Positions 1 through 64,000 of a stretch of DNA of 64,000 bases are shown piece by piece. Under the pieces are notes generated by a model. That model did no database searches. It was given only the letters and a program-made list of their open reading frames with translations, and was not told where the DNA came from. A program made the translations under genes and the position numbers. The stretch is from contig JAGXRG010000013.1 of NCBI GenBank assembly GCA_018335935.1, positions 62,001 to 126,000 on the forward strand, in the 5' to 3' direction. Position 1 is the first letter of the stretch. The number at the start of each line of letters is the position of its first letter. The stretch is from Chitinophagaceae bacterium (GTDB taxonomy: Bacteria > Bacteroidota > Bacteroidia > Chitinophagales > Chitinophagaceae).

Positions 1-235
1 GCCAATTAGTAGAAATTTCCTCAATGGCCTTATCACTAACAGCCATTATATAAATATCAGCACCTTTTGTTATATCTTTTATTGCAGTAACAGGTTGGGC
101 ATTTACTGCTTTAGCTAATGTTGTTGCATTGTTTAAATTTCTTCCAAAAATTTGAGCTATAGTATGTCCTTTTTGAAAAATTAGTTTACTTAAAACACTT
201 GCTACATTACCTGTTCCAATTATTGTTACTATCAT
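1..235 (-). CDS. Rossmann-fold NAD(P)-binding protein, DUF2520-like (partial, runs off the left edge)
   Basis: Reverse-strand translation from ATG at 235: MIVTIIGTGNVASVLSKLIFQKGHTIAQIFGRNLNNATTLAKAV...ADIYIMAVSDKAIEEIS; GxGNV dinucleotide-binding motif; open to the edge. Confidence 0.75.
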   Translation of the reverse strand, partial: MIVTIIGTGNVASVLSKLIFQKGHTIAQIFGRNLNNATTLAKAVNAQPVTAIKDITKGADIYIMAVSDKAIEEISTNW

Positions 236-247
236 ATATTTGAATTC

Positions 248-1108
248 ATGAAGTTATCTAAAAAGCAAAAATTATTCATTCAACTCTATAAAACAAAGTT
301 CAAGACCATTTCTATTTTTTCAAAGCAAAAAGCTGCAGAAAGTTTATTTAAACTTTTTTGTACGCCTTATAGTGGAAAAGTAAAACGAAAAGCACCTCCA
401 TTTTTCAAAAGAGCTAATGCATTGAATTTTGTTTATGAAGGTAATACAATTAGAGGTTGGCAATGGATTCCTAATAATTGTAATGGCAAAAAAGTTTTAG
501 TGGCACATGGTTTTGATAGTTGTTGCTACAAATCTGAAGCTATTATACACAAGCTTTTTTTAACAGGGTTCGAAGTATTAGCATTTGATGCACTAGCACA
601 TGGTGAAAGTGATGGAAAAACTGCAAATGTTAAACAGTATGGTGAATGTATTAAAATGATTGATGAACAATTTGGAAAATTATATGCAATTGCAGGACAT
701 TCTTTTGGAGGTTTAGCAACTTGTTTAATAGTTGAAAAAACTTTACCACATATAGAAAAAATTGTTTTAATAGCTCCTGCAGTTGAAACTACAAGAGCAA
801 TTGATAACTTTTTTAAATTTTTAAAAATGCCAATTGAATTAAAACCTTTTTTAGAGCATTATATTTTAGAACAATCTGGAAACAAGCCTGAATATTATTC
901 TGTAACAAGAGCTTTAAATAATGTACCATCAAAAGTTTTGTGGGTACACGATGAAAAAGATTTTATTTGTCCAATTGAAGATTTAAAACCAACTCAAGAA
1001 AAAAATTATCCACATGTTGAATTTTATATCACATCAGGACTTGGACACAATGTTATTTACCGCAACCCCAATGTATTACAGAAAATAGCTTTTTTCTTGT
1101 ACGAATAA
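248..1108 (+). CDS. alpha/beta hydrolase
   Basis: ORF with GHSFGG nucleophile elbow, VAHGFDS oxyanion region and C-terminal GLGHN histidine. Confidence 0.85.
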   Translation: MKLSKKQKLFIQLYKTKFKTISIFSKQKAAESLFKLFCTPYSGKVKRKAPPFFKRANALNFVYEGNTIRGWQWIPNNCNGKKVLVAHGFDSCCYKSEAIIHKLFLTGFEVLAFDALAHGESDGKTANVKQYGECIKMIDEQFGKLYAIAGHSFGGLATCLIVEKTLPHIEKIVLIAPAVETTRAIDNFFKFLKMPIELKPFLEHYILEQSGNKPEYYSVTRALNNVPSKVLWVHDEKDFICPIEDLKPTQEKNYPHVEFYITSGLGHNVIYRNPNVLQKIAFFLYE

Positions 1109-1109
1109 A

Positions 1110-1418
1110 TTATCTTCTTACTCTAACCCATCTTGCAGGAACCCAACAATGGCCTCTTCTTTTTTTATACTTCCATTGCCCTGGAATATAACGATAGCCT
1201 ACTCTTGGTTCGGCCCAATAACCATTTACTAAAACGTATTTACCATTTCTCCAAACATAATCTGGTTCAATCCAAATATGACGAGGTGATGGACAAATAG
1301 GTCTTGGATCATTAACAACAACAGTTGGTCTTACATTAACATAAATCTGAGCTTGACTTACAGATGAATGGAAAGTTATAAAACTTAACAAAAAAACTGA
1401 TAACATAATTTTTTTCAT
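1110..1418 (-). CDS. small secreted YXWGXW-repeat-like protein
   Basis: Signal peptide MKKIMLSVFLLSFITFHSSVSQAQ followed by aromatic/basic repeats (YVLVNGYWAEPRVGYRYIPGQWKYKKRRGHCWVPARWVRVRR). Confidence 0.6.
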   Translation of the reverse strand: MKKIMLSVFLLSFITFHSSVSQAQIYVNVRPTVVVNDPRPICPSPRHIWIEPDYVWRNGKYVLVNGYWAEPRVGYRYIPGQWKYKKRRGHCWVPARWVRVRR

Positions 1419-1490
1419 AACAAGGATTTAATGCTTTATTGATATGAATAAATATTAATAGTTTAATGTAAATTAGAATTTATCATTTTT

Positions 1491-2846
1491 TTAAATTTTT
1501 CTATTTTTCCATTTATTGCTTTTCATATAAATAAATGCAGGAATCAATAGACTTCCCCAATATACCAATTCAGCCATCCAGCCTATGGTGATGCTTAAAT
1601 TAAGTTTTTCCAACACAATATATACATAGGTGCAGTAAAGAGTTATTGCTAAAAACTCTATTCTTAAAGTAATATTTGTATTGCCTGTACCAATAACAGC
1701 ATTGAGCCAAACAACAGAAAAACTCATCAGTAATAATGCCAATGTTACTACTCTTAATACTGGAATTGCTGCTGTATTAAATGCTTCAGTTTGTCCGTAA
1801 ACACTTAAATACAATTCAGGAAAAATATTAATGAGTATGCAAATTGAAATGGAAAATGTAAATGATAATTTTAAAATTTTATTGATGAGTATAAATACTT
1901 TATCCTGCAAACCCTGACCAATTACATTACTCACCATAGTATTGGTAGTAGCAGCAAAAGCCCAGGTAACACAACCAAAAACACCAAAAACATTTCGCAT
2001 AATGTTTGATATAGCACCTGCCTGATTGCCATGATGTTCACTTAAAACAAAGAAAAACTCCCATGCCATAATACTTAATAAATGTTGAGCTATTAAAGGA
2101 GCACTTTGTTTAAAGATGATTTTTGCAACAGCTTTATCCCATAATTGTTCAGCCTGAAATTGTAATTGCTGCTTAATCTTTTTAAATCTAATAATTTGCC
2201 ATACAGTTATAAATGCTAAAGCTTCTGCTAATATTGATGCATAAGCTGCTCCATTAAAACCTAAATCAGGAAAACCCAGATTTCCAAAAATTAAAGTATA
2301 ATCAAAAAATACATTGCTTGTTGCTTCAATGGCTGTACCAAATATTAAATACTTAGCATGGTTAGTGCCTACCAATAATGCATTACGAATTTGAAATTGA
2401 AATAAAAAAAACAAACCCCAGATTCTAATGTGTAAAAAATCTATCGCAAGTTGTGCATTGCTAGCATCTGATAAGGCATAATTAAAAAAGATTGGAGCAA
2501 TCAGCCATGTAACTGCAATACCAAATGCAGCAAATACAAAGGCCAACTTTTTACCGTGATCAAATAAAAAACCAATGGCTTCAATTTTATTTTCGCCTGC
2601 TCTACGTGCAAACAACATTTGCAAACCATTACTTAAACCAATACCAATTACTGCAAATATTAAATAATACACCCCTGTAATACCGGCAACTGAAAGGGTT
2701 TGCTCACCAAGTCTACCCAAAAAAATATTATTAGTAATAAAGTTGAGCTGAGGAACAATAATGGCCAATGAAATCGGTAAAACAATAGATAGAATTCTTT
2801 TGTTAGAAATATCTAATCTATAATCTTTAGCTATTATTTCTGCCAT
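1491..2846 (-). CDS. MATE-family multidrug/Na+ efflux transporter
   Basis: 451-aa multi-TM protein with MATE-like start (ILSIVLPISLAIIVPQLNFITNNIFLGRLGEQTLSVAGI). Confidence 0.85.
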   Translation of the reverse strand: MAEIIAKDYRLDISNKRILSIVLPISLAIIVPQLNFITNNIFLGRLGEQTLSVAGITGVYYLIFAVIGIGLSNGLQMLFARRAGENKIEAIGFLFDHGKKLAFVFAAFGIAVTWLIAPIFFNYALSDASNAQLAIDFLHIRIWGLFFLFQFQIRNALLVGTNHAKYLIFGTAIEATSNVFFDYTLIFGNLGFPDLGFNGAAYASILAEALAFITVWQIIRFKKIKQQLQFQAEQLWDKAVAKIIFKQSAPLIAQHLLSIMAWEFFFVLSEHHGNQAGAISNIMRNVFGVFGCVTWAFAATTNTMVSNVIGQGLQDKVFILINKILKLSFTFSISICILINIFPELYLSVYGQTEAFNTAAIPVLRVVTLALLLMSFSVVWLNAVIGTGNTNITLRIEFLAITLYCTYVYIVLEKLNLSITIGWMAELVYWGSLLIPAFIYMKSNKWKNRKI

Positions 2847-2960
2847 ATAACAAAACTAATGGAAGTTGGAGTTTGAGTTAAAAACTTTTCTATTGCAATC
2901 TTATAGATTAATTACACAGGGTGCTTCGTTCCTCGCAGTGACTTTGAATTATTGTATAAA

Positions 2961-2989
2961 AAAACCCAGCTATATTTTAGCTGGGTTTT
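2961..2989 (-). terminator. Rho-independent terminator downstream of fusA
   Basis: AAAACCCAGCT-atatttt-AGCTGGGTTTT inverted repeat with a T-run on the minus strand. Confidence 0.8.
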
Positions 2990-3010
2990 ACATTTATTTT
3001 TTAAGAAAGA

Positions 3011-5161
3011 TTATTCTTCAATCTTCACTTTTCCTTTGCTCTTTGCAATTACTTCTTCAGCAATATTGTTTGGAGCTGGATTGTAGTGTGAAAACTCCAT
3101 AGTTGAAGTTGCACGACCAGAAGATAATGAACGTAGTTGAGTTACATATCCAAACATTTCACTCAATGGAACTTTTGCTTTAATAACTTGTAAGTTAGCT
3201 CTGCTATCCATTCCTTCTAACATACCTCTTCTTCTGTTTAAGTCACCAGTAACATCACCCATGTATTGATCTGGAGTTAATACTTCCACTTTCATAATAG
3301 GTTCTAGTAAAGTTGGTTTTGCTTTTCTTCCTGCTTCTCTAAATGCAGATTTAGCACAAAGTTCAAAACTCATAGAATCAGAATCCACATCGTGATAGCT
3401 ACCATCAAATACTCTAACTTTCATATTATTAACTGGGTAACCAGCTAAAACACCTGTAACCATTGAAGTTTCAAATCCTTTTTGAATTGCAGGAACAAAT
3501 TCTTTAGGAATAGAACCTCCGAATAAGTCGTTTACAAATTGGAAATGTTTTCCTTCATTTGCTGCTAACCATTCTTCATCAGCTGGTCCTAAATCGAATT
3601 GAATATCTGCGAATTTACCCCTACCACCAGATTGCTTTTTCAAAATCTCACGATGAGTAACCACTTGACCAAATGACTCTTTGTAAGCCACCTGAGGTGC
3701 ACCTTGATTTACTTCTACTTTAAACTCACGACGCATACGATCGATGATAATTTCTAAGTGAAGCTCACCCATTCCACGTAAAATAGTTTGACCAGTATCT
3801 TCATCAGTATTTACTCTTAATGTAGGATCTTCTTCAACTAATTTAGCAATAGCCATACCCATTTTATCAACGTCTGCTTGAGTTTTAGGCTCAACGGCAA
3901 TGGCAATAACTGGTTCAGGAATAAACATATTTTCTAAAGTGATCGGATGTTTTTCATCGCATAAAGTATCACCAGTTTTAATTTCTTTAAAACCTACTGC
4001 AGCAGCAATATCTCCAGCTTCAATAAAATCTACTGGGTTTTGTTTGTTAGCAAACATTTTCATGATACGGCTAATACGCTCTTTCTTTCCACTTCTTACA
4101 TTTAATACATAAGAACCTGCATCTAAATGACCAGAATAGCAACGGAAGAATGCTAAACGACCTACGAATGGATCGGTCATAATTTTGAAAGCTAATGCAG
4201 CAAAAGGTTCTTTAGCATCAGCTTTTCTTGTAATTTGTTCGCCAGTATCTGGATTAGTACCTACTGTATCTTCAATATCTAATGGACCAGGCAAATATCT
4301 ACAAACAGCATCTAAAGCAGTTTGTACACCTTTATTTTTGAAAGATGATCCACACATCATTGGAACAATTGATAAATCGATACAAGCTTTACGAATGGCT
4401 TCATGCATTTCATCTTCTGTAATGCTATTAGGATCTTCAAAGAATTTCTCCATTAAAGTATCATCATATTCAGCAACAGCTTCAACTAATTTAGCTCTCC
4501 ACTCATTAGCTTCTTCTACCATATCAGCAGGAACATCAATTTCATCAAAAGTCATTCCTTCGGTTTCCATATGCCAAATAATACCTTTCATTTTAATAAG
4601 GTCAACAACCCCAGTAAAATTATCTTCAGCACCAATTGGTAATTGTAAAGGCACAGCTTTTGCACCTAACATATCTTTAACTTGTTGTACCACCATTAAA
4701 AAGTCGGCACCACTTCTATCCATTTTATTTACAAAACCAATTCTTGGTACTTTATAACGATTTGCTTGACGCCATACCGTTTCAGATTGTGGTTCAACAC
4801 CATCAACAGCACTAAATAATGCAATTAAGCCATCCAATACACGCATTGAACGTTCTACTTCTACAGTAAAATCTACGTGACCCGGAGTATCAATAATATT
4901 AAAATAATAACTTTTAGTGTTTGCATCAGCAACACCTTTAACAGTTGGGAATTTCCATTGACAGCTAACAGCAGCAGAAGTAATAGTAATACCACGTTCT
5001 TTTTCTTGTTCCATCCAGTCAGTTGTTGCAGCACCATCGTGTACTTCACCAATTTTATGAATCATACCTGTGTAGCGTAAAATACGCTCTGTTGTTGTGG
5101 TTTTACCAGCATCAATATGTGCTGCAATACCAAAGTTGCGTTGAAATTTTAAGTCTGCCAT
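3011..5161 (-). CDS. fusA: elongation factor G
   Basis: [32 protein letters not shown]..., [18 protein letters not shown]; the ORF-track start at 5245 is upstream of the likely start at 5161. Confidence 0.97.
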
Positions 5162-5428
5162 TTTTTTATTTTGTGAATTCTTGAATATTAAATGTGAATT
5201 TTGTAACGAAAAAAGAACTGATTTTTCTTGGTTACAAATTAGCACATTCGCTTAATTGTTTATTTTTTCGAGCGGCAAAGGTAAGGAGTTCTATAATACA
5301 TTAGTGAATTGAAGAAATAACAAATTCTTAAATAATTGCTTCAATAACATTTGGGTTAAGTTTAAATGTCAAAATTTGAATTTAAATATTGAAAATGAAT
5401 TGTTTGCATATTTAATCAGGGTCATTAA

Positions 5429-6037
5429 TTATAAATCTCTTATGATTATTTGATGCAGGTCGGAGAAACTGTACTGAAATTCGGCTACTCTTGATTTTGA
5501 AATTGCAATCTTTAATTGACAAAAAAGTTGAGTATTATTTTCAATTATAGTGGCATCTAGTTTTTTGAGTACTTGCATTACAGCATTGGTTTGAGTATAG
5601 TCATACTCTAACTCGAAATATTGTAAAATAGGTTTTTGAACTATTTGAGTAGTTTGTAAAGCTAAAGATGTTGTGGTTTTATAAGCATTTATAAGTCCAG
5701 GTACACCCAATAATGTTCCTCCAAAATACCTCACAACTATTATTAATACATCTGTTATATTTTTAGATTCAATAGCATTTAATATGGGTTTTCCTGCTGA
5801 ACCATTGGGTTCACCAGCATCAGAAGACCTAAAATTTGTGTTATCTAAACCTATTTTATAAGCAAAACAATAATGGTTAGCTTTTGGATGTAGATTTTTT
5901 ACTTCTTGCATAGCCAACTTAAAATCTTCCTTGTTCTTAATCGGATAAGCTAGTGCAATAAATTTGCTACCTCTATCTTTAAATTCTGCACTACCTTTTG
6001 TTGAAATTGTAAAATAAAAATCTATTCTTGACTCCAT
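5429..6037 (-). CDS. IMPACT/YigZ family protein
   Basis: KGSAEFKDRGSKFIALAYP, DAGEPNGSAGKPIL, VVRYFGGTLLGVPGLINAY: YigZ family signatures. Confidence 0.9.
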   Translation of the reverse strand: MESRIDFYFTISTKGSAEFKDRGSKFIALAYPIKNKEDFKLAMQEVKNLHPKANHYCFAYKIGLDNTNFRSSDAGEPNGSAGKPILNAIESKNITDVLIIVVRYFGGTLLGVPGLINAYKTTTSLALQTTQIVQKPILQYFELEYDYTQTNAVMQVLKKLDATIIENNTQLFCQLKIAISKSRVAEFQYSFSDLHQIIIRDL

Positions 6038-6195
6038 AAATCTTGTTCTGAGTCAGCAAAAATGCTTACTTCAATCCAATAAAAAAACCTATTAAATATT
6101 TGTTTAAATACTTTATCTTTGTGCTTCAACGCTGTGCATTAATATGATGTACGGCGTTGTATTTTTATATCCTTTGTAAACTTAAATTGAGATTT

Positions 6196-6663
6196 ATGAG
6201 TGAATATGTTACACAAGAGACTTTTGATAAGATGCGTGAAGAACTGCAAAGAATGAAAGGCGTCGATCGTCCGGCTGCTTCAAAAGCTATTGCAGAAGCT
6301 AGAGAAAAAGGAGATTTGCGTGAAAATGCAGAATACGATGCAGCAAAAGAAGCACAAGGTATGCTTGAAGCACGTATTAAACAATTAGAAGGTGTAATTG
6401 CTACAGCAAAAATTGTTGATCCTACAACTATTGATACCAGTAAAGTAACCATACTTACAAAAGTTACTATTACAAACATTGCCAACAAGAAAACAGTAAC
6501 TTATCAAATTGTTGGAGAAAAGGAAGCGGATTTAAAAGAAAAAAAGATATCAGCATCTTCACCTATTGGACAAGGATTGTTAGGTAAAGCAATTGGTGAA
6601 ATAGCAGAAGTTCATGCACCTACTGGGATTTTAAAATTCAAAGTTGAAAATATTACGATCTAA
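6196..6663 (+). CDS. greA: transcription elongation factor GreA
   Basis: MSEYVTQETFDKMREELQRMKGVDRPAASKAIAEAREKGDLRENAEYDAAKEAQ; likely start at 6196, downstream of the ORF-track start. Confidence 0.95.
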   Translation: MSEYVTQETFDKMREELQRMKGVDRPAASKAIAEAREKGDLRENAEYDAAKEAQGMLEARIKQLEGVIATAKIVDPTTIDTSKVTILTKVTITNIANKKTVTYQIVGEKEADLKEKKISASSPIGQGLLGKAIGEIAEVHAPTGILKFKVENITI

Positions 6664-6665
6664 TA

Positions 6666-7055
6666 ATGACCCTCTTTTCAAAAATTATTCAAGGAGAAAT
6701 ACCCAGCTATAAAATTGCAGAGAATGAAAATTTTTATGCTTTTTTAGACATATTCCCATTACAAAAGGGTCATACCTTGGTGGTGCCAAAGGTTGAAATT
6801 GATAAAATTTTTGATCTGCCCAACAATTATTTGGCTGAAATCTTGGTTTTTGCACAACCCATTGCAAAAGCTATTGAAAAAGCCTATCCTTGTAATAGAG
6901 TAAATATGGTTACTGTAGGTTTAGAAGTGCCTCATGCACATGTACATTTAATACCAATTAACCATACAAATGATATGAATTTCGAAAATCCAAAGTTGAA
7001 ATTCTCAGCAGAAGAGTTTACAGCAATTCAAAAAGAGATTTGTAGTTATTTATAA
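6666..7055 (+). CDS. HIT family protein (histidine triad)
   Basis: FSKIIQGEIPSYKIAENENFYAFLDIFPLQKGHTLVVPK ... VPHAHVHLIPI (HxHxH). Confidence 0.92.
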   Translation: MTLFSKIIQGEIPSYKIAENENFYAFLDIFPLQKGHTLVVPKVEIDKIFDLPNNYLAEILVFAQPIAKAIEKAYPCNRVNMVTVGLEVPHAHVHLIPINHTNDMNFENPKLKFSAEEFTAIQKEICSYL

Positions 7056-7208
7056 ATTAAGTCAAAAAATATTTGTTTTACAATAAATCTTACTACATTC
7101 GCATTGCCTTTACAAGTTGTTCCAAGTTTCTTCGATGTGTTTTGTAAATACAAAAGGACTAAAGGGTTACTGGTAATGGATAATTTTTAACTTTTAATCA
7201 TTTACAAA

Positions 7209-7607
7209 ATGAACATTTACGTTGGTAACCTAAGTTGGAACATGACCAATGAGGATTTAAACAATTTATTTACTCCACACGGTGAAGTAATTTCTGCAAA
7301 AATTGTTACAGACAAATTTAAAAACGATCGTAGCAAAGGCTTCGGTTTTGTTGAAATGAGCGATGAAGATGGCAAAGCTGCTATCGCTGCATTAAACGAA
7401 ACAGAAGTTGATGGTCGTAAAATTGTTGTTAACGAATCTCAACCTCGCCCAGAAGGTGAACGTCGTAGTGGCGGAAACCGTGGTGGTGGTTTTGGTGGAA
7501 ATCGCGGTGGCGGTGGATATGGTGGTGGAAATCGCGGTGGCGGTGGATACGGTGGTGGAAATCGCTCTGGAGGTAACTCTGGTGGCGGTGGATATAACAG
7601 ATATTAA
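7209..7607 (+). CDS. RRM-type RNA-binding protein with glycine-rich tail
   Basis: MNIYVGNLSWNMTNEDLNNLF (RNP2) and KGFGFVEM (RNP1), then GNRGGGGYGG repeats. Confidence 0.93.
   Translation: MNIYVGNLSWNMTNEDLNNLFTPHGEVISAKIVTDKFKNDRSKGFGFVEMSDEDGKAAIAALNETEVDGRKIVVNESQPRPEGERRSGGNRGGGFGGNRGGGGYGGGNRGGGGYGGGNRSGGNSGGGGYNRY
7491..7566 (+). repeat. 30-bp in-frame tandem repeat encoding GNRGGGGYGG
   Basis: ggaaatcgcggtggcggtggata(t/c)ggtggt repeated in tandem with a partial third copy. Confidence 0.85.
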
Positions 7608-7629
7608 TCTCATCCCAAATAAAACCTTT

Positions 7630-7658
7630 AAGGCTGTCTCAATGAGACAGCCTTTTTT
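7630..7658 (+). terminator. Rho-independent terminator after the RRM gene
   Basis: AAGGCTGTCTC-aat-GAGACAGCCTT followed by TTTT. Confidence 0.9.
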
Positions 7659-7709
7659 ATGTGCCAATGTTTAAGTTTGAAGTTGTTAATTTGTAACGAA
7701 TAATTTAAT

Positions 7710-8726
7710 ATGGAAATAGTTCAGAATATTTCTTTAAAAGCATTTAATACTTTTGGAATTGATGTAAGAACTCAATACTTTACTGAGATTGAATCAGTAG
7801 ATGATATTCGAGAAGCATTATCCTTTGCCAACAAAAATCAATTGCCTTATTTAGTTATTGGAGGAGGGAGTAATATTTTATTTACTCAAAACTTTCAGGG
7901 ACTTATAATAAAAAATAACCTGAAGTCAATTGAAGTTATTCATGAAGATCAAAATAATTATTACATAAAATCTTCAGCAGGAGAGGTCTGGCATCAACTG
8001 GTTTTGTATTGTATAGAGAATAATTATGCCGGAATAGAGAATTTAAGTTTAATTCCAGGAAGCGTAGGTGCTGCACCTTTACAAAATATTGGTGCTTATG
8101 GTGTAGAATTGAAAGATGTTTTTTATGAGCTTGAAGCCTATCATATTCCTACACAAACTATTGAAAAGTTTGATTTAAATGATTGTGCTTTTGATTATAG
8201 AGAAAGCATCTTCAAAACCAAATTAAAAAATCAGTATATCATTTTAAATATTACCTTACAACTTAAAAAAAATCCACAATTCAATATAGAATATGGTGCA
8301 ATAAAAGAAGAGTTAGAAAAAATGAACTGTACCTCTTTAAGTGTGAAAGCTATCTCTCAAGCTGTAATAAATATTCGTAGCTCTAAACTTCCTAACCCTA
8401 AAGAAATTGGTAATGCAGGAAGCTTTTTTAAAAATCCTATAATAAATCAAGAGCAATCTGGTCAACTTAAAAAAGAATTTCCATCTATTCCAATTTATCC
8501 ATCAAAAGCAAATCAATTTAAAGTTGCAGCAGGTTGGTTAATTGAACAATGTGGTTGGAAAGGTTTTCGAAAAGCTGATTATGGGTGCCATGCCAAACAA
8601 GCTCTAGTTTTGGTAAATTATGGTACAGCAAAAGGACAAGAAATTTTTGATTTAAGTACTGCAATCAACGAATCTGTGTTTGAAAAATTTGGAATTGAGC
8701 TTGAATGTGAAGTGAATATTGTTTAA
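7710..8726 (+). CDS. murB: UDP-N-acetylmuramate dehydrogenase
   Basis: LPYLVIGGGSNILFTQNFQGLIIKN, IPGSVGAAPLQNIGAYGVEL, GNAGSFFKNP. Confidence 0.95.
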   Translation: MEIVQNISLKAFNTFGIDVRTQYFTEIESVDDIREALSFANKNQLPYLVIGGGSNILFTQNFQGLIIKNNLKSIEVIHEDQNNYYIKSSAGEVWHQLVLYCIENNYAGIENLSLIPGSVGAAPLQNIGAYGVELKDVFYELEAYHIPTQTIEKFDLNDCAFDYRESIFKTKLKNQYIILNITLQLKKNPQFNIEYGAIKEELEKMNCTSLSVKAISQAVINIRSSKLPNPKEIGNAGSFFKNPIINQEQSGQLKKEFPSIPIYPSKANQFKVAAGWLIEQCGWKGFRKADYGCHAKQALVLVNYGTAKGQEIFDLSTAINESVFEKFGIELECEVNIV

Positions 8727-9616
8727 GGGTTGTTAGCCAAACAAAAGGCAATAAACTTAGTATAAGCATCACTAGAATTTGTAGAATTAAACCCATGACC
8801 ATCACCAACATATTCTGTATATTGCTGAGTAACACTCGCTGTTTGTAAAGCTGTTTTTAAACGAGTACTTTGAGATAGAGGTACAACATTATCAGCAGTA
8901 CCATGAAATATTATTGTTGGAGGGGAAGATGCATTTACCGAAAATAATGGACTAGCATTAGTATAAACAGTTGGTACCGAAGTAGGTGTTCCTCCCATAA
9001 ATAATTCGAACAATTGTTTTTGCAGACCAACTTGAAAATTGTACAAATCTGCCATATCTGTAGGTCCAAAATAATCAACAACAGTTTTAATTCTATTGTT
9101 AGAATTGTATTTGTAAGCTTTAAGCATGCCTAAATGTGCACCTGCACTTGCACCCATAACTACAATTTTGTTGGGGTTATAATGATAATAATTAGCATTA
9201 GCTATAATGTAATCAAAAGCAGCATTTACATCATTTATTTGTGTTGGCCATAAATTTGTTGATGGCGGAACTGCTAATCTATAATTTATGTTTATGATAG
9301 CATAATTGCTTAATCCAGATTGAATGGATGGAATAGTTGAATTAAAATCTGATTTATCACCAGCTGTCCAAGCTCCACCATGAATCATTACAAAAACTTT
9401 TGTATTGACATCTGAACGATTTGGTGGTAAATAAATATCCATTTTTTGTGCAGCTTCTATACCATAAGCAACATTCATGGTATCTAACTTTGATGCAGTA
9501 TTGGTAGTGTTTGGTGGCGTAACTGTATCAGTAGATTTTGAACAAGAACTGATAAAAAAAGCTACAAAACTTATAGCCACTAATTGTTTAAACAAAGCAA
9601 TTTTATTTTTTTTCAT
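8723..9616 (-). CDS. secreted alpha/beta hydrolase (esterase/lipase-like lipoprotein)
   Basis: Lipobox-like FFISSCSKS; MIHGGAWTAGDKSDF; VMGASAGAHLG nucleophile elbow; GDGHGF. Confidence 0.88.
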   Translation of the reverse strand: MKKNKIALFKQLVAISFVAFFISSCSKSTDTVTPPNTTNTASKLDTMNVAYGIEAAQKMDIYLPPNRSDVNTKVFVMIHGGAWTAGDKSDFNSTIPSIQSGLSNYAIININYRLAVPPSTNLWPTQINDVNAAFDYIIANANYYHYNPNKIVVMGASAGAHLGMLKAYKYNSNNRIKTVVDYFGPTDMADLYNFQVGLQKQLFELFMGGTPTSVPTVYTNASPLFSVNASSPPTIIFHGTADNVVPLSQSTRLKTALQTASVTQQYTEYVGDGHGFNSTNSSDAYTKFIAFCLANNP

Positions 9617-9642
9617 ATAAAAAGTTGGAAGTGAAAATATGA

Positions 9643-10218
9643 TTAGTTTAATAAAAAAGCAATTAATTGATCTGTTGCTTTTCGTCTGTGGCTATAAATA
9701 CTTTTTTCATCTAGATTCATTTCAGCAAAAGTTTTGTTACTGCCTTCGGGTATAAATATAGGGTCGTACCCAAAACCATGTTGACCTTTTGGTTCATCAG
9801 TAATAGTTCCTTTGCAAATGCCTTCGAACATATAATTCTTGCCATTGAGCATTAATGAAATGATGGTTTTAAAATGGGCTCTTCTATTTTCAATTCCTCG
9901 CAAATTGGTTAAAACTTTCTCTATATTTTTTTGATGATTTTTCTCATCACCAGCATAACGAGCACTTAAAACTCCAGGTTCATTATTTAAAGCTTCAATC
10001 TCCAATCCAGTATCTTCTCCAAATGCATTTTTGCCAGTTAATTGATAAATGAAATTTGATTTTTCTGCAGCATTAGCTTCAATAGTATCATGAGGTTCTG
10101 GTATATCAATATGAATACCTGCTTCTTCTAAAGTAATAATTTCAAAAAGATTTCCAATTAATTTTCTTATTTCCTCAACCTTGTTTTTATTGTTGGTAGC
10201 GAATATTAAAGTTGACAT
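9643..10218 (-). CDS. rdgB: XTP/dITP diphosphatase (RdgB/HAM1 family)
   Basis: LIFATNNKNKVEEIRKLI, FGEDTGLEIEALNNEPGVLSARYAG, GHGFGYDPIFIPEG-type motif. Confidence 0.95.
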   Translation of the reverse strand: MSTLIFATNNKNKVEEIRKLIGNLFEIITLEEAGIHIDIPEPHDTIEANAAEKSNFIYQLTGKNAFGEDTGLEIEALNNEPGVLSARYAGDEKNHQKNIEKVLTNLRGIENRRAHFKTIISLMLNGKNYMFEGICKGTITDEPKGQHGFGYDPIFIPEGSNKTFAEMNLDEKSIYSHRRKATDQLIAFLLN

Positions 10219-10220
10219 GA

Positions 10221-10748
10221 TTATTTTATATTAAACATCAATTTTAAAGCATTCCACAAAGCTCTTTTTTCATTTTTTACTTCATTACTATTACCAATTA
10301 AAACGCTTAGGTTTTCAGTGATTAAAAGACTTATTTTATCGAAATGTTGAACTTTGTTTTTTGAAAATATTAAAGGCAATTCGAAAGCTTGAATATCAAT
10401 TCCCATCATTAAAAGATACTCAATATTTAAAGATGTCTTTAGAGTTGTAAAGTTGATATTTTTATTAGCAATATTTATGATAGCAACATCAGCAATGCTT
10501 AAATTACAAGCTAGCAATAAATTGGTTAATAATTGTAATTTATCATCTGTAATGTAAACAGCATTTGCATCGTTTATAACAATTGCAATTCCTTTTTTAT
10601 TCTCTCCTAAAAATTCTAATGGTTTTCTAATCTCTTCAAATTCCATATTTTCTGGGGCAGGTAAATTGTTGTTTGTACTGCTTATCAATACTTTTTTAAA
10701 TAAATCAGTAATCAGAAATGTTGGTAATTTAGTCGTGCTAAAACTCAT
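10221..10748 (-). CDS. conserved hypothetical protein (175 aa)
   Basis: Long ORF in operon spacing with rdgB (3-bp gap); no recognised named domain. Confidence 0.7.
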   Translation of the reverse strand: MSFSTTKLPTFLITDLFKKVLISSTNNNLPAPENMEFEEIRKPLEFLGENKKGIAIVINDANAVYITDDKLQLLTNLLLACNLSIADVAIINIANKNINFTTLKTSLNIEYLLMMGIDIQAFELPLIFSKNKVQHFDKISLLITENLSVLIGNSNEVKNEKRALWNALKLMFNIK

Positions 10749-10809
10749 AGATCATTTTTATGTTAACAGTTGTTAGTTTTTTGCTTTATTTTGCATCAAA
10801 TATATAGCT

Positions 10810-11874
10810 ATGGAAACAGATATTGATATTAACATTACACGAGTAGAAAGTAGTAAGTTAAAAGACATTAATTTGGAGAATATTCCATTTGGAAAATATT
10901 TCAGCGATCATATGCTTGAGGCTGATTATGAGAATGGCGAGTGGAAGAATGTTGAAATTAAACCTTATCAGCCTTTAGTAATAGAACCTTCTTTAGCAGC
11001 ATTGCATTATGGACAAAGCATTTTTGAAGGAATTAAAGCCTATAAAGATGCTAATGGTGAAGGTTATATTTTTAGACCTTACGATAATTTTAAAAGATTT
11101 AATATCTCTGCTGCTCGTATGTGTATGCCAACCATTCCTGAAGAAATTTTTATGGAAGGCATGAAGCAATTGGTTGCACTTGATAAAAATTGGATTCCTT
11201 CTAAGGAAGATCATACTATGTACATTCGCCCATTAATGTTTGCTACTGATACATTATTAGGAGTTAGACCATCAGATACTTATAAATTCTTAATTTTATT
11301 AAGTCCTTCTGGTCCATACTACACATCACCCATGAAAATTTATGTTGAGGAAAAATATTCTCGTTCTGTAAAAGGTGGAGCTGGTTTTTCTAAAAATGCT
11401 GGTAATTATGCAACCAGTATGATTGCAGCAAAAGAAGCCAGAGCTAAAGGTTACGATCAAGTTTTATGGACAGATCCTTTTGAGCATAAATGGTTACAAG
11501 AAGTAGGCATGATGAATGTAATGTTCATTATTGATGGTGTAGCAGTTACACCAGAATTAAGTGAAGGAACTATTTTAAATGGTGTTACACGTAACAGTGC
11601 TATTGTATTGTTGAAAGAAATGGGCATTGAAGTTCAAGAAAGAAGATTGAGTATTGATGAGATAGTTGAAGCTTATAAAAAAGGACAACTCAATGAAGTT
11701 TTTGGTTGTGGTACAGCTGCAACAATTGCACCCATTAAAGAATTAGGCTATGGCGATTATAGAATGCCTTTTGATGTTGAAACTTTTAAAATTGCTGCAA
11801 AACTTAGAAAAGAAATGGATGATATCAGATACGCTCGTATTCCTGATACTCACAATTGGATGGTAAAAATTTAA
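10810..11874 (+). CDS. ilvE: branched-chain amino acid aminotransferase
   Basis: LHYGQSIFEGIKAYKDANGEGYIFRP, GAGFSKNAGNYATSMIAAKEA, class IV aminotransferase signatures. Confidence 0.94.
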   Translation: METDIDINITRVESSKLKDINLENIPFGKYFSDHMLEADYENGEWKNVEIKPYQPLVIEPSLAALHYGQSIFEGIKAYKDANGEGYIFRPYDNFKRFNISAARMCMPTIPEEIFMEGMKQLVALDKNWIPSKEDHTMYIRPLMFATDTLLGVRPSDTYKFLILLSPSGPYYTSPMKIYVEEKYSRSVKGGAGFSKNAGNYATSMIAAKEARAKGYDQVLWTDPFEHKWLQEVGMMNVMFIIDGVAVTPELSEGTILNGVTRNSAIVLLKEMGIEVQERRLSIDEIVEAYKKGQLNEVFGCGTAATIAPIKELGYGDYRMPFDVETFKIAAKLRKEMDDIRYARIPDTHNWMVKI

Positions 11875-11897
11875 TTGAATTTCTTTGGTATATAAAT

Positions 11898-11930
11898 AGA
11901 GCCACAACATTTGTTGTGGCTCTATTATTT
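11898..11930 (+). terminator. Rho-independent terminator after ilvE
   Basis: AGAGCCACAAC-attt-GTTGTGGCTCT then T-rich ATTATTTTT. Confidence 0.85.
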
Positions 11931-11944
11931 TTAGTTGTATTAAA

Positions 11945-13105
11945 TTAACTAAAAGCTTCTTTTACTTTATCGAAAAAGCTTTTATCTTTTTTATCGGGGT
12001 TAGGTTTAAAGTTTGGACTTTCATTTAACTTTTCTAAAATTTCTTTTTCTTCAGCACTTAAATGTTGAGGTGTCCAAACATTAATTTGTATTAATTGGTC
12101 ACCTTTGGCATAACCTTGAACTTCGGGAAAACCTTTGCCTTTTAATCGTAATATTTTTCCACTTTGTGTACCTGCAGGAATTTTTACTTTGGCTCTTCCT
12201 GTAATTGTTGGCACTTCTACTTCAGTTCCAAAAACTACATCAGGAAAAGTTAGGTGTAAATCGTAAGCTACATTTAATCCATCTCTTTCTAATTCAGGAT
12301 GAGCTTCTTCTTGTATTTGTATAATTAAATCTCCAGGATAACCACCTCTTTCACCTGCATTACCTTTTCCACCCATGCTTAATTGCATGCCTTCTTGAAC
12401 GCCAGCAGGAATTTCTATATTAATCATTTCTTCTCCAAAAACTCTTCCTTCACCTTTACATGAGCCACATTTTGCAGTAATTGTAGCACCTTCACCATTA
12501 CATGTAGGACAAGTTGTAACCGTTTGCATTTGTCCTAAAAATGTGTTTTGTACTCTTTTTACTTGACCATTGCCCCCACAAGTACCACATTTTTGAAAAC
12601 TACTTTTATCTTTTGCACCATTACCCCCACAAGTATTACAAGCCACATGCTTTTTTACTTTTACTTGTTTGGTTACTCCACTTGCAATTTCAGCGTAAGT
12701 TAATTTTAACTTTATTCTTAGATTACTGCCTCGTTGACCAGTAGATTGACTTGATCTTCCACTACTTCTTCCTCCTCCACCAAAAAAACTACCAAACATA
12801 TCATTGCCACCAAAAATGTCTCCAAAATGGCTGAAAATATCTTCCATATTGGTATTGTGGAAACCGCCACCACCTGTTCCTGGACCAAATGCTTGATGTC
12901 CGTATCTATCGTACTTTGCTCTTTTATCTGCATCACTCAAAACTTCATAAGCTTCAGCAGCTTCTTTGAATTTGTCTTCAGCAGCTTTATCTCCAGGATT
13001 TCTATCTGGATGATATTGCATAGCAGTTTTGCGATATGCTTTTTTTATTTCATCTGCACTTGCAGATTTGCCCACTCCTAATATTTCGTAATAATCTCTT
13101 TTCAT
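11945..13105 (-). CDS. dnaJ: chaperone DnaJ
   Basis: J domain [40 protein letters not shown]; four CxxCxGxG zinc repeats. Confidence 0.97.
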
Positions 13106-13180
13106 TGCTTGTTTATAAGTTGATTAGTTAATTAGGTTGACTGGTTTTAAAACATATGCACCAATTAACCATTCAACTAG

Positions 13181-13747
13181 TTATTTGCCTACTACCACTT
13201 TTGCAAAACGAATAATTTTATCGTTTAAAGTGTAACCTTTTTGAACTTCGTCAATAACTTTTCCAACAAGTTCTTCTGAAGGAGCTGGAATTTCAGTGAT
13301 GGCTTCATGTTTTTCAACATCAAATTCTTGCTGAACACTTTCCATAGGTTTTACACCTTTAGAAAAAACAGTCGATCTAATTTTGTTAAAAACTAACTGA
13401 ATACCTTCTTTTTGTGTTGCCATATCATCATTAGCATTCAATTGTTTTTCTGCTCTATCTACATCGTCTAACACATCTAAAAGCGAAACTAAAATATCTT
13501 TACCTGCAGATTGAATTAAATCAATTCTTTCTTTAGAGGTTCTTCTTTTATAATTTTCAAACTCTGCCATTAACCTTAAATATTTATCTTTTTGTTCGGC
13601 TAATTCAATTTGTAGCTTTTCCACTTCTGAAATGGGAGTTTCATCTGCTACAGGGGCTTCATTTTCTTGAGATACTGTTGTTTCGTCAGTATTTACAATG
13701 TTTTCAACTTGATCTTTCTCTATTTCTACATTTTCGTTCTCTTGCAT
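13181..13747 (-). CDS. grpE: nucleotide exchange factor GrpE
   Basis: RLMAEFENYKRRTSKERIDLIQSAGKDILVSLLDVLDDVDRA ... VGKVIDEVQKGYTLNDKIIRFAKVVV; likely start MQENENVEIE at 13747. Confidence 0.93.
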   Translation of the reverse strand: MQENENVEIEKDQVENIVNTDETTVSQENEAPVADETPISEVEKLQIELAEQKDKYLRLMAEFENYKRRTSKERIDLIQSAGKDILVSLLDVLDDVDRAEKQLNANDDMATQKEGIQLVFNKIRSTVFSKGVKPMESVQQEFDVEKHEAITEIPAPSEELVGKVIDEVQKGYTLNDKIIRFAKVVVGK

Positions 13748-13821
13748 AACTATTTTATAGGTTTGTAAAGTGTTGTCAATTTTTTTGCCATTTGATAGAT
13801 TAGGCAAATTTGTCAGTCATT

Positions 13822-15276
13822 TTATTGTCCTTGTGCCAAACTATATGCTCTTTTACCATCCCACATATTTAAAATTTCTGTAGAGCAAACTTTAAATTTA
13901 TGGCTTAGTGCTGTATATAGATTGATGATATCTTGTTGAGATAAGGCTTTATCATCAATACTTTCGAAACGACAACGATATTGGTTGATTAAATTAGTAA
14001 ATACACTACCTGTTGGCCAAACTTGAGTTCCTCTATTACTAATGGTGGTAAGTTTAAATAAATCTCCTAAACACTCATTACACAAATTGGCAACAGCATT
14101 TGGTTGTTCATTACTTTCAATAAACATATCAACTCCAACAATTTTTTCTTCATTGTTTTCAGGAGATTCTAACATAGGATTTTGTGCCAATTTTAAAACT
14201 GTGCATGAATATGGCACATCTGTTAGTTCTGGTTTTGGATTATGTTTAGGGGCTTTTCCAAAATTATTAATGATGGCATTTATAAACTCTGTTGTATTTA
14301 ATGCTTTTGTATTTTTATCTCCAAAATCTCCGGTATGAACTCCACTTTCAAGTGTGTACAATAAGGCGTTTTCAATTAGAATACTACTTTCTCTTAAACC
14401 TAAATGTTGTAACATTCCAATTCCACTTAATAATAATGCAGTTGGGTTAGCAATATTTTTCCCTGCAATATCTGGAGCTGTTCCATGTACTGCTTCAAAA
14501 ATTGAAATATGATCTCCAATATTTGCAGATGGTGCAAATCCTAAGCCTCCTACTAAACCAGCACATAAATCGCTTACAATATCTCCTTGCAAATTGGTTA
14601 AAACTACTACATCGAATAAGTCTGGACGAGTTACCAACTTCATACACAAATCATCTACAATTACATCGTCTGCTTTAAGTTCAGGATATTCTTTTGCAAT
14701 TTCATAAAACACTTCTAAGAACAAGCCATCAGTAAGTTTCATAATGTTGGCTTTATGGCCACATGTAATTCTTTTAGCTCCTTTTTTCTTAGCCATTTCA
14801 AATGCATAACGAATTACTTGCTGACTTCCGGGACGAGTAATAAATCTTCTGCCTAATGCTACATCATGTGTAAGCATGTGTTCAATTCCACCATAAGTAT
14901 CTTCAATATTTTCACGAACTATGGTTACATCTATAGGTATTCCTGCTTTACTGAAAACTGTATCTACACCATGTAAGGTTAAAAAAGTTCTTTTATTAGC
15001 ATAAGTATTCCACGTTTTACGAGCAGTAACATTTACACTTTTAACGCCTTTACCTTTTGGCGTTTCCATTGGTCCTTTGAAAAGAATTCCTAATTTTTCG
15101 ATAGTTTCTTGTGCTTGAGGAGTCATTCCATTATTAAAACCTTTATCAAAAACCCATTTACCCATTTCTACAACATCATATTCTAATGGAACTTTTGCAG
15201 CATTAAAAACCTTTAAAACGGCGTCCATAATTTCTGGACCAATTCCATCACCTTTTGCAACTGCTATTTTGATCAT
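13822..15276 (-). CDS. NADP-dependent isocitrate dehydrogenase, Thermus-type with C-terminal extension
   Basis: KGDGIGPEIMDAVLKVF, TIVRENIEDTYGGIEHM, NLQGDIVSDLCAGLVGGLGFAPSANIG, HGTAPDIAGKNIANPTALLLS; ~140-aa C-terminal domain. Confidence 0.9.
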   Translation of the reverse strand: MIKIAVAKGDGIGPEIMDAVLKVFNAAKVPLEYDVVEMGKWVFDKGFNNGMTPQAQETIEKLGILFKGPMETPKGKGVKSVNVTARKTWNTYANKRTFLTLHGVDTVFSKAGIPIDVTIVRENIEDTYGGIEHMLTHDVALGRRFITRPGSQQVIRYAFEMAKKKGAKRITCGHKANIMKLTDGLFLEVFYEIAKEYPELKADDVIVDDLCMKLVTRPDLFDVVVLTNLQGDIVSDLCAGLVGGLGFAPSANIGDHISIFEAVHGTAPDIAGKNIANPTALLLSGIGMLQHLGLRESSILIENALLYTLESGVHTGDFGDKNTKALNTTEFINAIINNFGKAPKHNPKPELTDVPYSCTVLKLAQNPMLESPENNEEKIVGVDMFIESNEQPNAVANLCNECLGDLFKLTTISNRGTQVWPTGSVFTNLINQYRCRFESIDDKALSQQDIINLYTALSHKFKVCSTEILNMWDGKRAYSLAQGQ

Positions 15277-15344
15277 TTTTTAAAATTTTGTGCAAATAAA
15301 CTACGATTATTTTTAAAGATAGCATTCATTAACCCCATTTAAGA

Positions 15345-16637
15345 TTATTTAACATCTTGTAGTAAAATATTATATTTTTTAATGATAGAAAGGGTTGTTG
15401 AATCTATATTATAAACAGAATACCAACCTTGTTGTTCATGTGGGGGGTCGCCAGTTAAATGATCTCCATTTTTCCACCAACCTCCATATTTAGTAGGCCT
15501 TCCTTCTCCACCCCAAGCCCAAAAATTTGCTCCACTTGCCGTTTTGTTTTTAATGTTTTGATAGATGATGTTAAAGATGAAATTAAAATAATCGTCTCTC
15601 ACTTTTGTTGTGGCCCTTATATTAAAATTTCCTTCATCTCTAGAAATTCCAAATTCTTCCAAAACAAAAGGCTTATTGAGTTTTGTGGAGAGGGCTATAT
15701 GGTTTTCAATGTATTCTTTAGCTTTTTTTATTGCGGAGCTATAAGTTGCTGCATGATTTTTTGGGTTGTAAAGATTCCAATTTTGAACCCATAGATGAGC
15801 TGTAGTGTAATCAATAAAAGGGCTTTGGTGCGTTTCTATAAAAGGTAAGCCATTATATTCTGGAGTGGTGGTTAAACCTTCACTACCTACTGAAACCAGA
15901 TGGTTAAAATCTAATTGTTTAATAAATTTTGCAGATTCTTCAATCCATTTTAAATAAGCAGCAACATTTTTCATTCCTCTGGGTTCGTTGCATAATTGCC
16001 AACTCATAATTGTAGGGTCATCTTTATACAAAATATTTGAAATTGAATTTTTTCGATTGATGATTTTTTGAATATTGTTGAGGTATGTTTTTTTTGCTGC
16101 TGTATCTGAATAAAATGATGAAGTAACTTGTTGGTACAAATCCCAATCTTGATTGCCTAAAGTATCCATTGGATAAGGAATGGTATCTATACTACCTGCC
16201 CATTGTAAGTATTGGGCAAAACCCCCACTCCATGGCCAAAAATTACTTAAGCAAACAACGGCATACATGTTTCTTTTTTTCATTTCATCCAACAAAAAAT
16301 CTAATCCTCTTGTAATATCTTCTCTTAAGTTTTTTGTATAATTATTTGCTGGAGTTATTCGGTAAGGTTCAGTATCTGGGCCTTCAACAAGTGCCATTAT
16401 TCTTAAATTAGTAACACCTAGTTCTTGAAGTTGATTCAGTTCTCTTAGTAATCGTTTCTTATCAGAGAATCCTAAGTGCATTCCATACCAAAGATTTGTT
16501 CCAATAAAAAAGTAAGGTTTATTATTTAATTCAAATTGGGTGCCTTTTACTTTAATAAAATTATTGTGTGTTTGCCCAAAAATAATTTCTGTAAAACCCA
16601 ATAAAAAAAACAGAAAAAAGAGTAGGTTTTTTTTCAT
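15345..16637 (-). CDS. secreted GH5-like (cellulase/mannanase-family) glycoside hydrolase
   Basis: Signal peptide; FIGTNLWYGMHLG, SWQLCNEPRGM (NEP acid/base), FVLEEFGISRDEG (nucleophile E). Confidence 0.85.
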   Translation of the reverse strand: MKKNLLFFLFFLLGFTEIIFGQTHNNFIKVKGTQFELNNKPYFFIGTNLWYGMHLGFSDKKRLLRELNQLQELGVTNLRIMALVEGPDTEPYRITPANNYTKNLREDITRGLDFLLDEMKKRNMYAVVCLSNFWPWSGGFAQYLQWAGSIDTIPYPMDTLGNQDWDLYQQVTSSFYSDTAAKKTYLNNIQKIINRKNSISNILYKDDPTIMSWQLCNEPRGMKNVAAYLKWIEESAKFIKQLDFNHLVSVGSEGLTTTPEYNGLPFIETHQSPFIDYTTAHLWVQNWNLYNPKNHAATYSSAIKKAKEYIENHIALSTKLNKPFVLEEFGISRDEGNFNIRATTKVRDDYFNFIFNIIYQNIKNKTASGANFWAWGGEGRPTKYGGWWKNGDHLTGDPPHEQQGWYSVYNIDSTTLSIIKKYNILLQDVK

Positions 16638-16695
16638 AAAATAATAATTTAGAGTTAGATATAAGGTTTAGGTTTTAACCTATGAATATTAATTT

Positions 16696-18780
16696 ATGCA
16701 ATCTTATACAGCACCTATTTTTAAATTAATACCAAGTCTGAGATTTTTAATTGCTTTAGTCATTGGTATTTTATTACAATTTCATTGTAAAATTACACTG
16801 CAATGGATTACTTATTTTTTTGTAGGCTCATTAATTTTAAGTTTCTTTTTTCGAATTTTTAATGCTTTTATTCAATTCAAATTTAGTTGGGTTAAAGGTA
16901 TACTGTTCAATATTGTTTTTGTGTCATTGGGAGCATTAATTTCTTGGTTTAAATTCATAGAGAATCGGCCTTATTGGATTGGGAATTATTTTCAAGAAAA
17001 TACTCCAATTATAGTTACGTTTCAAGATAACATTGTTCCAAGAAATAAAAGTTATAAAGCAAAAGTGAGTGTTGATGCTATTAAGCAAAATAAGTATTGG
17101 AAAGCAGTTGAAGGAGATATGCTTTTATATTTTAAGAAAGAAGCTGTGCCTCCAGATTTACATTATGGCGATCAAATTATTGTTACCAGAAATATCAGAG
17201 AGATTATTAATTCTGGTAATCCTGGTGGATTTAACTATGCTCAATTTTGTGCTTTTCAAAATATATCATATCAGGGTTTTTTAAATAAAGAAGATTATAT
17301 CAAACTGCCTTCTACTCACAGGCAATGGTTTAATTCTTGGTTGTTAAAATGTAGAACTCATTTTCTAGGTATTTTAAAACAAAATATTAAAAGCAAACAA
17401 GAAGTAGGAATTGCAGAGGCTTTACTTATTGGCTATAGAGAAGAATTAGACAGGGATATGGTTAAAATGTATAGCAATACTGGAGTAGTTCACATTATTG
17501 CCATTAGTGGTTTGCATTTAGGAATGATTTATGCATTAATTGTTTTGTTATTTAAGCCTTTAAAAAAATACAAGTGGAGTAGTGTATTGAAATTAATTAC
17601 AGTAGTTGTTGTGCTTTGGCTGTTTAGTTTTATTGCAGGTTTGCCAGCATCATTATTAAGAAGTGCCATCATGTTTTCTGTAATTGCAATTGGCGATGTA
17701 TTTGGTAAAAGAGCTAATATTTATAATAGTTTGGTGGTATCAGCTTTAATTATTTTAATCATTAATCCATTTAGTTTATGGGATGTAGGTTTTCAACTTT
17801 CTTATACTGCTGTTTTAAGTATTGTAATCTTTTCACCAATTATTAAAAGAAGTTTTTATTTTAAAAATAAATTATTAACCGCCTTCTGGAATTTGAATGC
17901 AATTACAATTTCTGCTCAATTACTCACTTTGCCAATTGTATTATATCACTTTCATCAATTCCCTAATCTATTCTTATTTACTAATTTATTTGCAGTACCC
18001 CTTTCAGGTTTTATTCTATATACTGAAATTATATTGTTGTTAGTGAGTTGGCAAAAAGAGTTGAGTACTTTTTTAGGAAATGCAATTGAAAATTTAATTA
18101 AAGTGTTAAACGATTTTGTTACTCATGTAAATATAATTCCGTTTGCAACTTGGAGTTTTATTCAAATTAGTATTCTTCAAACCATTTTGTTATTTATTTT
18201 TTTTATAACTCTAGTTTATTGGATATTTCTTAAACAGAACAAGTATTTATTGTATTGTCTTTTTTTTATTTTATTATTTATAGCAAGTAGAAGTATTGAT
18301 TTTATTGATAAGTATCATCAAAAGAAACTTATTGTTTATAATGTTCCTAATCATAAGGCTATAGATGTTGTTGAAGGAAGAAAATATACTTATATAGGAG
18401 ATGATGAATTGATTAAAGATGGTTTTCTAAGAAATTTTCATGTTCAGCCAGCAAGAATAAAACATAGAATTAGAACCGATAGTGTGCTTAAAAATATTAT
18501 AATCCGAGAGTCTTCAATATTATCTAAACATCGCAAAATATTATTGCTTGATAATTCCATTATCTGTTTTCCAAAGCAGTCAAATTGGGATGTAGTGGTT
18601 ATTTCAAAGAATCCTAAGATTTCAATTGCAAAACTTTATCGTAATTCAAAGTTTACCAAAGTTGTTTTTGATGGAAGTAATACTTTGTGGAAAATCAATC
18701 AGTGGAAAAGGGAGTGCGACAGCCTACATTTGCAGTATCATATTTGTTCCATTCAAGGAGCGTTTGAAATGAATTTGTAA
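16696..18780 (+). CDS. comEC: ComEC/Rec2 family DNA-uptake channel protein
   Basis: 694-aa multi-TM protein; NPGGFNYAQFCAFQNISYQGF and VVHIIAISGLHLGMIYAL competence domain motifs. Confidence 0.9.
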   Translation: MQSYTAPIFKLIPSLRFLIALVIGILLQFHCKITLQWITYFFVGSLILSFFFRIFNAFIQFKFSWVKGILFNIVFVSLGALISWFKFIENRPYWIGNYFQENTPIIVTFQDNIVPRNKSYKAKVSVDAIKQNKYWKAVEGDMLLYFKKEAVPPDLHYGDQIIVTRNIREIINSGNPGGFNYAQFCAFQNISYQGFLNKEDYIKLPSTHRQWFNSWLLKCRTHFLGILKQNIKSKQEVGIAEALLIGYREELDRDMVKMYSNTGVVHIIAISGLHLGMIYALIVLLFKPLKKYKWSSVLKLITVVVVLWLFSFIAGLPASLLRSAIMFSVIAIGDVFGKRANIYNSLVVSALIILIINPFSLWDVGFQLSYTAVLSIVIFSPIIKRSFYFKNKLLTAFWNLNAITISAQLLTLPIVLYHFHQFPNLFLFTNLFAVPLSGFILYTEIILLLVSWQKELSTFLGNAIENLIKVLNDFVTHVNIIPFATWSFIQISILQTILLFIFFITLVYWIFLKQNKYLLYCLFFILLFIASRSIDFIDKYHQKKLIVYNVPNHKAIDVVEGRKYTYIGDDELIKDGFLRNFHVQPARIKHRIRTDSVLKNIIIRESSILSKHRKILLLDNSIICFPKQSNWDVVVISKNPKISIAKLYRNSKFTKVVFDGSNTLWKINQWKRECDSLHLQYHICSIQGAFEMNL

Positions 18781-19694
18781 TGGCATTAAGTCAAAAGAAT
18801 AAAGCTTATATAGCATTAGCAGCAACAAGTTTAATTTGGGGCACTACATGGGTGGCTATGAAATTTGGTTTAAAGGGATTGCCACCATTAGAATTAGCTT
18901 CTATTCGTCAGTTTATTGCTGGTTCAATTTTCATTGTTTTCTTTTTATTTAAAAAAGAAGCTTTACCAACTGTTCAACAATTTAAGAAATTATTTTTTTT
19001 AGCCATTCTCACATTTGTCTTAGCCAACGCTGTAAGTACTTGGAGTTTAAAATATATTTCAAGTGGACTTGGAGCACTTATTGGAGCTTTATATCCATTG
19101 AGTGTTGTTATTATTGAATATTTCTTCTTTAAAAATAAAAGCATAAACTATTTAACTATTATTGGAATTTTACTAGGTATAGGAGGAATAGTTTTTGTGT
19201 TTTATGATAATGCTTTTGGTGCACATCCACAAGGATATATTTTTGGAATCGTATTGGCCATTATTGCAATGCTAGCTTGGAGTTTGAGTAGTATTTTAAT
19301 TTCTAGAAAGTATATTCAAATGAATCCTTATTTTGGTATGGGTTGGCAAATGTTAATTAGTTCAATAATTGTTGGAATCTTTAGTATAAGCTCTGAAGAT
19401 ATCATCAGCATAAGTGAAATATCACTCACTTCTTGGCTGGCCATTACCTATTTAATAATTGCTGGTTCTATTGTTGCAATCATTGCATTTATATATTCAT
19501 TAAAATATTTAAACCCTGCTATTGCTGTATTGTATGCATATATTAATCCTATTATTGCTATGATTACTGGAGCAATTCTATTAAATGAAAAACTTACAGC
19601 AGTAATTTTTATTGGATCATTAATTACTTTAATTGGAGTTTTTCTTGTGAATTTTAGCATGAAAAAAATTAAAGAAAAAGAAATCTTAGGATGA
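18780..19694 (+). CDS. EamA family (DMT) transporter
   Basis: AATSLIWGTTWVAMKFGLKGLPPLELASIRQFIAG; ten hydrophobic segments; ATG overlaps the comEC stop (TAATG). Confidence 0.9.
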   Translation: MALSQKNKAYIALAATSLIWGTTWVAMKFGLKGLPPLELASIRQFIAGSIFIVFFLFKKEALPTVQQFKKLFFLAILTFVLANAVSTWSLKYISSGLGALIGALYPLSVVIIEYFFFKNKSINYLTIIGILLGIGGIVFVFYDNAFGAHPQGYIFGIVLAIIAMLAWSLSSILISRKYIQMNPYFGMGWQMLISSIIVGIFSISSEDIISISEISLTSWLAITYLIIAGSIVAIIAFIYSLKYLNPAIAVLYAYINPIIAMITGAILLNEKLTAVIFIGSLITLIGVFLVNFSMKKIKEKEILG

Positions 19695-19952
19695 GTAATC
19701 AAAATCTTAAACTACCAATAGCAATATTTAACTTTTTCTTTACCACAATTTAAATATTTTTAAGAAATCGATTGTAAGTCTTTGCTGTACTGAGTTTGGC
19801 TTTATTATCATTAAAGTCAAAGTTTGTTACAAATGCCACTCATCCATAATTGAAAACTTATTTTCACTATTGTCACATTCACAAAAAAGCATTTGGTGTT
19901 AAAAATAGTTTTGTGTTTGTAAAACAATTTTAGAAACACAAAATTTAAAACT

Positions 19953-20393
19953 ATGTACAATAAAATATTTGTAAGTGTATTAGCACTTATATTTTCAGCA
20001 AATACTTTTGCTGCAAAAGTCAATTTAGATTGCACTATTATTTCTTCTTTGAAAGAAAAATTTTCAACTGCAAAAAATATTCATTGCAAATTGAAAGATA
20101 ATTTTATTAAGGTTAACCTTGAGATTGATGGAGAGACAAAAAATGTATATTTTGATTTAGATGAAAATTTAATAGGGGAGAGTAAAAAGGTTGAGCTAAA
20201 AACATTACCTGCTAGAGCGTTGAATTATATTTTACAACATTACCCTTACCCTAAGTATAATTTTTATGAATGTATTGAATTTACAGATGATAAAGGGTTT
20301 AAAAATTATTATGTAGCTTTCGAAAAAAATAATCAATTAATTACTTTGAAATTAGATACAAAAGGTAGAATGAGTCATTTTATTGTTAGTTAG
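19953..20393 (+). CDS. secreted hypothetical protein, possibly PepSY-like
   Basis: Signal peptide MYNKIFVSVLALIFSANTFA; LPARALNYILQHYPYPKYNFYECIEFTDDKGFKNYYVAFEKNNQLITLKLDTKGRM resembles PepSY-like beta/alpha units. Confidence 0.55.
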   Translation: MYNKIFVSVLALIFSANTFAAKVNLDCTIISSLKEKFSTAKNIHCKLKDNFIKVNLEIDGETKNVYFDLDENLIGESKKVELKTLPARALNYILQHYPYPKYNFYECIEFTDDKGFKNYYVAFEKNNQLITLKLDTKGRMSHFIVS

Positions 20394-20404
20394 ATTCCAC
20401 AAAA

Positions 20405-20433
20405 AAACCTCATGAAACTTCATGAGGTTTTTT
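20405..20433 (+). terminator. Rho-independent terminator
   Basis: AAACCTCATGAA-act-TTCATGAGGTTT-like stem then TTTT. Confidence 0.8.
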
Positions 20434-20451
20434 ATATAAAAAAGTAATAGC

Positions 20452-20610
20452 TTACATAATATCCATTCCTTTAGCAAAATGAGTACAAACTCCAGGCAAA
20501 GCTAGCCAAAAAAATTGTCTTACATCTGGTGTAATCAACATGTATAAAAGTATTGCAGTCCAAATGGTAAAATAAATCCAGTATTTTTTTGTTGATTTTT
20601 TTGCTTCCAT
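20452..20610 (-). CDS. small membrane protein (52 aa), below the ORF-track cutoff
   Basis: MEAKKSTKKYWIYFTIWTAILLYMLITPDVRQFFWLALPGVCTHFAKGMDIM*; one clear TM segment with a basic N-terminus; fills an otherwise empty intergenic gap. Confidence 0.6.
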   Translation of the reverse strand: MEAKKSTKKYWIYFTIWTAILLYMLITPDVRQFFWLALPGVCTHFAKGMDIM

Positions 20611-20752
20611 GATTTAAAATTATTTGGCAAATATAAGGATGCCATCAAAAATATTCACTCAATAATATTTTTTGATAATAATTAATTAAGTTTTTTATCC
20701 ATTGAGTTTGGTTTATGTTTGCAAACTAACAAGTGTTAGTTAAAATATAGCT

Positions 20753-21892
20753 ATGAATTTTCAACAAACTGAACTTACTACACAAGCTGCACAAATTGCA
20801 CGTGATTTTGCCCAACAACATATAAAACCACATTTAATGGAGTGGGATGAGAGTCAAGAATTTCCAGTTCATATTTTTAAGGAATTAGGAAAACTAGGTA
20901 TGATGGGTGTTTTAGTTCCTGCAGAATATGGTGGAACAGGGTTCGGTTATTTTGAATATAATGCTATAATACAAGAAATTTCTCAGGTATGTGGTTCTAT
21001 TGGCTTGAGTGTTGCAGCACATAACTCTCTTTGCACAAACCATATTTTAACTTTTGGAAATGAAAATCAAAAGAAAAAATATTTACCAAAGTTAGCAACT
21101 GCAGAACATATTGGTGCTTGGGGATTAACTGAGCCTAATACAGGTAGTGATGCAGGAAATATGAAAACTACTGCGGTTAAAGAAGGAAATAATTGGGTTT
21201 TAAATGGAACAAAAAGTTGGATTACACATGGTAAAAGCGGAGATATTGCTGTTGTAATAGCTAGAACAGGTGAACCAAGAGCAAAAAATAATGCAACTGC
21301 ATTTGTTGTTGAACGAGGAACACAAGGTTTCATGGCAGGAAAGAAAGAAAATAAACTAGGCATGCGTGCCAGTGAAACCTGCGAAATGATTTTTGATAAT
21401 TGTATTATTAGTGATGAACAAAGATTGGGTGAAGTTGGAGAGGGATTTAAACAATCTATGAAAATTTTAGATGGAGGAAGAATCTCCATTGGAGCCCTAT
21501 CTGTAGGAATAGCTAAAGGTGCTTATAAAGCAGCATTACAGTATGCACAAGAAAGACATCAATTCGATCAACCCATTGCAAATTTTCAAGGAATTAGTTT
21601 TAAACTAGCAGATATGGCTACTGAAATTGCAGCTGCTGATTTGCTGTTAGAAAAAGCTTGTGCCATTAAAAATGATGGAGGTAAAGTAACTTTACAAGGT
21701 GCAATGGCTAAATATTATGGCAGCGAAATAGCTGTAAAAATTAGTACAGATGCTGTGCAAATATTTGGTGGATATGGATACACCAAAGACTTTCCTGTAG
21801 AAAAATTTTATAGAGATTCTAAACTTTGTACTATTGGAGAAGGTACAAGTGAAATTCAAAAATTAGTTATAGCCAGAGAAATTCTTAGCTAG
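20753..21892 (+). CDS. acyl-CoA dehydrogenase
   Basis: GAWGLTEPNTGSDAGNMKTTA, RAYA-type helix, IFGGYGYTKDFPVEKFYRDSKLCTIGEGTSEIQKLVIAREI. Confidence 0.95.
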   Translation: MNFQQTELTTQAAQIARDFAQQHIKPHLMEWDESQEFPVHIFKELGKLGMMGVLVPAEYGGTGFGYFEYNAIIQEISQVCGSIGLSVAAHNSLCTNHILTFGNENQKKKYLPKLATAEHIGAWGLTEPNTGSDAGNMKTTAVKEGNNWVLNGTKSWITHGKSGDIAVVIARTGEPRAKNNATAFVVERGTQGFMAGKKENKLGMRASETCEMIFDNCIISDEQRLGEVGEGFKQSMKILDGGRISIGALSVGIAKGAYKAALQYAQERHQFDQPIANFQGISFKLADMATEIAAADLLLEKACAIKNDGGKVTLQGAMAKYYGSEIAVKISTDAVQIFGGYGYTKDFPVEKFYRDSKLCTIGEGTSEIQKLVIAREILS

Positions 21893-21894
21893 TT

Positions 21895-23541
21895 TTAAAC
21901 TTGAAAAACTCCTGTTTTAAATTCTTCAATTTTTGGATTATGATTGGCTGCATTAATAGCTTCTGAAATTAGTTTTCTGGTTTCAATAGGGTCAATAATA
22001 TCATCTACCCATAATCTTGCAGCTGCATAATATGGTGAAGTTTGTTTTTCGTATCTGTCTTTTATTTTATTCAACAATTCATTTTCATCTGCTTCGCTTA
22101 CTAATTTACCTTTAGATTTTTCGCTAGCTACTTGAATTTGTAATAAAGTTTTGGCAGCAGCATCACCACCCATTACAGCTATTTTAGCACTTGGCCAAGC
22201 ATAAATAAATCTTGGATCATATGCTTTACCACACATGGCATAATTGCCAGCTCCATAACTATTACCAACAATAATTGTAATTTTTGGAACAACAGAATTA
22301 GCTACTGCATTTACCAATTTAGCACCATCTTTAATTATGCCACTATGTTCACTTCTACTACCTACCATAAAACCAGTTACGTCTTGCAAAAACACTAATG
22401 GAATCTTCTTCTGATTACAATTCATTATAAAACGGGCAGCTTTATCTGCACTATCGTTATAAATAACACCACCCATTCTCATTTCACCATTTGCTGTTTT
22501 GGTAATGAGTCTTTGATTAGCCACAATACCAACTGCCCAACCATCAACCCTGGCATATCCACAAACTATTGATTTACCATAATCCTTTTTAAATTCATCA
22601 AAACTAGAATTTCCATTTTCATCTGCATCAACTATTCTGTCTATAATTTCTACAATATCATAAGGTTTAAGATTGTTTTCGCTCATAATACCATAAATCT
22701 CTTTTGCATCTTTAAATGAATTGTAAGATTTTATTCTATTAAAACCTGCTTTTTCATTTTCACCAATTCTTCCCATTAAGGTTTTAATATAATCTAAACA
22801 TTCTTTTTCGGTTTTAAATTTATAATCTGCTATTCCACTAATACTATTGTGTGTATCAGCACCGCCTAATATTTCATTATCAATATCTTCGCCTATTGCA
22901 GCTTTTACCAAATAGCTTCCTGCTAAAAAAATACTTCCATTGCCTTCAACCATTAAAGTCTCATCACTCATAATAGGTAAATAAGCACCACCAGCAACAC
23001 AAGCACCCATAACAGCAGCAATTTGAGTAATGCCCATTGCACTCATTTTTGCATTGTTTCTAAAGATTCTTCCAAAATGTTCTTTATCCGGAAAAATTTC
23101 ATCTTGCATGGGTAGAAACACACCTGCACTATCCACCAAATAAATAATTGGCAAGTGATTTTCCATAGCAATTTCTTGCATTCTCAAATTCTTTTTACCA
23201 GAAATAGGAAACCATGCACCAGCTTTAACAGTTTGATCATTTGCTACAATTACACATTGTTTTCCACTTACATATCCTATGCCTGCAACACATCCACCAG
23301 CTGGGCAGCCCCCTTGTTCTTCATACATTTCATATCCTACAAAAGCTCCAATTTCAATAAAGTTGGAACTTTTATCAATTAAATATTCAATTCTTTCTCT
23401 TGCTGTTAGTTTGTTTCTTTCAGCTTGTTTGGCCATAGATTTTTTTCCACCACCAAGTTTAATGATTTCATATTTTTGTTTTTTGTTACTAATTAGTAAC
23501 TTCATCCAATCTTCATTTCTATTAAACTCTAAATTTTGCAT
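21895..23541 (-). CDS. acyl-CoA carboxylase beta subunit (methylcrotonyl/propionyl-CoA carboxylase-like)
   Basis: KLTARERIEYLIDK, GKQCVIVANDQTVKAGAW, GGAYLPIMSDE, FLQDVTGFMVG, GNSYGAGNYAMCGKAYDPRF; likely start MQNLEFNRNEDW at 23541. Confidence 0.92.
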   Translation of the reverse strand: MQNLEFNRNEDWMKLLISNKKQKYEIIKLGGGKKSMAKQAERNKLTARERIEYLIDKSSNFIEIGAFVGYEMYEEQGGCPAGGCVAGIGYVSGKQCVIVANDQTVKAGAWFPISGKKNLRMQEIAMENHLPIIYLVDSAGVFLPMQDEIFPDKEHFGRIFRNNAKMSAMGITQIAAVMGACVAGGAYLPIMSDETLMVEGNGSIFLAGSYLVKAAIGEDIDNEILGGADTHNSISGIADYKFKTEKECLDYIKTLMGRIGENEKAGFNRIKSYNSFKDAKEIYGIMSENNLKPYDIVEIIDRIVDADENGNSSFDEFKKDYGKSIVCGYARVDGWAVGIVANQRLITKTANGEMRMGGVIYNDSADKAARFIMNCNQKKIPLVFLQDVTGFMVGSRSEHSGIIKDGAKLVNAVANSVVPKITIIVGNSYGAGNYAMCGKAYDPRFIYAWPSAKIAVMGGDAAAKTLLQIQVASEKSKGKLVSEADENELLNKIKDRYEKQTSPYYAAARLWVDDIIDPIETRKLISEAINAANHNPKIEEFKTGVFQV

Positions 23542-23627
23542 ACGAACAAATGTTAGTTTTGGCAAATATAGCTTGGGTTAAATTAAACTTTTAAGGATTA
23601 AATATATCGAAACCCCAATAACTGATT

Positions 23628-24176
23628 ATGATTCAACAAGAGGATAAAGAACTTTTAATTTTATTTAAGCAAACCGATAGTAAGGAAAAAGCCTTTACTG
23701 CTATTATAAAAAAATATCAGGAAAAATTATATTGGCACATTAGAAGAATGGTTGTAGAACATGAAGATGCTAACGATGTTTTACAAAACATGTTTATTAA
23801 AGTATGGAATGGCCTTGAAAATTTTAGAGAAGATAGTCAACTTTATACATGGTTATATAGAATAGCAACCAATGAAAGTTTGACTTTTATTGAACAACAA
23901 AAAAGAAAATCTGCCTCCAGTATTGATGATGAGGAAAACGGGTTAAGTGAAAAAGTTGCAGCAAGTGAAGGCTTTGATGTTAAAAAACTAGAATGGAAAT
24001 TGCAATTGGCTATACAAAAATTGCCCGAAAAACAGCGAGTTGTCTTTAACCTAAGATATTATGATGAAATGCCTTATGAAGAAATGAGTAGGGTATTAGA
24101 AACCAGTGAAGGAGCATTGAAAGCTAGTTATCATCATGCAGCTAAAAAAATTGAAGATTTTATTAGAAATTATTAA
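23628..24176 (+). CDS. ECF-type RNA polymerase sigma factor (sigma-70 family)
   Basis: EHEDANDVLQNMFIKVWNGLENFREDSQLYTWLYRIATNESL (region 2) and LPEKQRVVFNLRYYDEMPYEEMSRVLETSEGALKASYHHAAKKI (region 4). Confidence 0.95.
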   Translation: MIQQEDKELLILFKQTDSKEKAFTAIIKKYQEKLYWHIRRMVVEHEDANDVLQNMFIKVWNGLENFREDSQLYTWLYRIATNESLTFIEQQKRKSASSIDDEENGLSEKVAASEGFDVKKLEWKLQLAIQKLPEKQRVVFNLRYYDEMPYEEMSRVLETSEGALKASYHHAAKKIEDFIRNY

Positions 24177-24209
24177 ACTTTTACGTTCAAATACAGTCAG
24201 AATAACGTT

Positions 24210-24893
24210 ATGGGCGACGATTATAACATACTCAATCAAATAAAAAGCACAAATTCAGATACTTATAAAGTTCCAGAAGGATACTTTAATCATCTGGCAG
24301 ATAGCATTTTACTTAAAATTCAATCGAAAAATGCTTTCTATAGGGTGCCAAATAATTACTTCGATAATCTTTCTGATACAATTTTGGGTAAAATTAAAGC
24401 CCAATCTAGTGTAGAAACTTGTAATGAAGAATTGGCTACCATTGCACCATTATTAACACAAATCAGCAAAAAGAACGTTTATCAAGTACCAGAAAACTAT
24501 TTTAGTTCTTTTCAAGTTCAAGCTCTTGTTCAGCAAAAGCCAAAAATTGTTCAATTCAAATTTGTAAAAACTTATTTAAAATATGCTGTTGCTGCAGTAA
24601 TAGTTTCTGTAATTGCAGTTGGTGGTTTATTTCAACAGCATAATACTAGTCAACAAAGTTTAGCACTTCATCAACAAGTAAAACAGATTGATATTGAAAA
24701 AAGTATTAATCATATCAGTGATCAAGAATTAAATCAGGTTTTGGAAGAAGAACAATTGATAGCATATCAATCAACAAATAAATCAACAAGTTTGCCTTGG
24801 ACTAATTTAGACAATTTAGATGAAGAACTGAAATATGTTACAGATGAAGAAATAGACTCATATTTTAAAGAAAATAATATATCAATTAATTAA
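24210..24893 (+). CDS. putative sigma-linked membrane protein with three VPxxYF repeats (anti-sigma candidate)
   Basis: Three YxVPxxYF copies before one TM helix (YLKYAVAAVIVSVIAVGGLF); directly downstream of the ECF sigma gene. Confidence 0.65.
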   Translation: MGDDYNILNQIKSTNSDTYKVPEGYFNHLADSILLKIQSKNAFYRVPNNYFDNLSDTILGKIKAQSSVETCNEELATIAPLLTQISKKNVYQVPENYFSSFQVQALVQQKPKIVQFKFVKTYLKYAVAAVIVSVIAVGGLFQQHNTSQQSLALHQQVKQIDIEKSINHISDQELNQVLEEEQLIAYQSTNKSTSLPWTNLDNLDEELKYVTDEEIDSYFKENNISIN

Positions 24894-24903
24894 ATTACTT
24901 ATA

Positions 24904-25377
24904 ATGAAAAACTTTTTACTCATATTGCTTTTATCTCTTTCTGTTCCTGTATTTGCTCAGGAAAATGAAATGTACGAGCAAGATGAAATGATTGAAAATA
25001 GTAAAATGGCACAATCTATTGATGCACTTAAAATGGCTTATATTACTAAAGAGTTAAATCTTTCTCCAGATGAAGCACAAAAGTTTTGGCCTATATATAA
25101 TAGTTACTCTACTGAAATACGAAAAGCAAGAAAAGATTTTAAGGCAGATGATCTAGCCTTTCAAGAAAGGAAAGTAAACATTATGAAAAGATATCATGAA
25201 GATTTTAGAAGAGTTTTAAATAGTGAAATCCGCTCAAAACAGTGTTTTAAAGTAGAACCTGAATTTCATAAAGTATTAAGAAGAGAATGGCAACGAAGAC
25301 ATGGAAACACACTTCCTGATAAAAATATTAGAAATATTCGTCCAAACAATGTTAAACCTATAAAAATTAAACCTTAA
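24904..25377 (+). CDS. periplasmic Spy/CpxP-like sensor-type protein
   Basis: Signal peptide MKNFLLILLLSLSVPVFAQ; helical KELNLSPDEAQKFWPIYNSYSTEIRKARKDFK resembling the LTxxQ-type Spy/CpxP helix; same operon. Confidence 0.65.
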   Translation: MKNFLLILLLSLSVPVFAQENEMYEQDEMIENSKMAQSIDALKMAYITKELNLSPDEAQKFWPIYNSYSTEIRKARKDFKADDLAFQERKVNIMKRYHEDFRRVLNSEIRSKQCFKVEPEFHKVLRREWQRRHGNTLPDKNIRNIRPNNVKPIKIKP

Positions 25378-25416
25378 TAATGTTATTTTAAAACTGTAAA
25401 ACAGTTTTAAACCCTA

Positions 25417-25476
25417 AAAGATGCCAAGTTTTTTACGAGTTTTTAAAAATAGACTCTAAAAAAATTTGGCATCTTT
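25417..25476. repeat. 24-bp imperfect inverted repeat (60-bp hairpin)
   Basis: Arms AAAGATGCCAAGTTTTTTACGAGT (25417-25440) and ACTCTAAAAAAATTTGGCATCTTT (25453-25476), 21/24 complementary, 12-nt loop. Confidence 0.85.
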
Positions 25477-25495
25477 GTTTACACCTCTATATTTG
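25465..25495 (+). promoter_or_regulatory. Bacteroidota-type promoter (TTTG-N19-TATATTTG) for tRNA-Glu
   Basis: TTTG at 25465-25468, 19-bp spacer, TATATTTG (TAnnTTTG) at 25488-25495, 16 bp upstream of the tRNA. Confidence 0.65.
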
Positions 25496-25511
25496 CAACC
25501 CAATTCAAAAT

Positions 25512-25583
25512 GGAGCGTTGGTCAAGGGGTTAAGACACCTCCCTTTCACGGAGGAATCACGGGTTCGATTCCCGTACGCTCTA
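25512..25583 (+). tRNA. tRNA-Glu (anticodon TTC)
   Basis: GGAGCGT/ACGCTCT acceptor stem, CCTCC-CTTTCAC-GGAGG anticodon arm, GGGTTCGATTCCC T-arm; CCA not encoded. Confidence 0.95.
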
Positions 25584-25606
25584 CTAAAATCTTTTCAAAA
25601 GAAGTC

Positions 25607-25645
25607 AAAAGCCTGTAAAAAATTAGTGTTTACAGGCTTTTTTGT
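25607..25645 (+). terminator. Rho-independent terminator after tRNA-Glu
   Basis: AAAAGCCTGTAAA...TTTACAGGCTTTTTTG. Confidence 0.85.
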
Positions 25646-25907
25646 TTTCGCACCTTTATTATTGATTTGAATGAAATCAACATCAAACTTAAAACTTGCA
25701 TTAACATACGATAGGCTGGTTTCAAAATCAAAATTAAACAGCATACCTGTTATCATATTACTTCTATACAGAAGAACTTGAAACTGTTCAATTGTTTATG
25801 TAGTTTTCTAAAACTGTTATGAATACAATTTTTTCTTTGTTTTTTAAAATGTTAACTGTTGCTGTTTCTGCAAATGGAATAGGTAATTGTTTCATATTAA
25901 TTTGTAA

Positions 25908-26090
25908 TTAAGGTTTTAATAGTTCGTTTAAGCATTCTGCTATTTCTTCAATTATATCATCTTTTGTAAGTTGAATTAATTCAGCAAAACGGGTAATCCT
26001 AAAATAATATTCCATCTCTAATATTCTGCCAGAATCCCCTTCCCAAAAATCTTTATCACCATGAACACCAAATAATGCAATTCCATCCAT
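25908..26090 (-). CDS. short hypothetical ORF (60 aa), possible relict
   Basis: MDGIALFGVHGDKDFWEGDSGRILEMEYYFRITRFAELIQLTKDDIIEEIAECLNELLKP; the frame continues upstream of the ATG (DCDGIIP) to a stop. Confidence 0.4.
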   Translation of the reverse strand: MDGIALFGVHGDKDFWEGDSGRILEMEYYFRITRFAELIQLTKDDIIEEIAECLNELLKP

Positions 26091-26216
26091 AGGAATTATT
26101 CCATCACAATCCTATTTTTCAAAGATTTTCTTACAGCATAAATTTTCGCTTTAAAAATATATGAATCAAAATATGATAAAAAATCACTAGAAAAATTCTA
26201 ATCCGAATCAAAAAAA

Positions 26217-26245
26217 AAGTGGCGAGATTATCTCGCCACTTTTTT
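26217..26245 (-). terminator. Rho-independent terminator (bidirectional-looking)
   Basis: AAAGTGGCGAGA-tta-TCTCGCCACTTT-type stem flanked by A-run and T-run. Confidence 0.85.
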
Positions 26246-26269
26246 AATTTAATTTATTTGTAAGTTTTA

Positions 26270-28918
26270 CTATAATTTGATAAGCTTAACAACTTTTCTT
26301 TCAGATCCTTGAGTTAATTCTAGTAAATAAACTCCTTTATTCCAGTTTTCGCCAAGAATTAAATTTGAGTTTGAATTAATTCCGTTTCTAACTTCAATTA
26401 ACTGGCCATAAATATTTACAGTTCTGGCAATTAATTGTCCTTCTGATTTACTATCTATTCTAATGTTAAATGAACTACTTGATGGGTTCGAAAATACTTT
26501 AACACTTAATGGACTAACTAATAAATTGTTGTCATCTACAATTGATCTTGATGCAGAATTTGGAGCACAAGGTAATTGATTACATGTACCTAGTCTATCT
26601 CCACCATGTAAACCAATATGAGCAGGTACAGCATTTACACTAATTGAAAGTGTTTGTGAATTACCAGGATTTCCAGAAGGTAAATGGCATACATAAACTT
26701 TACCTGTGTTTTTACCGTTTTTATCAAATACTCTGATGTCTGTAACACATATATCAATAGTACAAGTTGTTGTACATCCATATTTATTTGTAACTAGAAC
26801 AGTAAAACTATAATTGCCAGCTACAGTTGGTGTAAATACTGGGTTTGATGTGTTGGTATTACTTAAATTATTACCAGTCCAAGAATAAGTATAAGGTGCA
26901 CCACTTGATGGTGTTTCAACACTTAATGTGGTGCTTTGAGCTCCATATCCTAAATACAAGTTGGTTGATGTTCCTCCAGTAAAGGTTGTATTAGTTGGTA
27001 CTGATGTAATGCTACAAGTTGGAATTTCTCCTATTAGATTTACTGTTGTATTGCAAGTTGAAGTATTGCCACTAGCATCTGTTACAGTTAAAGTAACATT
27101 ATTTAATCCAAGGTCATTGCAATTAAATGAAGTTTTTGAATTTGCTAAACTTAATGTAACTATACCACAATTGTCATAACTTCCATTATCTACATCCGCG
27201 ATAGTAATACTTGCAGTTCCATTAACTAATGTAGCTGTTACTGGTTTGCAGATTGCGTTTGGAGCTTCATTATCTACAACTGTTACACTGAAAGAACAAG
27301 TAGCAGAGCCGCAATTATTATTTAAATTAGCAGTAACAGTTGTTGTTCCTATTGGAAATAAACTACCTGATGCTATAGAATAAGTAATTGTTGCACCAGT
27401 TGTACCAGTTACTGCAGGATAGTTTACAACTGCACCACATTGACCAGCATCATTATTTACAGTAATATTTGCAGGACAAGTAACCACCGGATCTTGACAA
27501 GTTGAAATAGTATAATCTTCGGCTTCGCCATAATATCCTGTAAAACAAGAATTCCCTGGATTATAGTAATAAGAATATTCTGAAATCACTCTTAATCTAT
27601 AATTTCCTGTTGCATTTGATGGCACAGTAAACGTAGCTGAACCTAGAGAACCATGATATGGTAAATATACATAAGAGGCTACTTGTTCGCCAGCATCATT
27701 AAAATCACCATCCTTATTCCAATCTACAAATACAGAAGCATATTGATCGTAATTTGCACCATTAATAGAAATGGTATAACTTGATCCTGGTGTTAATGTT
27801 GTTTGCATTGATGAGTAATCAGAATAACCACCATTACAAGAACTAGAATTATTAATTGTACCAAAAGATACATTTGAAATAAACATATATGAACACTGGT
27901 ATCCATATCCTGACGGAATACAATATGGTAAAATATCAACCAATCCATCACAATTATCATCAATGTTATTCCCTACAATTTCTGATGCATTTGGATGAAT
28001 GTTAGGATTATTATCGTTACAATCTCCTTGACAAACTGATAATCCATCTCCATCATGATCAATTTCATTGCTTGGAATTACTCCATCACAATTGTTATCT
28101 TTTCCATCACAAATTTCAGGAGCTCCTGGATATACAGATGGGTCATTATCGTCACAATCATCTTGAGTTCCACATGCTGCTCCTATTGCACTATGTCCAT
28201 CCCCGTCAGCATCAGGTGCACTAACTATTACATCAAAACTGCAATAACTTAAATTTCCTAAATCATCGCTTGCCGTTACATTAACAGTAGTAGTACCTAA
28301 AGGAAAATAAGAACCACTAGGTATAGAATATGTTACTGTAGGATTTGGATCTCTGTTATCTACTGCTGTTACACTATAGTTTGCAATTCCACCACAACTA
28401 TTGCTAACATTTACATTGTTACAAGTTAAAGCTGGGCCATAAGTATCATGAAATGTTTCAAGAATAGGTGAAGTTGGATATAAATTTGAGCAAGCTTCAT
28501 CGAAATAAATATTATTTCCTCCATTGATTGTTATTGAAGTTAAAACATCAAATACAACTGGTGCAAAATCGTAGTAAGCCCAATCATTATATGCATTGGC
28601 TTCACCACTACAAGCAGAAAGTACTTTAATATTAGCTCCACAATCTGATAAATTATTAATTGTTGTATTATTAATAGTACCAGTAGGATTAAGCCATTGG
28701 GTTGTTGTAGTTGTACCATAGGATGAAGTAACGGAAACTTGTCCAGCATTAAAATTATTCGGTAAATCTCCATGCCAGTGTTCTATAAATACTCTAATAA
28801 AACCATTATCTTGTAAACACCAAGCAACTTGAACACCATGTGCCGAAACACTCATTTGAAATATAAAAATTGTTAGTAGAGTATATATTATTCTTTTTAT
28901 TTTATGAATTATTTTCAT
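26270..28918 (-). CDS. large secreted protein: MopE-like metal-binding motifs, GEVED and HYR domains, T9SS C-terminal domain
   Basis: DADGDGHSAIGAACGTQDDCDDNDPSVYPGAPEICDGKDNNCDG; VDWNKDGDFNDAGEQV...GEAEDYT; repeated HYR-like VTCPANITVNNDAGQCGAVVNYP; C-terminal VKVFSNPSSSSFNI...GVYLLELTQGSERKVVKLIKL. Confidence 0.85.
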   Translation of the reverse strand: MKIIHKIKRIIYTLLTIFIFQMSVSAHGVQVAWCLQDNGFIRVFIEHWHGDLPNNFNAGQVSVTSSYGTTTTTQWLNPTGTINNTTINNLSDCGANIKVLSACSGEANAYNDWAYYDFAPVVFDVLTSITINGGNNIYFDEACSNLYPTSPILETFHDTYGPALTCNNVNVSNSCGGIANYSVTAVDNRDPNPTVTYSIPSGSYFPLGTTTVNVTASDDLGNLSYCSFDVIVSAPDADGDGHSAIGAACGTQDDCDDNDPSVYPGAPEICDGKDNNCDGVIPSNEIDHDGDGLSVCQGDCNDNNPNIHPNASEIVGNNIDDNCDGLVDILPYCIPSGYGYQCSYMFISNVSFGTINNSSSCNGGYSDYSSMQTTLTPGSSYTISINGANYDQYASVFVDWNKDGDFNDAGEQVASYVYLPYHGSLGSATFTVPSNATGNYRLRVISEYSYYYNPGNSCFTGYYGEAEDYTISTCQDPVVTCPANITVNNDAGQCGAVVNYPAVTGTTGATITYSIASGSLFPIGTTTVTANLNNNCGSATCSFSVTVVDNEAPNAICKPVTATLVNGTASITIADVDNGSYDNCGIVTLSLANSKTSFNCNDLGLNNVTLTVTDASGNTSTCNTTVNLIGEIPTCSITSVPTNTTFTGGTSTNLYLGYGAQSTTLSVETPSSGAPYTYSWTGNNLSNTNTSNPVFTPTVAGNYSFTVLVTNKYGCTTTCTIDICVTDIRVFDKNGKNTGKVYVCHLPSGNPGNSQTLSISVNAVPAHIGLHGGDRLGTCNQLPCAPNSASRSIVDDNNLLVSPLSVKVFSNPSSSSFNIRIDSKSEGQLIARTVNIYGQLIEVRNGINSNSNLILGENWNKGVYLLELTQGSERKVVKLIKL

Positions 28919-28962
28919 TTTTGTTTTTTTTTGAATTAATTATTTTAGGGCTGATATCTTTT

Positions 28963-29355
28963 TTAAAAATTTTGTTTGTCAAATTGATTGACAAACAACC
29001 AGATAGATTTAAAGTCATTATAAATTTCTATTTTATCTTTTGATATATTTTCTTCTTTGTTTAACCTAAAAAAATCATTTGCTAATTTTTTAAACATAGA
29101 AAGTTCTTTAGGATATTCTTCCATCCATTTTTCAATATTCTTTATAGACGAAATGGTTGACTTTTTTTGTAAGGTAATTTGATTGCCTACTAAAACATCC
29201 TTTGTACCATCTTCTGATATTATTAAAGCTGGTAAGTGTGGAGAGATTAATTTCAAATCATCTAAATTAACTCTTTGAGCATAAAGAGAAAAGCTAGCAA
29301 TGCAACTGAACAGAAAAAATAAACTTCGAATTTTAAAAAATTGTTTTTGAATCAT
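28963..29355 (-). CDS. secreted hypothetical protein (130 aa)
   Basis: N-terminal signal peptide-like SLFFLFSCIASFSLYAQ; no recognised domain. Confidence 0.55.
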   Translation of the reverse strand: MIQKQFFKIRSLFFLFSCIASFSLYAQRVNLDDLKLISPHLPALIISEDGTKDVLVGNQITLQKKSTISSIKNIEKWMEEYPKELSMFKKLANDFFRLNKEENISKDKIEIYNDFKSIWLFVNQFDKQNF

Positions 29356-29600
29356 TTTGAATCATTTTAAGGGTTAAAAATTATAATAAGAATTGTTTAA
29401 ACTTATTATTAAATAAAAAAGAATAATAACAAGGTTGCAATAGCTCTACATATAGAAACAAAAGGAAATAGATGAAAAGCAGTTATGATTTATTCCGTTA
29501 ATTGAAATTAAGTAATTAATTTTCAAAGAGATATTAAAATGTTATTAGAATAACAATTCAATTATTTATTTAATAGTTTACTGCATTGCAGTACGAAAAA

Positions 29601-29626
29601 AGGCTCCCCGAACAACCAGGGAGCCT
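29601..29626 (-). terminator. terminator-like hairpin downstream of the giant secreted protein
   Basis: AGGCTCCC-cgaacaacca-GGGAGCCT; the A-run at 29596-29600 reads as a T-run on the minus strand. Confidence 0.7.
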
Positions 29627-29662
29627 ACTCCTTAAGACTAAACACGAAACACTCTTCGAATA

Positions 29663-32600
29663 TTATTGAATGGCTTTAACCATTTTGGTATTACCTATTA
29701 TTCTTCCTTTATCATCAGCCACAACAACTGTATAAGTTCCAGAAGAAATATTCGTCACATTCATTGGAATGATAACTGAATTATTTCTATTCATTGGAAC
29801 ATCTTGTCTTTGTTGTTGAATTAATCTGCCATTCATATCAAATACTTTAACCGTTACTGAATTGGTATATTCAGGAACAGCCACTTCAACTTTAACATGG
29901 TTATTAGTTGGGTTAGGGTATAATAATACTTTTTGTGAAATAAATCTTGGATCTATACTTGGTAGGTTAACAACAGGTATAGAAGTATTGTTATTCACGC
30001 CTCTATAATTCGTAACACTTCCTGTATAAGTATAACCAGGATTAACTGGAATTGTAGTAGGTGTTGTACCATCTGGACTGAATGTTGCTATAGAAACATC
30101 ACTTACGCCTAAGTCACTAGTTACTGTTAAGGTCACTCTAAAAATATAGGTTGTTTCTATAGCAGTTTCAATTGCAAATTGTACATCAGCACCATTAACA
30201 AGTGCGTATTGCGTATAGTTTGTTCCTCCATCAGTTGAATATTCTACTTTTAAAGTTGAATTAGCTTGTAAAACACTACCTGTTACTACTGAGCTAGGAT
30301 TAGCTGGATTACTAAATCCGGTAATTCTAAAGTAAGAATAAGGTGTTGATCCTATTGAGCCAGTAAAAGGATTAGGTTGTTGAGCTGTAGTTTTTCTTAT
30401 TGAAATAACTGCTTTAGGTGTAATAGTTATGGTTACAGGGTTTGTAACTGTAGTAGTACAACCTGGAGCAGATGTAGCTGTTAATGTAATATTCTTAGTG
30501 CCTCCAGTAGCATAAGTAAATGCAGTTGGTGTTGCTGTATTTTGCCCCACCAGTGTTGGTGTTGCAGTTCCAGTAGTTGACCAAGCATAACTTGTAGCAC
30601 CAGTAGTTGCACTCGCATCAACAGTTACAGGTGGGTTAGCATAAATATCTGGATTACTGTAATTAACATTAGTAGTAAATGACACTACAGGTGGGTTATT
30701 TAAAGTAATCGGTGTATTATATGTTGATTGACAACCTTGATCTGATGTTACAGTTAAGATTACATCATAATTACCGGCAGCAGTATACAATATTCTTGGT
30801 TGAACATAGTTTCCTGCATGACCATCTCTAAATGTAATATTAGTATTACCAGGACTAAAGCTCCATGCCAATGTAATATTACCACTTGCTACAGTTGATA
30901 AACTTCTAAATGAGTAGTCATCATTAGCATCAAAACATCTTACTAATGGATTGCTTGGTCCGGTTGGAGTTAGATTTGTATTTAAATACAATTCATAGTA
31001 GGCCACAGGAGAAGCATTCACAGTCATAACCGCGTTATTGCTAGTAGTTGTACAACCACCAGAAGTATTCGAAGCAGTGTATGTTGTTGAACTGCTAGGT
31101 TTAGCATAAACAGTTGCAACACTTGTTCCAGTATATGGAATGGTTGCTAAAGCATCAGTATATAATCCTGCTGTAGGGCTCCAGATTGCAGCAACATTAG
31201 CAGTTAACAGAGTTGCAGCATCATTAGAACATCTTGTTGTATTAGCAGGGCTTATTGTAATTGCTGCTGGTGCTGCGTTTACAATTGCATCTACTTGAGT
31301 TCTTGCAGAAGTACAACCATTTTCTGTTGTAGCTACCCAGAAGCTAGTAGTTCCAGTTGTTAAACTTGGAGTAGTAAAGCTATTACCAGTTCCTAAAGAT
31401 GAGCCACCACTTGAAACATTATACCAGTTCAAAGTTCCTGAAGATGCAGTTGCTGTTAATACTACTGTACCATCTCCACAACGAGTTGCACCAGTTGAAC
31501 CAGTGATGGTTGGTGTGATAGTGATATTAGCAACACCATATTTGATTACTGTACTATTTACTGTAGTTGGACAAGTTCCAATAGCAGCAGTAGTTAATGT
31601 TGCAGTTAAAGTAGCATTATAATATCCGGCATTAGCATAAGACCAAGTTGGGTTAGCCACATTATTGGCACCAGTACCTGTGCCACCAAAATCCCATGCA
31701 TAAGTTACAGTACCAGATCCTCCTGTATTTTCAGTTATTGCACTTGTGAATGCATAACTATTACCTAATAAGCATTGGTTTGCTGTTGAGTTGCTTGTAA
31801 AGTCTGCAGTGATTTTAGGACAGTATTGCACTGTTTTAGCTAAAGGTGCAGATGAGCAACCATTTGAACCAGTTACAACTAAAGTAGCAGTGTAAACACC
31901 AGCAGTTGCATAAGTAACATTGATATTACTTCCTGAACCACTAGCAGGAGAACCACCAGTTGTTGTCCATGCATATGTCATATTTCCTGAAGGGAAAGAT
32001 GATGTACTATTGAATAGATAGTTGTTACCAACAGAAGGGTTGTTATTATAAATATCAAATCCTACGGTTGGAGAAGCTAATACTGTTATAAGCTGAGTTG
32101 CAGTATGAGATCCCACACCATTTGTAATAGTTAAGGTTACAGTATAGGTACCAGCATTTGCATAAGTTTTAGCAGGTGGGGTAGCTGTATTATCAGTTGT
32201 GCCATCACCAAAATTCCATGCATAAGTTACAGCACCACTTCCAATAGTTGAACTTGAGCTGTTGAATGTAAATGCTTGACTAGAACATTGTGAAGTAGCA
32301 TTTACACCAATTACAGCTATAGGAGCAGTACCAACAGTTACAGTTTTTGTAACAGTTGCTGTACATGGTCCAGTTGCTAAAGTTGTAGTTAATGTTATTT
32401 GATGTGTACCATAAGTTAAATTAATAACAGGATTTGGATCAGTTGAATGCGTAGTTGCACCTTCTGTCCAGGCATAAGTAGCACCTGCACCTGTAGAAAG
32501 GTTTGTAAATGTAACATCTTCACTTGTAGTGCCACCAGTTCCCACACTAAAGCTATAGTCAGCTGTTGGACTAGGGTTTACAGTAATATTATTAGTATAA

Positions 32601-35600
32601 GATGTAGATGTAATTACTCCATTATTATCCACAGTTAAGTTAACAGTATAAGTTCCAGCACTAGCATAAGTTAATGTTGGATTTTGAGCAGTTGTACTTG
32701 AGAAAGTACCACCTGCAGGAGTTGAAGACCAGCTATAAGTTACACCAGAACCTACAGCAGATGTATTAGTTAATACAAAGCTGTTACCAGTTAAACATTG
32801 TGTAGCATTGTTCACTAAAAATCCTGCAGCTGCACCTGTATTGTAAATAGTTTGAGTAGTTGTTGAAGTACAATTTCCATCACTAGTTACTAATAAAGTA
32901 GCAGTATAAAAATTCGGGCTTACAGGGAATGTAAATTGAGGGTTTTGATTGGTTGAAGCACCAATGGTTGCACCCACATTATTTTTAAATGTCCAGTCAT
33001 AGCTTAAACTTCCTTGAGATAATGTAGAAGTACTTGTAAAGCTAAACAAGCTACCACTTACAGTATATGTAAATCCTGCAACTGGTGTTGGTTTAACAAT
33101 CACTTGTTGGTTGCTATAGTAATCTTGACCATTGTGAGTAGCTTTTAAAACAACATTATAGTATCCTGCAGTAGTATAAACATGCGATGGGCTAAATGAA
33201 GTTGAAGTATTTCCATCACCAAATGTCCATAAATAGGTTACACCACTTAAAGGATAAGTACCAGTATTAGTAAACACATAGTTATTCGAAGCTAAACATT
33301 GTTGACTAGTATTCACTGTAAACGATGGATTAGGTGTAGTACTTACACCACCTGTACCAGTTACATTAATTGAAGTTGTGTTTCTAGTTCTGTTAATACA
33401 ACCCCATTGGCTTGTTACTATTAATGTAGCATCAGTATTACCAGAAGGTAAAGTTACTTGAGGATGTTGTACAGTTGATGTAGAAGACGCTGTATTAACA
33501 AAAGACCAAGCATAACTCATACTACCTTCAGTTAAGGTTGATGTGCTATAGAAATTATAATTAAAACCAGTATTTGAGTAAGTAAATGAAGAAACTGGGT
33601 TATGGCGTACAATTACTTGTTGGTTCGACCACACATCATTACCATTAGTAGTTGCTTTTAATTGTACATTATAGTAACCAGGTAAAGCATATGATTTTGT
33701 GTGAGGACCAGCACCAGTAGTTGATGTACCATCACCAAAATACCAAGTATAAACAGTACCACCAGTACCTGTTGAGGTATTGGTAAAGGTAAAGCTGTGT
33801 TTAACTTCAGTGTAAGGGTTAGGATTAGTGTTATTAGTTGTTACTATATAATCACACTTATCAGTTGCATCAACAGTAAATGATGAAGATGAACCACCAG
33901 TACCACCACTACCACCTGTGCCAGTTACATTGATTGCAGTAGTTTTTTCAACTCTATTAATACAACCCCATTGACTAGTTACAACTAAAGTAGCATTTGT
34001 GTTTCCTGCAGGTAAAGTTACTTGAGGATGTTGTACAGTTGAAGTAGAGGTAGCTGTATTAGCAAAAGTCCAAGCATAGCTCATACTACCTTCAGTTAAT
34101 GAAGAAGTACTAAAGAAATTATAATTAAAGCCATTATTTGAATAATTAAAGTCAGCAACTGGATTATAACGAACTATAACTTGTTGGCTCGACCACACAT
34201 CATTACCATTAGTAGTTGCCTTTAATTGTACATTATAGTAACCAGGTAAAGCATATGATTTTGTGTGAGGACCAGCACCAGTAGTTGATGTACCATCACC
34301 AAAATACCAAGTATAAACAGTACCACCAGTACCTGTTGAAGTATTGGTAAAGGTAAAGCTATGTTTAACTTCAGTGTAAGGGATGCCAATTGTTACTGCA
34401 TAATCACACTTATCTGTACCATTAACAGTAAATGATGAAGTAAGAGATCCAGAACCACCACTACCACTACTTACAGTAAATGCATTATTGGTAAAAGTGT
34501 TTACTGCACCAGCATCGGTAGTTACTTGTAAAGAAACTGTATAAGTACCTGCAGAAGGGAAGGTATATTGAGGACTCGCAGTAGTGAAAGTTACACCATT
34601 AATAGTCCATAAATAACTTGCTATACTACCTGTAGAAACAGTTGAGGTACTTGTAAAGTTGTATGTTAATCCAGTGTTGCTAGAAGTAAAGCTAGCTACA
34701 GGCATTGGATGAACAATTACTTGAGTTTGATATTGAGTTTTCTCAACAGCATCTAAGAATGATTTTACAACCACAGTATATGTACCTGGTGTATTGTAAG
34801 TATGTGTTGTTGAGCCAGGATTTGCAAATGATACAAATCCACCACCATCACCATAGTTAATAGTATAAGTAGAAACTCCACTAGTAGCATCAGTAGAAGC
34901 ATTAGTGAATGTAAATACGTTATTAGGTGTAGTTCCACCAGATGTATTTAAAGGTTGTTGCGTTGGGCTTACTGTAAAGAACGGAGTTGGATTGCTAGTT
35001 GCAGGGCCACCAGAACCACCAATAATTGATGTTGCAATGGTAGATGTTGCAGTACAACCTGCATCAGTCGTTACAGTTAAACGAATATTGTAAGAACCTG
35101 AAGTAGCAAAAGTTCTTTGAATGCTAGAACCAGTACCAAATTGTACAAAAGTTCCAGGAGTTACTTTATCATCACTCCAAGCATAAGTAGTAATATTTCC
35201 TTGAGCTATTGTTGAACTGCTCGAGAATGTATAAGAACCATTACCATTGTTAGTAGTATTAAAGCTTGCAGAAGGTAAAGGACCTACAGTAACTGATTTA
35301 CTGCTATAATAATCTATACCATTGAAAGTAGCTTTTAATTGAACCAAGTAAACACCATGAGCAGCATAAGTTTTTGTAACACTTAAGTTACTAGAAGTTG
35401 AAGTACCACCATCACCAAATGTCCATAAGTAAGTTGTACCTACAGGGTCACCAGAAGGTCTGTCAAAAGTGAATGTATTACCGGTAATACATTGAGTTGT
35501 GTTACTTGCAGTAGTAAATGCAGGGTTAGGAGTACTAGCCCCTGATGTAATAGTTACATTAACAGGAATTGTAATTGCACTAGAACAACCAGCATCACTA

Positions 35601-38600
35601 GTTACAGTTAAGGTAACATTTTTATTTCCACCAACAGAATAAGTAACCTGCGGACTATTCACAATTGAACTTGGAGGCGTTGAATTAGCACCAAAGGTCC
35701 AAGCATAATTCATATTACCACTACTAATAGTAGAGGTAGAAGTAAAGGTGTAACTACTTCCATTACCTGTATTCAATGTAGTATTAAAGTTAACTACAGG
35801 AATAGGGTTTACAGAAACGGTTAAAGTATAATAAGTGTCAATTCCATTTAATGTTTTAATTAACGTTACTTGGAAATTGCCGGCTTGTGTATAATTATGT
35901 GTTTGAGCTGCTGTAGATGTTGTAGTAACAACTGCAGAGCCATCACCAAAATTCCATTTATAAGTTGCACCTACATCAGGGCAACCCATATAGAATGTAA
36001 ATGGAGTGCTGCCACCTGTTACACATTTAGAAGGTTCAGCAGTATAAATACCTCCAACTGCAGCAACTATTGCTGTTCTTGCTGTTGAAGTACATCCATC
36101 ATTAGTTACAGCAACATAATAAGTTGTATTTGATGAAACACTAGGACTATATGTTGCAGCAGTAGCCCCAGGAATTGCAGTTCCACCAGTTGGTACAGTG
36201 TACCAGCTAAAAGTGCTTCCACTTAAAGATGAAGTTGCCGTTAAGTTAGCAGTACCAGCTGTACAAATTACTACCGGAGTGTTTGTACTGGTTATTGTTG
36301 GTCTTGGTTTAACCGTTACTGTAGCAGGAATTGTTGGACCTGTACAAACAGTTGAACCACTTGTATAAACTGGAGTTACAGAGAAAGTAACCACCAAAGC
36401 ATTAGTAGCAGAGTTGCTGAAAGTTCCAGAAATATTTCCTGAACCACTAGTAGCAATACTTCCTGTGATTTCTGGTTGAGTATTTCTTATCCAGTTATAA
36501 ACTGTACCAACAACATTACCTGTTAATGCAATAGGTGTTATAGCATCTCCAGAGCAAATGCTTTGAGCAGCAGGAGTTGCAACAGCATTAGGTTCTGGAA
36601 CAACTGTAACATCAACAGTAAATGATGCTCCTTGACATCCATCAGGAGAGGTTGGTGTAACAGTATATCTTACTACGCCTAATGTATTGCTAGAACTAGT
36701 TAAAGTTTGAGCTATTGTTGTACCACATCCACTTGTACAGTCACTAAATCCTGTAATGCTTGAAGCTACTCCAGAAATTTGTGCTGCAGTCCAAGTAAAT
36801 GTTGTAACAGGTACAGTTGAGTTTAATGCAACGTTAGTTGCAGTGCCAGAACAAATAGATTGAGCAGTAGCACTACCTACTGGTACAGGTTTAACATTAA
36901 TTGTATAAGTTGCAGTAGCTGCAGTACATGGTGCATTTGAAACAGTCATGGTTAATGTAACTGTTGTTCCTGCATCAAGTGCAGTTGGTGTATAAGTAGG
37001 TGTTAAAGTTGTTGCACCAGCAGTGATTGAACCACCTAAAGAACCAGAAGAGGTCATAGTAACACTTGTTGGTGAACAAACTGAATATTCATGAACCCAT
37101 CCAGTAAGTGGGAAACTTGAAATTGTTCCAGATGAATTTTGCCAATAATGAGGTATTCCAGGTGTTCCAGGACCAGCAGGTGCTGTAGAATATGTTAATG
37201 CCCATTTAGTACCAGTCCAATAAATAAATAAATTAGGTGTTGCAGATCCATTTAAATTATACTGTGGAGCACCATTTACATTTGTTCCAATATATGTATA
37301 AGTTCCATTTAATCCTGTACAGCTACTACCACCAGCAGGTACAATAACATTTAATGGTAAATTTGTTGCTCCATTTACTGTCCATAAAATTGTACCATTA
37401 GTAGTAGTTGCTTCACCACTTACCAAAGTATAAGATTGATCGGCACAAACTTGTTGAGTACCAGATGGTGTTGTAGAAGCTGTTGGTTGAGCTTTAACTT
37501 CAATTGTAAATGTTGTTGAAGTTGAGCTTTCACAACCATTTGCATTTTTAACAGTCAAATTACCTGTGTAAATTCCAGCATCTGTTGCAGCAGGAATATT
37601 TAAAGTTATTGGGCTTGCTCCTAAAACAGCATCAGTAACAGTTACAAAACTATTTGCTGGTGAAGGATCCCAAGTAATGCTATAAGTTGTTGGAGTTTCA
37701 GTTGTTGCAGAATAAGCTAAAGTTGTAGTTTGAGCTGATGCATTATAACAAACATCTGCAGCAGCAACACTATGAGTTATTGTAGGTAAAGGGTTAACAG
37801 TTACAGAAGTTGTAGCAGTATTAGAGCAAGTACCATTAGTGAAAGAATAAGTTACTGTGTATGTGCCAACAGTACTTGTACTAGGATTGATTTCGCCAGA
37901 GGTAGAATTTATTGATAATCCAGTAGTAGAGCTATAAGTTCCACCACCCTGTCCAGTTTGGGTAACAGTAGCAGAAGTCACATCTTTACAAAAAGGTGTA
38001 CTATAAGAAATTGATGCTTCAGGCGTTCTATTTAAAGTAATAATATAATTATTTGTATTACTAGCATCTTGAGAAGTTACCCTTACATCAATAGTATTGG
38101 TTCCAGAAGCTAAAGAAATACTGTTAGCAGCACCACTTGTCATTGGTATATATCCACCAGTGCCATTTAATTGATAGGCAACAGTTCCACCATAACCAGC
38201 AGCTACAGTTGGTGTAACATTAATACTTGTCAAGGCATTTGAAATACAAGCTGAATAAGAATAAGTGCCCACAGCAAAAGCTGGTGATAATGATCCAGGG
38301 CTAATGGTTAAATTGTCTAAATCTGCATTGGTTGCAGGATCATCTCCAAAAGAAAAAGGAGAAAAGCTTCCTGTATAATTAAATGTTACAGTAAAAGGAC
38401 CAGAGCCTGATGGTGTTGAAGTAACCCCAGTAACGGTTGTCCACTGACCACCTGTATAATGTAATAAAACTTTTTTGGTTGTATTAGAAGTGCCAACAGG
38501 TAAATCTCCATTATTATATTGGAAACTTAATGTTGCACTACCTGGTGCAGCACTTGGTGTAATATTCCATTGGCGTTGAATAGTTCTAGAAGCAGTAAAA

Positions 38601-40441
38601 GGAGATACAGTGCCACCAGCAGGAGCAGACACTATTGTATTTACAGTGTAGTTTGTTGTAACACCACTATTAGATATAGTTAAGGGTACAGATGTACTTG
38701 ATCCATCAGGAGCAACAGGGAAAACAACTGGATTAGAGGATACTTGTTGTCTAACTGCTCCATTTGTAGGTACAATCATTTTTGCAGTTCCAATGTATGT
38801 AGATGTACCATTAATATTTAATGTAGCATTTGAAGTTTGTGTTAGCGTTTTACCTGTATTAATAGTAAAATTGTTTACATTAATAACTCCTGCACTAGCA
38901 GCAAGTGTAATATTTGCATTAATTACTACATCTGCATTACTTGGTGGAATTTGATTCCCATCCCAAGTCGAAGATTGATCCCAAAAACCATTATCTGTAA
39001 CTGCAGTATAATTACTTCTTGTAACAGTAATTGTATAAGTTTTAGTTGTACCATTTTCTGCTGTAACTTTTATATCAATGGGATTTGCACCAAAGTTTAA
39101 AGCTAAAGCACTAGAGGCGGCTCCAGAATTAATATTTACATAAGTACCATTATTAACTCTAATTTGCAAAGTAGCATAAGTATCTGCAGCAGTTGGTGTA
39201 ACTGTTACAGTATTTGTAGAACTGGTAACGTTAACAGAATATGCAGTGGTAGCTAATACAAAACCTGGAGTTAAACTTCCTGAACTTATTGTAAGATTTG
39301 ATAAATCATTATTAGAGCTTATATGGCTTTTTTTACAAACAAATGAAGATTTTGCAGTTCCAGTACCATCACCTAATTGAAATTGATCATTTCTTCCTGC
39401 ACTGCAAATGAATGAAGAGTTATCTCTTATTCCATTTGAAAATTCACCACCAGCATAAATACTTGTCCAATCAGTAAGACTTCCAATTTGAATAGGACTA
39501 GTAGAAGCAATTGTAGTTCCATTGCCATATTGACCATAATTATTTTGACCCCAAGCCCATAGTGTGCCATTAGATTGTAAACCAATTTTGAAATTATCGC
39601 CTGAAACATCAATCCAATTTGTTGCTGAGCCAATTTGTGTAGGATTATCAATATTAGTTGTTGTTCCATTTCCTAGCTGACCAAAACTATTATAACCCCA
39701 ACCCCAAAGTGTTCCATCTGTTTTTATTGCCATTGTATGCCAACCGGAAGCAATCACTTTTTGCCAGTTGGTTGAAATGCCAATTTGTATTGGTGTTGTA
39801 CTACCAGCTGTACTGCCATTTCCCAATGATTTATATTCATTTCTTCCAAATGCCCACAAAGTGCCATTAGTTTTTATAGCCATAGTATGTTGATAGCCAC
39901 CACTTACACTTTGCCAGTTAGTAGCAGTACCGATTTGAATTGGCACATTCGAATTGGTAGTAGTTCCATTACCTAATTGTCCATGATTATTAGCACCCCA
40001 GGCCCATAAAGTTCCATCTGTTTTAATGGCTAAAGAATGAAAAGACCCTGCAGCTAATTTTGCCCAATTTGAGGCTGAACCCACTTGAATTGGAACATTA
40101 GAATTTGTGTTAGTTCCATTTCCTAATTGACCGTAATCGTTACGCCCCCAAGCCCAAATTGTTCCATCAGTTTTTAACCCTATGGAAAAATAGTATCCAG
40201 CACTAACTGAAAGCCAATTGTAAGCATTTCCAATTTGTTGAGGTGTGTTTTTATTAGCTGAAGTACCATCTCCTAATTGTCCAAAATTATTTAAGCCCCA
40301 GGCCCATAAACTGCCATCTGATTTAATGGCCAAAGTATGTTGTGTACCAGAAGCCAAAACAGACCATGTAACTTGGGCACTTGTATTACTGGTGTAAAAA
40401 CTTAGCAAAAACAATAATGCTATACTAAGCGTTTTAAACAT
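29663..40441 (-). CDS. giant (~3.6k aa) secreted T9SS protein: RCC1 repeats, cadherin-like beta-sandwich units, Ig-like and many PKD domains
   Basis: Signal peptide MFKTLSIALLFLLSFYTSNTSAQ at 40441 (the track start at 40594 adds a non-signal extension); RCC1 GTLWAWGxNxxGQLGNGT units; PKD WTFGDG.S.... units; C-terminal VLLYPNPTNNHVKVEVAV...GTYTVVVADDKGRIIGNTKMVKAIQ. Confidence 0.92.
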   Translation of the reverse strand: MFKTLSIALLFLLSFYTSNTSAQVTWSVLASGTQHTLAIKSDGSLWAWGLNNFGQLGDGTSANKNTPQQIGNAYNWLSVSAGYYFSIGLKTDGTIWAWGRNDYGQLGNGTNTNSNVPIQVGSASNWAKLAAGSFHSLAIKTDGTLWAWGANNHGQLGNGTTTNSNVPIQIGTATNWQSVSGGYQHTMAIKTNGTLWAFGRNEYKSLGNGSTAGSTTPIQIGISTNWQKVIASGWHTMAIKTDGTLWGWGYNSFGQLGNGTTTNIDNPTQIGSATNWIDVSGDNFKIGLQSNGTLWAWGQNNYGQYGNGTTIASTSPIQIGSLTDWTSIYAGGEFSNGIRDNSSFICSAGRNDQFQLGDGTGTAKSSFVCKKSHISSNNDLSNLTISSGSLTPGFVLATTAYSVNVTSSTNTVTVTPTAADTYATLQIRVNNGTYVNINSGAASSALALNFGANPIDIKVTAENGTTKTYTITVTRSNYTAVTDNGFWDQSSTWDGNQIPPSNADVVINANITLAASAGVINVNNFTINTGKTLTQTSNATLNINGTSTYIGTAKMIVPTNGAVRQQVSSNPVVFPVAPDGSSTSVPLTISNSGVTTNYTVNTIVSAPAGGTVSPFTASRTIQRQWNITPSAAPGSATLSFQYNNGDLPVGTSNTTKKVLLHYTGGQWTTVTGVTSTPSGSGPFTVTFNYTGSFSPFSFGDDPATNADLDNLTISPGSLSPAFAVGTYSYSACISNALTSINVTPTVAAGYGGTVAYQLNGTGGYIPMTSGAANSISLASGTNTIDVRVTSQDASNTNNYIITLNRTPEASISYSTPFCKDVTSATVTQTGQGGGTYSSTTGLSINSTSGEINPSTSTVGTYTVTYSFTNGTCSNTATTSVTVNPLPTITHSVAAADVCYNASAQTTTLAYSATTETPTTYSITWDPSPANSFVTVTDAVLGASPITLNIPAATDAGIYTGNLTVKNANGCESSTSTTFTIEVKAQPTASTTPSGTQQVCADQSYTLVSGEATTTNGTILWTVNGATNLPLNVIVPAGGSSCTGLNGTYTYIGTNVNGAPQYNLNGSATPNLFIYWTGTKWALTYSTAPAGPGTPGIPHYWQNSSGTISSFPLTGWVHEYSVCSPTSVTMTSSGSLGGSITAGATTLTPTYTPTALDAGTTVTLTMTVSNAPCTAATATYTINVKPVPVGSATAQSICSGTATNVALNSTVPVTTFTWTAAQISGVASSITGFSDCTSGCGTTIAQTLTSSSNTLGVVRYTVTPTSPDGCQGASFTVDVTVVPEPNAVATPAAQSICSGDAITPIALTGNVVGTVYNWIRNTQPEITGSIATSGSGNISGTFSNSATNALVVTFSVTPVYTSGSTVCTGPTIPATVTVKPRPTITSTNTPVVICTAGTANLTATSSLSGSTFSWYTVPTGGTAIPGATAATYSPSVSSNTTYYVAVTNDGCTSTARTAIVAAVGGIYTAEPSKCVTGGSTPFTFYMGCPDVGATYKWNFGDGSAVVTTTSTAAQTHNYTQAGNFQVTLIKTLNGIDTYYTLTVSVNPIPVVNFNTTLNTGNGSSYTFTSTSTISSGNMNYAWTFGANSTPPSSIVNSPQVTYSVGGNKNVTLTVTSDAGCSSAITIPVNVTITSGASTPNPAFTTASNTTQCITGNTFTFDRPSGDPVGTTYLWTFGDGGTSTSSNLSVTKTYAAHGVYLVQLKATFNGIDYYSSKSVTVGPLPSASFNTTNNGNGSYTFSSSSTIAQGNITTYAWSDDKVTPGTFVQFGTGSSIQRTFATSGSYNIRLTVTTDAGCTATSTIATSIIGGSGGPATSNPTPFFTVSPTQQPLNTSGGTTPNNVFTFTNASTDATSGVSTYTINYGDGGGFVSFANPGSTTHTYNTPGTYTVVVKSFLDAVEKTQYQTQVIVHPMPVASFTSSNTGLTYNFTSTSTVSTGSIASYLWTINGVTFTTASPQYTFPSAGTYTVSLQVTTDAGAVNTFTNNAFTVSSGSGGSGSLTSSFTVNGTDKCDYAVTIGIPYTEVKHSFTFTNTSTGTGGTVYTWYFGDGTSTTGAGPHTKSYALPGYYNVQLKATTNGNDVWSSQQVIVRYNPVADFNYSNNGFNYNFFSTSSLTEGSMSYAWTFANTATSTSTVQHPQVTLPAGNTNATLVVTSQWGCINRVEKTTAINVTGTGGSGGTGGSSSSFTVDATDKCDYIVTTNNTNPNPYTEVKHSFTFTNTSTGTGGTVYTWYFGDGTSTTGAGPHTKSYALPGYYNVQLKATTNGNDVWSNQQVIVRHNPVSSFTYSNTGFNYNFYSTSTLTEGSMSYAWSFVNTASSTSTVQHPQVTLPSGNTDATLIVTSQWGCINRTRNTTSINVTGTGGVSTTPNPSFTVNTSQQCLASNNYVFTNTGTYPLSGVTYLWTFGDGNTSTSFSPSHVYTTAGYYNVVLKATHNGQDYYSNQQVIVKPTPVAGFTYTVSGSLFSFTSTSTLSQGSLSYDWTFKNNVGATIGASTNQNPQFTFPVSPNFYTATLLVTSDGNCTSTTTQTIYNTGAAAGFLVNNATQCLTGNSFVLTNTSAVGSGVTYSWSSTPAGGTFSSTTAQNPTLTYASAGTYTVNLTVDNNGVITSTSYTNNITVNPSPTADYSFSVGTGGTTSEDVTFTNLSTGAGATYAWTEGATTHSTDPNPVINLTYGTHQITLTTTLATGPCTATVTKTVTVGTAPIAVIGVNATSQCSSQAFTFNSSSSTIGSGAVTYAWNFGDGTTDNTATPPAKTYANAGTYTVTLTITNGVGSHTATQLITVLASPTVGFDIYNNNPSVGNNYLFNSTSSFPSGNMTYAWTTTGGSPASGSGSNINVTYATAGVYTATLVVTGSNGCSSAPLAKTVQYCPKITADFTSNSTANQCLLGNSYAFTSAITENTGGSGTVTYAWDFGGTGTGANNVANPTWSYANAGYYNATLTATLTTAAIGTCPTTVNSTVIKYGVANITITPTITGSTGATRCGDGTVVLTATASSGTLNWYNVSSGGSSLGTGNSFTTPSLTTGTTSFWVATTENGCTSARTQVDAIVNAAPAAITISPANTTRCSNDAATLLTANVAAIWSPTAGLYTDALATIPYTGTSVATVYAKPSSSTTYTASNTSGGCTTTSNNAVMTVNASPVAYYELYLNTNLTPTGPSNPLVRCFDANDDYSFRSLSTVASGNITLAWSFSPGNTNITFRDGHAGNYVQPRILYTAAGNYDVILTVTSDQGCQSTYNTPITLNNPPVVSFTTNVNYSNPDIYANPPVTVDASATTGATSYAWSTTGTATPTLVGQNTATPTAFTYATGGTKNITLTATSAPGCTTTVTNPVTITITPKAVISIRKTTAQQPNPFTGSIGSTPYSYFRITGFSNPANPSSVVTGSVLQANSTLKVEYSTDGGTNYTQYALVNGADVQFAIETAIETTYIFRVTLTVTSDLGVSDVSIATFSPDGTTPTTIPVNPGYTYTGSVTNYRGVNNNTSIPVVNLPSIDPRFISQKVLLYPNPTNNHVKVEVAVPEYTNSVTVKVFDMNGRLIQQQRQDVPMNRNNSVIIPMNVTNISSGTYTVVVADDKGRIIGNTKMVKAIQ
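33626..33818 (-). repeat. internal direct repeat copy A (period 564 bp)
   Basis: Near-identical to 34190-34382, about 3 mismatches over ~193 nt by eye; encodes a PKD unit. Confidence 0.9.
34190..34382 (-). repeat. internal direct repeat copy B (period 564 bp)
   Basis: See copy A; 564 bp = 188 codons, so the duplication is in frame. Confidence 0.9.
39430..40370 (-). repeat. RCC1-type ~50-aa (about 150-bp) repeats
   Basis: About seven copies of W..V..G..H..AIKTDGTLWAWG.N..GQLGNGT..N...P.QIG in the translation. Confidence 0.85.
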
Positions 40442-40898
40442 TGTAAATTTTGGCTTTATAAATTGAGAATTAGAAGGTTGTTTCGTGTTCTGCTCAGATT
40501 TCAATTTGCACACACTAACTGATTTTGCTATGTTTTTGATAACTTTTAAATAAAGTTGTTTTGGCAAATGGCTGGTTGTAGAATTTAAACTCATAACTTA
40601 AGATTGTGGCTTATTGAAGTATAAATTGTTAGTTTGCACAACAATACGAGTAGCGAAATTCTTGTAAAACTGTAAATTAATATATCCCTTAAACTAGTGT
40701 AACTTTTGTTTCATTAATTTAAAATCACACAATAAAGTAATTTAATTCGCCTTTCCTCAGCTTGACCATTCAAAATAAATAGGCTTTTATTCTTGCATTT
40801 CTTCAATTAATCATGCATAAATACCTTTCACAAATTTTTATTGAAAAAATAAAAAGGAGATTGTTTCTTTGTAGTAATTAAACTAAAAATAGATTTAA

Positions 40899-42221
40899 AT
40901 GAAAAATGCCTTACTCTATGTGTTAGTACTTGTTGGTATAACTTCCAGTTCATTAGCACAAGCACCAAAAATTAAATTCGAAAAATATACTTTACCCAAT
41001 GGTTTAAAAGTAATTCTGCATCAAGATAATTCTGTTCCGGTTGTTGCCGTTACTGCTCTCTATCATGTTGGTTCAAAAAATGAAGATACCGGAAGAACAG
41101 GTTTTGCTCACTTCTTTGAACATTTATTATTCGAAGGAAGTGAAAATATTAAAAGAGGAGAATTTGATAAATATGTTAACGGAGCAGGTGGTGCTTTAAA
41201 TGCCAATACTTCTCAAGACAGAACTTTTTATTACGAGCTTCTTCCTTCTAATCAAATTAATTTAGGCTTATGGTTAGAAAGTGAAAGAATGATGCATGCT
41301 AAAATTGAAGAAATTGGTGTTAAAACTCAAAGAGAGGTGGTTAAAGAAGAAAAAAGACAAAGAGTAGACAACCAACCTTATGGAACTATTTTAGATCAAA
41401 CTTTTAGAAGAGCTTTTAAAGAACATCCATATCGTTGGATGCCAATTGGCAGTATGGATCATTTAAATAAAGCACAATTACAAGAGTTTATTGATTTTTA
41501 TAAAACATATTATGTGCCTAATAATTGTGTATTATCAATTGCTGGCGATTTTAATATTGAAGAAACTAAAAAGAATATTGCATTATATTTTGGCGAAATT
41601 CCAAGAGGTACTACACCTATTCAAAGACCTAATATAGTTGAACCTCCTTTGAATGGAGAAGTAAGAGATGTTATTGAAGATAATGTTCAATTACCATTAC
41701 TATTACAAGCATACAGAACGCCAAAACAAGGCACAGAAGATTATTACACATTTAATGTTTTATCTACAATTTTATCGGGTGGAGAAAGTTCAAGAATGCA
41801 AAAAATATTGGTGAACCAATCTCAACAAGCTTTAGCAGCTGCAGCTTTTCCTTTTGCTTTAGAAGATGCAGGTATGTTTATAGTTTATTCTTTACCAAAT
41901 ATGGGCAACTCTGTTGAGCAGTTAGAAAAATCTATGGATTCTATTATTACAGATTTAAAAACTAATTTGGTGAGTGAGAAAGAATTTCAAAAAGTGATGA
42001 ATCAAATTGAAAGCAATTTTGTACAACGAAATTCAAGCATGGCAGGTATTGCAGAAAGCTTAGCTAATTATGAAGTGTACTTTAATGATGCTAACTTAAT
42101 TAATAATGAAATTGACAGATTTAAAAAAGTAACAAGAGAAGACTTACAAAACGCTGCAAAAAAATATTTAAATAAAGATAATCGTGTTGTACTTACTTAT
42201 GTGCCTAAAAAGAAGGGTTAA
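40899..42221 (+). CDS. M16 family zinc peptidase (catalytic)
   Basis: HFFEHLLFEGS = HxxEH zinc motif; signal peptide; pitrilysin-type fold motifs. Confidence 0.93.
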   Translation: MKNALLYVLVLVGITSSSLAQAPKIKFEKYTLPNGLKVILHQDNSVPVVAVTALYHVGSKNEDTGRTGFAHFFEHLLFEGSENIKRGEFDKYVNGAGGALNANTSQDRTFYYELLPSNQINLGLWLESERMMHAKIEEIGVKTQREVVKEEKRQRVDNQPYGTILDQTFRRAFKEHPYRWMPIGSMDHLNKAQLQEFIDFYKTYYVPNNCVLSIAGDFNIEETKKNIALYFGEIPRGTTPIQRPNIVEPPLNGEVRDVIEDNVQLPLLLQAYRTPKQGTEDYYTFNVLSTILSGGESSRMQKILVNQSQQALAAAAFPFALEDAGMFIVYSLPNMGNSVEQLEKSMDSIITDLKTNLVSEKEFQKVMNQIESNFVQRNSSMAGIAESLANYEVYFNDANLINNEIDRFKKVTREDLQNAAKKYLNKDNRVVLTYVPKKKG

Positions 42222-42269
42222 AGTATTAAGTCAATTACATTAACAACATCATCTTTTAAAAAAAATACA

Positions 42270-44345
42270 ATGAATACAATAAAAAATATAATTCGAATTG
42301 CATTAGTAATGTTACCCATTACTTTAACTGCTCAAATAGATAGATCAAAAGCTCCAAAGCCAGGTCCAGCACCAACCATCAATATCAATCAACCTCCAAT
42401 GATTACGTTACCCAATGGATTAAAAATCTTTGTGGTAAAAAATAGTAAATTACCTAAAGTTTCTGCTACTTTAACTTTAGATGTAGATCCTTTTATTGAA
42501 GGTGATAAAGCTGGTTACGCTTCAATGGCTGGTAGCTTAATGAGTGTTGGAACCACCACAAAAACAAAAGAAGTATTAGATGAAGAAGTTGATTTTTTAG
42601 GAGCAGATTTGAGTACCTCTGCAACAAGTGCAAGTGTTAACTCGCTTACAAATAATTTTGAAAAAGCATTTTCATTAATGGCAGATGTAGTCTTAAATCC
42701 TTCTTTCCCTGCAGATGAATTAGAGAAAATTCGTAAAAGAACTATTTCTGGATTACAAACTCAAAAAGATGATCCTAATGCTATTAAAAATAGAGTCGTG
42801 AGTAAATTAGTTTATGGTGCTAATCATCCTTATGGCGAATTTGAAACAGAAGAAACTGTTACAAAAGTTACATTAGATGATGTTAAAAAATTCTATAATA
42901 GCTATTGGAAACCTAATGTTGCTTATTTGGTTTTTGTAGGTGATATTACAACTGAAAAAGCAAAACAGTTAGCTACAAAATATTTTGGTAAATGGCAAAA
43001 AGGAACTGTTCCAACTTATACTTATGCTATGCCAAAAGCACCTGCAAAACCAATAGTAGCAATAGTTGACAGACCTGCTTCTGTTCAAAGTGTAATTTCA
43101 TTAAATGCTCCAATACAACTAAAACCAGGTAGTGAAGATGTTATTGCAACGAGTGTAATGAATAACATTTTGGGTGAAAGTGGAACAGCTAGATTGTTCA
43201 ATAATTTAAGAGAAAAACATGGATTTACTTATGGTGCTTATTCTAGAATTAATACAGATAAATTAGTAGGATCATTTAGTGCAGATGCTTCTGTGAGAAA
43301 CGAAAAAACAGATAGTGCAATTCAAGAATTTTTTGTTGAGTTGAATAAAATTAGAAAAGAACCAGTTTCTGAAGAAGAAATTTCAAACGTAAAAAATTAT
43401 TTGAATGGAAGTTTTGCTCGTTCATTAGAAAGACCAAGTACTGTTGCAAGTTTTGCTTTAAATGTTGCCCGATATAATTTGCCAAAAGATTATTATCAAA
43501 AATATTTATCAAACCTTGCTTCAGTAAACATTGCAATGGTGCAACAAATGGCCAACAAATATGTTACACCAAAAAATATGTACATAGTAATTGTTGGTAA
43601 TGCCAAAGAAATAGCTAAAGGATTAGATAAGTATGGAGAAGTAAAGTATTTTGATGCTAATGGTAATGAAACAACTGCTCCAACAAATAAAGCTGTTGAT
43701 GCTTCAATTACTGGTGAAAGTATTATCAATAAATACATTACTGCTGTAGGTGGCAAAACTGCAATTGATGCAATAAAAGATGTTAATATGACTGGTATTG
43801 CTAAAATAGATGGTGCCCCAATGGATTTTGCAGTAACTCAAAAATATATTTTACCGAATAGCTTTTCTATGAAAATGGCTGCTGGGCCTATGACAATAAT
43901 TTCTCAATCAGCTATTAATGGGGAGTATGCAAAATCTCAACAAGGTCAAACTATTCCTGTTGAAGAAGATGAAAAAGAAGAACTAGATGAAGAAGCTAGT
44001 TTAATTAACGAACTATATTATATAAAAAATAATTATAAATATGTAGTTAAAGGAATAGAAGACGTTGATGGAAAAGATGCTTATGCAATAGAAATTACTT
44101 CTGCAAAAGGAAGAACTTTCACTAACTATTATGATGTTGCAACTGGTTTAAAATTAAAATATTCACATGTTGAAGATGCAGGGCCACAAGGCAAAATGAC
44201 CATCTATACTGATTTTGGTGAATATAAAACGTATAATGGAGTTCAACTTCCAACTAAAATTACTCTTTTTGTTGGAGTGAAAATAGGAATTACAATGAAT
44301 GATGTTAAAGTAAATACCGGCTTAAAAGCTGAAGAAATTAAGTAA
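42270..44345 (+). CDS. M16 family peptidase-like partner lacking HxxEH, with C-terminal extra domain
   Basis: M16-like LPNGLKIFVVKNSKLPKVSATLTLDVDP...GESGTARLFNNLREKHGFTYGAYS; HxxEH position replaced (GYASMAGSLMSVGT); ~210-aa C-terminal extension. Confidence 0.9.
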   Translation: MNTIKNIIRIALVMLPITLTAQIDRSKAPKPGPAPTININQPPMITLPNGLKIFVVKNSKLPKVSATLTLDVDPFIEGDKAGYASMAGSLMSVGTTTKTKEVLDEEVDFLGADLSTSATSASVNSLTNNFEKAFSLMADVVLNPSFPADELEKIRKRTISGLQTQKDDPNAIKNRVVSKLVYGANHPYGEFETEETVTKVTLDDVKKFYNSYWKPNVAYLVFVGDITTEKAKQLATKYFGKWQKGTVPTYTYAMPKAPAKPIVAIVDRPASVQSVISLNAPIQLKPGSEDVIATSVMNNILGESGTARLFNNLREKHGFTYGAYSRINTDKLVGSFSADASVRNEKTDSAIQEFFVELNKIRKEPVSEEEISNVKNYLNGSFARSLERPSTVASFALNVARYNLPKDYYQKYLSNLASVNIAMVQQMANKYVTPKNMYIVIVGNAKEIAKGLDKYGEVKYFDANGNETTAPTNKAVDASITGESIINKYITAVGGKTAIDAIKDVNMTGIAKIDGAPMDFAVTQKYILPNSFSMKMAAGPMTIISQSAINGEYAKSQQGQTIPVEEDEKEELDEEASLINELYYIKNNYKYVVKGIEDVDGKDAYAIEITSAKGRTFTNYYDVATGLKLKYSHVEDAGPQGKMTIYTDFGEYKTYNGVQLPTKITLFVGVKIGITMNDVKVNTGLKAEEIK

Positions 44346-44372
44346 GAACTACTAATTAAGAAGTACGAAGTA

Positions 44373-44404
44373 AAAAGTCCTGATGAAATTCATCGGGACT
44401 TTTG
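44373..44404 (+). terminator. Rho-independent terminator after the M16 pair
   Basis: AAAAGTCCTGATGA-aat-TCATCGGGACTTTT with G-T pair. Confidence 0.75.
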
Positions 44405-44408
44405 CTTT

Positions 44409-44852
44409 TTATTTATCTGTTCTGCAAGCACATTCATGGTGCTCATTAATATAAGCAATAGATATTTTGCTAAGCTTTTCTAAAACATCAATATTAATAT
44501 CTGAAAGTTTTTTTATATATATACAAGCTTTGCCCATTTTATATTTACCTAATTTATTTAACAACTCTTTGCTGTTTTCTGTTGCTGAGTAAACATATAA
44601 AGAAAATGCAGGTTTTCGAGGTGAGAAACCAAGTATTGGAGCATCTCCTTCATGACCACTAGCATACTTGTAATGATAGGTTCCAAAGCCTATAATTGTG
44701 GGTCCCCACATTTTGGGTTCAAAGCCCGACCATTTTTTTAATAAATTTATTAATTGAAAGCTTTCTGCTTTCTTTTGTTCATTATCCACATAACTGTTTA
44801 TGAAATCCATTACATCAACTTCTGTTGCTGTAGTTTTATTTTTATTTGTCAT
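44409..44852 (-). CDS. DUF1801 domain-containing protein
   Basis: GFGTYHYKYASGHEGDAPILGFSPRKPAFSLYVYS...YKMGKACIYIKKLSDINIDVLEKL; likely start MTNKNKTTATEVDV at 44852. Confidence 0.85.
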   Translation of the reverse strand: MTNKNKTTATEVDVMDFINSYVDNEQKKAESFQLINLLKKWSGFEPKMWGPTIIGFGTYHYKYASGHEGDAPILGFSPRKPAFSLYVYSATENSKELLNKLGKYKMGKACIYIKKLSDINIDVLEKLSKISIAYINEHHECACRTDK

Positions 44853-44874
44853 AAACTTTAATTGATATTTTATT

Positions 44875-47070
44875 TTATAAATGCAATAATCCAACATTGT
44901 GCAAAGTGTTCATGGGTTTATTATCCCAAAATAATTCAAAATCTTCTAAACCATTCTTTTCATAATCTTCCTTAACTTCTTGTAAAGAATATTGTTTAAT
45001 ATTTTCAATAGAAAGCTTTGGAAGTAATAAGTGTAGCCATTTTCCTTGTTCACTATCAACTGAAATAGAAATAGTCTCTTTCTTAGTTTCAAAAGTTAAG
45101 CTAGCAACTTCCCATTGATTGCCTTTTTTCGATTTAGTAATGATTTCTAGAGAAGGAGTTTTACCTAAATAAATAATTTTTGTTGTGGCTTTTTGGTTAG
45201 GAAGTTCAATACTATTTAACACAGTAGAAATATAATTTGGAGCAACAGTTGTTTTAGGAGTTTTAAAATCGAACCACTTGTGTAGTGGATAATCTAAACA
45301 AGTTTGGTGCATGAAGTTGTGTAAAGATTTTTTCAGACCAAAACTAAATGCTTCATGTTCTGTGCCTGTTTCATCAATATGTTCAACATCGTTATTTGCA
45401 AAAGTTATGGCAACTTCTTTTGCTTTTTTAACACTAAATTTTTCTGGGTTTAATCCAACAGGACTGTGAGCTGTCATGGTAAACTGATGCCAAAAAGCAG
45501 ATTGTAAAATTCCTGCTTCAAACATTTGTCGAACCATTTCTAAACTATCAATAGTTTCCTGTTCAGTTTGTGTAGGAAAGCCATACATTAAATAAGCATG
45601 TACCATAATACCGGCATCGGTAAGGTTTTTATTCACTTTAGCAACTTGCTCTACAGTAATTCCTTTTTGAATCAGTTGTAATAATCTATCACTGGCAACT
45701 TCTAATCCTCCAGAAACACCAATGCATCCAGAAGCTCTAAGTAATAAACATAAATCTCTAGTGAAGCTTTTTTCAAAACGAATATTGGTCCACCAACTCA
45801 CCACTAATTTTCTTCTGATAATTTCTAAAGCCACAGCTTTCATTAAAGCAGGTGGGGCTGCTTCATCAACAAAATGAAAACCATTATTGCCAGTTTTTTG
45901 AATAAGCTCTTCTATTCTATCACAAATCAAGTTGGCAGTAATAGGCTCATAAATTTTAATATAATCTAAACTAATATCACAAAAAGTACACTTACCCCAA
46001 TAACAACCATGAGCCATAGTGAGTTTATTCCATCTTCCATCACTCCACAAACTGTGCATGGGATTAATAACTTCAATTGCATTGATGTATTGATCTAACA
46101 ATAAATCATTGTAATCTGGTGTACCAACTTCATGTTGCTTATAATCGCTGCAAGAAGAATTGTTGATGTATATGATTTGATTATGCTCTACAAGAAATGT
46201 TCGTTTTAATTCTTGTTGAGAAATTTTTCCACCAATATAATTTAATAAATTTTCTATTGGAGCTTCACCGTCATCAAGCGTAATAAAATCTATAAATTCA
46301 AAAACTCTGCTGTCTTTAATATCACGTAATTCAGTATTGGCAAATCCTCCACCAAATGCAACTTTAATGTTAGGATAATGTTTTTTGATGAATTGACCAC
46401 ATCGTAAAGCAGCAAAAACATTACCAGGAAAAGGAACAGAAATACAAACCAATTTTGGGTTTAAGTTTTGAAGTTTAAGATTTAAAGTCTCGATTAATAT
46501 TTCATCAATAAAACTTAATGGTTGTTGTAAAGATTGATAGAGCTCATCAAAACTATTGGCACTTCTTGCTAACTTTTCAGCATATCTGCTAAAGCCAAAA
46601 TGAGGATCTATACATTCTTTAATAAAATCAGATAAATCCTCCAAATACATAGTAGCAAAGTGTTTGGCTTTATCTTGAATGCCCATTTTTCCAAAGGCCC
46701 AACTGGTATCATCAATTTGTAAAAATCTATCTGCTTCTGGTAAAAAATTTCTTGATGCAATAAAATGAGCAATGGTTGGATTTTTTCCTTGCAAAAAAAG
46801 AGTTACATCTTCAATGGAATTTATATATTCTTCTTTTAAAGAAAATATTCTCTTTGCATTTTTTGAAGTTTCTTCTTTTTCTTGATATAAATCAAAAACT
46901 GAAGACAATCCCTTTTTCGAAAACAATTTTAAAGTAACTTCTATTCCTAAGTCTGCTTGATGACTTGAAATGCCTTTTGTATTCAAAAATCCTTTCAAAT
47001 AAGCCGTTGCAGGATAGGGTGTATTTAATTGTGTAAATGGTGGAGTGATTAAAAGGATTGAAGTACTCAA
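44875..47070 (-). CDS. B12-binding-domain-type radical SAM protein
   Basis: N-terminal LLITPPFTQLNTPYPATAYLKGFL and FGGGFANTEL; cluster motif HGCYWGKCTFCDIS; GGLEVASDRLLQLIQKGITVEQV, HAYLMYGFPTQTEQE. Confidence 0.88.
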   Translation of the reverse strand: MSTSILLITPPFTQLNTPYPATAYLKGFLNTKGISSHQADLGIEVTLKLFSKKGLSSVFDLYQEKEETSKNAKRIFSLKEEYINSIEDVTLFLQGKNPTIAHFIASRNFLPEADRFLQIDDTSWAFGKMGIQDKAKHFATMYLEDLSDFIKECIDPHFGFSRYAEKLARSANSFDELYQSLQQPLSFIDEILIETLNLKLQNLNPKLVCISVPFPGNVFAALRCGQFIKKHYPNIKVAFGGGFANTELRDIKDSRVFEFIDFITLDDGEAPIENLLNYIGGKISQQELKRTFLVEHNQIIYINNSSCSDYKQHEVGTPDYNDLLLDQYINAIEVINPMHSLWSDGRWNKLTMAHGCYWGKCTFCDISLDYIKIYEPITANLICDRIEELIQKTGNNGFHFVDEAAPPALMKAVALEIIRRKLVVSWWTNIRFEKSFTRDLCLLLRASGCIGVSGGLEVASDRLLQLIQKGITVEQVAKVNKNLTDAGIMVHAYLMYGFPTQTEQETIDSLEMVRQMFEAGILQSAFWHQFTMTAHSPVGLNPEKFSVKKAKEVAITFANNDVEHIDETGTEHEAFSFGLKKSLHNFMHQTCLDYPLHKWFDFKTPKTTVAPNYISTVLNSIELPNQKATTKIIYLGKTPSLEIITKSKKGNQWEVASLTFETKKETISISVDSEQGKWLHLLLPKLSIENIKQYSLQEVKEDYEKNGLEDFELFWDNKPMNTLHNVGLLHL

Positions 47071-47223
47071 ATTATAGGTTTAATTGTAAAGATATTTTAA
47101 GAATCTTTCTTTTTTAAAAATAATGTAATAACAAACAATTGTCAATTATTATGTTCAATTTTCTTGAACCACAAAAACAAAATAAAAATTAATTAAATTT
47201 GTAAGGAAAATTAAATTTGTATT

Positions 47224-47433
47224 ATGAAACAAGTTACAATAGAAGTAAATGCAAGAAAGTATAAGTTTATTATGGAACTACTAAAAAGCTTTGATTTTGT
47301 TACTGTTCAAAAAGAAGACACAGCAAAAAAGAAAACTTTAAAACATGTTGCTGAAGGAGCTTATCAAGCTATTTTAGCATCTAAGGGTAAAGCTAAAACT
47401 AAAGATGCTAAAGCATTTTTAAATGAACTTTAA
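47224..47433 (+). CDS. putative type II antitoxin (69 aa)
   Basis: Small ORF overlapping the start of the downstream RelE/ParE-like toxin by 11 nt. Confidence 0.6.
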   Translation: MKQVTIEVNARKYKFIMELLKSFDFVTVQKEDTAKKKTLKHVAEGAYQAILASKGKAKTKDAKAFLNEL

Positions 47434-47758
47434 AGTAGAAACGATATTACCTTTTGAAAAAGAGTTTAAAAAACTTTATAAAAAGTATCCTTCCCTTAAA
47501 AATGATTTATTAGCTCTAATACAAACTCTGGAAACAAAACCTACTCAAGGAATCTCTCTAGGAAATAATTTTTACAAAATTCGTTTAGCAATTCAAAGTA
47601 AAAGCAAAGGAAAAAGTGGGGGTGCTCGAATTATTACATTTGTAAAAATAATTCAGTCTAAAGTCTATTTAGTTGCTATTTATGACAAAAGTGTTCAACC
47701 AAATATTACGAAGAAAGAATTGCAATTGTTATTGCAATTTGTAACATCAACAATTTAA
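47423..47758 (+). CDS. RelE/ParE-family toxin-like protein
   Basis: FEKEFKKLYKKYPSLKNDLLALIQTLETKPTQGISLGNNFYKIRLAIQSKSKGKSGGARIITFVKI...VYLVAIYDKS. Confidence 0.75.
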   Translation: MNFKVETILPFEKEFKKLYKKYPSLKNDLLALIQTLETKPTQGISLGNNFYKIRLAIQSKSKGKSGGARIITFVKIIQSKVYLVAIYDKSVQPNITKKELQLLLQFVTSTI

Positions 47759-47763
47759 GGTTC

Positions 47764-47812
47764 ATTAATCCAATTTTCTAATTCCCAATTCCTAATCAAC
47801 CATTCTCAAATA
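47764..47812. repeat. degenerate heptamer tract (ATTAATC CAATTTT CTAATTC CCAATTC CTAATCA ACCATTC TCAAATA)
   Basis: Period-7 register over ~49 bp between the toxin and the dipeptidase. Confidence 0.55.
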
Positions 47813-47879
47813 ATCCCTTTACTTCATTTGAACTTATTTATTTTTGTCATCCTTTTAAATCAATACATAAAATAATAAT

Positions 47880-49241
47880 ATGCAAGTTTGGAACGATTAT
47901 CAACAACAACATCAAGATAGATTTTTAAATGAAATGCTCGATTTATTACGCATTCCTTCAGTAAGTGCAAAATCTGAACATAAAGCAGATATGTTGAAAT
48001 GTGCTGAAGCTGTAAAACAAAATTTATTATCATCTGGTTGTTCAAAAGCAGAAGTGATGGATACTGATGGCTTTCCTGTGGTGTATGGCGAAAAAATGAT
48101 TGATCCTGCAAAACCAACAGTACTTGTTTATGGTCATTACGATGTACAACCTCCTGAACCATTAGAACTTTGGCATAGTGGTCCTTTTGATCCTGTAATT
48201 AAAGATGGAAAAGTGTTTGCACGTGGTTCTGCCGATGATAAAGGTCAGTTTTATATGCATGTAAAAGCATTAGAAACCATGGTGAAAACGAATACTATGG
48301 AAACTAATATTAAATTCTTAATAGAAGGAGAAGAAGAAATCGGTTCTCCAAATCTTGGAAAATTTGTTGCACTGAATAAAGAGTTATTGAAAGCTGATGT
48401 TATTCTTATTAGTGACAGTTCTATGTTAAGCATGGAAAACCCTTCATTGGATACTGGTGTACGTGGATTGTCTTATATAGAAGTTGAAGTAACTGGTGCT
48501 AATAGAGATTTGCATAGTGGTACTTATGGAGGTGCAGTTGCCAATCCAATTACTATACTTGCACAAATGATTGCTAGTTGTCATGATGAAAATAATCACA
48601 TCACCATTCCTGGTTTTTATGATGATGTTGCCATTGCAACAAAAGAAGAAAGAGAATTGTTAAATGCTGCTCCTTATGATGCTAAAGAATATATGGATGA
48701 ACTGGGTGTTACTGCTCTTTGGGGAGAAAAAGGATATACTACTTATGAAAGAACAGGCATTCGTCCAACACTTGAAGTGAATGGTATTTGGGGAGGTTAT
48801 ACTGGCGAAGGTGCAAAAACTGTACTTCCATCAAAAGCATTTGCAAAAATTTCTGCTCGATTAGTGCCAAATCAAACCTCAGAAAAAATTACTGACATCT
48901 TAATCAAATATTTTAAATCTATTGCTCCTGCTGGGGTTGAAGTAAAAGCTAGTTTGCATCATGGAGGAGAACCTTATATGACACCAATTGATAGCAAAGG
49001 CTATAAAGCTGCTTCAAAAGCTGTAGAACAAACTTTTGGCAAAGCACCAATTCCTGTTCGAGGTGGAGGAAGTATTCCTATTTGTTCTATTCTTGAAAAA
49101 GAATTAGGAATCAAAATTGTGTTTATGGGTTTTGGTTTAGATAATGATAACTTACACAGTCCCAACGAAAAATACAATTTAGAAAACTATTATAAAGGCA
49201 TTGAAACCATTCCTTATTTTCATAAATACTTTGCTGAGTAG
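47880..49241 (+). CDS. M20 family dipeptidase/metallopeptidase
   Basis: VLVYGHYDVQPPEPLELW, ARGSADDKGQFYMHV, FLIEGEEEIGSPNL, LHSGTYGGAVANP. Confidence 0.93.
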   Translation: MQVWNDYQQQHQDRFLNEMLDLLRIPSVSAKSEHKADMLKCAEAVKQNLLSSGCSKAEVMDTDGFPVVYGEKMIDPAKPTVLVYGHYDVQPPEPLELWHSGPFDPVIKDGKVFARGSADDKGQFYMHVKALETMVKTNTMETNIKFLIEGEEEIGSPNLGKFVALNKELLKADVILISDSSMLSMENPSLDTGVRGLSYIEVEVTGANRDLHSGTYGGAVANPITILAQMIASCHDENNHITIPGFYDDVAIATKEERELLNAAPYDAKEYMDELGVTALWGEKGYTTYERTGIRPTLEVNGIWGGYTGEGAKTVLPSKAFAKISARLVPNQTSEKITDILIKYFKSIAPAGVEVKASLHHGGEPYMTPIDSKGYKAASKAVEQTFGKAPIPVRGGGSIPICSILEKELGIKIVFMGFGLDNDNLHSPNEKYNLENYYKGIETIPYFHKYFAE

Positions 49242-49278
49242 TGTTAAGCAAGGGTTATTAATGAATATTTTAGGATTT

Positions 49279-49312
49279 TTTGGTCTAATTTGGGTGTAAC
49301 TCCCTACTTTTG
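49279..49312 (+). promoter_or_regulatory. Bacteroidota-type promoter (TTTG-N22-TACTTTTG) for rpsF-rpsR
   Basis: TTTG 49279-49282 and TACTTTTG 49305-49312, ~93 bp upstream of rpsF. Confidence 0.5.
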
Positions 49313-49404
49313 CAGCCCCAATTCTGTTTTGGCAGAATCGTTTTAGTGTTAAACTGAAATGTCCATTGGGATAAACCAAATTTTTAAATAAAAAAAACAG
49401 AGTA

Positions 49405-49758
49405 ATGAACAGTTACGAATTAATGGTGATTTTTACTCCTGTACTTTCTGAAGAAGAATTTAAAGCTGCTCAGAAAAAGTACATTGCTATGGTTGAAGAT
49501 GCTAAAGGCACAACTGTAAATAGCAATCCTTGGGGATTAAAATCTCTTGCTTATCCTGTACAAAAGAAAACAACAGGAATTTACTGGGTGTATGAATTTA
49601 AAGCTACATCTGATTTCAACGAAAAATTGAAAATTGCTTTATTGAGAGATGAGCAAGTAATGAGACACATGGTTACAAAACTCGACAAAAACGCCGTTGA
49701 GTACAATGAAAACAAAAGAAATGGCGTATTTTCTAAACAAGTAAAAGCGGAGGTATAA
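49405..49758 (+). CDS. rpsF: 30S ribosomal protein S6
   Basis: [26 protein letters not shown]...[20 protein letters not shown]. Confidence 0.95.
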
Positions 49759-49759
49759 G

Positions 49760-50023
49760 ATGGCAAGAAATGAAATAAAATATTTAACCGCAATTAAACA
49801 AGAAAATCCTAAAAAGAAATTCTGTCGTTTTAAAAAATACGGAATCAAATATGTTGATTATAAAGACATCGATTTCTTAAAGAAATTTGTAAACGAGCAA
49901 GGTAAATTATTACCTCGTCGTTTAAGTGGAAATTCTTTAAAATATCAACGTAAGGTAAGTGATGCAGTTAAAAAAGCTCGTCAAATGGCTTTAATGCCTT
50001 TCGTAACCGATTTATACAAATAG
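49760..50023 (+). CDS. rpsR: 30S ribosomal protein S18
   Basis: [64 protein letters not shown]. Confidence 0.96.
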
Positions 50024-50109
50024 AAAAATTTAGTAACCTTCCCTAATTTCATTTACTTGGAAGACAGTCACAATCTTAGATTGGGCTTTGGGGACTAAAA
50101 AAACAAAAA

Positions 50110-50556
50110 ATGGAAGTAATATTAATTAAAGAATTAGACACTTTAGGCGGAAAGAATGAAGTTGTTAAAGTAAAAAACGGGTATGCTCGTAATTACTTAA
50201 TTCCACAAAAATATGCAGTAGAAGCTAGTCCTTCTAACCTTGCTCAATTAAACGAAAGATTAAAAGTACAAGGCAAAAAAGAAGCAGCTATGTTGGCTCA
50301 AATTACAAGTGTATTAGCAGTTTTAAAAGAATCACCTGTAAAGGTTGGTGCTAAAACTGGTACAAGTGGTAAAATATTTGGTAGTGTAACTTCATTACAA
50401 ATTGCTCGTGCCATTCGTGATCAAAAAGGATACGAAATTGATCGCAAACGTATTTCAATAGTTGATGATGTTAAAGAACTTGGTTCTTATAAAGCATCAA
50501 TTGATTTTGGTAATAATAATGTTACTGAAATTGACTTTGAAGTGGTTGGCGAATAA
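50110..50556 (+). CDS. rplI: 50S ribosomal protein L9
   Basis: MEVILIKELDTLGGKNEVVKVKNGYARNYLIPQKYAVEAS. Confidence 0.96.
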   Translation: MEVILIKELDTLGGKNEVVKVKNGYARNYLIPQKYAVEASPSNLAQLNERLKVQGKKEAAMLAQITSVLAVLKESPVKVGAKTGTSGKIFGSVTSLQIARAIRDQKGYEIDRKRISIVDDVKELGSYKASIDFGNNNVTEIDFEVVGE

Positions 50557-50575
50557 ACTATATTTATTGATGAAA

Positions 50576-50602
50576 AGCCCCGCCTTATTGCGGGGTTTTT
50601 TA
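50576..50602 (+). terminator. Rho-independent terminator after rplI
   Basis: GCCCCGC-cttatt-GCGGGGTTTTTT. Confidence 0.88.
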
Positions 50603-50611
50603 TTTTGAATA

Positions 50612-52174
50612 CTACTGAATAATTAATTTTTCGGAAACAACATTACTTTTATTAGTAATGACTTTTAGAATATAAACTCCTTTTGAATATTGTTGAATAT
50701 TTAAAGCAAGCTGAATATTGTTTCCGTTATTTTGATTCCGAATTTTCGGAAGAGAAATCTCTCTGCCAAACATATCAAACAATTGAATTTCTTTTACACC
50801 CTCTGTTGATTGTATGTTAATCATATCTTTTGCCGGATTAGGGTAAACTACAATTCTCGAATTCCTAATACCTAATTCCAAATTTTTAACTTCACTATAT
50901 TGTTTCTTTCCATCTTTATCAATACTTTCTATACGGTAGTAAAGAGTCAACGGTCTACTGTCAACTGTTAACGGTAAATTGTTATCTATAAACTCATATT
51001 CATTTAAGTTATTATTATGGGCTTTTATTTGTCCAATATTTTCAAATTGGATGCCATTGATAGAACGCTGAACATTAAAATGCGAAACGTTGATTTCGTT
51101 TGCGGTTTGCCATAAATTTATAATAGATTGCTTCGTGCCTTGCAATGACTGCTCATTGATAATTCGTAATTCATAATTCGTAATTGTTAAAGGCAATGGA
51201 TTAACATTTATACAAACTGTATCACTACTGGTAAAACCATTAACAGTTTGGGTTAAAATATAGCAAGTATTAACTAAAGGTTTTACCCAAAAACCCGGGC
51301 GTAAAGAATCTATAGTGTTGCTGGTGCCTAATATTTGCCAACGTAATGTATCTATACCATTGGTATAACTACCAATAAAAGCACTATCACCAATAGTAAT
51401 AGTGGTATCTCTACCTGCATCTGCTTTTAAATTAAAACTGTCTAAGGGTATTACAGAAACATCATCTACATAATAACCAGCAGCATCAAAAGCATAAATA
51501 GTATTATTTATTAATACACTTTTTGTTAAACTATCGGGCTTAAAATTACCTAAGGTAACATACTGTTCTCCACCTATAGCAGAATATATACCACTAATTG
51601 GAACCCAATTTAATGTATCACATATTATAGGATTGCCATAATTTACAATCTGCGGACTAGCTGCTAATAAGCCATTACAATTGTTAAGGCCTAAAGTATC
51701 TGCAAACACTGGTGAATTTGTTAAAAGCATACTTAAATTGTTTGATGCATATTTTGAAATGTTTACAGTGCTTACCCAATAATTACACCAATACTTTTTG
51801 TTTACTTGTAATGGTTGTTTTAAACGATTTTGTATATATAACCATCCTTTATAAGTAGGTATAATAGCATAACCATCCCCTGTTTTGGTCTCTTGATAAG
51901 ACGAGTATGGAGAGTTTGATGAATCGTAGTTATAAGGTACAGACGCCCAATTAACTTGACTACACCTATTTGAGTAATAACCATTTATTTTTCTACATTC
52001 AAATTTTGTTGGGGAATACCAAGGATTTGGAATTGGATCCCCAGTTAAATTGTTGGGGCAAATCACACTATCCTCAAAACTCCAATTTGGCACAAGATTA
52101 TATTGTTGTTGAGCAAAACTGTACTGAAATAGTAAACAAAATAGTATGGCTAAGAGATATCGCATGGGTATCAA
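50612..52174 (-). CDS. secreted T9SS C-terminal-domain protein with FN3-like linker domain
   Basis: Signal peptide MIPMRYLLAILFCLLFQYSFAQ; FNVQRSINGIQFENIG...YYRIESIDKDGKKQYSEVKNL; VVYPNPAKDMINIQS...GVYILKVITNKSNVVSEKLIIQ. Confidence 0.85.
   Translation of the reverse strand: MIPMRYLLAILFCLLFQYSFAQQQYNLVPNWSFEDSVICPNNLTGDPIPNPWYSPTKFECRKINGYYSNRCSQVNWASVPYNYDSSNSPYSSYQETKTGDGYAIIPTYKGWLYIQNRLKQPLQVNKKYWCNYWVSTVNISKYASNNLSMLLTNSPVFADTLGLNNCNGLLAASPQIVNYGNPIICDTLNWVPISGIYSAIGGEQYVTLGNFKPDSLTKSVLINNTIYAFDAAGYYVDDVSVIPLDSFNLKADAGRDTTITIGDSAFIGSYTNGIDTLRWQILGTSNTIDSLRPGFWVKPLVNTCYILTQTVNGFTSSDTVCINVNPLPLTITNYELRIINEQSLQGTKQSIINLWQTANEINVSHFNVQRSINGIQFENIGQIKAHNNNLNEYEFIDNNLPLTVDSRPLTLYYRIESIDKDGKKQYSEVKNLELGIRNSRIVVYPNPAKDMINIQSTEGVKEIQLFDMFGREISLPKIRNQNNGNNIQLALNIQQYSKGVYILKVITNKSNVVSEKLIIQ
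50851..50885. repeat. intragenic degenerate heptamer tract (CAATTCT CGAATTC CTAATAC CTAATTC CAAATTT)
   Basis: Five 7-bp units inside the T9SS gene, encoding LELGIRNSRIV just before VYPNP. Confidence 0.6.
50946..50987. repeat. intragenic degenerate heptamer tract (GTCAACG GTCTACT GTCAACT GTTAACG GTAAATT GTTATCT)
   Basis: Six 7-bp units beginning GT, with A at position 5 of the first four; encodes NNLPLTVDSRPLTL. Confidence 0.65.
51129..51188. repeat. composite: 21-nt TGCTTCGTKCCTYGCARTGAC element plus heptamer tract (CATTGAT AATTCGT AATTCAT AATTCGT AATTGTT)
   Basis: 21-nt element at 51129-51149 matches 2922-2942 at 18/21; adjacent 7-bp tract at 51154-51188; in-frame peptide ITNYELRIINEQSLQGTKQSI. 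Confidence 0.65.
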
Positions 52175-52222
52175 CTTATAAAGTGTTGCAGTATATTCTT
52201 TACTGCAACACTTTATTTAGTC

Positions 52223-55200
52223 TTAATCTTTTACAAATTTTTCAATTTTAATATTGCCTTTATTATTTTTAATTTTTATCAAATATAAACCTGGTAATAA
52301 ATTAGAAGTGTTAAATGTAATAGTGTTAGCTCTTGCTTTTTGAATTTGCAATTGCTTGCCAGTTATATCTATTAGAGTAGCTTCTTCTATATCATCTCCT
52401 AAAACATTAATAAAGTTTTTAGAAGGGTTGGGGTAAACCAAAAGATTGTTTGTTGTTAGTGGTTTTGTGTTTGTTGTAATCGCTGCTCTATTTCCTTCTT
52501 CATTATAAGTTAAACCACAACTATTATCGAATAAACGATGTTCGTTAGTTAAACTATTGTACAAACACTGTGCTGCAATTACCACACTGCCATCTGTTAA
52601 TGGACATTTTAAACTCATAACTTCAACTTCATTTATGTCAATACTTTTATTTTGCATTTGATCTATTTTCCAACTAAGATAGGTAGCATAATTTTCATCA
52701 ACTTTATTAATCTTATTCCAATTGTTTAATAAGTTTTGTGCTGTAGTGATATCATTAATTGCAATAGCATCACTTATATTAAGAATAGTGCCAAAACTAT
52801 TCCCATTACAAACATTAACCCACTCTTGTAATTCATTTCTTTGTTCTTTAATGCCATTTGGAGATTTTAGATATAGATATAACTGTAATTGTTGCACATA
52901 TAATCTTTCATCTGCCTCAGGTAGATTGGTTTGTAGGGTATTGCCTTGGGCAAGTGCTACCATTTCATCTAATTTAATACTCATTTCATCACTACTTAAA
53001 GCAATTAGTTCTTCTTCTGTATTAAAATCAAATTCACCATAATTAGGCATGTTAATTTCGTGTAAATCATCTCCAACAGGTATTACTGCAGGACGAGGTT
53101 CTTGGTCTGGGCAATCTCTATTTGTTGCTGGAGCATTTATAACTGTTCCATTAGTTGGTGTATAAAGAGGTAAAAGTGAACCAGGATTTCTGCCAGAAGA
53201 CAAACTTAAATCATATAAATTATTATTTTTTCTTAAATAAAAAGGTGAAAATTGGGCATTGGAACCATTGCAATAAGACATTAAATTTCCATTATTAAAC
53301 CAAGTACTACCTGAATTAGGAGAAAACAAATTATCACTAGCATAAGTTACACTACCTTGGGTACCAATAATTCCCCCATTGGCAAGATGTAACCCTTTTT
53401 GAGCAAGCCCAACAGTGTAAGTTTGGGGTGAAAGATTATTAATTTGAAAAACTGATGGATTATGAGCTCCATTTATTAAATAATGTGAGCTAAGTGAGTC
53501 AGATCCATTACATTTCATGGTATATACACTAGTATTTAAAAGAGTAACTCCTTCTTTTATGATACTATTATTAACTCCTGCAAGTGCATTAAAATTATTT
53601 GCATATACTAAATTATTGGTTTGAGAAGCTCCTCCTTCAAAACGAAGTGCATATTGAGGAGTAGTTTGGTTAAAACCTGTATTACCGTCGTATAATATAA
53701 TTTCATTTTCTATCGCTCTAATATCTTTAGCATTCCAATTTTTACACAAAATTCCATTATTTACTAAAGTCATGGAGTTTTTATACAAACGCAATGGCCA
53801 AATCAAGGTATTAAATGGTGGAGTTCCAGTTCCAACATTAACATTACAAGTGATGCCTTGATTAATAAAAAAATTAGGATTTGGAATAGGAGTTCCTAAT
53901 GGGTCTAAACTTATTCCCATTTCATTATAATAAATTTCTATTTTATTTAATAAATAAGGAATGTAGGGATTAGTTGGATTTGGAATGGGGTTAGCAGGGT
54001 CCATATTCCAAGGAACATCTTCATAATTAAGTGTTATACCATAAGCTACATTTATAATTCTGTTTCCTTTAATGCTCACTTCATTACTATAGTGAGTTGC
54101 TAAAAAATTTTCTATAGTACTTGTTCTTACTGTAATACCTTCTCTACCTTCTTGAACATTGTTTAAAGCAGCAGTTTTACTACTAATAATGGTATTACCT
54201 TCAATTATAGCATTTGTAATATAATTACTTACTATGGCATATTTGCAGTCAACAAACATGTTTCTATTGGCATTGGTAGGTGTTGTAATTAATCTGTATT
54301 TAGCTTCATCGTAATGTTCTGCTAATAATCCATAAGTTTCAGTATTAGGGTTAGAACCAGGTGTGTGTTGAAAAGTGCAGTTATTAACCCTTACATCAGC
54401 ATCCCAAATTTGTACACCTCTGGTTTGGTTATCAAAAATAGTTTCTTCACCATTATTTGTATTGCCTATTTTAAATAGCCCTTTATAAGGGTAGTGTAAA
54501 GCTATAGTAACACCTCTCTCACTTTTTGTATTGGTAGCTGCAGGTAATTTTAAATAGGCATTAGTATTGGTTGCAGAAAATAAGTTATCGTTTATATAGG
54601 GGGATTTATAAGGTATGTAGGCTTTAGCTTTAAAATTAGAAATACTTACCCAATTGTTAGATTGTGGAGTAAAAGGAATATCTCTACAAGTAAATATTGA
54701 GCTGCTAATTTCCATATTATAAGGTACCATATCCATAGCATCTGCTTGATAAGCTTTTAAATCTATACCTATTTTATTTCGGTTAAAGATAGTGTTTTTA
54801 ACACTTAAAAAATTGTTATAAATAAAACCAGTATGTGTTACAAAAGCATCAATAGCAACATTTGCATCTTCAATAAGTGTGTTATTATGAGTGGTAGTTT
54901 TATCAATAATTAAAGTTGCATTTTGTTGCATTTCTATTCCACCCCACATTTCTGTACAGCCATAAAAATGACAACCATTTATTGTTAATGAACCATTGTT
55001 AATAATAATTTTTTTTCCTGGAGCCACCAATATTTCAGCATCGGTTATAGTTATATTACTATTAATGTAAACATCATTATCCATATAATAAACACCAGTA
55101 CCAATGTTAGCAGTTGGGTTACTATTTATAATTGATGAATAGGTTAGGTTATAACATTGGGCTGTTAAAAAACAGGGTACTGAATTTAAAAAAGTAATGA

Positions 55201-55240
55201 ACATGAACACAAGAAAGTAATTTATCAGAATTTTTCTCAT
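52223..55240 (-). CDS. secreted right-handed beta-helix-like protein with T9SS C-terminal domain
   Basis: N-terminal signal-anchor-like segment; SLTINGCHFYGCTEMWGGIEM..., NTIFNRNKIGIDLKA, IEGNTIISSKTAAL beta-helix-like repeats; C-terminal LLVYPNPSKNFINVLG...GLYLIKIKNNKGNIKIEKFVKD. Confidence 0.82.
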   Translation of the reverse strand: MRKILINYFLVFMFITFLNSVPCFLTAQCYNLTYSSIINSNPTANIGTGVYYMDNDVYINSNITITDAEILVAPGKKIIINNGSLTINGCHFYGCTEMWGGIEMQQNATLIIDKTTTHNNTLIEDANVAIDAFVTHTGFIYNNFLSVKNTIFNRNKIGIDLKAYQADAMDMVPYNMEISSSIFTCRDIPFTPQSNNWVSISNFKAKAYIPYKSPYINDNLFSATNTNAYLKLPAATNTKSERGVTIALHYPYKGLFKIGNTNNGEETIFDNQTRGVQIWDADVRVNNCTFQHTPGSNPNTETYGLLAEHYDEAKYRLITTPTNANRNMFVDCKYAIVSNYITNAIIEGNTIISSKTAALNNVQEGREGITVRTSTIENFLATHYSNEVSIKGNRIINVAYGITLNYEDVPWNMDPANPIPNPTNPYIPYLLNKIEIYYNEMGISLDPLGTPIPNPNFFINQGITCNVNVGTGTPPFNTLIWPLRLYKNSMTLVNNGILCKNWNAKDIRAIENEIILYDGNTGFNQTTPQYALRFEGGASQTNNLVYANNFNALAGVNNSIIKEGVTLLNTSVYTMKCNGSDSLSSHYLINGAHNPSVFQINNLSPQTYTVGLAQKGLHLANGGIIGTQGSVTYASDNLFSPNSGSTWFNNGNLMSYCNGSNAQFSPFYLRKNNNLYDLSLSSGRNPGSLLPLYTPTNGTVINAPATNRDCPDQEPRPAVIPVGDDLHEINMPNYGEFDFNTEEELIALSSDEMSIKLDEMVALAQGNTLQTNLPEADERLYVQQLQLYLYLKSPNGIKEQRNELQEWVNVCNGNSFGTILNISDAIAINDITTAQNLLNNWNKINKVDENYATYLSWKIDQMQNKSIDINEVEVMSLKCPLTDGSVVIAAQCLYNSLTNEHRLFDNSCGLTYNEEGNRAAITTNTKPLTTNNLLVYPNPSKNFINVLGDDIEEATLIDITGKQLQIQKARANTITFNTSNLLPGLYLIKIKNNKGNIKIEKFVKD
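52448..52482. repeat. intragenic degenerate heptamer tract (GTTTGTT GTTAGTG GTTTTGT GTTTGTT GTAATCG)
   Basis: Five 7-bp units beginning GTT/GTA; encodes AITTNTKPLTTNN directly before LLVYPNPSKN. Confidence 0.6.
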
Positions 55241-55419
55241 ATAATTAATTTAAGTTGAGTTGAAAAAAAATGAATTGATTCAAATTGATTTTGGAATAAA
55301 TGATAATGAATAGGACTACCCCTTGTGAAGAAACAAATAACTAATAGCAGTAAATGAGAAGAAGAAAAAAATAGATTAAGAAGAAAATTGTAAAAGCCAA
55401 ATATTATAAGAATTGCCAT

Positions 55420-55513
55420 TGACCAATGACCAATGACCAGTGACCAGTGACCAGTGACCAGTGACCAGTGACCAGTGACCAGTGACCATTGACCATTGAC
55501 CATTGACCATTGA
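55420..55513. repeat. heptamer tandem array: TGACCAA x2, TGACCAG x7, TGACCAT x4, then TGA
   Basis: Read directly: 13 contiguous 7-bp units with variation only at position 7. Confidence 0.97.
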
Positions 55514-55739
55514 TTTTTTTGACTAACTAAGTTACTGAAAATATTTTCAAGCAAGTTGGTTTTCATATCCTAAGAGCGATAATTTAAAGAATAAACTTCT
55601 ACACCAAATTTAAAAATTTTATTTTGATGAAACCAAATTATTTTTTGTTGTACAAGTAAATCTTTTATTCATAAATCATTTTATTATGTACAATTTTGCT
55701 GTAATAATTTAGAGTCTCTCTAATAAAAACGAAAATACT

Positions 55740-56321
55740 ATGATAATTATAGATAATAAACTGATAAGCGATGAAGTAATCGAAGAGCAATTTGTTTGCG
55801 ATTTAGCTAAATGCAAAGGTGCTTGTTGTGAAGATGGTGATGCTGGTGCACCTTTAACTGATGAGGAGTTAGATGAAATTGTAAATAATTATGATATCAT
55901 TAAAAGCTACATGACTGAAGAAGGTAAAGCAGTCATTGAAAAAGAAGGTAAATATGTATACGATAAAAGTTTTGGTTGGGTAACACCAACTATTAATAAT
56001 GCTATTTGTGCTTATGGTATTCGTGATGCAAAAGGCACCATAATGTGTGCAATAGAACAAGCATATTTAGACCAAAAAATTACTTGGAAAAAACCGATTA
56101 GCTGTCATTTATTCCCCATAAAAATTACAAAAAGTAAACAAGATCCAGATTTGGAATTTGTGAATTACGAACCTCGTGAAGACTTATGTGCTGCAGCTTG
56201 TAGCTTAGGTAAAAAATTAAAAGTGCCTGCTTATATTTTTTTGAAAGATGCTATTATTAGAAAATATGGACAAGAGTTTTATGATACTCTAGATGCTACT
56301 GCCAACAGAAATAAAGGTTAA
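55740..56321 (+). CDS. DUF3109 family protein
   Basis: EEQFVCDLAKCKGACCEDGDAGAPLTDEEL...WKKPISCHLFPIKI: cysteine-rich DUF3109 signature. Confidence 0.88.
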   Translation: MIIIDNKLISDEVIEEQFVCDLAKCKGACCEDGDAGAPLTDEELDEIVNNYDIIKSYMTEEGKAVIEKEGKYVYDKSFGWVTPTINNAICAYGIRDAKGTIMCAIEQAYLDQKITWKKPISCHLFPIKITKSKQDPDLEFVNYEPREDLCAAACSLGKKLKVPAYIFLKDAIIRKYGQEFYDTLDATANRNKG

Positions 56322-57579
56322 AAATTCACTATAAATTTTCCTCCAATCCTTCCAATGTTCTTGCTCTGCTAAAAAATGGTTGTGCATGATGAAGATGAAA
56401 TCTCCATCTACAGATTTTACGGTTTCATAATATTTTTTCATCTCAATTAAAGCTTCTTCTGGTTGAAGTTTTTGCTCAAAAATAAAATTGGCATCCATAA
56501 AACAAAAAGGATGTAAAAGCAATTTAGTTGCTGTGTCATTTTCTAAATCATACCAATAAAAAGGATAACAGTAAGATGCTCTAAAACCATTATGTGTTCC
56601 ATAACCCAAAGTATAATCTTCTTTAATCCCCTGCTGAATCAATTTTTTATAAGTTAAAGGAAATTGTAATTGTAAATAATGTTGTCGTGATTTTGTAATA
56701 CTATTATTTGTAATTGATGCTAATATTTCTATTTCTTTTTTTAGTTTTTCTGAAGTGAAATTACTTTGATAAGAAGGATGAATGCCTATAGCACAGTCTT
56801 TTGCCAGCTCTTGAATAAATTGTTTTACCTGCTTATTTTTTGGGGAAGGATTTTTATCGAACTTGCTTCTTTTAGTAGAAACCAGTAAAAAGTAAATCGG
56901 GTTAAATTGATGCTGCCGATGCATTTTATTTAACCAATGAAAAACTTGATAGGGGTCATTTTTTGAGCCCAATAACACTTGTAATCTTTCTTTGAAGGTT
57001 CCTCTTTTATACAATAAATCTTTTAATAATCCACCCCATTTTACACTCCAAGGGTGGTGTTGGTAAGCAAAAGAAATATCTACATCGTAAGTTGGAATTG
57101 TTTTAAATTGATTTTTTCTTGAAACAATGCCAAACTCTTTTTCAATTTCTTTTAACCATAAATGAATGAGTGGAACTTGAAGAAATCCTTCTTTCCAGGC
57201 TAAAGAATTTTCATGATGAAAATTGCCATAGCTATCTTTTTTATATGCTGATGAATATTCTTCATATCTGCTCATTAAATAAAAACTAGCAGCAAATACA
57301 TCGAATGGAACAGAGCCTTGAGTTGTATAAAAGACTTTTAAATTCTTCCATAAAAAACAATCAATATGTTGTGATGAAATATGTGTTTCAAAAAGTAAAT
57401 CAACCGGTTTTATCCATAAGTCTGCAACTAAATTATTATTAGTTGAATAATTAATTTTCTTTCCTTCAAAATTGTTGAAAGCATTGCTGTTATTGGTTAT
57501 TCTTACATCATCACCCAACAAAGTAGTTACAATATATTGCAATCGATTGGTGATATGTTCAGAATAGATAATGATCATG
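56289..57579 (-). CDS. polysaccharide deacetylase-like family protein
   Basis: IPTYDVDISFAYQHHPWSVKWGGLLKDLL...CAIGIHPSYQSN...HYLQLQFPLTYKKLIQQGIKEDYTLGYGTHNGFRAS; likely start MIIIYSEHITNRLQ at 57579. Confidence 0.75.
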
Positions 57580-57585
57580 AAAATA

Positions 57586-58581
57586 TTAATGTTGACCAAA
57601 ATACTTTAATTCAGCATTGAAGTCAATAAAAGAATATTGGTCTTGCAACTGTTTAGTTTTTGTGAAGTAATTCTTTAAAAAATTTAGATGTTGATTGCTT
57701 GATGGATTAAAAGGTTTATGTTGAAAGGCAGTTTGAATTTCTGCAATTTCTTCCATCAATTTTTTTGTGTCTTCATTCATGCAAGCATCAACAAATTTCT
57801 CCCAAACATATTGTGTTGCATAATAATTAGGATGTACTAAATCTTCTGCATAAAAACGATAATCTCTTAAGTCATCAATCACCAATTCATAAGCAGGAAA
57901 ATAATTGAGCTTAGGAAGTTTTTCTAACAAATCATGCACTGCTTGTATTAGTACAGCTTTACTTCTATTATTATTAATATGGCCTTCACGTAAATGCCTA
58001 ACAGGACTAATAGTAAAAATGATTTTAATATTAGGATTAAATGCACCCAATTTATCGAGCATGGTTGCTAAAACTAAAATGGCTTGATCAACTCTTAACA
58101 AGCGTTTTTCAAACCAATCGTTTGGTGCTTTGTGATTATTAGCTGCAACAGTTCCCTTTGTTGCATTAATAGCTTTTTCTGTAAGTGTATAAACCCATGC
58201 AGAGCCTAATGTGATTAAAATATAATCTGCTTTTTTCAGAAACTGATGTGCAGCTTCTGTTGTTGAATTAATTTTTTGCAAAGCATCATCAATAGAAGTT
58301 CCAGAAAATCTGCTATGATGTTGCCAACTATGAAAGCCTTCATTCCATTCAAACAAATCTTTCTCAGTATAAACTTTGTTTTCAATTACATTAATGATAG
58401 CCTCACTTACACTTACTGGGTTAAATAAAATGCCATTCGGATTTTCGAAGATTTCAAACTTGTGTTTACGTAATTTTTCTCCAATATTTTCTGTAAAACA
58501 AGAGCCCACTAACATTAATTTATTTTTATGTGTAATGCTAGGTTCTAGTTTTTTAATGTCTAGTTCAGTTCTAAATTTCAT
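57586..58581 (-). CDS. GSCFA domain-containing protein
   Basis: MLVGSCFTENIGEKLRKHKFEIFENPNGILFNPVSV; ITLGSAWVYT; ISPVRHLREG. Confidence 0.93.
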   Translation of the reverse strand: MKFRTELDIKKLEPSITHKNKLMLVGSCFTENIGEKLRKHKFEIFENPNGILFNPVSVSEAIINVIENKVYTEKDLFEWNEGFHSWQHHSRFSGTSIDDALQKINSTTEAAHQFLKKADYILITLGSAWVYTLTEKAINATKGTVAANNHKAPNDWFEKRLLRVDQAILVLATMLDKLGAFNPNIKIIFTISPVRHLREGHINNNRSKAVLIQAVHDLLEKLPKLNYFPAYELVIDDLRDYRFYAEDLVHPNYYATQYVWEKFVDACMNEDTKKLMEEIAEIQTAFQHKPFNPSSNQHLNFLKNYFTKTKQLQDQYSFIDFNAELKYFGQH

Positions 58582-59445
58582 TTATACAAAAATTTCATTA
58601 GCCAATAAAAGTGCTTTTGCTAATGCTTCTTTATTAAGATTATTTAAAATTTTTTGTTCTTCAAAATATGCAATCATTTTTTCAGTATCCATATTGCCTA
58701 CTAAATCATCCTGTGCCATAGGGCAACCACCAATACCTTTTAAGGCTCCATCAAATCTTGTACAATTGCTAACTAAAGCTGCTTCAAGCTTAGGTTTCCA
58801 ATGGGTTGGTGTAGCATGTAAATGCACACCAAAATTGATGGATGGATATTTTGGAATTAGAGTTTGCAATGCAAATTCAATTTGTTCAGGTGTACAAACA
58901 CCCACTGTATCTGCAAGTGAAACAATTTCTATTGCTTTTTTAGCCATTACATCTGTCCAAAATAATAATTGCTCTTGATTATATTCATCACCATAAGGAT
59001 TACCAAAAGCCATGCTTAAATACACCACTAAAGTTTTTTTATTTTTAATACAGAGCTCTTGAATTTCATCAATCCTTTGTAGACTTTCTAGTTGTGTACT
59101 ATTGGTATTTCTTTCTTGAAAAGTTGGAGAAATAGAAAAGGGAAATCCTAAATAAGTAATTTCTTCAAAACAAACAGCATCGGCTGCACCTCTTGTATTT
59201 GCTACTATAGCAAGTAATTGAGTGATTGAATTTTGAATCTTTAGTTTTTTTAAAACCTCAGTTGTATCTGCCATTTGAGGGATGGCTTTAGGCGAAACAA
59301 AACTTCCAAAATCTAAAGTGTGAAAACCTACTTCTAACAAGGTGTTGAGGTATTCGATTTTTTTCTCAGTTGGAATAAAATGGTTCCAACCTTGCATGGC
59401 ATCTCTGGGGCATTCTATTAATTGTATGTCTTTAGCTGTATTCAC
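58582..59445 (-). CDS. hydroxymethylglutaryl-CoA lyase
   Basis: IECPRDAMQGWNHFIPTEKKIEYLNTLLEVGFHTLDFGSFVSPKAIPQMADT; VSLADTVGVCTPEQI; GIGGCPMAQDDLVGNMDTE. Confidence 0.9.
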   Translation of the reverse strand: MNTAKDIQLIECPRDAMQGWNHFIPTEKKIEYLNTLLEVGFHTLDFGSFVSPKAIPQMADTTEVLKKLKIQNSITQLLAIVANTRGAADAVCFEEITYLGFPFSISPTFQERNTNSTQLESLQRIDEIQELCIKNKKTLVVYLSMAFGNPYGDEYNQEQLLFWTDVMAKKAIEIVSLADTVGVCTPEQIEFALQTLIPKYPSINFGVHLHATPTHWKPKLEAALVSNCTRFDGALKGIGGCPMAQDDLVGNMDTEKMIAYFEEQKILNNLNKEALAKALLLANEIFV

Positions 59446-59554
59446 ATTTCAAAAATAAGTTCAAAGAGTCAAACTTTAGAATTATCAATAATTCTAATCA
59501 CAAACATAGTAGTATTGTATATTTGATTGAATAAAGCAATTATTTGATACTATT

Positions 59555-60403
59555 ATGATTAATGTTGGAAGATATAATGAACTAAAGGTTTTACGAGAAG
59601 TTGATTTTGGTGTTTATTTAGAGGATGAACTTGATGGCATTCTCTTACCCAAAAGATTTGTACCTGAAGGATTAAAAGTGGGTGATATTGTTAAAGTTTT
59701 TATTTATAAGGACAATGAAGGAAGGCTAATTGCAACAACTCAGCAACCTAAAGCACAAGTTGGCGATATTGCAATGCTAGAAGCTAAAACAGTTACACCA
59801 CATGGTACTTTTTTAGATATTGGAATTATGAAAGATGTTTTTGTGCCAAGGACCAAGCAATTGGCTGATATGCATGTGGGTAAAAAATATTTGGTAAAAA
59901 TTTATATTGATGAACAAACCAATAGAATAGTTGCTTCTGAAAAACTTGATGTTTATTTCGATAACGAAAACCTTACTGTTAAACGATTAGATTTAGTTGA
60001 TTTAATTGTTTATAGGAAAACTGATATAGGTTTTGTGGTTATTATTAATAATATTCATTCGGGATTATTACACCATAACGATGTTTTTGAAAAAATTAAT
60101 ATTGGCGATCAATTGAAAGGGTTTATCAAAAAAATTCACGAACCAGATGAAGATGGAAAACTGAAATATAAGATTGATGTGGCTTTGGGTAAGCCTGGTT
60201 TTATGAAAGTAGAGGATGAGTCGGAAAAAATATTAAGATTATTAAAGGAAAACAATGGCTTTCTTCCTTATCACGATAAATCTAAGCCAGAAGATATTTA
60301 TGCTTTTTTTGGAATGAGTAAAAAGACATTTAAAATGACTACAGGAAACCTATTTAAGCAAAGAGTAATAAGTTTTGATAAAGATGGAATAAGATTGATT
60401 TAA
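59555..60403 (+). CDS. S1 RNA-binding (CvfB-family) protein
   Basis: VGRYNELKVLREVDFGVYLEDELDGILLPKRFVPEGLKVGDIVKVFIYKDNEGRLIATTQQP; C-terminal winged-helix-like GMSKKTFKMTTGNLFKQRVIS. Confidence 0.92.
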   Translation: MINVGRYNELKVLREVDFGVYLEDELDGILLPKRFVPEGLKVGDIVKVFIYKDNEGRLIATTQQPKAQVGDIAMLEAKTVTPHGTFLDIGIMKDVFVPRTKQLADMHVGKKYLVKIYIDEQTNRIVASEKLDVYFDNENLTVKRLDLVDLIVYRKTDIGFVVIINNIHSGLLHHNDVFEKINIGDQLKGFIKKIHEPDEDGKLKYKIDVALGKPGFMKVEDESEKILRLLKENNGFLPYHDKSKPEDIYAFFGMSKKTFKMTTGNLFKQRVISFDKDGIRLI

Positions 60404-62088
60404 AAATCAAATTCTCTTTTTCTTAGGTTCATTCTAAATCCAACATTGAAAATATTTGTGTTCATATCTGCACTATTAACTCTTTTATAGTTTCTGATAA
60501 TATAATCTGCATCTAAGAAAATATTGGGTAATAGTTCGTAGGTTGCTGAAACATGAGTCAACAAGCCTGTGGCTGCAACTCCTGAACCTGTTCTCCAACC
60601 ATAATCATAAGGTCTGGTAGTGTATGGCAATAATATATTATTGCCCATATTAACACCAGCTGAATCTAGGCCTTGTTTAAAATAAATGACTTTGGCTTGT
60701 AATGCTAATTTAGGAATTGGTTGATAACGAACTATGCCAATAAGTTCTTTAAAGTTAGCTCCTAAAGGATGTGCCAATGCTTGATTGTAATGTGTGTAAG
60801 AACTAAAATTGTCTTTAGATGTATACACAAATGGTCGAACAATATTTAACTCTCCTTGAACATCTAAATTAGGCACTCCAAATAAATCAATGGTTTTAAA
60901 ACCCAGCTGTAGTGCTTGTTTATTTGCCCACCATCCTTTGCTATATTTCAATACTTCACCTAAAACAAATTCGTTAATGATTACCTGTCCATAAAACTGT
61001 GTATTTTTTATAGCATTGGCTTTAAAATTCATTCCTATTGTTGCTTTATCAGGGCTGCCTACTTGATGACCCATAGCAACCATAAAAATCATGGGATTTA
61101 AATAATTTAAATCATATCCATTTTTTCTTCCAAACATAATGTTCTCAAAAAAACCAATGTTTAACCATTTAGTTACTTGTAAGTCTAGAGAATGAAATGT
61201 CATGAATTTTTTGGGATAAACTGTATCTCCAAAAACACCATCTCTATTAATCATTTGAGCAAAGAGATTGGTGTAATTAATTTTCCAAAAACGCGTATTT
61301 ACTTTTAAGAATAAATAGTTATTACTAAAATCACTTAGAATTAAACTTCTATAACCATTACCAATAAAAACTTTATCGAACGCAAATTGCAAATCAATTC
61401 CTTTTGCAGCATTCATCATAATACCACCCTTCACTTCAAAAGCATCTATGGGTGTTACGGAACCTGCTGAAACATCGCCTTTAAAATAACCAAATCCAGG
61501 TACAGCATAGTTTTTAGTGCTATACTCTCTTACGTATAAAGGATTTCTTAATTGATTATCTGTTGTGTAAGTATAGTATCCAATACGCTTAGATACTTGT
61601 CCACGCCATTGAAAAATACCACGTGAATTATTGTAAAGTTTAGCAGATGAAGCACTCTCTTTGCCTAATTGAAAATTATACATAAAGTGAGAATAAAAAG
61701 AAAAGTCTCCTCTTTTTACACCAAAATAATAAGGGTTGTTTTTATGTTCTTTGCCCCAAAGATTTTTAAATTTAAGCGTGGTATCACCTAAATTTTTTCT
61801 CCAATCGAAATTATTTTTTAAAGCTAGGTCTAAATTGTATTGATCAACTTTCGATAATTTCAATTTTCCTGTTTTTTGTAAACTATCTATATATTCTAAA
61901 CGTTCAGTAATAATTTTTCTATCATAAGGCTTAACCATACTAAAATTTAATACAGAATCTTTCTGTAGTTTTATTTCAAGTCTTTCTAGTAAATTATATT
62001 GTCTGGACCCCAATTCTATAAAGTCGGCTTGTGCATTTATTTGTTGTAAAAAAAATAAACTGAGTAAAAAGAAAAATATTTTTTTCAT
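60400..62088 (-). CDS. capsule assembly Wzi/RemB-like outer membrane protein
   Basis: Signal peptide MKKIFFFLLSLFFLQQINAQ; beta-barrel-like alternation; FAFDKVFIGNGYRSLILSDFSNNYLFLKVNTRFWKINYTNLFAQM. Confidence 0.65.
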   Translation of the reverse strand: MKKIFFFLLSLFFLQQINAQADFIELGSRQYNLLERLEIKLQKDSVLNFSMVKPYDRKIITERLEYIDSLQKTGKLKLSKVDQYNLDLALKNNFDWRKNLGDTTLKFKNLWGKEHKNNPYYFGVKRGDFSFYSHFMYNFQLGKESASSAKLYNNSRGIFQWRGQVSKRIGYYTYTTDNQLRNPLYVREYSTKNYAVPGFGYFKGDVSAGSVTPIDAFEVKGGIMMNAAKGIDLQFAFDKVFIGNGYRSLILSDFSNNYLFLKVNTRFWKINYTNLFAQMINRDGVFGDTVYPKKFMTFHSLDLQVTKWLNIGFFENIMFGRKNGYDLNYLNPMIFMVAMGHQVGSPDKATIGMNFKANAIKNTQFYGQVIINEFVLGEVLKYSKGWWANKQALQLGFKTIDLFGVPNLDVQGELNIVRPFVYTSKDNFSSYTHYNQALAHPLGANFKELIGIVRYQPIPKLALQAKVIYFKQGLDSAGVNMGNNILLPYTTRPYDYGWRTGSGVAATGLLTHVSATYELLPNIFLDADYIIRNYKRVNSADMNTNIFNVGFRMNLRKREFDF

Positions 62089-62120
62089 CTTTGGTCTTTA
62101 TCAATCAAAAATAAGATTCT

Positions 62121-63467
62121 ATGGGTACTTACCTAATAAAAAATGCAGAGATCATTAATGAAGGTATACGAGTGGTTGGAGATGTTTTAATTAAGGATGA
62201 AAGAATTGAAAAAGTAGGTTCAAATATTCAAGTGAATTTTAAAGTTGAGGAAATTGATGCAACAGGAAAAATATTAATTCCTGGAGTTATTGACGATCAA
62301 GTTCATTTTCGTGAACCAGGGCTAACACATAAAGCAAATATTTATACTGAATCTAAAGCTGCAGTTGCTGGTGGTGTAACAAGTTTTATGGAAATGCCGA
62401 ATACGAATCCACCAGTTTTCACACAACAACTTTTAGAAGATAAATATCAAATAGCTTCACAAACATCTTTGGCTAATTACTCTTTTTTTATGGGTACGGG
62501 TAATGAGAATTACGATGAGCTAATGAAAACAAATGAAAAGAAAAATGATGTTTGTGGAATAAAAATATTTATGGGTTCATCTACAGGAAATTTATTGGTA
62601 GATAATCCGGTATTATTAGAAAAAATATTTGCAGGTTCTGAAGTATTAATAGCCACTCATTGTGAAGAAGAGGCACTCATTAAAGCTAATATAGAAAAAC
62701 TAAAAAATAGTAAAACAAAATTTACAGCTTCTGATCATGCAATCATTAGAGATGAGGATGTGTGTTTTGAATCTTCTTTAAAAGCCATTCAATTTGCCAA
62801 AAAATTCAATACACGATTACATATACTACATATCACTACAGCCAAAGAAATTCAATTATTTGGTAATATGTTGCCTTTGAAAGATAAAAGAATTACGAGT
62901 GAAGTTTGTGTACATCATTTACATTTCAATAGCAATGATTATGAAAGATTAGGCTATCAAATTAAATGTAATCCTGCAATTAAAGATGAACATTGTCAGC
63001 AAGCCATTTGGCAAGCTTTGTTAGATGATAAAATTGATATTATAGCTTCTGACCATGCACCACACACTTGGGAAGAAAAAAATGTAGATGATTATTTTGC
63101 TGCTCATGCAGGATTACCATTGGTTCAGCATACATTACAAATTATGTTGCACCATGTAAAGCAAGGAAAAATCAGTATTGAAAAGGTTGTTGAAAAAATG
63201 AGTCATGCTGTTGCTGAGTGTTTTCAAATTAAAGAAAGAGGTTATATAAGAGAAGGCTATTTTGCAGATATAGTATTGGTAGACTTAAATAAATCTTACA
63301 GGATTTCTAAAGAGAATATTTTGTATAAATGTGGTTGGAGTCCATTTGAAAATTTTACTGTGCCTGCAACAATTGAAAATACTTTTGTAAATGGTCATAT
63401 GGTTTATGGAATTCATGGCTTTAATGAATCTATAAAAGGCGAGCGTTTGAAATTTGAAAGGAATTAA
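62121..63467 (+). CDS. pyrC: dihydroorotase
   Basis: ILIPGVIDDQVHFREPGLTHKANIYTESKAAVAGGVTSFMEMPNTNPP; DIIASDHAPHTWEEK. Confidence 0.9.
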   Translation: MGTYLIKNAEIINEGIRVVGDVLIKDERIEKVGSNIQVNFKVEEIDATGKILIPGVIDDQVHFREPGLTHKANIYTESKAAVAGGVTSFMEMPNTNPPVFTQQLLEDKYQIASQTSLANYSFFMGTGNENYDELMKTNEKKNDVCGIKIFMGSSTGNLLVDNPVLLEKIFAGSEVLIATHCEEEALIKANIEKLKNSKTKFTASDHAIIRDEDVCFESSLKAIQFAKKFNTRLHILHITTAKEIQLFGNMLPLKDKRITSEVCVHHLHFNSNDYERLGYQIKCNPAIKDEHCQQAIWQALLDDKIDIIASDHAPHTWEEKNVDDYFAAHAGLPLVQHTLQIMLHHVKQGKISIEKVVEKMSHAVAECFQIKERGYIREGYFADIVLVDLNKSYRISKENILYKCGWSPFENFTVPATIENTFVNGHMVYGIHGFNESIKGERLKFERN

Positions 63468-63484
63468 GCTATAACTACTGCTAT

Positions 63485-64000
63485 ATGCAAATAGACAAAA
63501 CCACTTTACAAGACCTTTCTATCTTTAATAGTGAAGAAGAGTATTCAATTTTTCATCATTTAAACTTTACTCAAACAACTGAAGGAAAAAGCATTTTAAA
63601 ACAAATTTTAGCCAAACCACTTTCAAGTATTGCAGCTATTGAAGATACTCAACAAACCATTCAATTTTTAATAAATGTTCATCATCAAGTTCCTAAAATT
63701 ATAACTAATGGAACATTAATGGTGATTGAGAAATTTTACTTAACACCTTTAGAAAGCTATCCACATCCTGCAAAGGCAATCAATACTAAAGTTTATAAAT
63801 ATTTTTCAAAACCAGATTTCTTTCTTACTAAATACTCGGTAGAGCATTTTATAGATTTTGTTAAAGGTTTGCATGAAATAAATAAAATTTTGCTAGCTGC
63901 AAAATGTAAAAAGATTCGATCATGGGTTAATAGCATTACTTCAATTTTACAAAAACAAATAATACAGCAAATACTTCAAGAAAATAAACATGAACTTTCT
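63485..64000 (+). CDS. MutS-family DNA mismatch repair-like protein (partial, runs off the right edge)
   Basis: MQIDKTTLQDLSIFNSEEEYSIFHHLNFTQTTEGKSILKQILAKPLSSIAAIEDTQQTIQFL: MutS core-domain start; open to the edge. Confidence 0.8.
   Translation, partial: MQIDKTTLQDLSIFNSEEEYSIFHHLNFTQTTEGKSILKQILAKPLSSIAAIEDTQQTIQFLINVHHQVPKIITNGTLMVIEKFYLTPLESYPHPAKAINTKVYKYFSKPDFFLTKYSVEHFIDFVKGLHEINKILLAAKCKKIRSWVNSITSILQKQIIQQILQENKHELS

Follow-up and report, generated by a model that had tools for sequence, protein, structure and literature searches.

The window analysed here, a 64-kb stretch of a Chitinophagaceae genome, encodes an RpoE-like ECF sigma factor followed by a 227-aa membrane protein, and this locus raises the question of whether the membrane protein is the anti-sigma factor of its neighbour and how three copies of a VPxxYF unit would hold the sigma factor. 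The initial annotation described three repeats ahead of a single TM helix, 3′ of the ECF sigma gene, and no obvious zinc anti-sigma motif; the ORF indeed reads this way, and Hx3Cx2C is absent from the 227-aa protein. The features of the locus are as follows.

23584..23608, + strand: bipartite, promoter-like motif ahead of the sigma gene, TAAACTTTT-N13-ATC; exact pattern match
23628..24176, + strand: RpoE-like ECF sigma factor, 182 aa, with Sigma70_r2 and Sigma70_r4_2
24174..24198, + strand: second bipartite motif TAAACTTTT-N13-GTC, beginning at the sigma stop codon
24210..24893, + strand: candidate anti-sigma factor, 227 aa, with three VPxxYF units and one TM helix
24225..24329, + strand: unit 1, NILNQIKSTNSDTYKVPEGYFNHLADSILLKIQSK; 22.1 bits by the HMM of single-copy units
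24330..24407, + strand: unit 2, NAFYRVPNNYFDNLSDTILGKIKAQS; 27.7 bits; the HMM match covers residues 31-66 and overlaps unit 1
24450..24515, + strand: unit 3, LLTQISKKNVYQVPENYFSSFQ; 21.9 bits; short, without most of the second helix
24576..24632, + strand: TM helix LKYAVAAVIVSVIAVGGLF, residues 123-141; mean hydropathy 2.15
24633..24890, + strand: periplasmic part, with two acidic motifs resembling ISDEELxxYL of relatives
24714-24743, + strand: acidic motif ISDQELNQVL in the periplasmic part
24837-24866, + strand: acidic motif VTDEEIDSYF in the periplasmic part
24904..25377, + strand: Spy-like small secreted protein, 157 aa; a homologue lies 3′ of the anti-sigma gene in relatives

The sigma ORF and the candidate anti-sigma ORF are separated by 33 nt, and the closest solved structures of the sigma protein are P. 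aeruginosa sigma-H (2.6e-21) and E. coli sigma-E (1or7, 1e-20). Elsewhere in the window, an acyl-CoA carboxylase carboxyltransferase-like gene (21895-23565, - strand) is divergent from the sigma gene, with the same neighbour in L004, and the - strand further encodes a large secreted protein (26270-28918) that has DxDxDG-type repeats and ends in a sorting-like tail at its C-terminus, as well as a 3643-aa ORF (29663-40594) whose product is probably a giant surface protein.

The VPxxYF motif is located at residues 21, 46 and 93 of the 227-aa protein, at spacings of 25 and 47 residues. No other window ORF of 100 aa or more contains it (54 ORFs including this one, 20,221 residues), and more than one copy was reached in 0 of 20,000 shuffles of the protein. 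An HMM trained solely on single-copy units of other genomes detected all three window units at 21.9 to 27.7 bits, whereas neither the 300 shuffles nor the remaining window ORFs scored above 4.4 bits. The unit exceeds the motif, consisting of a helix, then [NK]P[FY]xVPxGYF, then ExLxxxILxKI, and its core, [NK]P[FY]xVPxGYF[ED]xLxxx[IV][LM]x[KR][IL] over 295 units, is identical in single- and multi-copy proteins. Neighbouring units are mostly 29-47 residues apart (median 37), and a helix resembling EELxxLSPLL precedes some of them. In three-copy proteins the median unit scores by position are 19.8, 20.6 and 21.0 bits, and such similar scores at all three positions indicate that no copy is decaying. 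No family match for the 227-aa protein was obtained in Pfam, NCBIfam, PADLOC or the solved structures of the PDB, the FecR/DUF4974 domain (Pfam) is absent from it, and a literature search with the motif strings returned no match.

The reading in the initial annotation would fail if VPxxYF proteins in other genomes stood apart from ECF sigma genes; surveys instead found the linkage to be near universal. Homologues of the 227-aa protein were identified in 36 of 61 relatives, and all 30 of the relatives' loci that were fetched carry the sigma gene, the VPxxYF gene and the Spy-like gene in this order on one strand. At the level of the phylum, profile matches were obtained in 120 of 396 genomes, and at loci with good matches the sigma gene lies directly upstream in nearly all cases, with 1 to 7 copies of the motif. 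A1 profile matches at loci that have no sigma gene next to them (L104-L108, L110, L120) were left out, as they matched outside the VPxxYF part. To avoid selection on VPxxYF, one order was surveyed with the sigma factor as the query. The sigma factor is present in 116 of 150 genomes of this order, nearly always once, and the gene 3′ of it carries VPxxYF in 65 of 70 loci, with one copy in 15, two in 22, three in 15, four in 4, five in 3, six in 5 and eight in 1; the next genes at the remaining five loci comprise two degenerate, one unrelated and two unreadable ones. Of these 70 loci, 66 also have a Spy-like gene. At L299, L301 and L306, the orthologous sigma gene is followed by a degenerate VPxxYF or none. 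Among named Bacteroides and Phocaeicola, 77 of 80 loci carry the sigma factor together with the VPxxYF protein, nearly all single-copy, and the single-copy form is widespread in Bacteroides and Flavobacterium-type genomes. Identity among relatives is 56-86% for the sigma factor and 23-39% for the anti-sigma, in which VPxxYF and the start of the TM helix are conserved spots in an otherwise divergent protein. The 227-aa protein belongs to a Bacteroidota-wide family without a name and is a candidate anti-sigma factor.

The most extreme copy numbers were observed at L270 (eight) and L052 (seven); the units within L052 are 62% identical, which suggests recent tandem duplication. Another ECF sigma/anti-sigma-like pair of the source genome (L099, C12:185544) is without VPxxYF, so that the unit seems to be specific to one sigma subfamily.

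An anti-sigma factor would contact its sigma factor on the cytoplasmic side, and the initial annotation had placed the units there. The family collection agrees with this placement: VPxxYF lies ahead of the TM helix in 412 of 413 copies, and lysine and arginine are in excess on the N side of the helix in 186 proteins and on the C side in 3, in counts from two surveys that share some genomes. In the window protein, too, the positive charges flank the TM helix on its N-terminal side, and about 86 residues follow the helix. The two acidic motifs in this periplasmic part could possibly serve as a signal-sensing or protease site, and the strict form of the acidic pattern occurs in only a minority of family members.

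A genetic precedent for the proposed anti-sigma role is provided by Phocaeicola vulgatus, in which deletion of cirZ raises the expression of cirY and spy together with that of two genes further downstream (PMC13114119), so that CirZ, a family member from a paralogous pair, behaves genetically as an anti-sigma factor. We found the operon in P. vulgatus ATCC 8482 (L208) as sigma factor, 120-aa protein, Spy, CBM9_2 and Glucosaminidase with LysM; this gene order matches the published one, identifying the 120-aa protein as CirZ. It carries one variant unit, MPYRTPDGFFGKM (YRTPDGFF / RTPDGFF), which the HMM trained on single-copy units scores at 21.8 bits. In the sigma tree, CirY occupies a branch different from that of the window sigma factor, and the precedent set by CirZ is therefore that of a paralogue, not of an orthologue. 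These data bear on the reading that the window protein is merely a co-transcribed membrane stress protein with no anti-sigma function. The lack of a Pfam, NCBIfam or solved-structure match would suit such a protein, but we regard this reading as highly improbable in view of the CirZ genetics, the near-universal sigma linkage, the topology, and the zinc anti-sigmas that deep-branching relatives carry at this place in the operon.

These deep branches of the phylum have sigma factors of the same subfamily (phmmer 1e-43 to 1e-50), and there the next gene encodes a zinc anti-sigma, as in L092, where zf-HC2 matches at 3e-05. The zinc forms (Hx3Cx2C) carry one (V/I)PxxYFxNLxPRIxxRL segment between the finger and the TM helix, and the profile of the single-copy unit aligns to this finger-TM segment (hhalign, 94.7%, E 5.7e-8; reversed control 0.48%). 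Hx3Cx2C occurs in 2 of the 250 collected proteins (L092, L109). On an unrooted fasttree tree of the sigma factors, the zinc-bearing set needs a single change (branch support 85), and the copy-number classes change many times; on such an unrooted tree, the change may have run from the zinc form to the zinc-less form. In L092 and L308-L330, the zinc anti-sigma has a VPxxYF-like stretch ahead of its TM helix, and these proteins are possible evolutionary intermediates.

Hx3Cx2C is present in about 56% of ASDIs and is thus not required. The class I domain reaches sigma4 through helix 1 and sigma2 through helix 4 (PMC7406223), and the position of the unit between finger and TM helix would make it correspond to helix 4. 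The match to the finger-TM segment of zinc anti-sigmas gives a concrete reason to call the unit sigma-binding. Most likely, the unit corresponds to the sigma2-binding helix-4 segment of the class I domain, kept without zinc and multiplied, which would place its contact on sigma2, and the family seems to be related to the classic zinc anti-sigmas but without their zinc. The strong conservation of VPxxYF, the most conserved part of the protein, could hold for any partner, and the units might instead bind a membrane protease, a scaffold or RNA polymerase, while another stretch of the cytoplasmic part provides the anti-sigma activity. We judge this improbable, because many single-copy members are about 120-145 aa long and have a short cytoplasmic part that consists mostly of the unit, and because the position of the unit matches the sigma2-binding segment of the zinc anti-sigmas. 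In-frame sigma-anti-sigma fusions, with the stop codon read as Gly, were modelled by AlphaFold2 for the window pair (three units) and for P. plebeius (one unit); with pLDDT of 52 and 55 and pTM of 0.29 and 0.34, they gave no usable interface, and a helix was set on either side of the motif at low confidence.

If the units are sigma-binding, they could share one sigma factor or each take their own. Class I and class II anti-sigmas hold a single sigma factor via two interfaces, sigma4 and sigma2, and dual binding is general in classes I to III (PMC7406223). Tandem units may likewise act on one sigma factor, one of them on sigma2 and another unit or the pre-motif helix on sigma4, replacing the zinc bundle. 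We put this forward tentatively, at somewhat less than an even chance: the 29-47 residues between most neighbouring units, the EELxxLSPLL-like helix before some of them and the low-confidence helices on both sides of the motif are consistent with it, but it leaves unexplained the arrays of five to eight units and the apparent sufficiency of single-unit proteins. The initial annotation suggested that the array may be multivalent and titrate several sigma factors. In such a titrator each unit would bind its own sigma factor, so that about three would be stored in the window protein and up to eight in relatives, with copy number tuning the threshold. A single unit does appear to suffice in single-copy clades, and CirZ, too, represses with only one; the equal scores within three-copy proteins and the bead-like spacing (median 37 residues) also point this way. 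We nevertheless find this arrangement doubtful, since a lone helix-4 unit may be weak where class I and II proteins bind one sigma factor via two interfaces (PMC7406223), and units only 25 residues apart, as window units 1 and 2 are, may clash sterically. The broadest form of the idea, a phylum-specific class in which the zinc finger was lost, the sigma2-binding helix was serially duplicated, several sigma factors are held and the copy number (1-8) sets the threshold, we consider unlikely.

The DNA around the sigma gene was also examined for regulation. The motif TAAAC(C/T)TTT-N13-GTC(TAA) was scored in other loci as TAAAC-N18-TC. In the 64-kb window, the exact pattern has two matches, at 23584 and 24174, where 0.45 are expected, and at least two matches were reached in 4 of 100 shuffles; the copy at the sigma stop codon lies 11 nt before the next ATG. 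The motif is conserved across the phylum: in three sets of loci, the sigma stop codon carries TAAAC-N18-TC in 46/54, 32/48 and 72/77 and the region upstream of the sigma gene in 29/54, 31/48 and 33/77, with about 1 per set in shuffles, and GTCTAA is strongly conserved at the sigma stop codon in Bacteroides. The E. coli sigma-E promoter is GGAACTT-N15-GTCTAA, which the window motif resembles, in keeping with an RpoE-like sigma factor. Over the whole genome TAAAC...TC is not enriched (13 matches against 19 in the reversed control), and promoter activity is accordingly suggested by position and conservation; a genome-wide regulon drawn from the promoter pattern did not rise above the control and was dropped. 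Autoregulation of the sigma gene, with an extra promoter at its stop codon for the anti-sigma and the chaperone, is what we infer from these positions.

Taken together, the window protein probably acts as a membrane-bound anti-sigma factor in an RpoE-like module for envelope stress, made up of sigma factor, anti-sigma factor and Spy-like chaperone, in which the units would hold the sigma factor and negative feedback would operate. The conserved operon, the homology of the units within the family, the topology, the profile match to the zinc form and the conserved DNA motifs, all computed here, form the basis of this reading, together with the published derepression of cirY and spy upon cirZ deletion. 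On the cytoplasmic side, three docking units, each of a helix, a PYxVPxGYF loop and an ExLxxxILxKI helix, would keep the sigma factor at the membrane by direct binding when there is no stress. A periplasmic signal, presumably sensed via the C-terminal part, would free it, probably by proteolysis. The free sigma factor would then drive its own gene from the upstream promoter, and the second promoter at the sigma stop codon would add to the supply of anti-sigma and Spy-like chaperone, which would complete a loop of negative feedback.

Class I anti-sigma domains were found beside only 6% of Bacteroidetes ECF genes, and the RpoE-like group ECF03 has no conserved anti-sigma (PMC7406223). The VPxxYF family is a candidate for part of the missing anti-sigmas of Bacteroidetes RpoE-like sigma factors, possibly those of ECF03 itself. 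It offers a short recognisable unit, with one ortholog per genome across most of the order, its zinc-bearing relative ties it to known anti-sigmas, and its natural series of one to eight units provides a way to study sigma-holding capacity against the stress response.

Among known systems, the class I proteins RseA, ChrR, RsiW and RskA are likewise membrane anti-sigmas beside an RpoE-like ECF sigma factor, whereas the window protein has neither Hx3Cx2C nor a Pfam anti-sigma domain match, and the VPxxYF family, unlike class I, repeats the segment 1 to 8 times. The likeness to the class II protein CnrY is one of analogy only: in CnrY, two helices in a short cytoplasmic part that lacks zinc precede a single TM helix (PMC7406223), but it belongs to a different phylum, is without repeats and gave no sequence match to the window protein among the solved structures of the PDB. 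Reo and Dma of Bacteroides are also Bacteroidota anti-sigmas beside ECF genes and linked to envelope stress; we rejected them as close relatives on architecture, since they are much larger and contain an outer-membrane beta-barrel, compared with 227 aa in the window protein. Like the CirZ-type family, the window protein carries at least one PFxVPxGYF unit N-terminal of a single TM helix, and its gene lies directly after an RpoE-like ECF sigma gene and before a Spy-like gene. The CirY/CirZ/Spy operon, whose Spy counterpart is termed the Spy chaperone (PMC13114119, 2026), shares with the window the gene order and a unit ahead of one TM helix, but CirZ has one unit against three, CBM9 and Glucosaminidase-LysM genes follow as a feature of the P. 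vulgatus operon, and, unlike the window, cirY and cirZ leave no gap for an internal promoter. A second set in P. vulgatus ATCC 8482 (L183) lies before PUL35, in the M0N98_01970 region, and its place beside a SusC/SusD pair matches the second Spy region of PMC13114119; we therefore rejected it as CirZ, which is at L208. The L183 set has the same order of sigma, anti-sigma and Spy genes as the window, its anti-sigma bears one canonical unit (FMVPEGYF, 73.8 bits) against three in the window protein, and its sigma stop codon carries TAAACCTTT...ATCTAA, comparable to the window motif.
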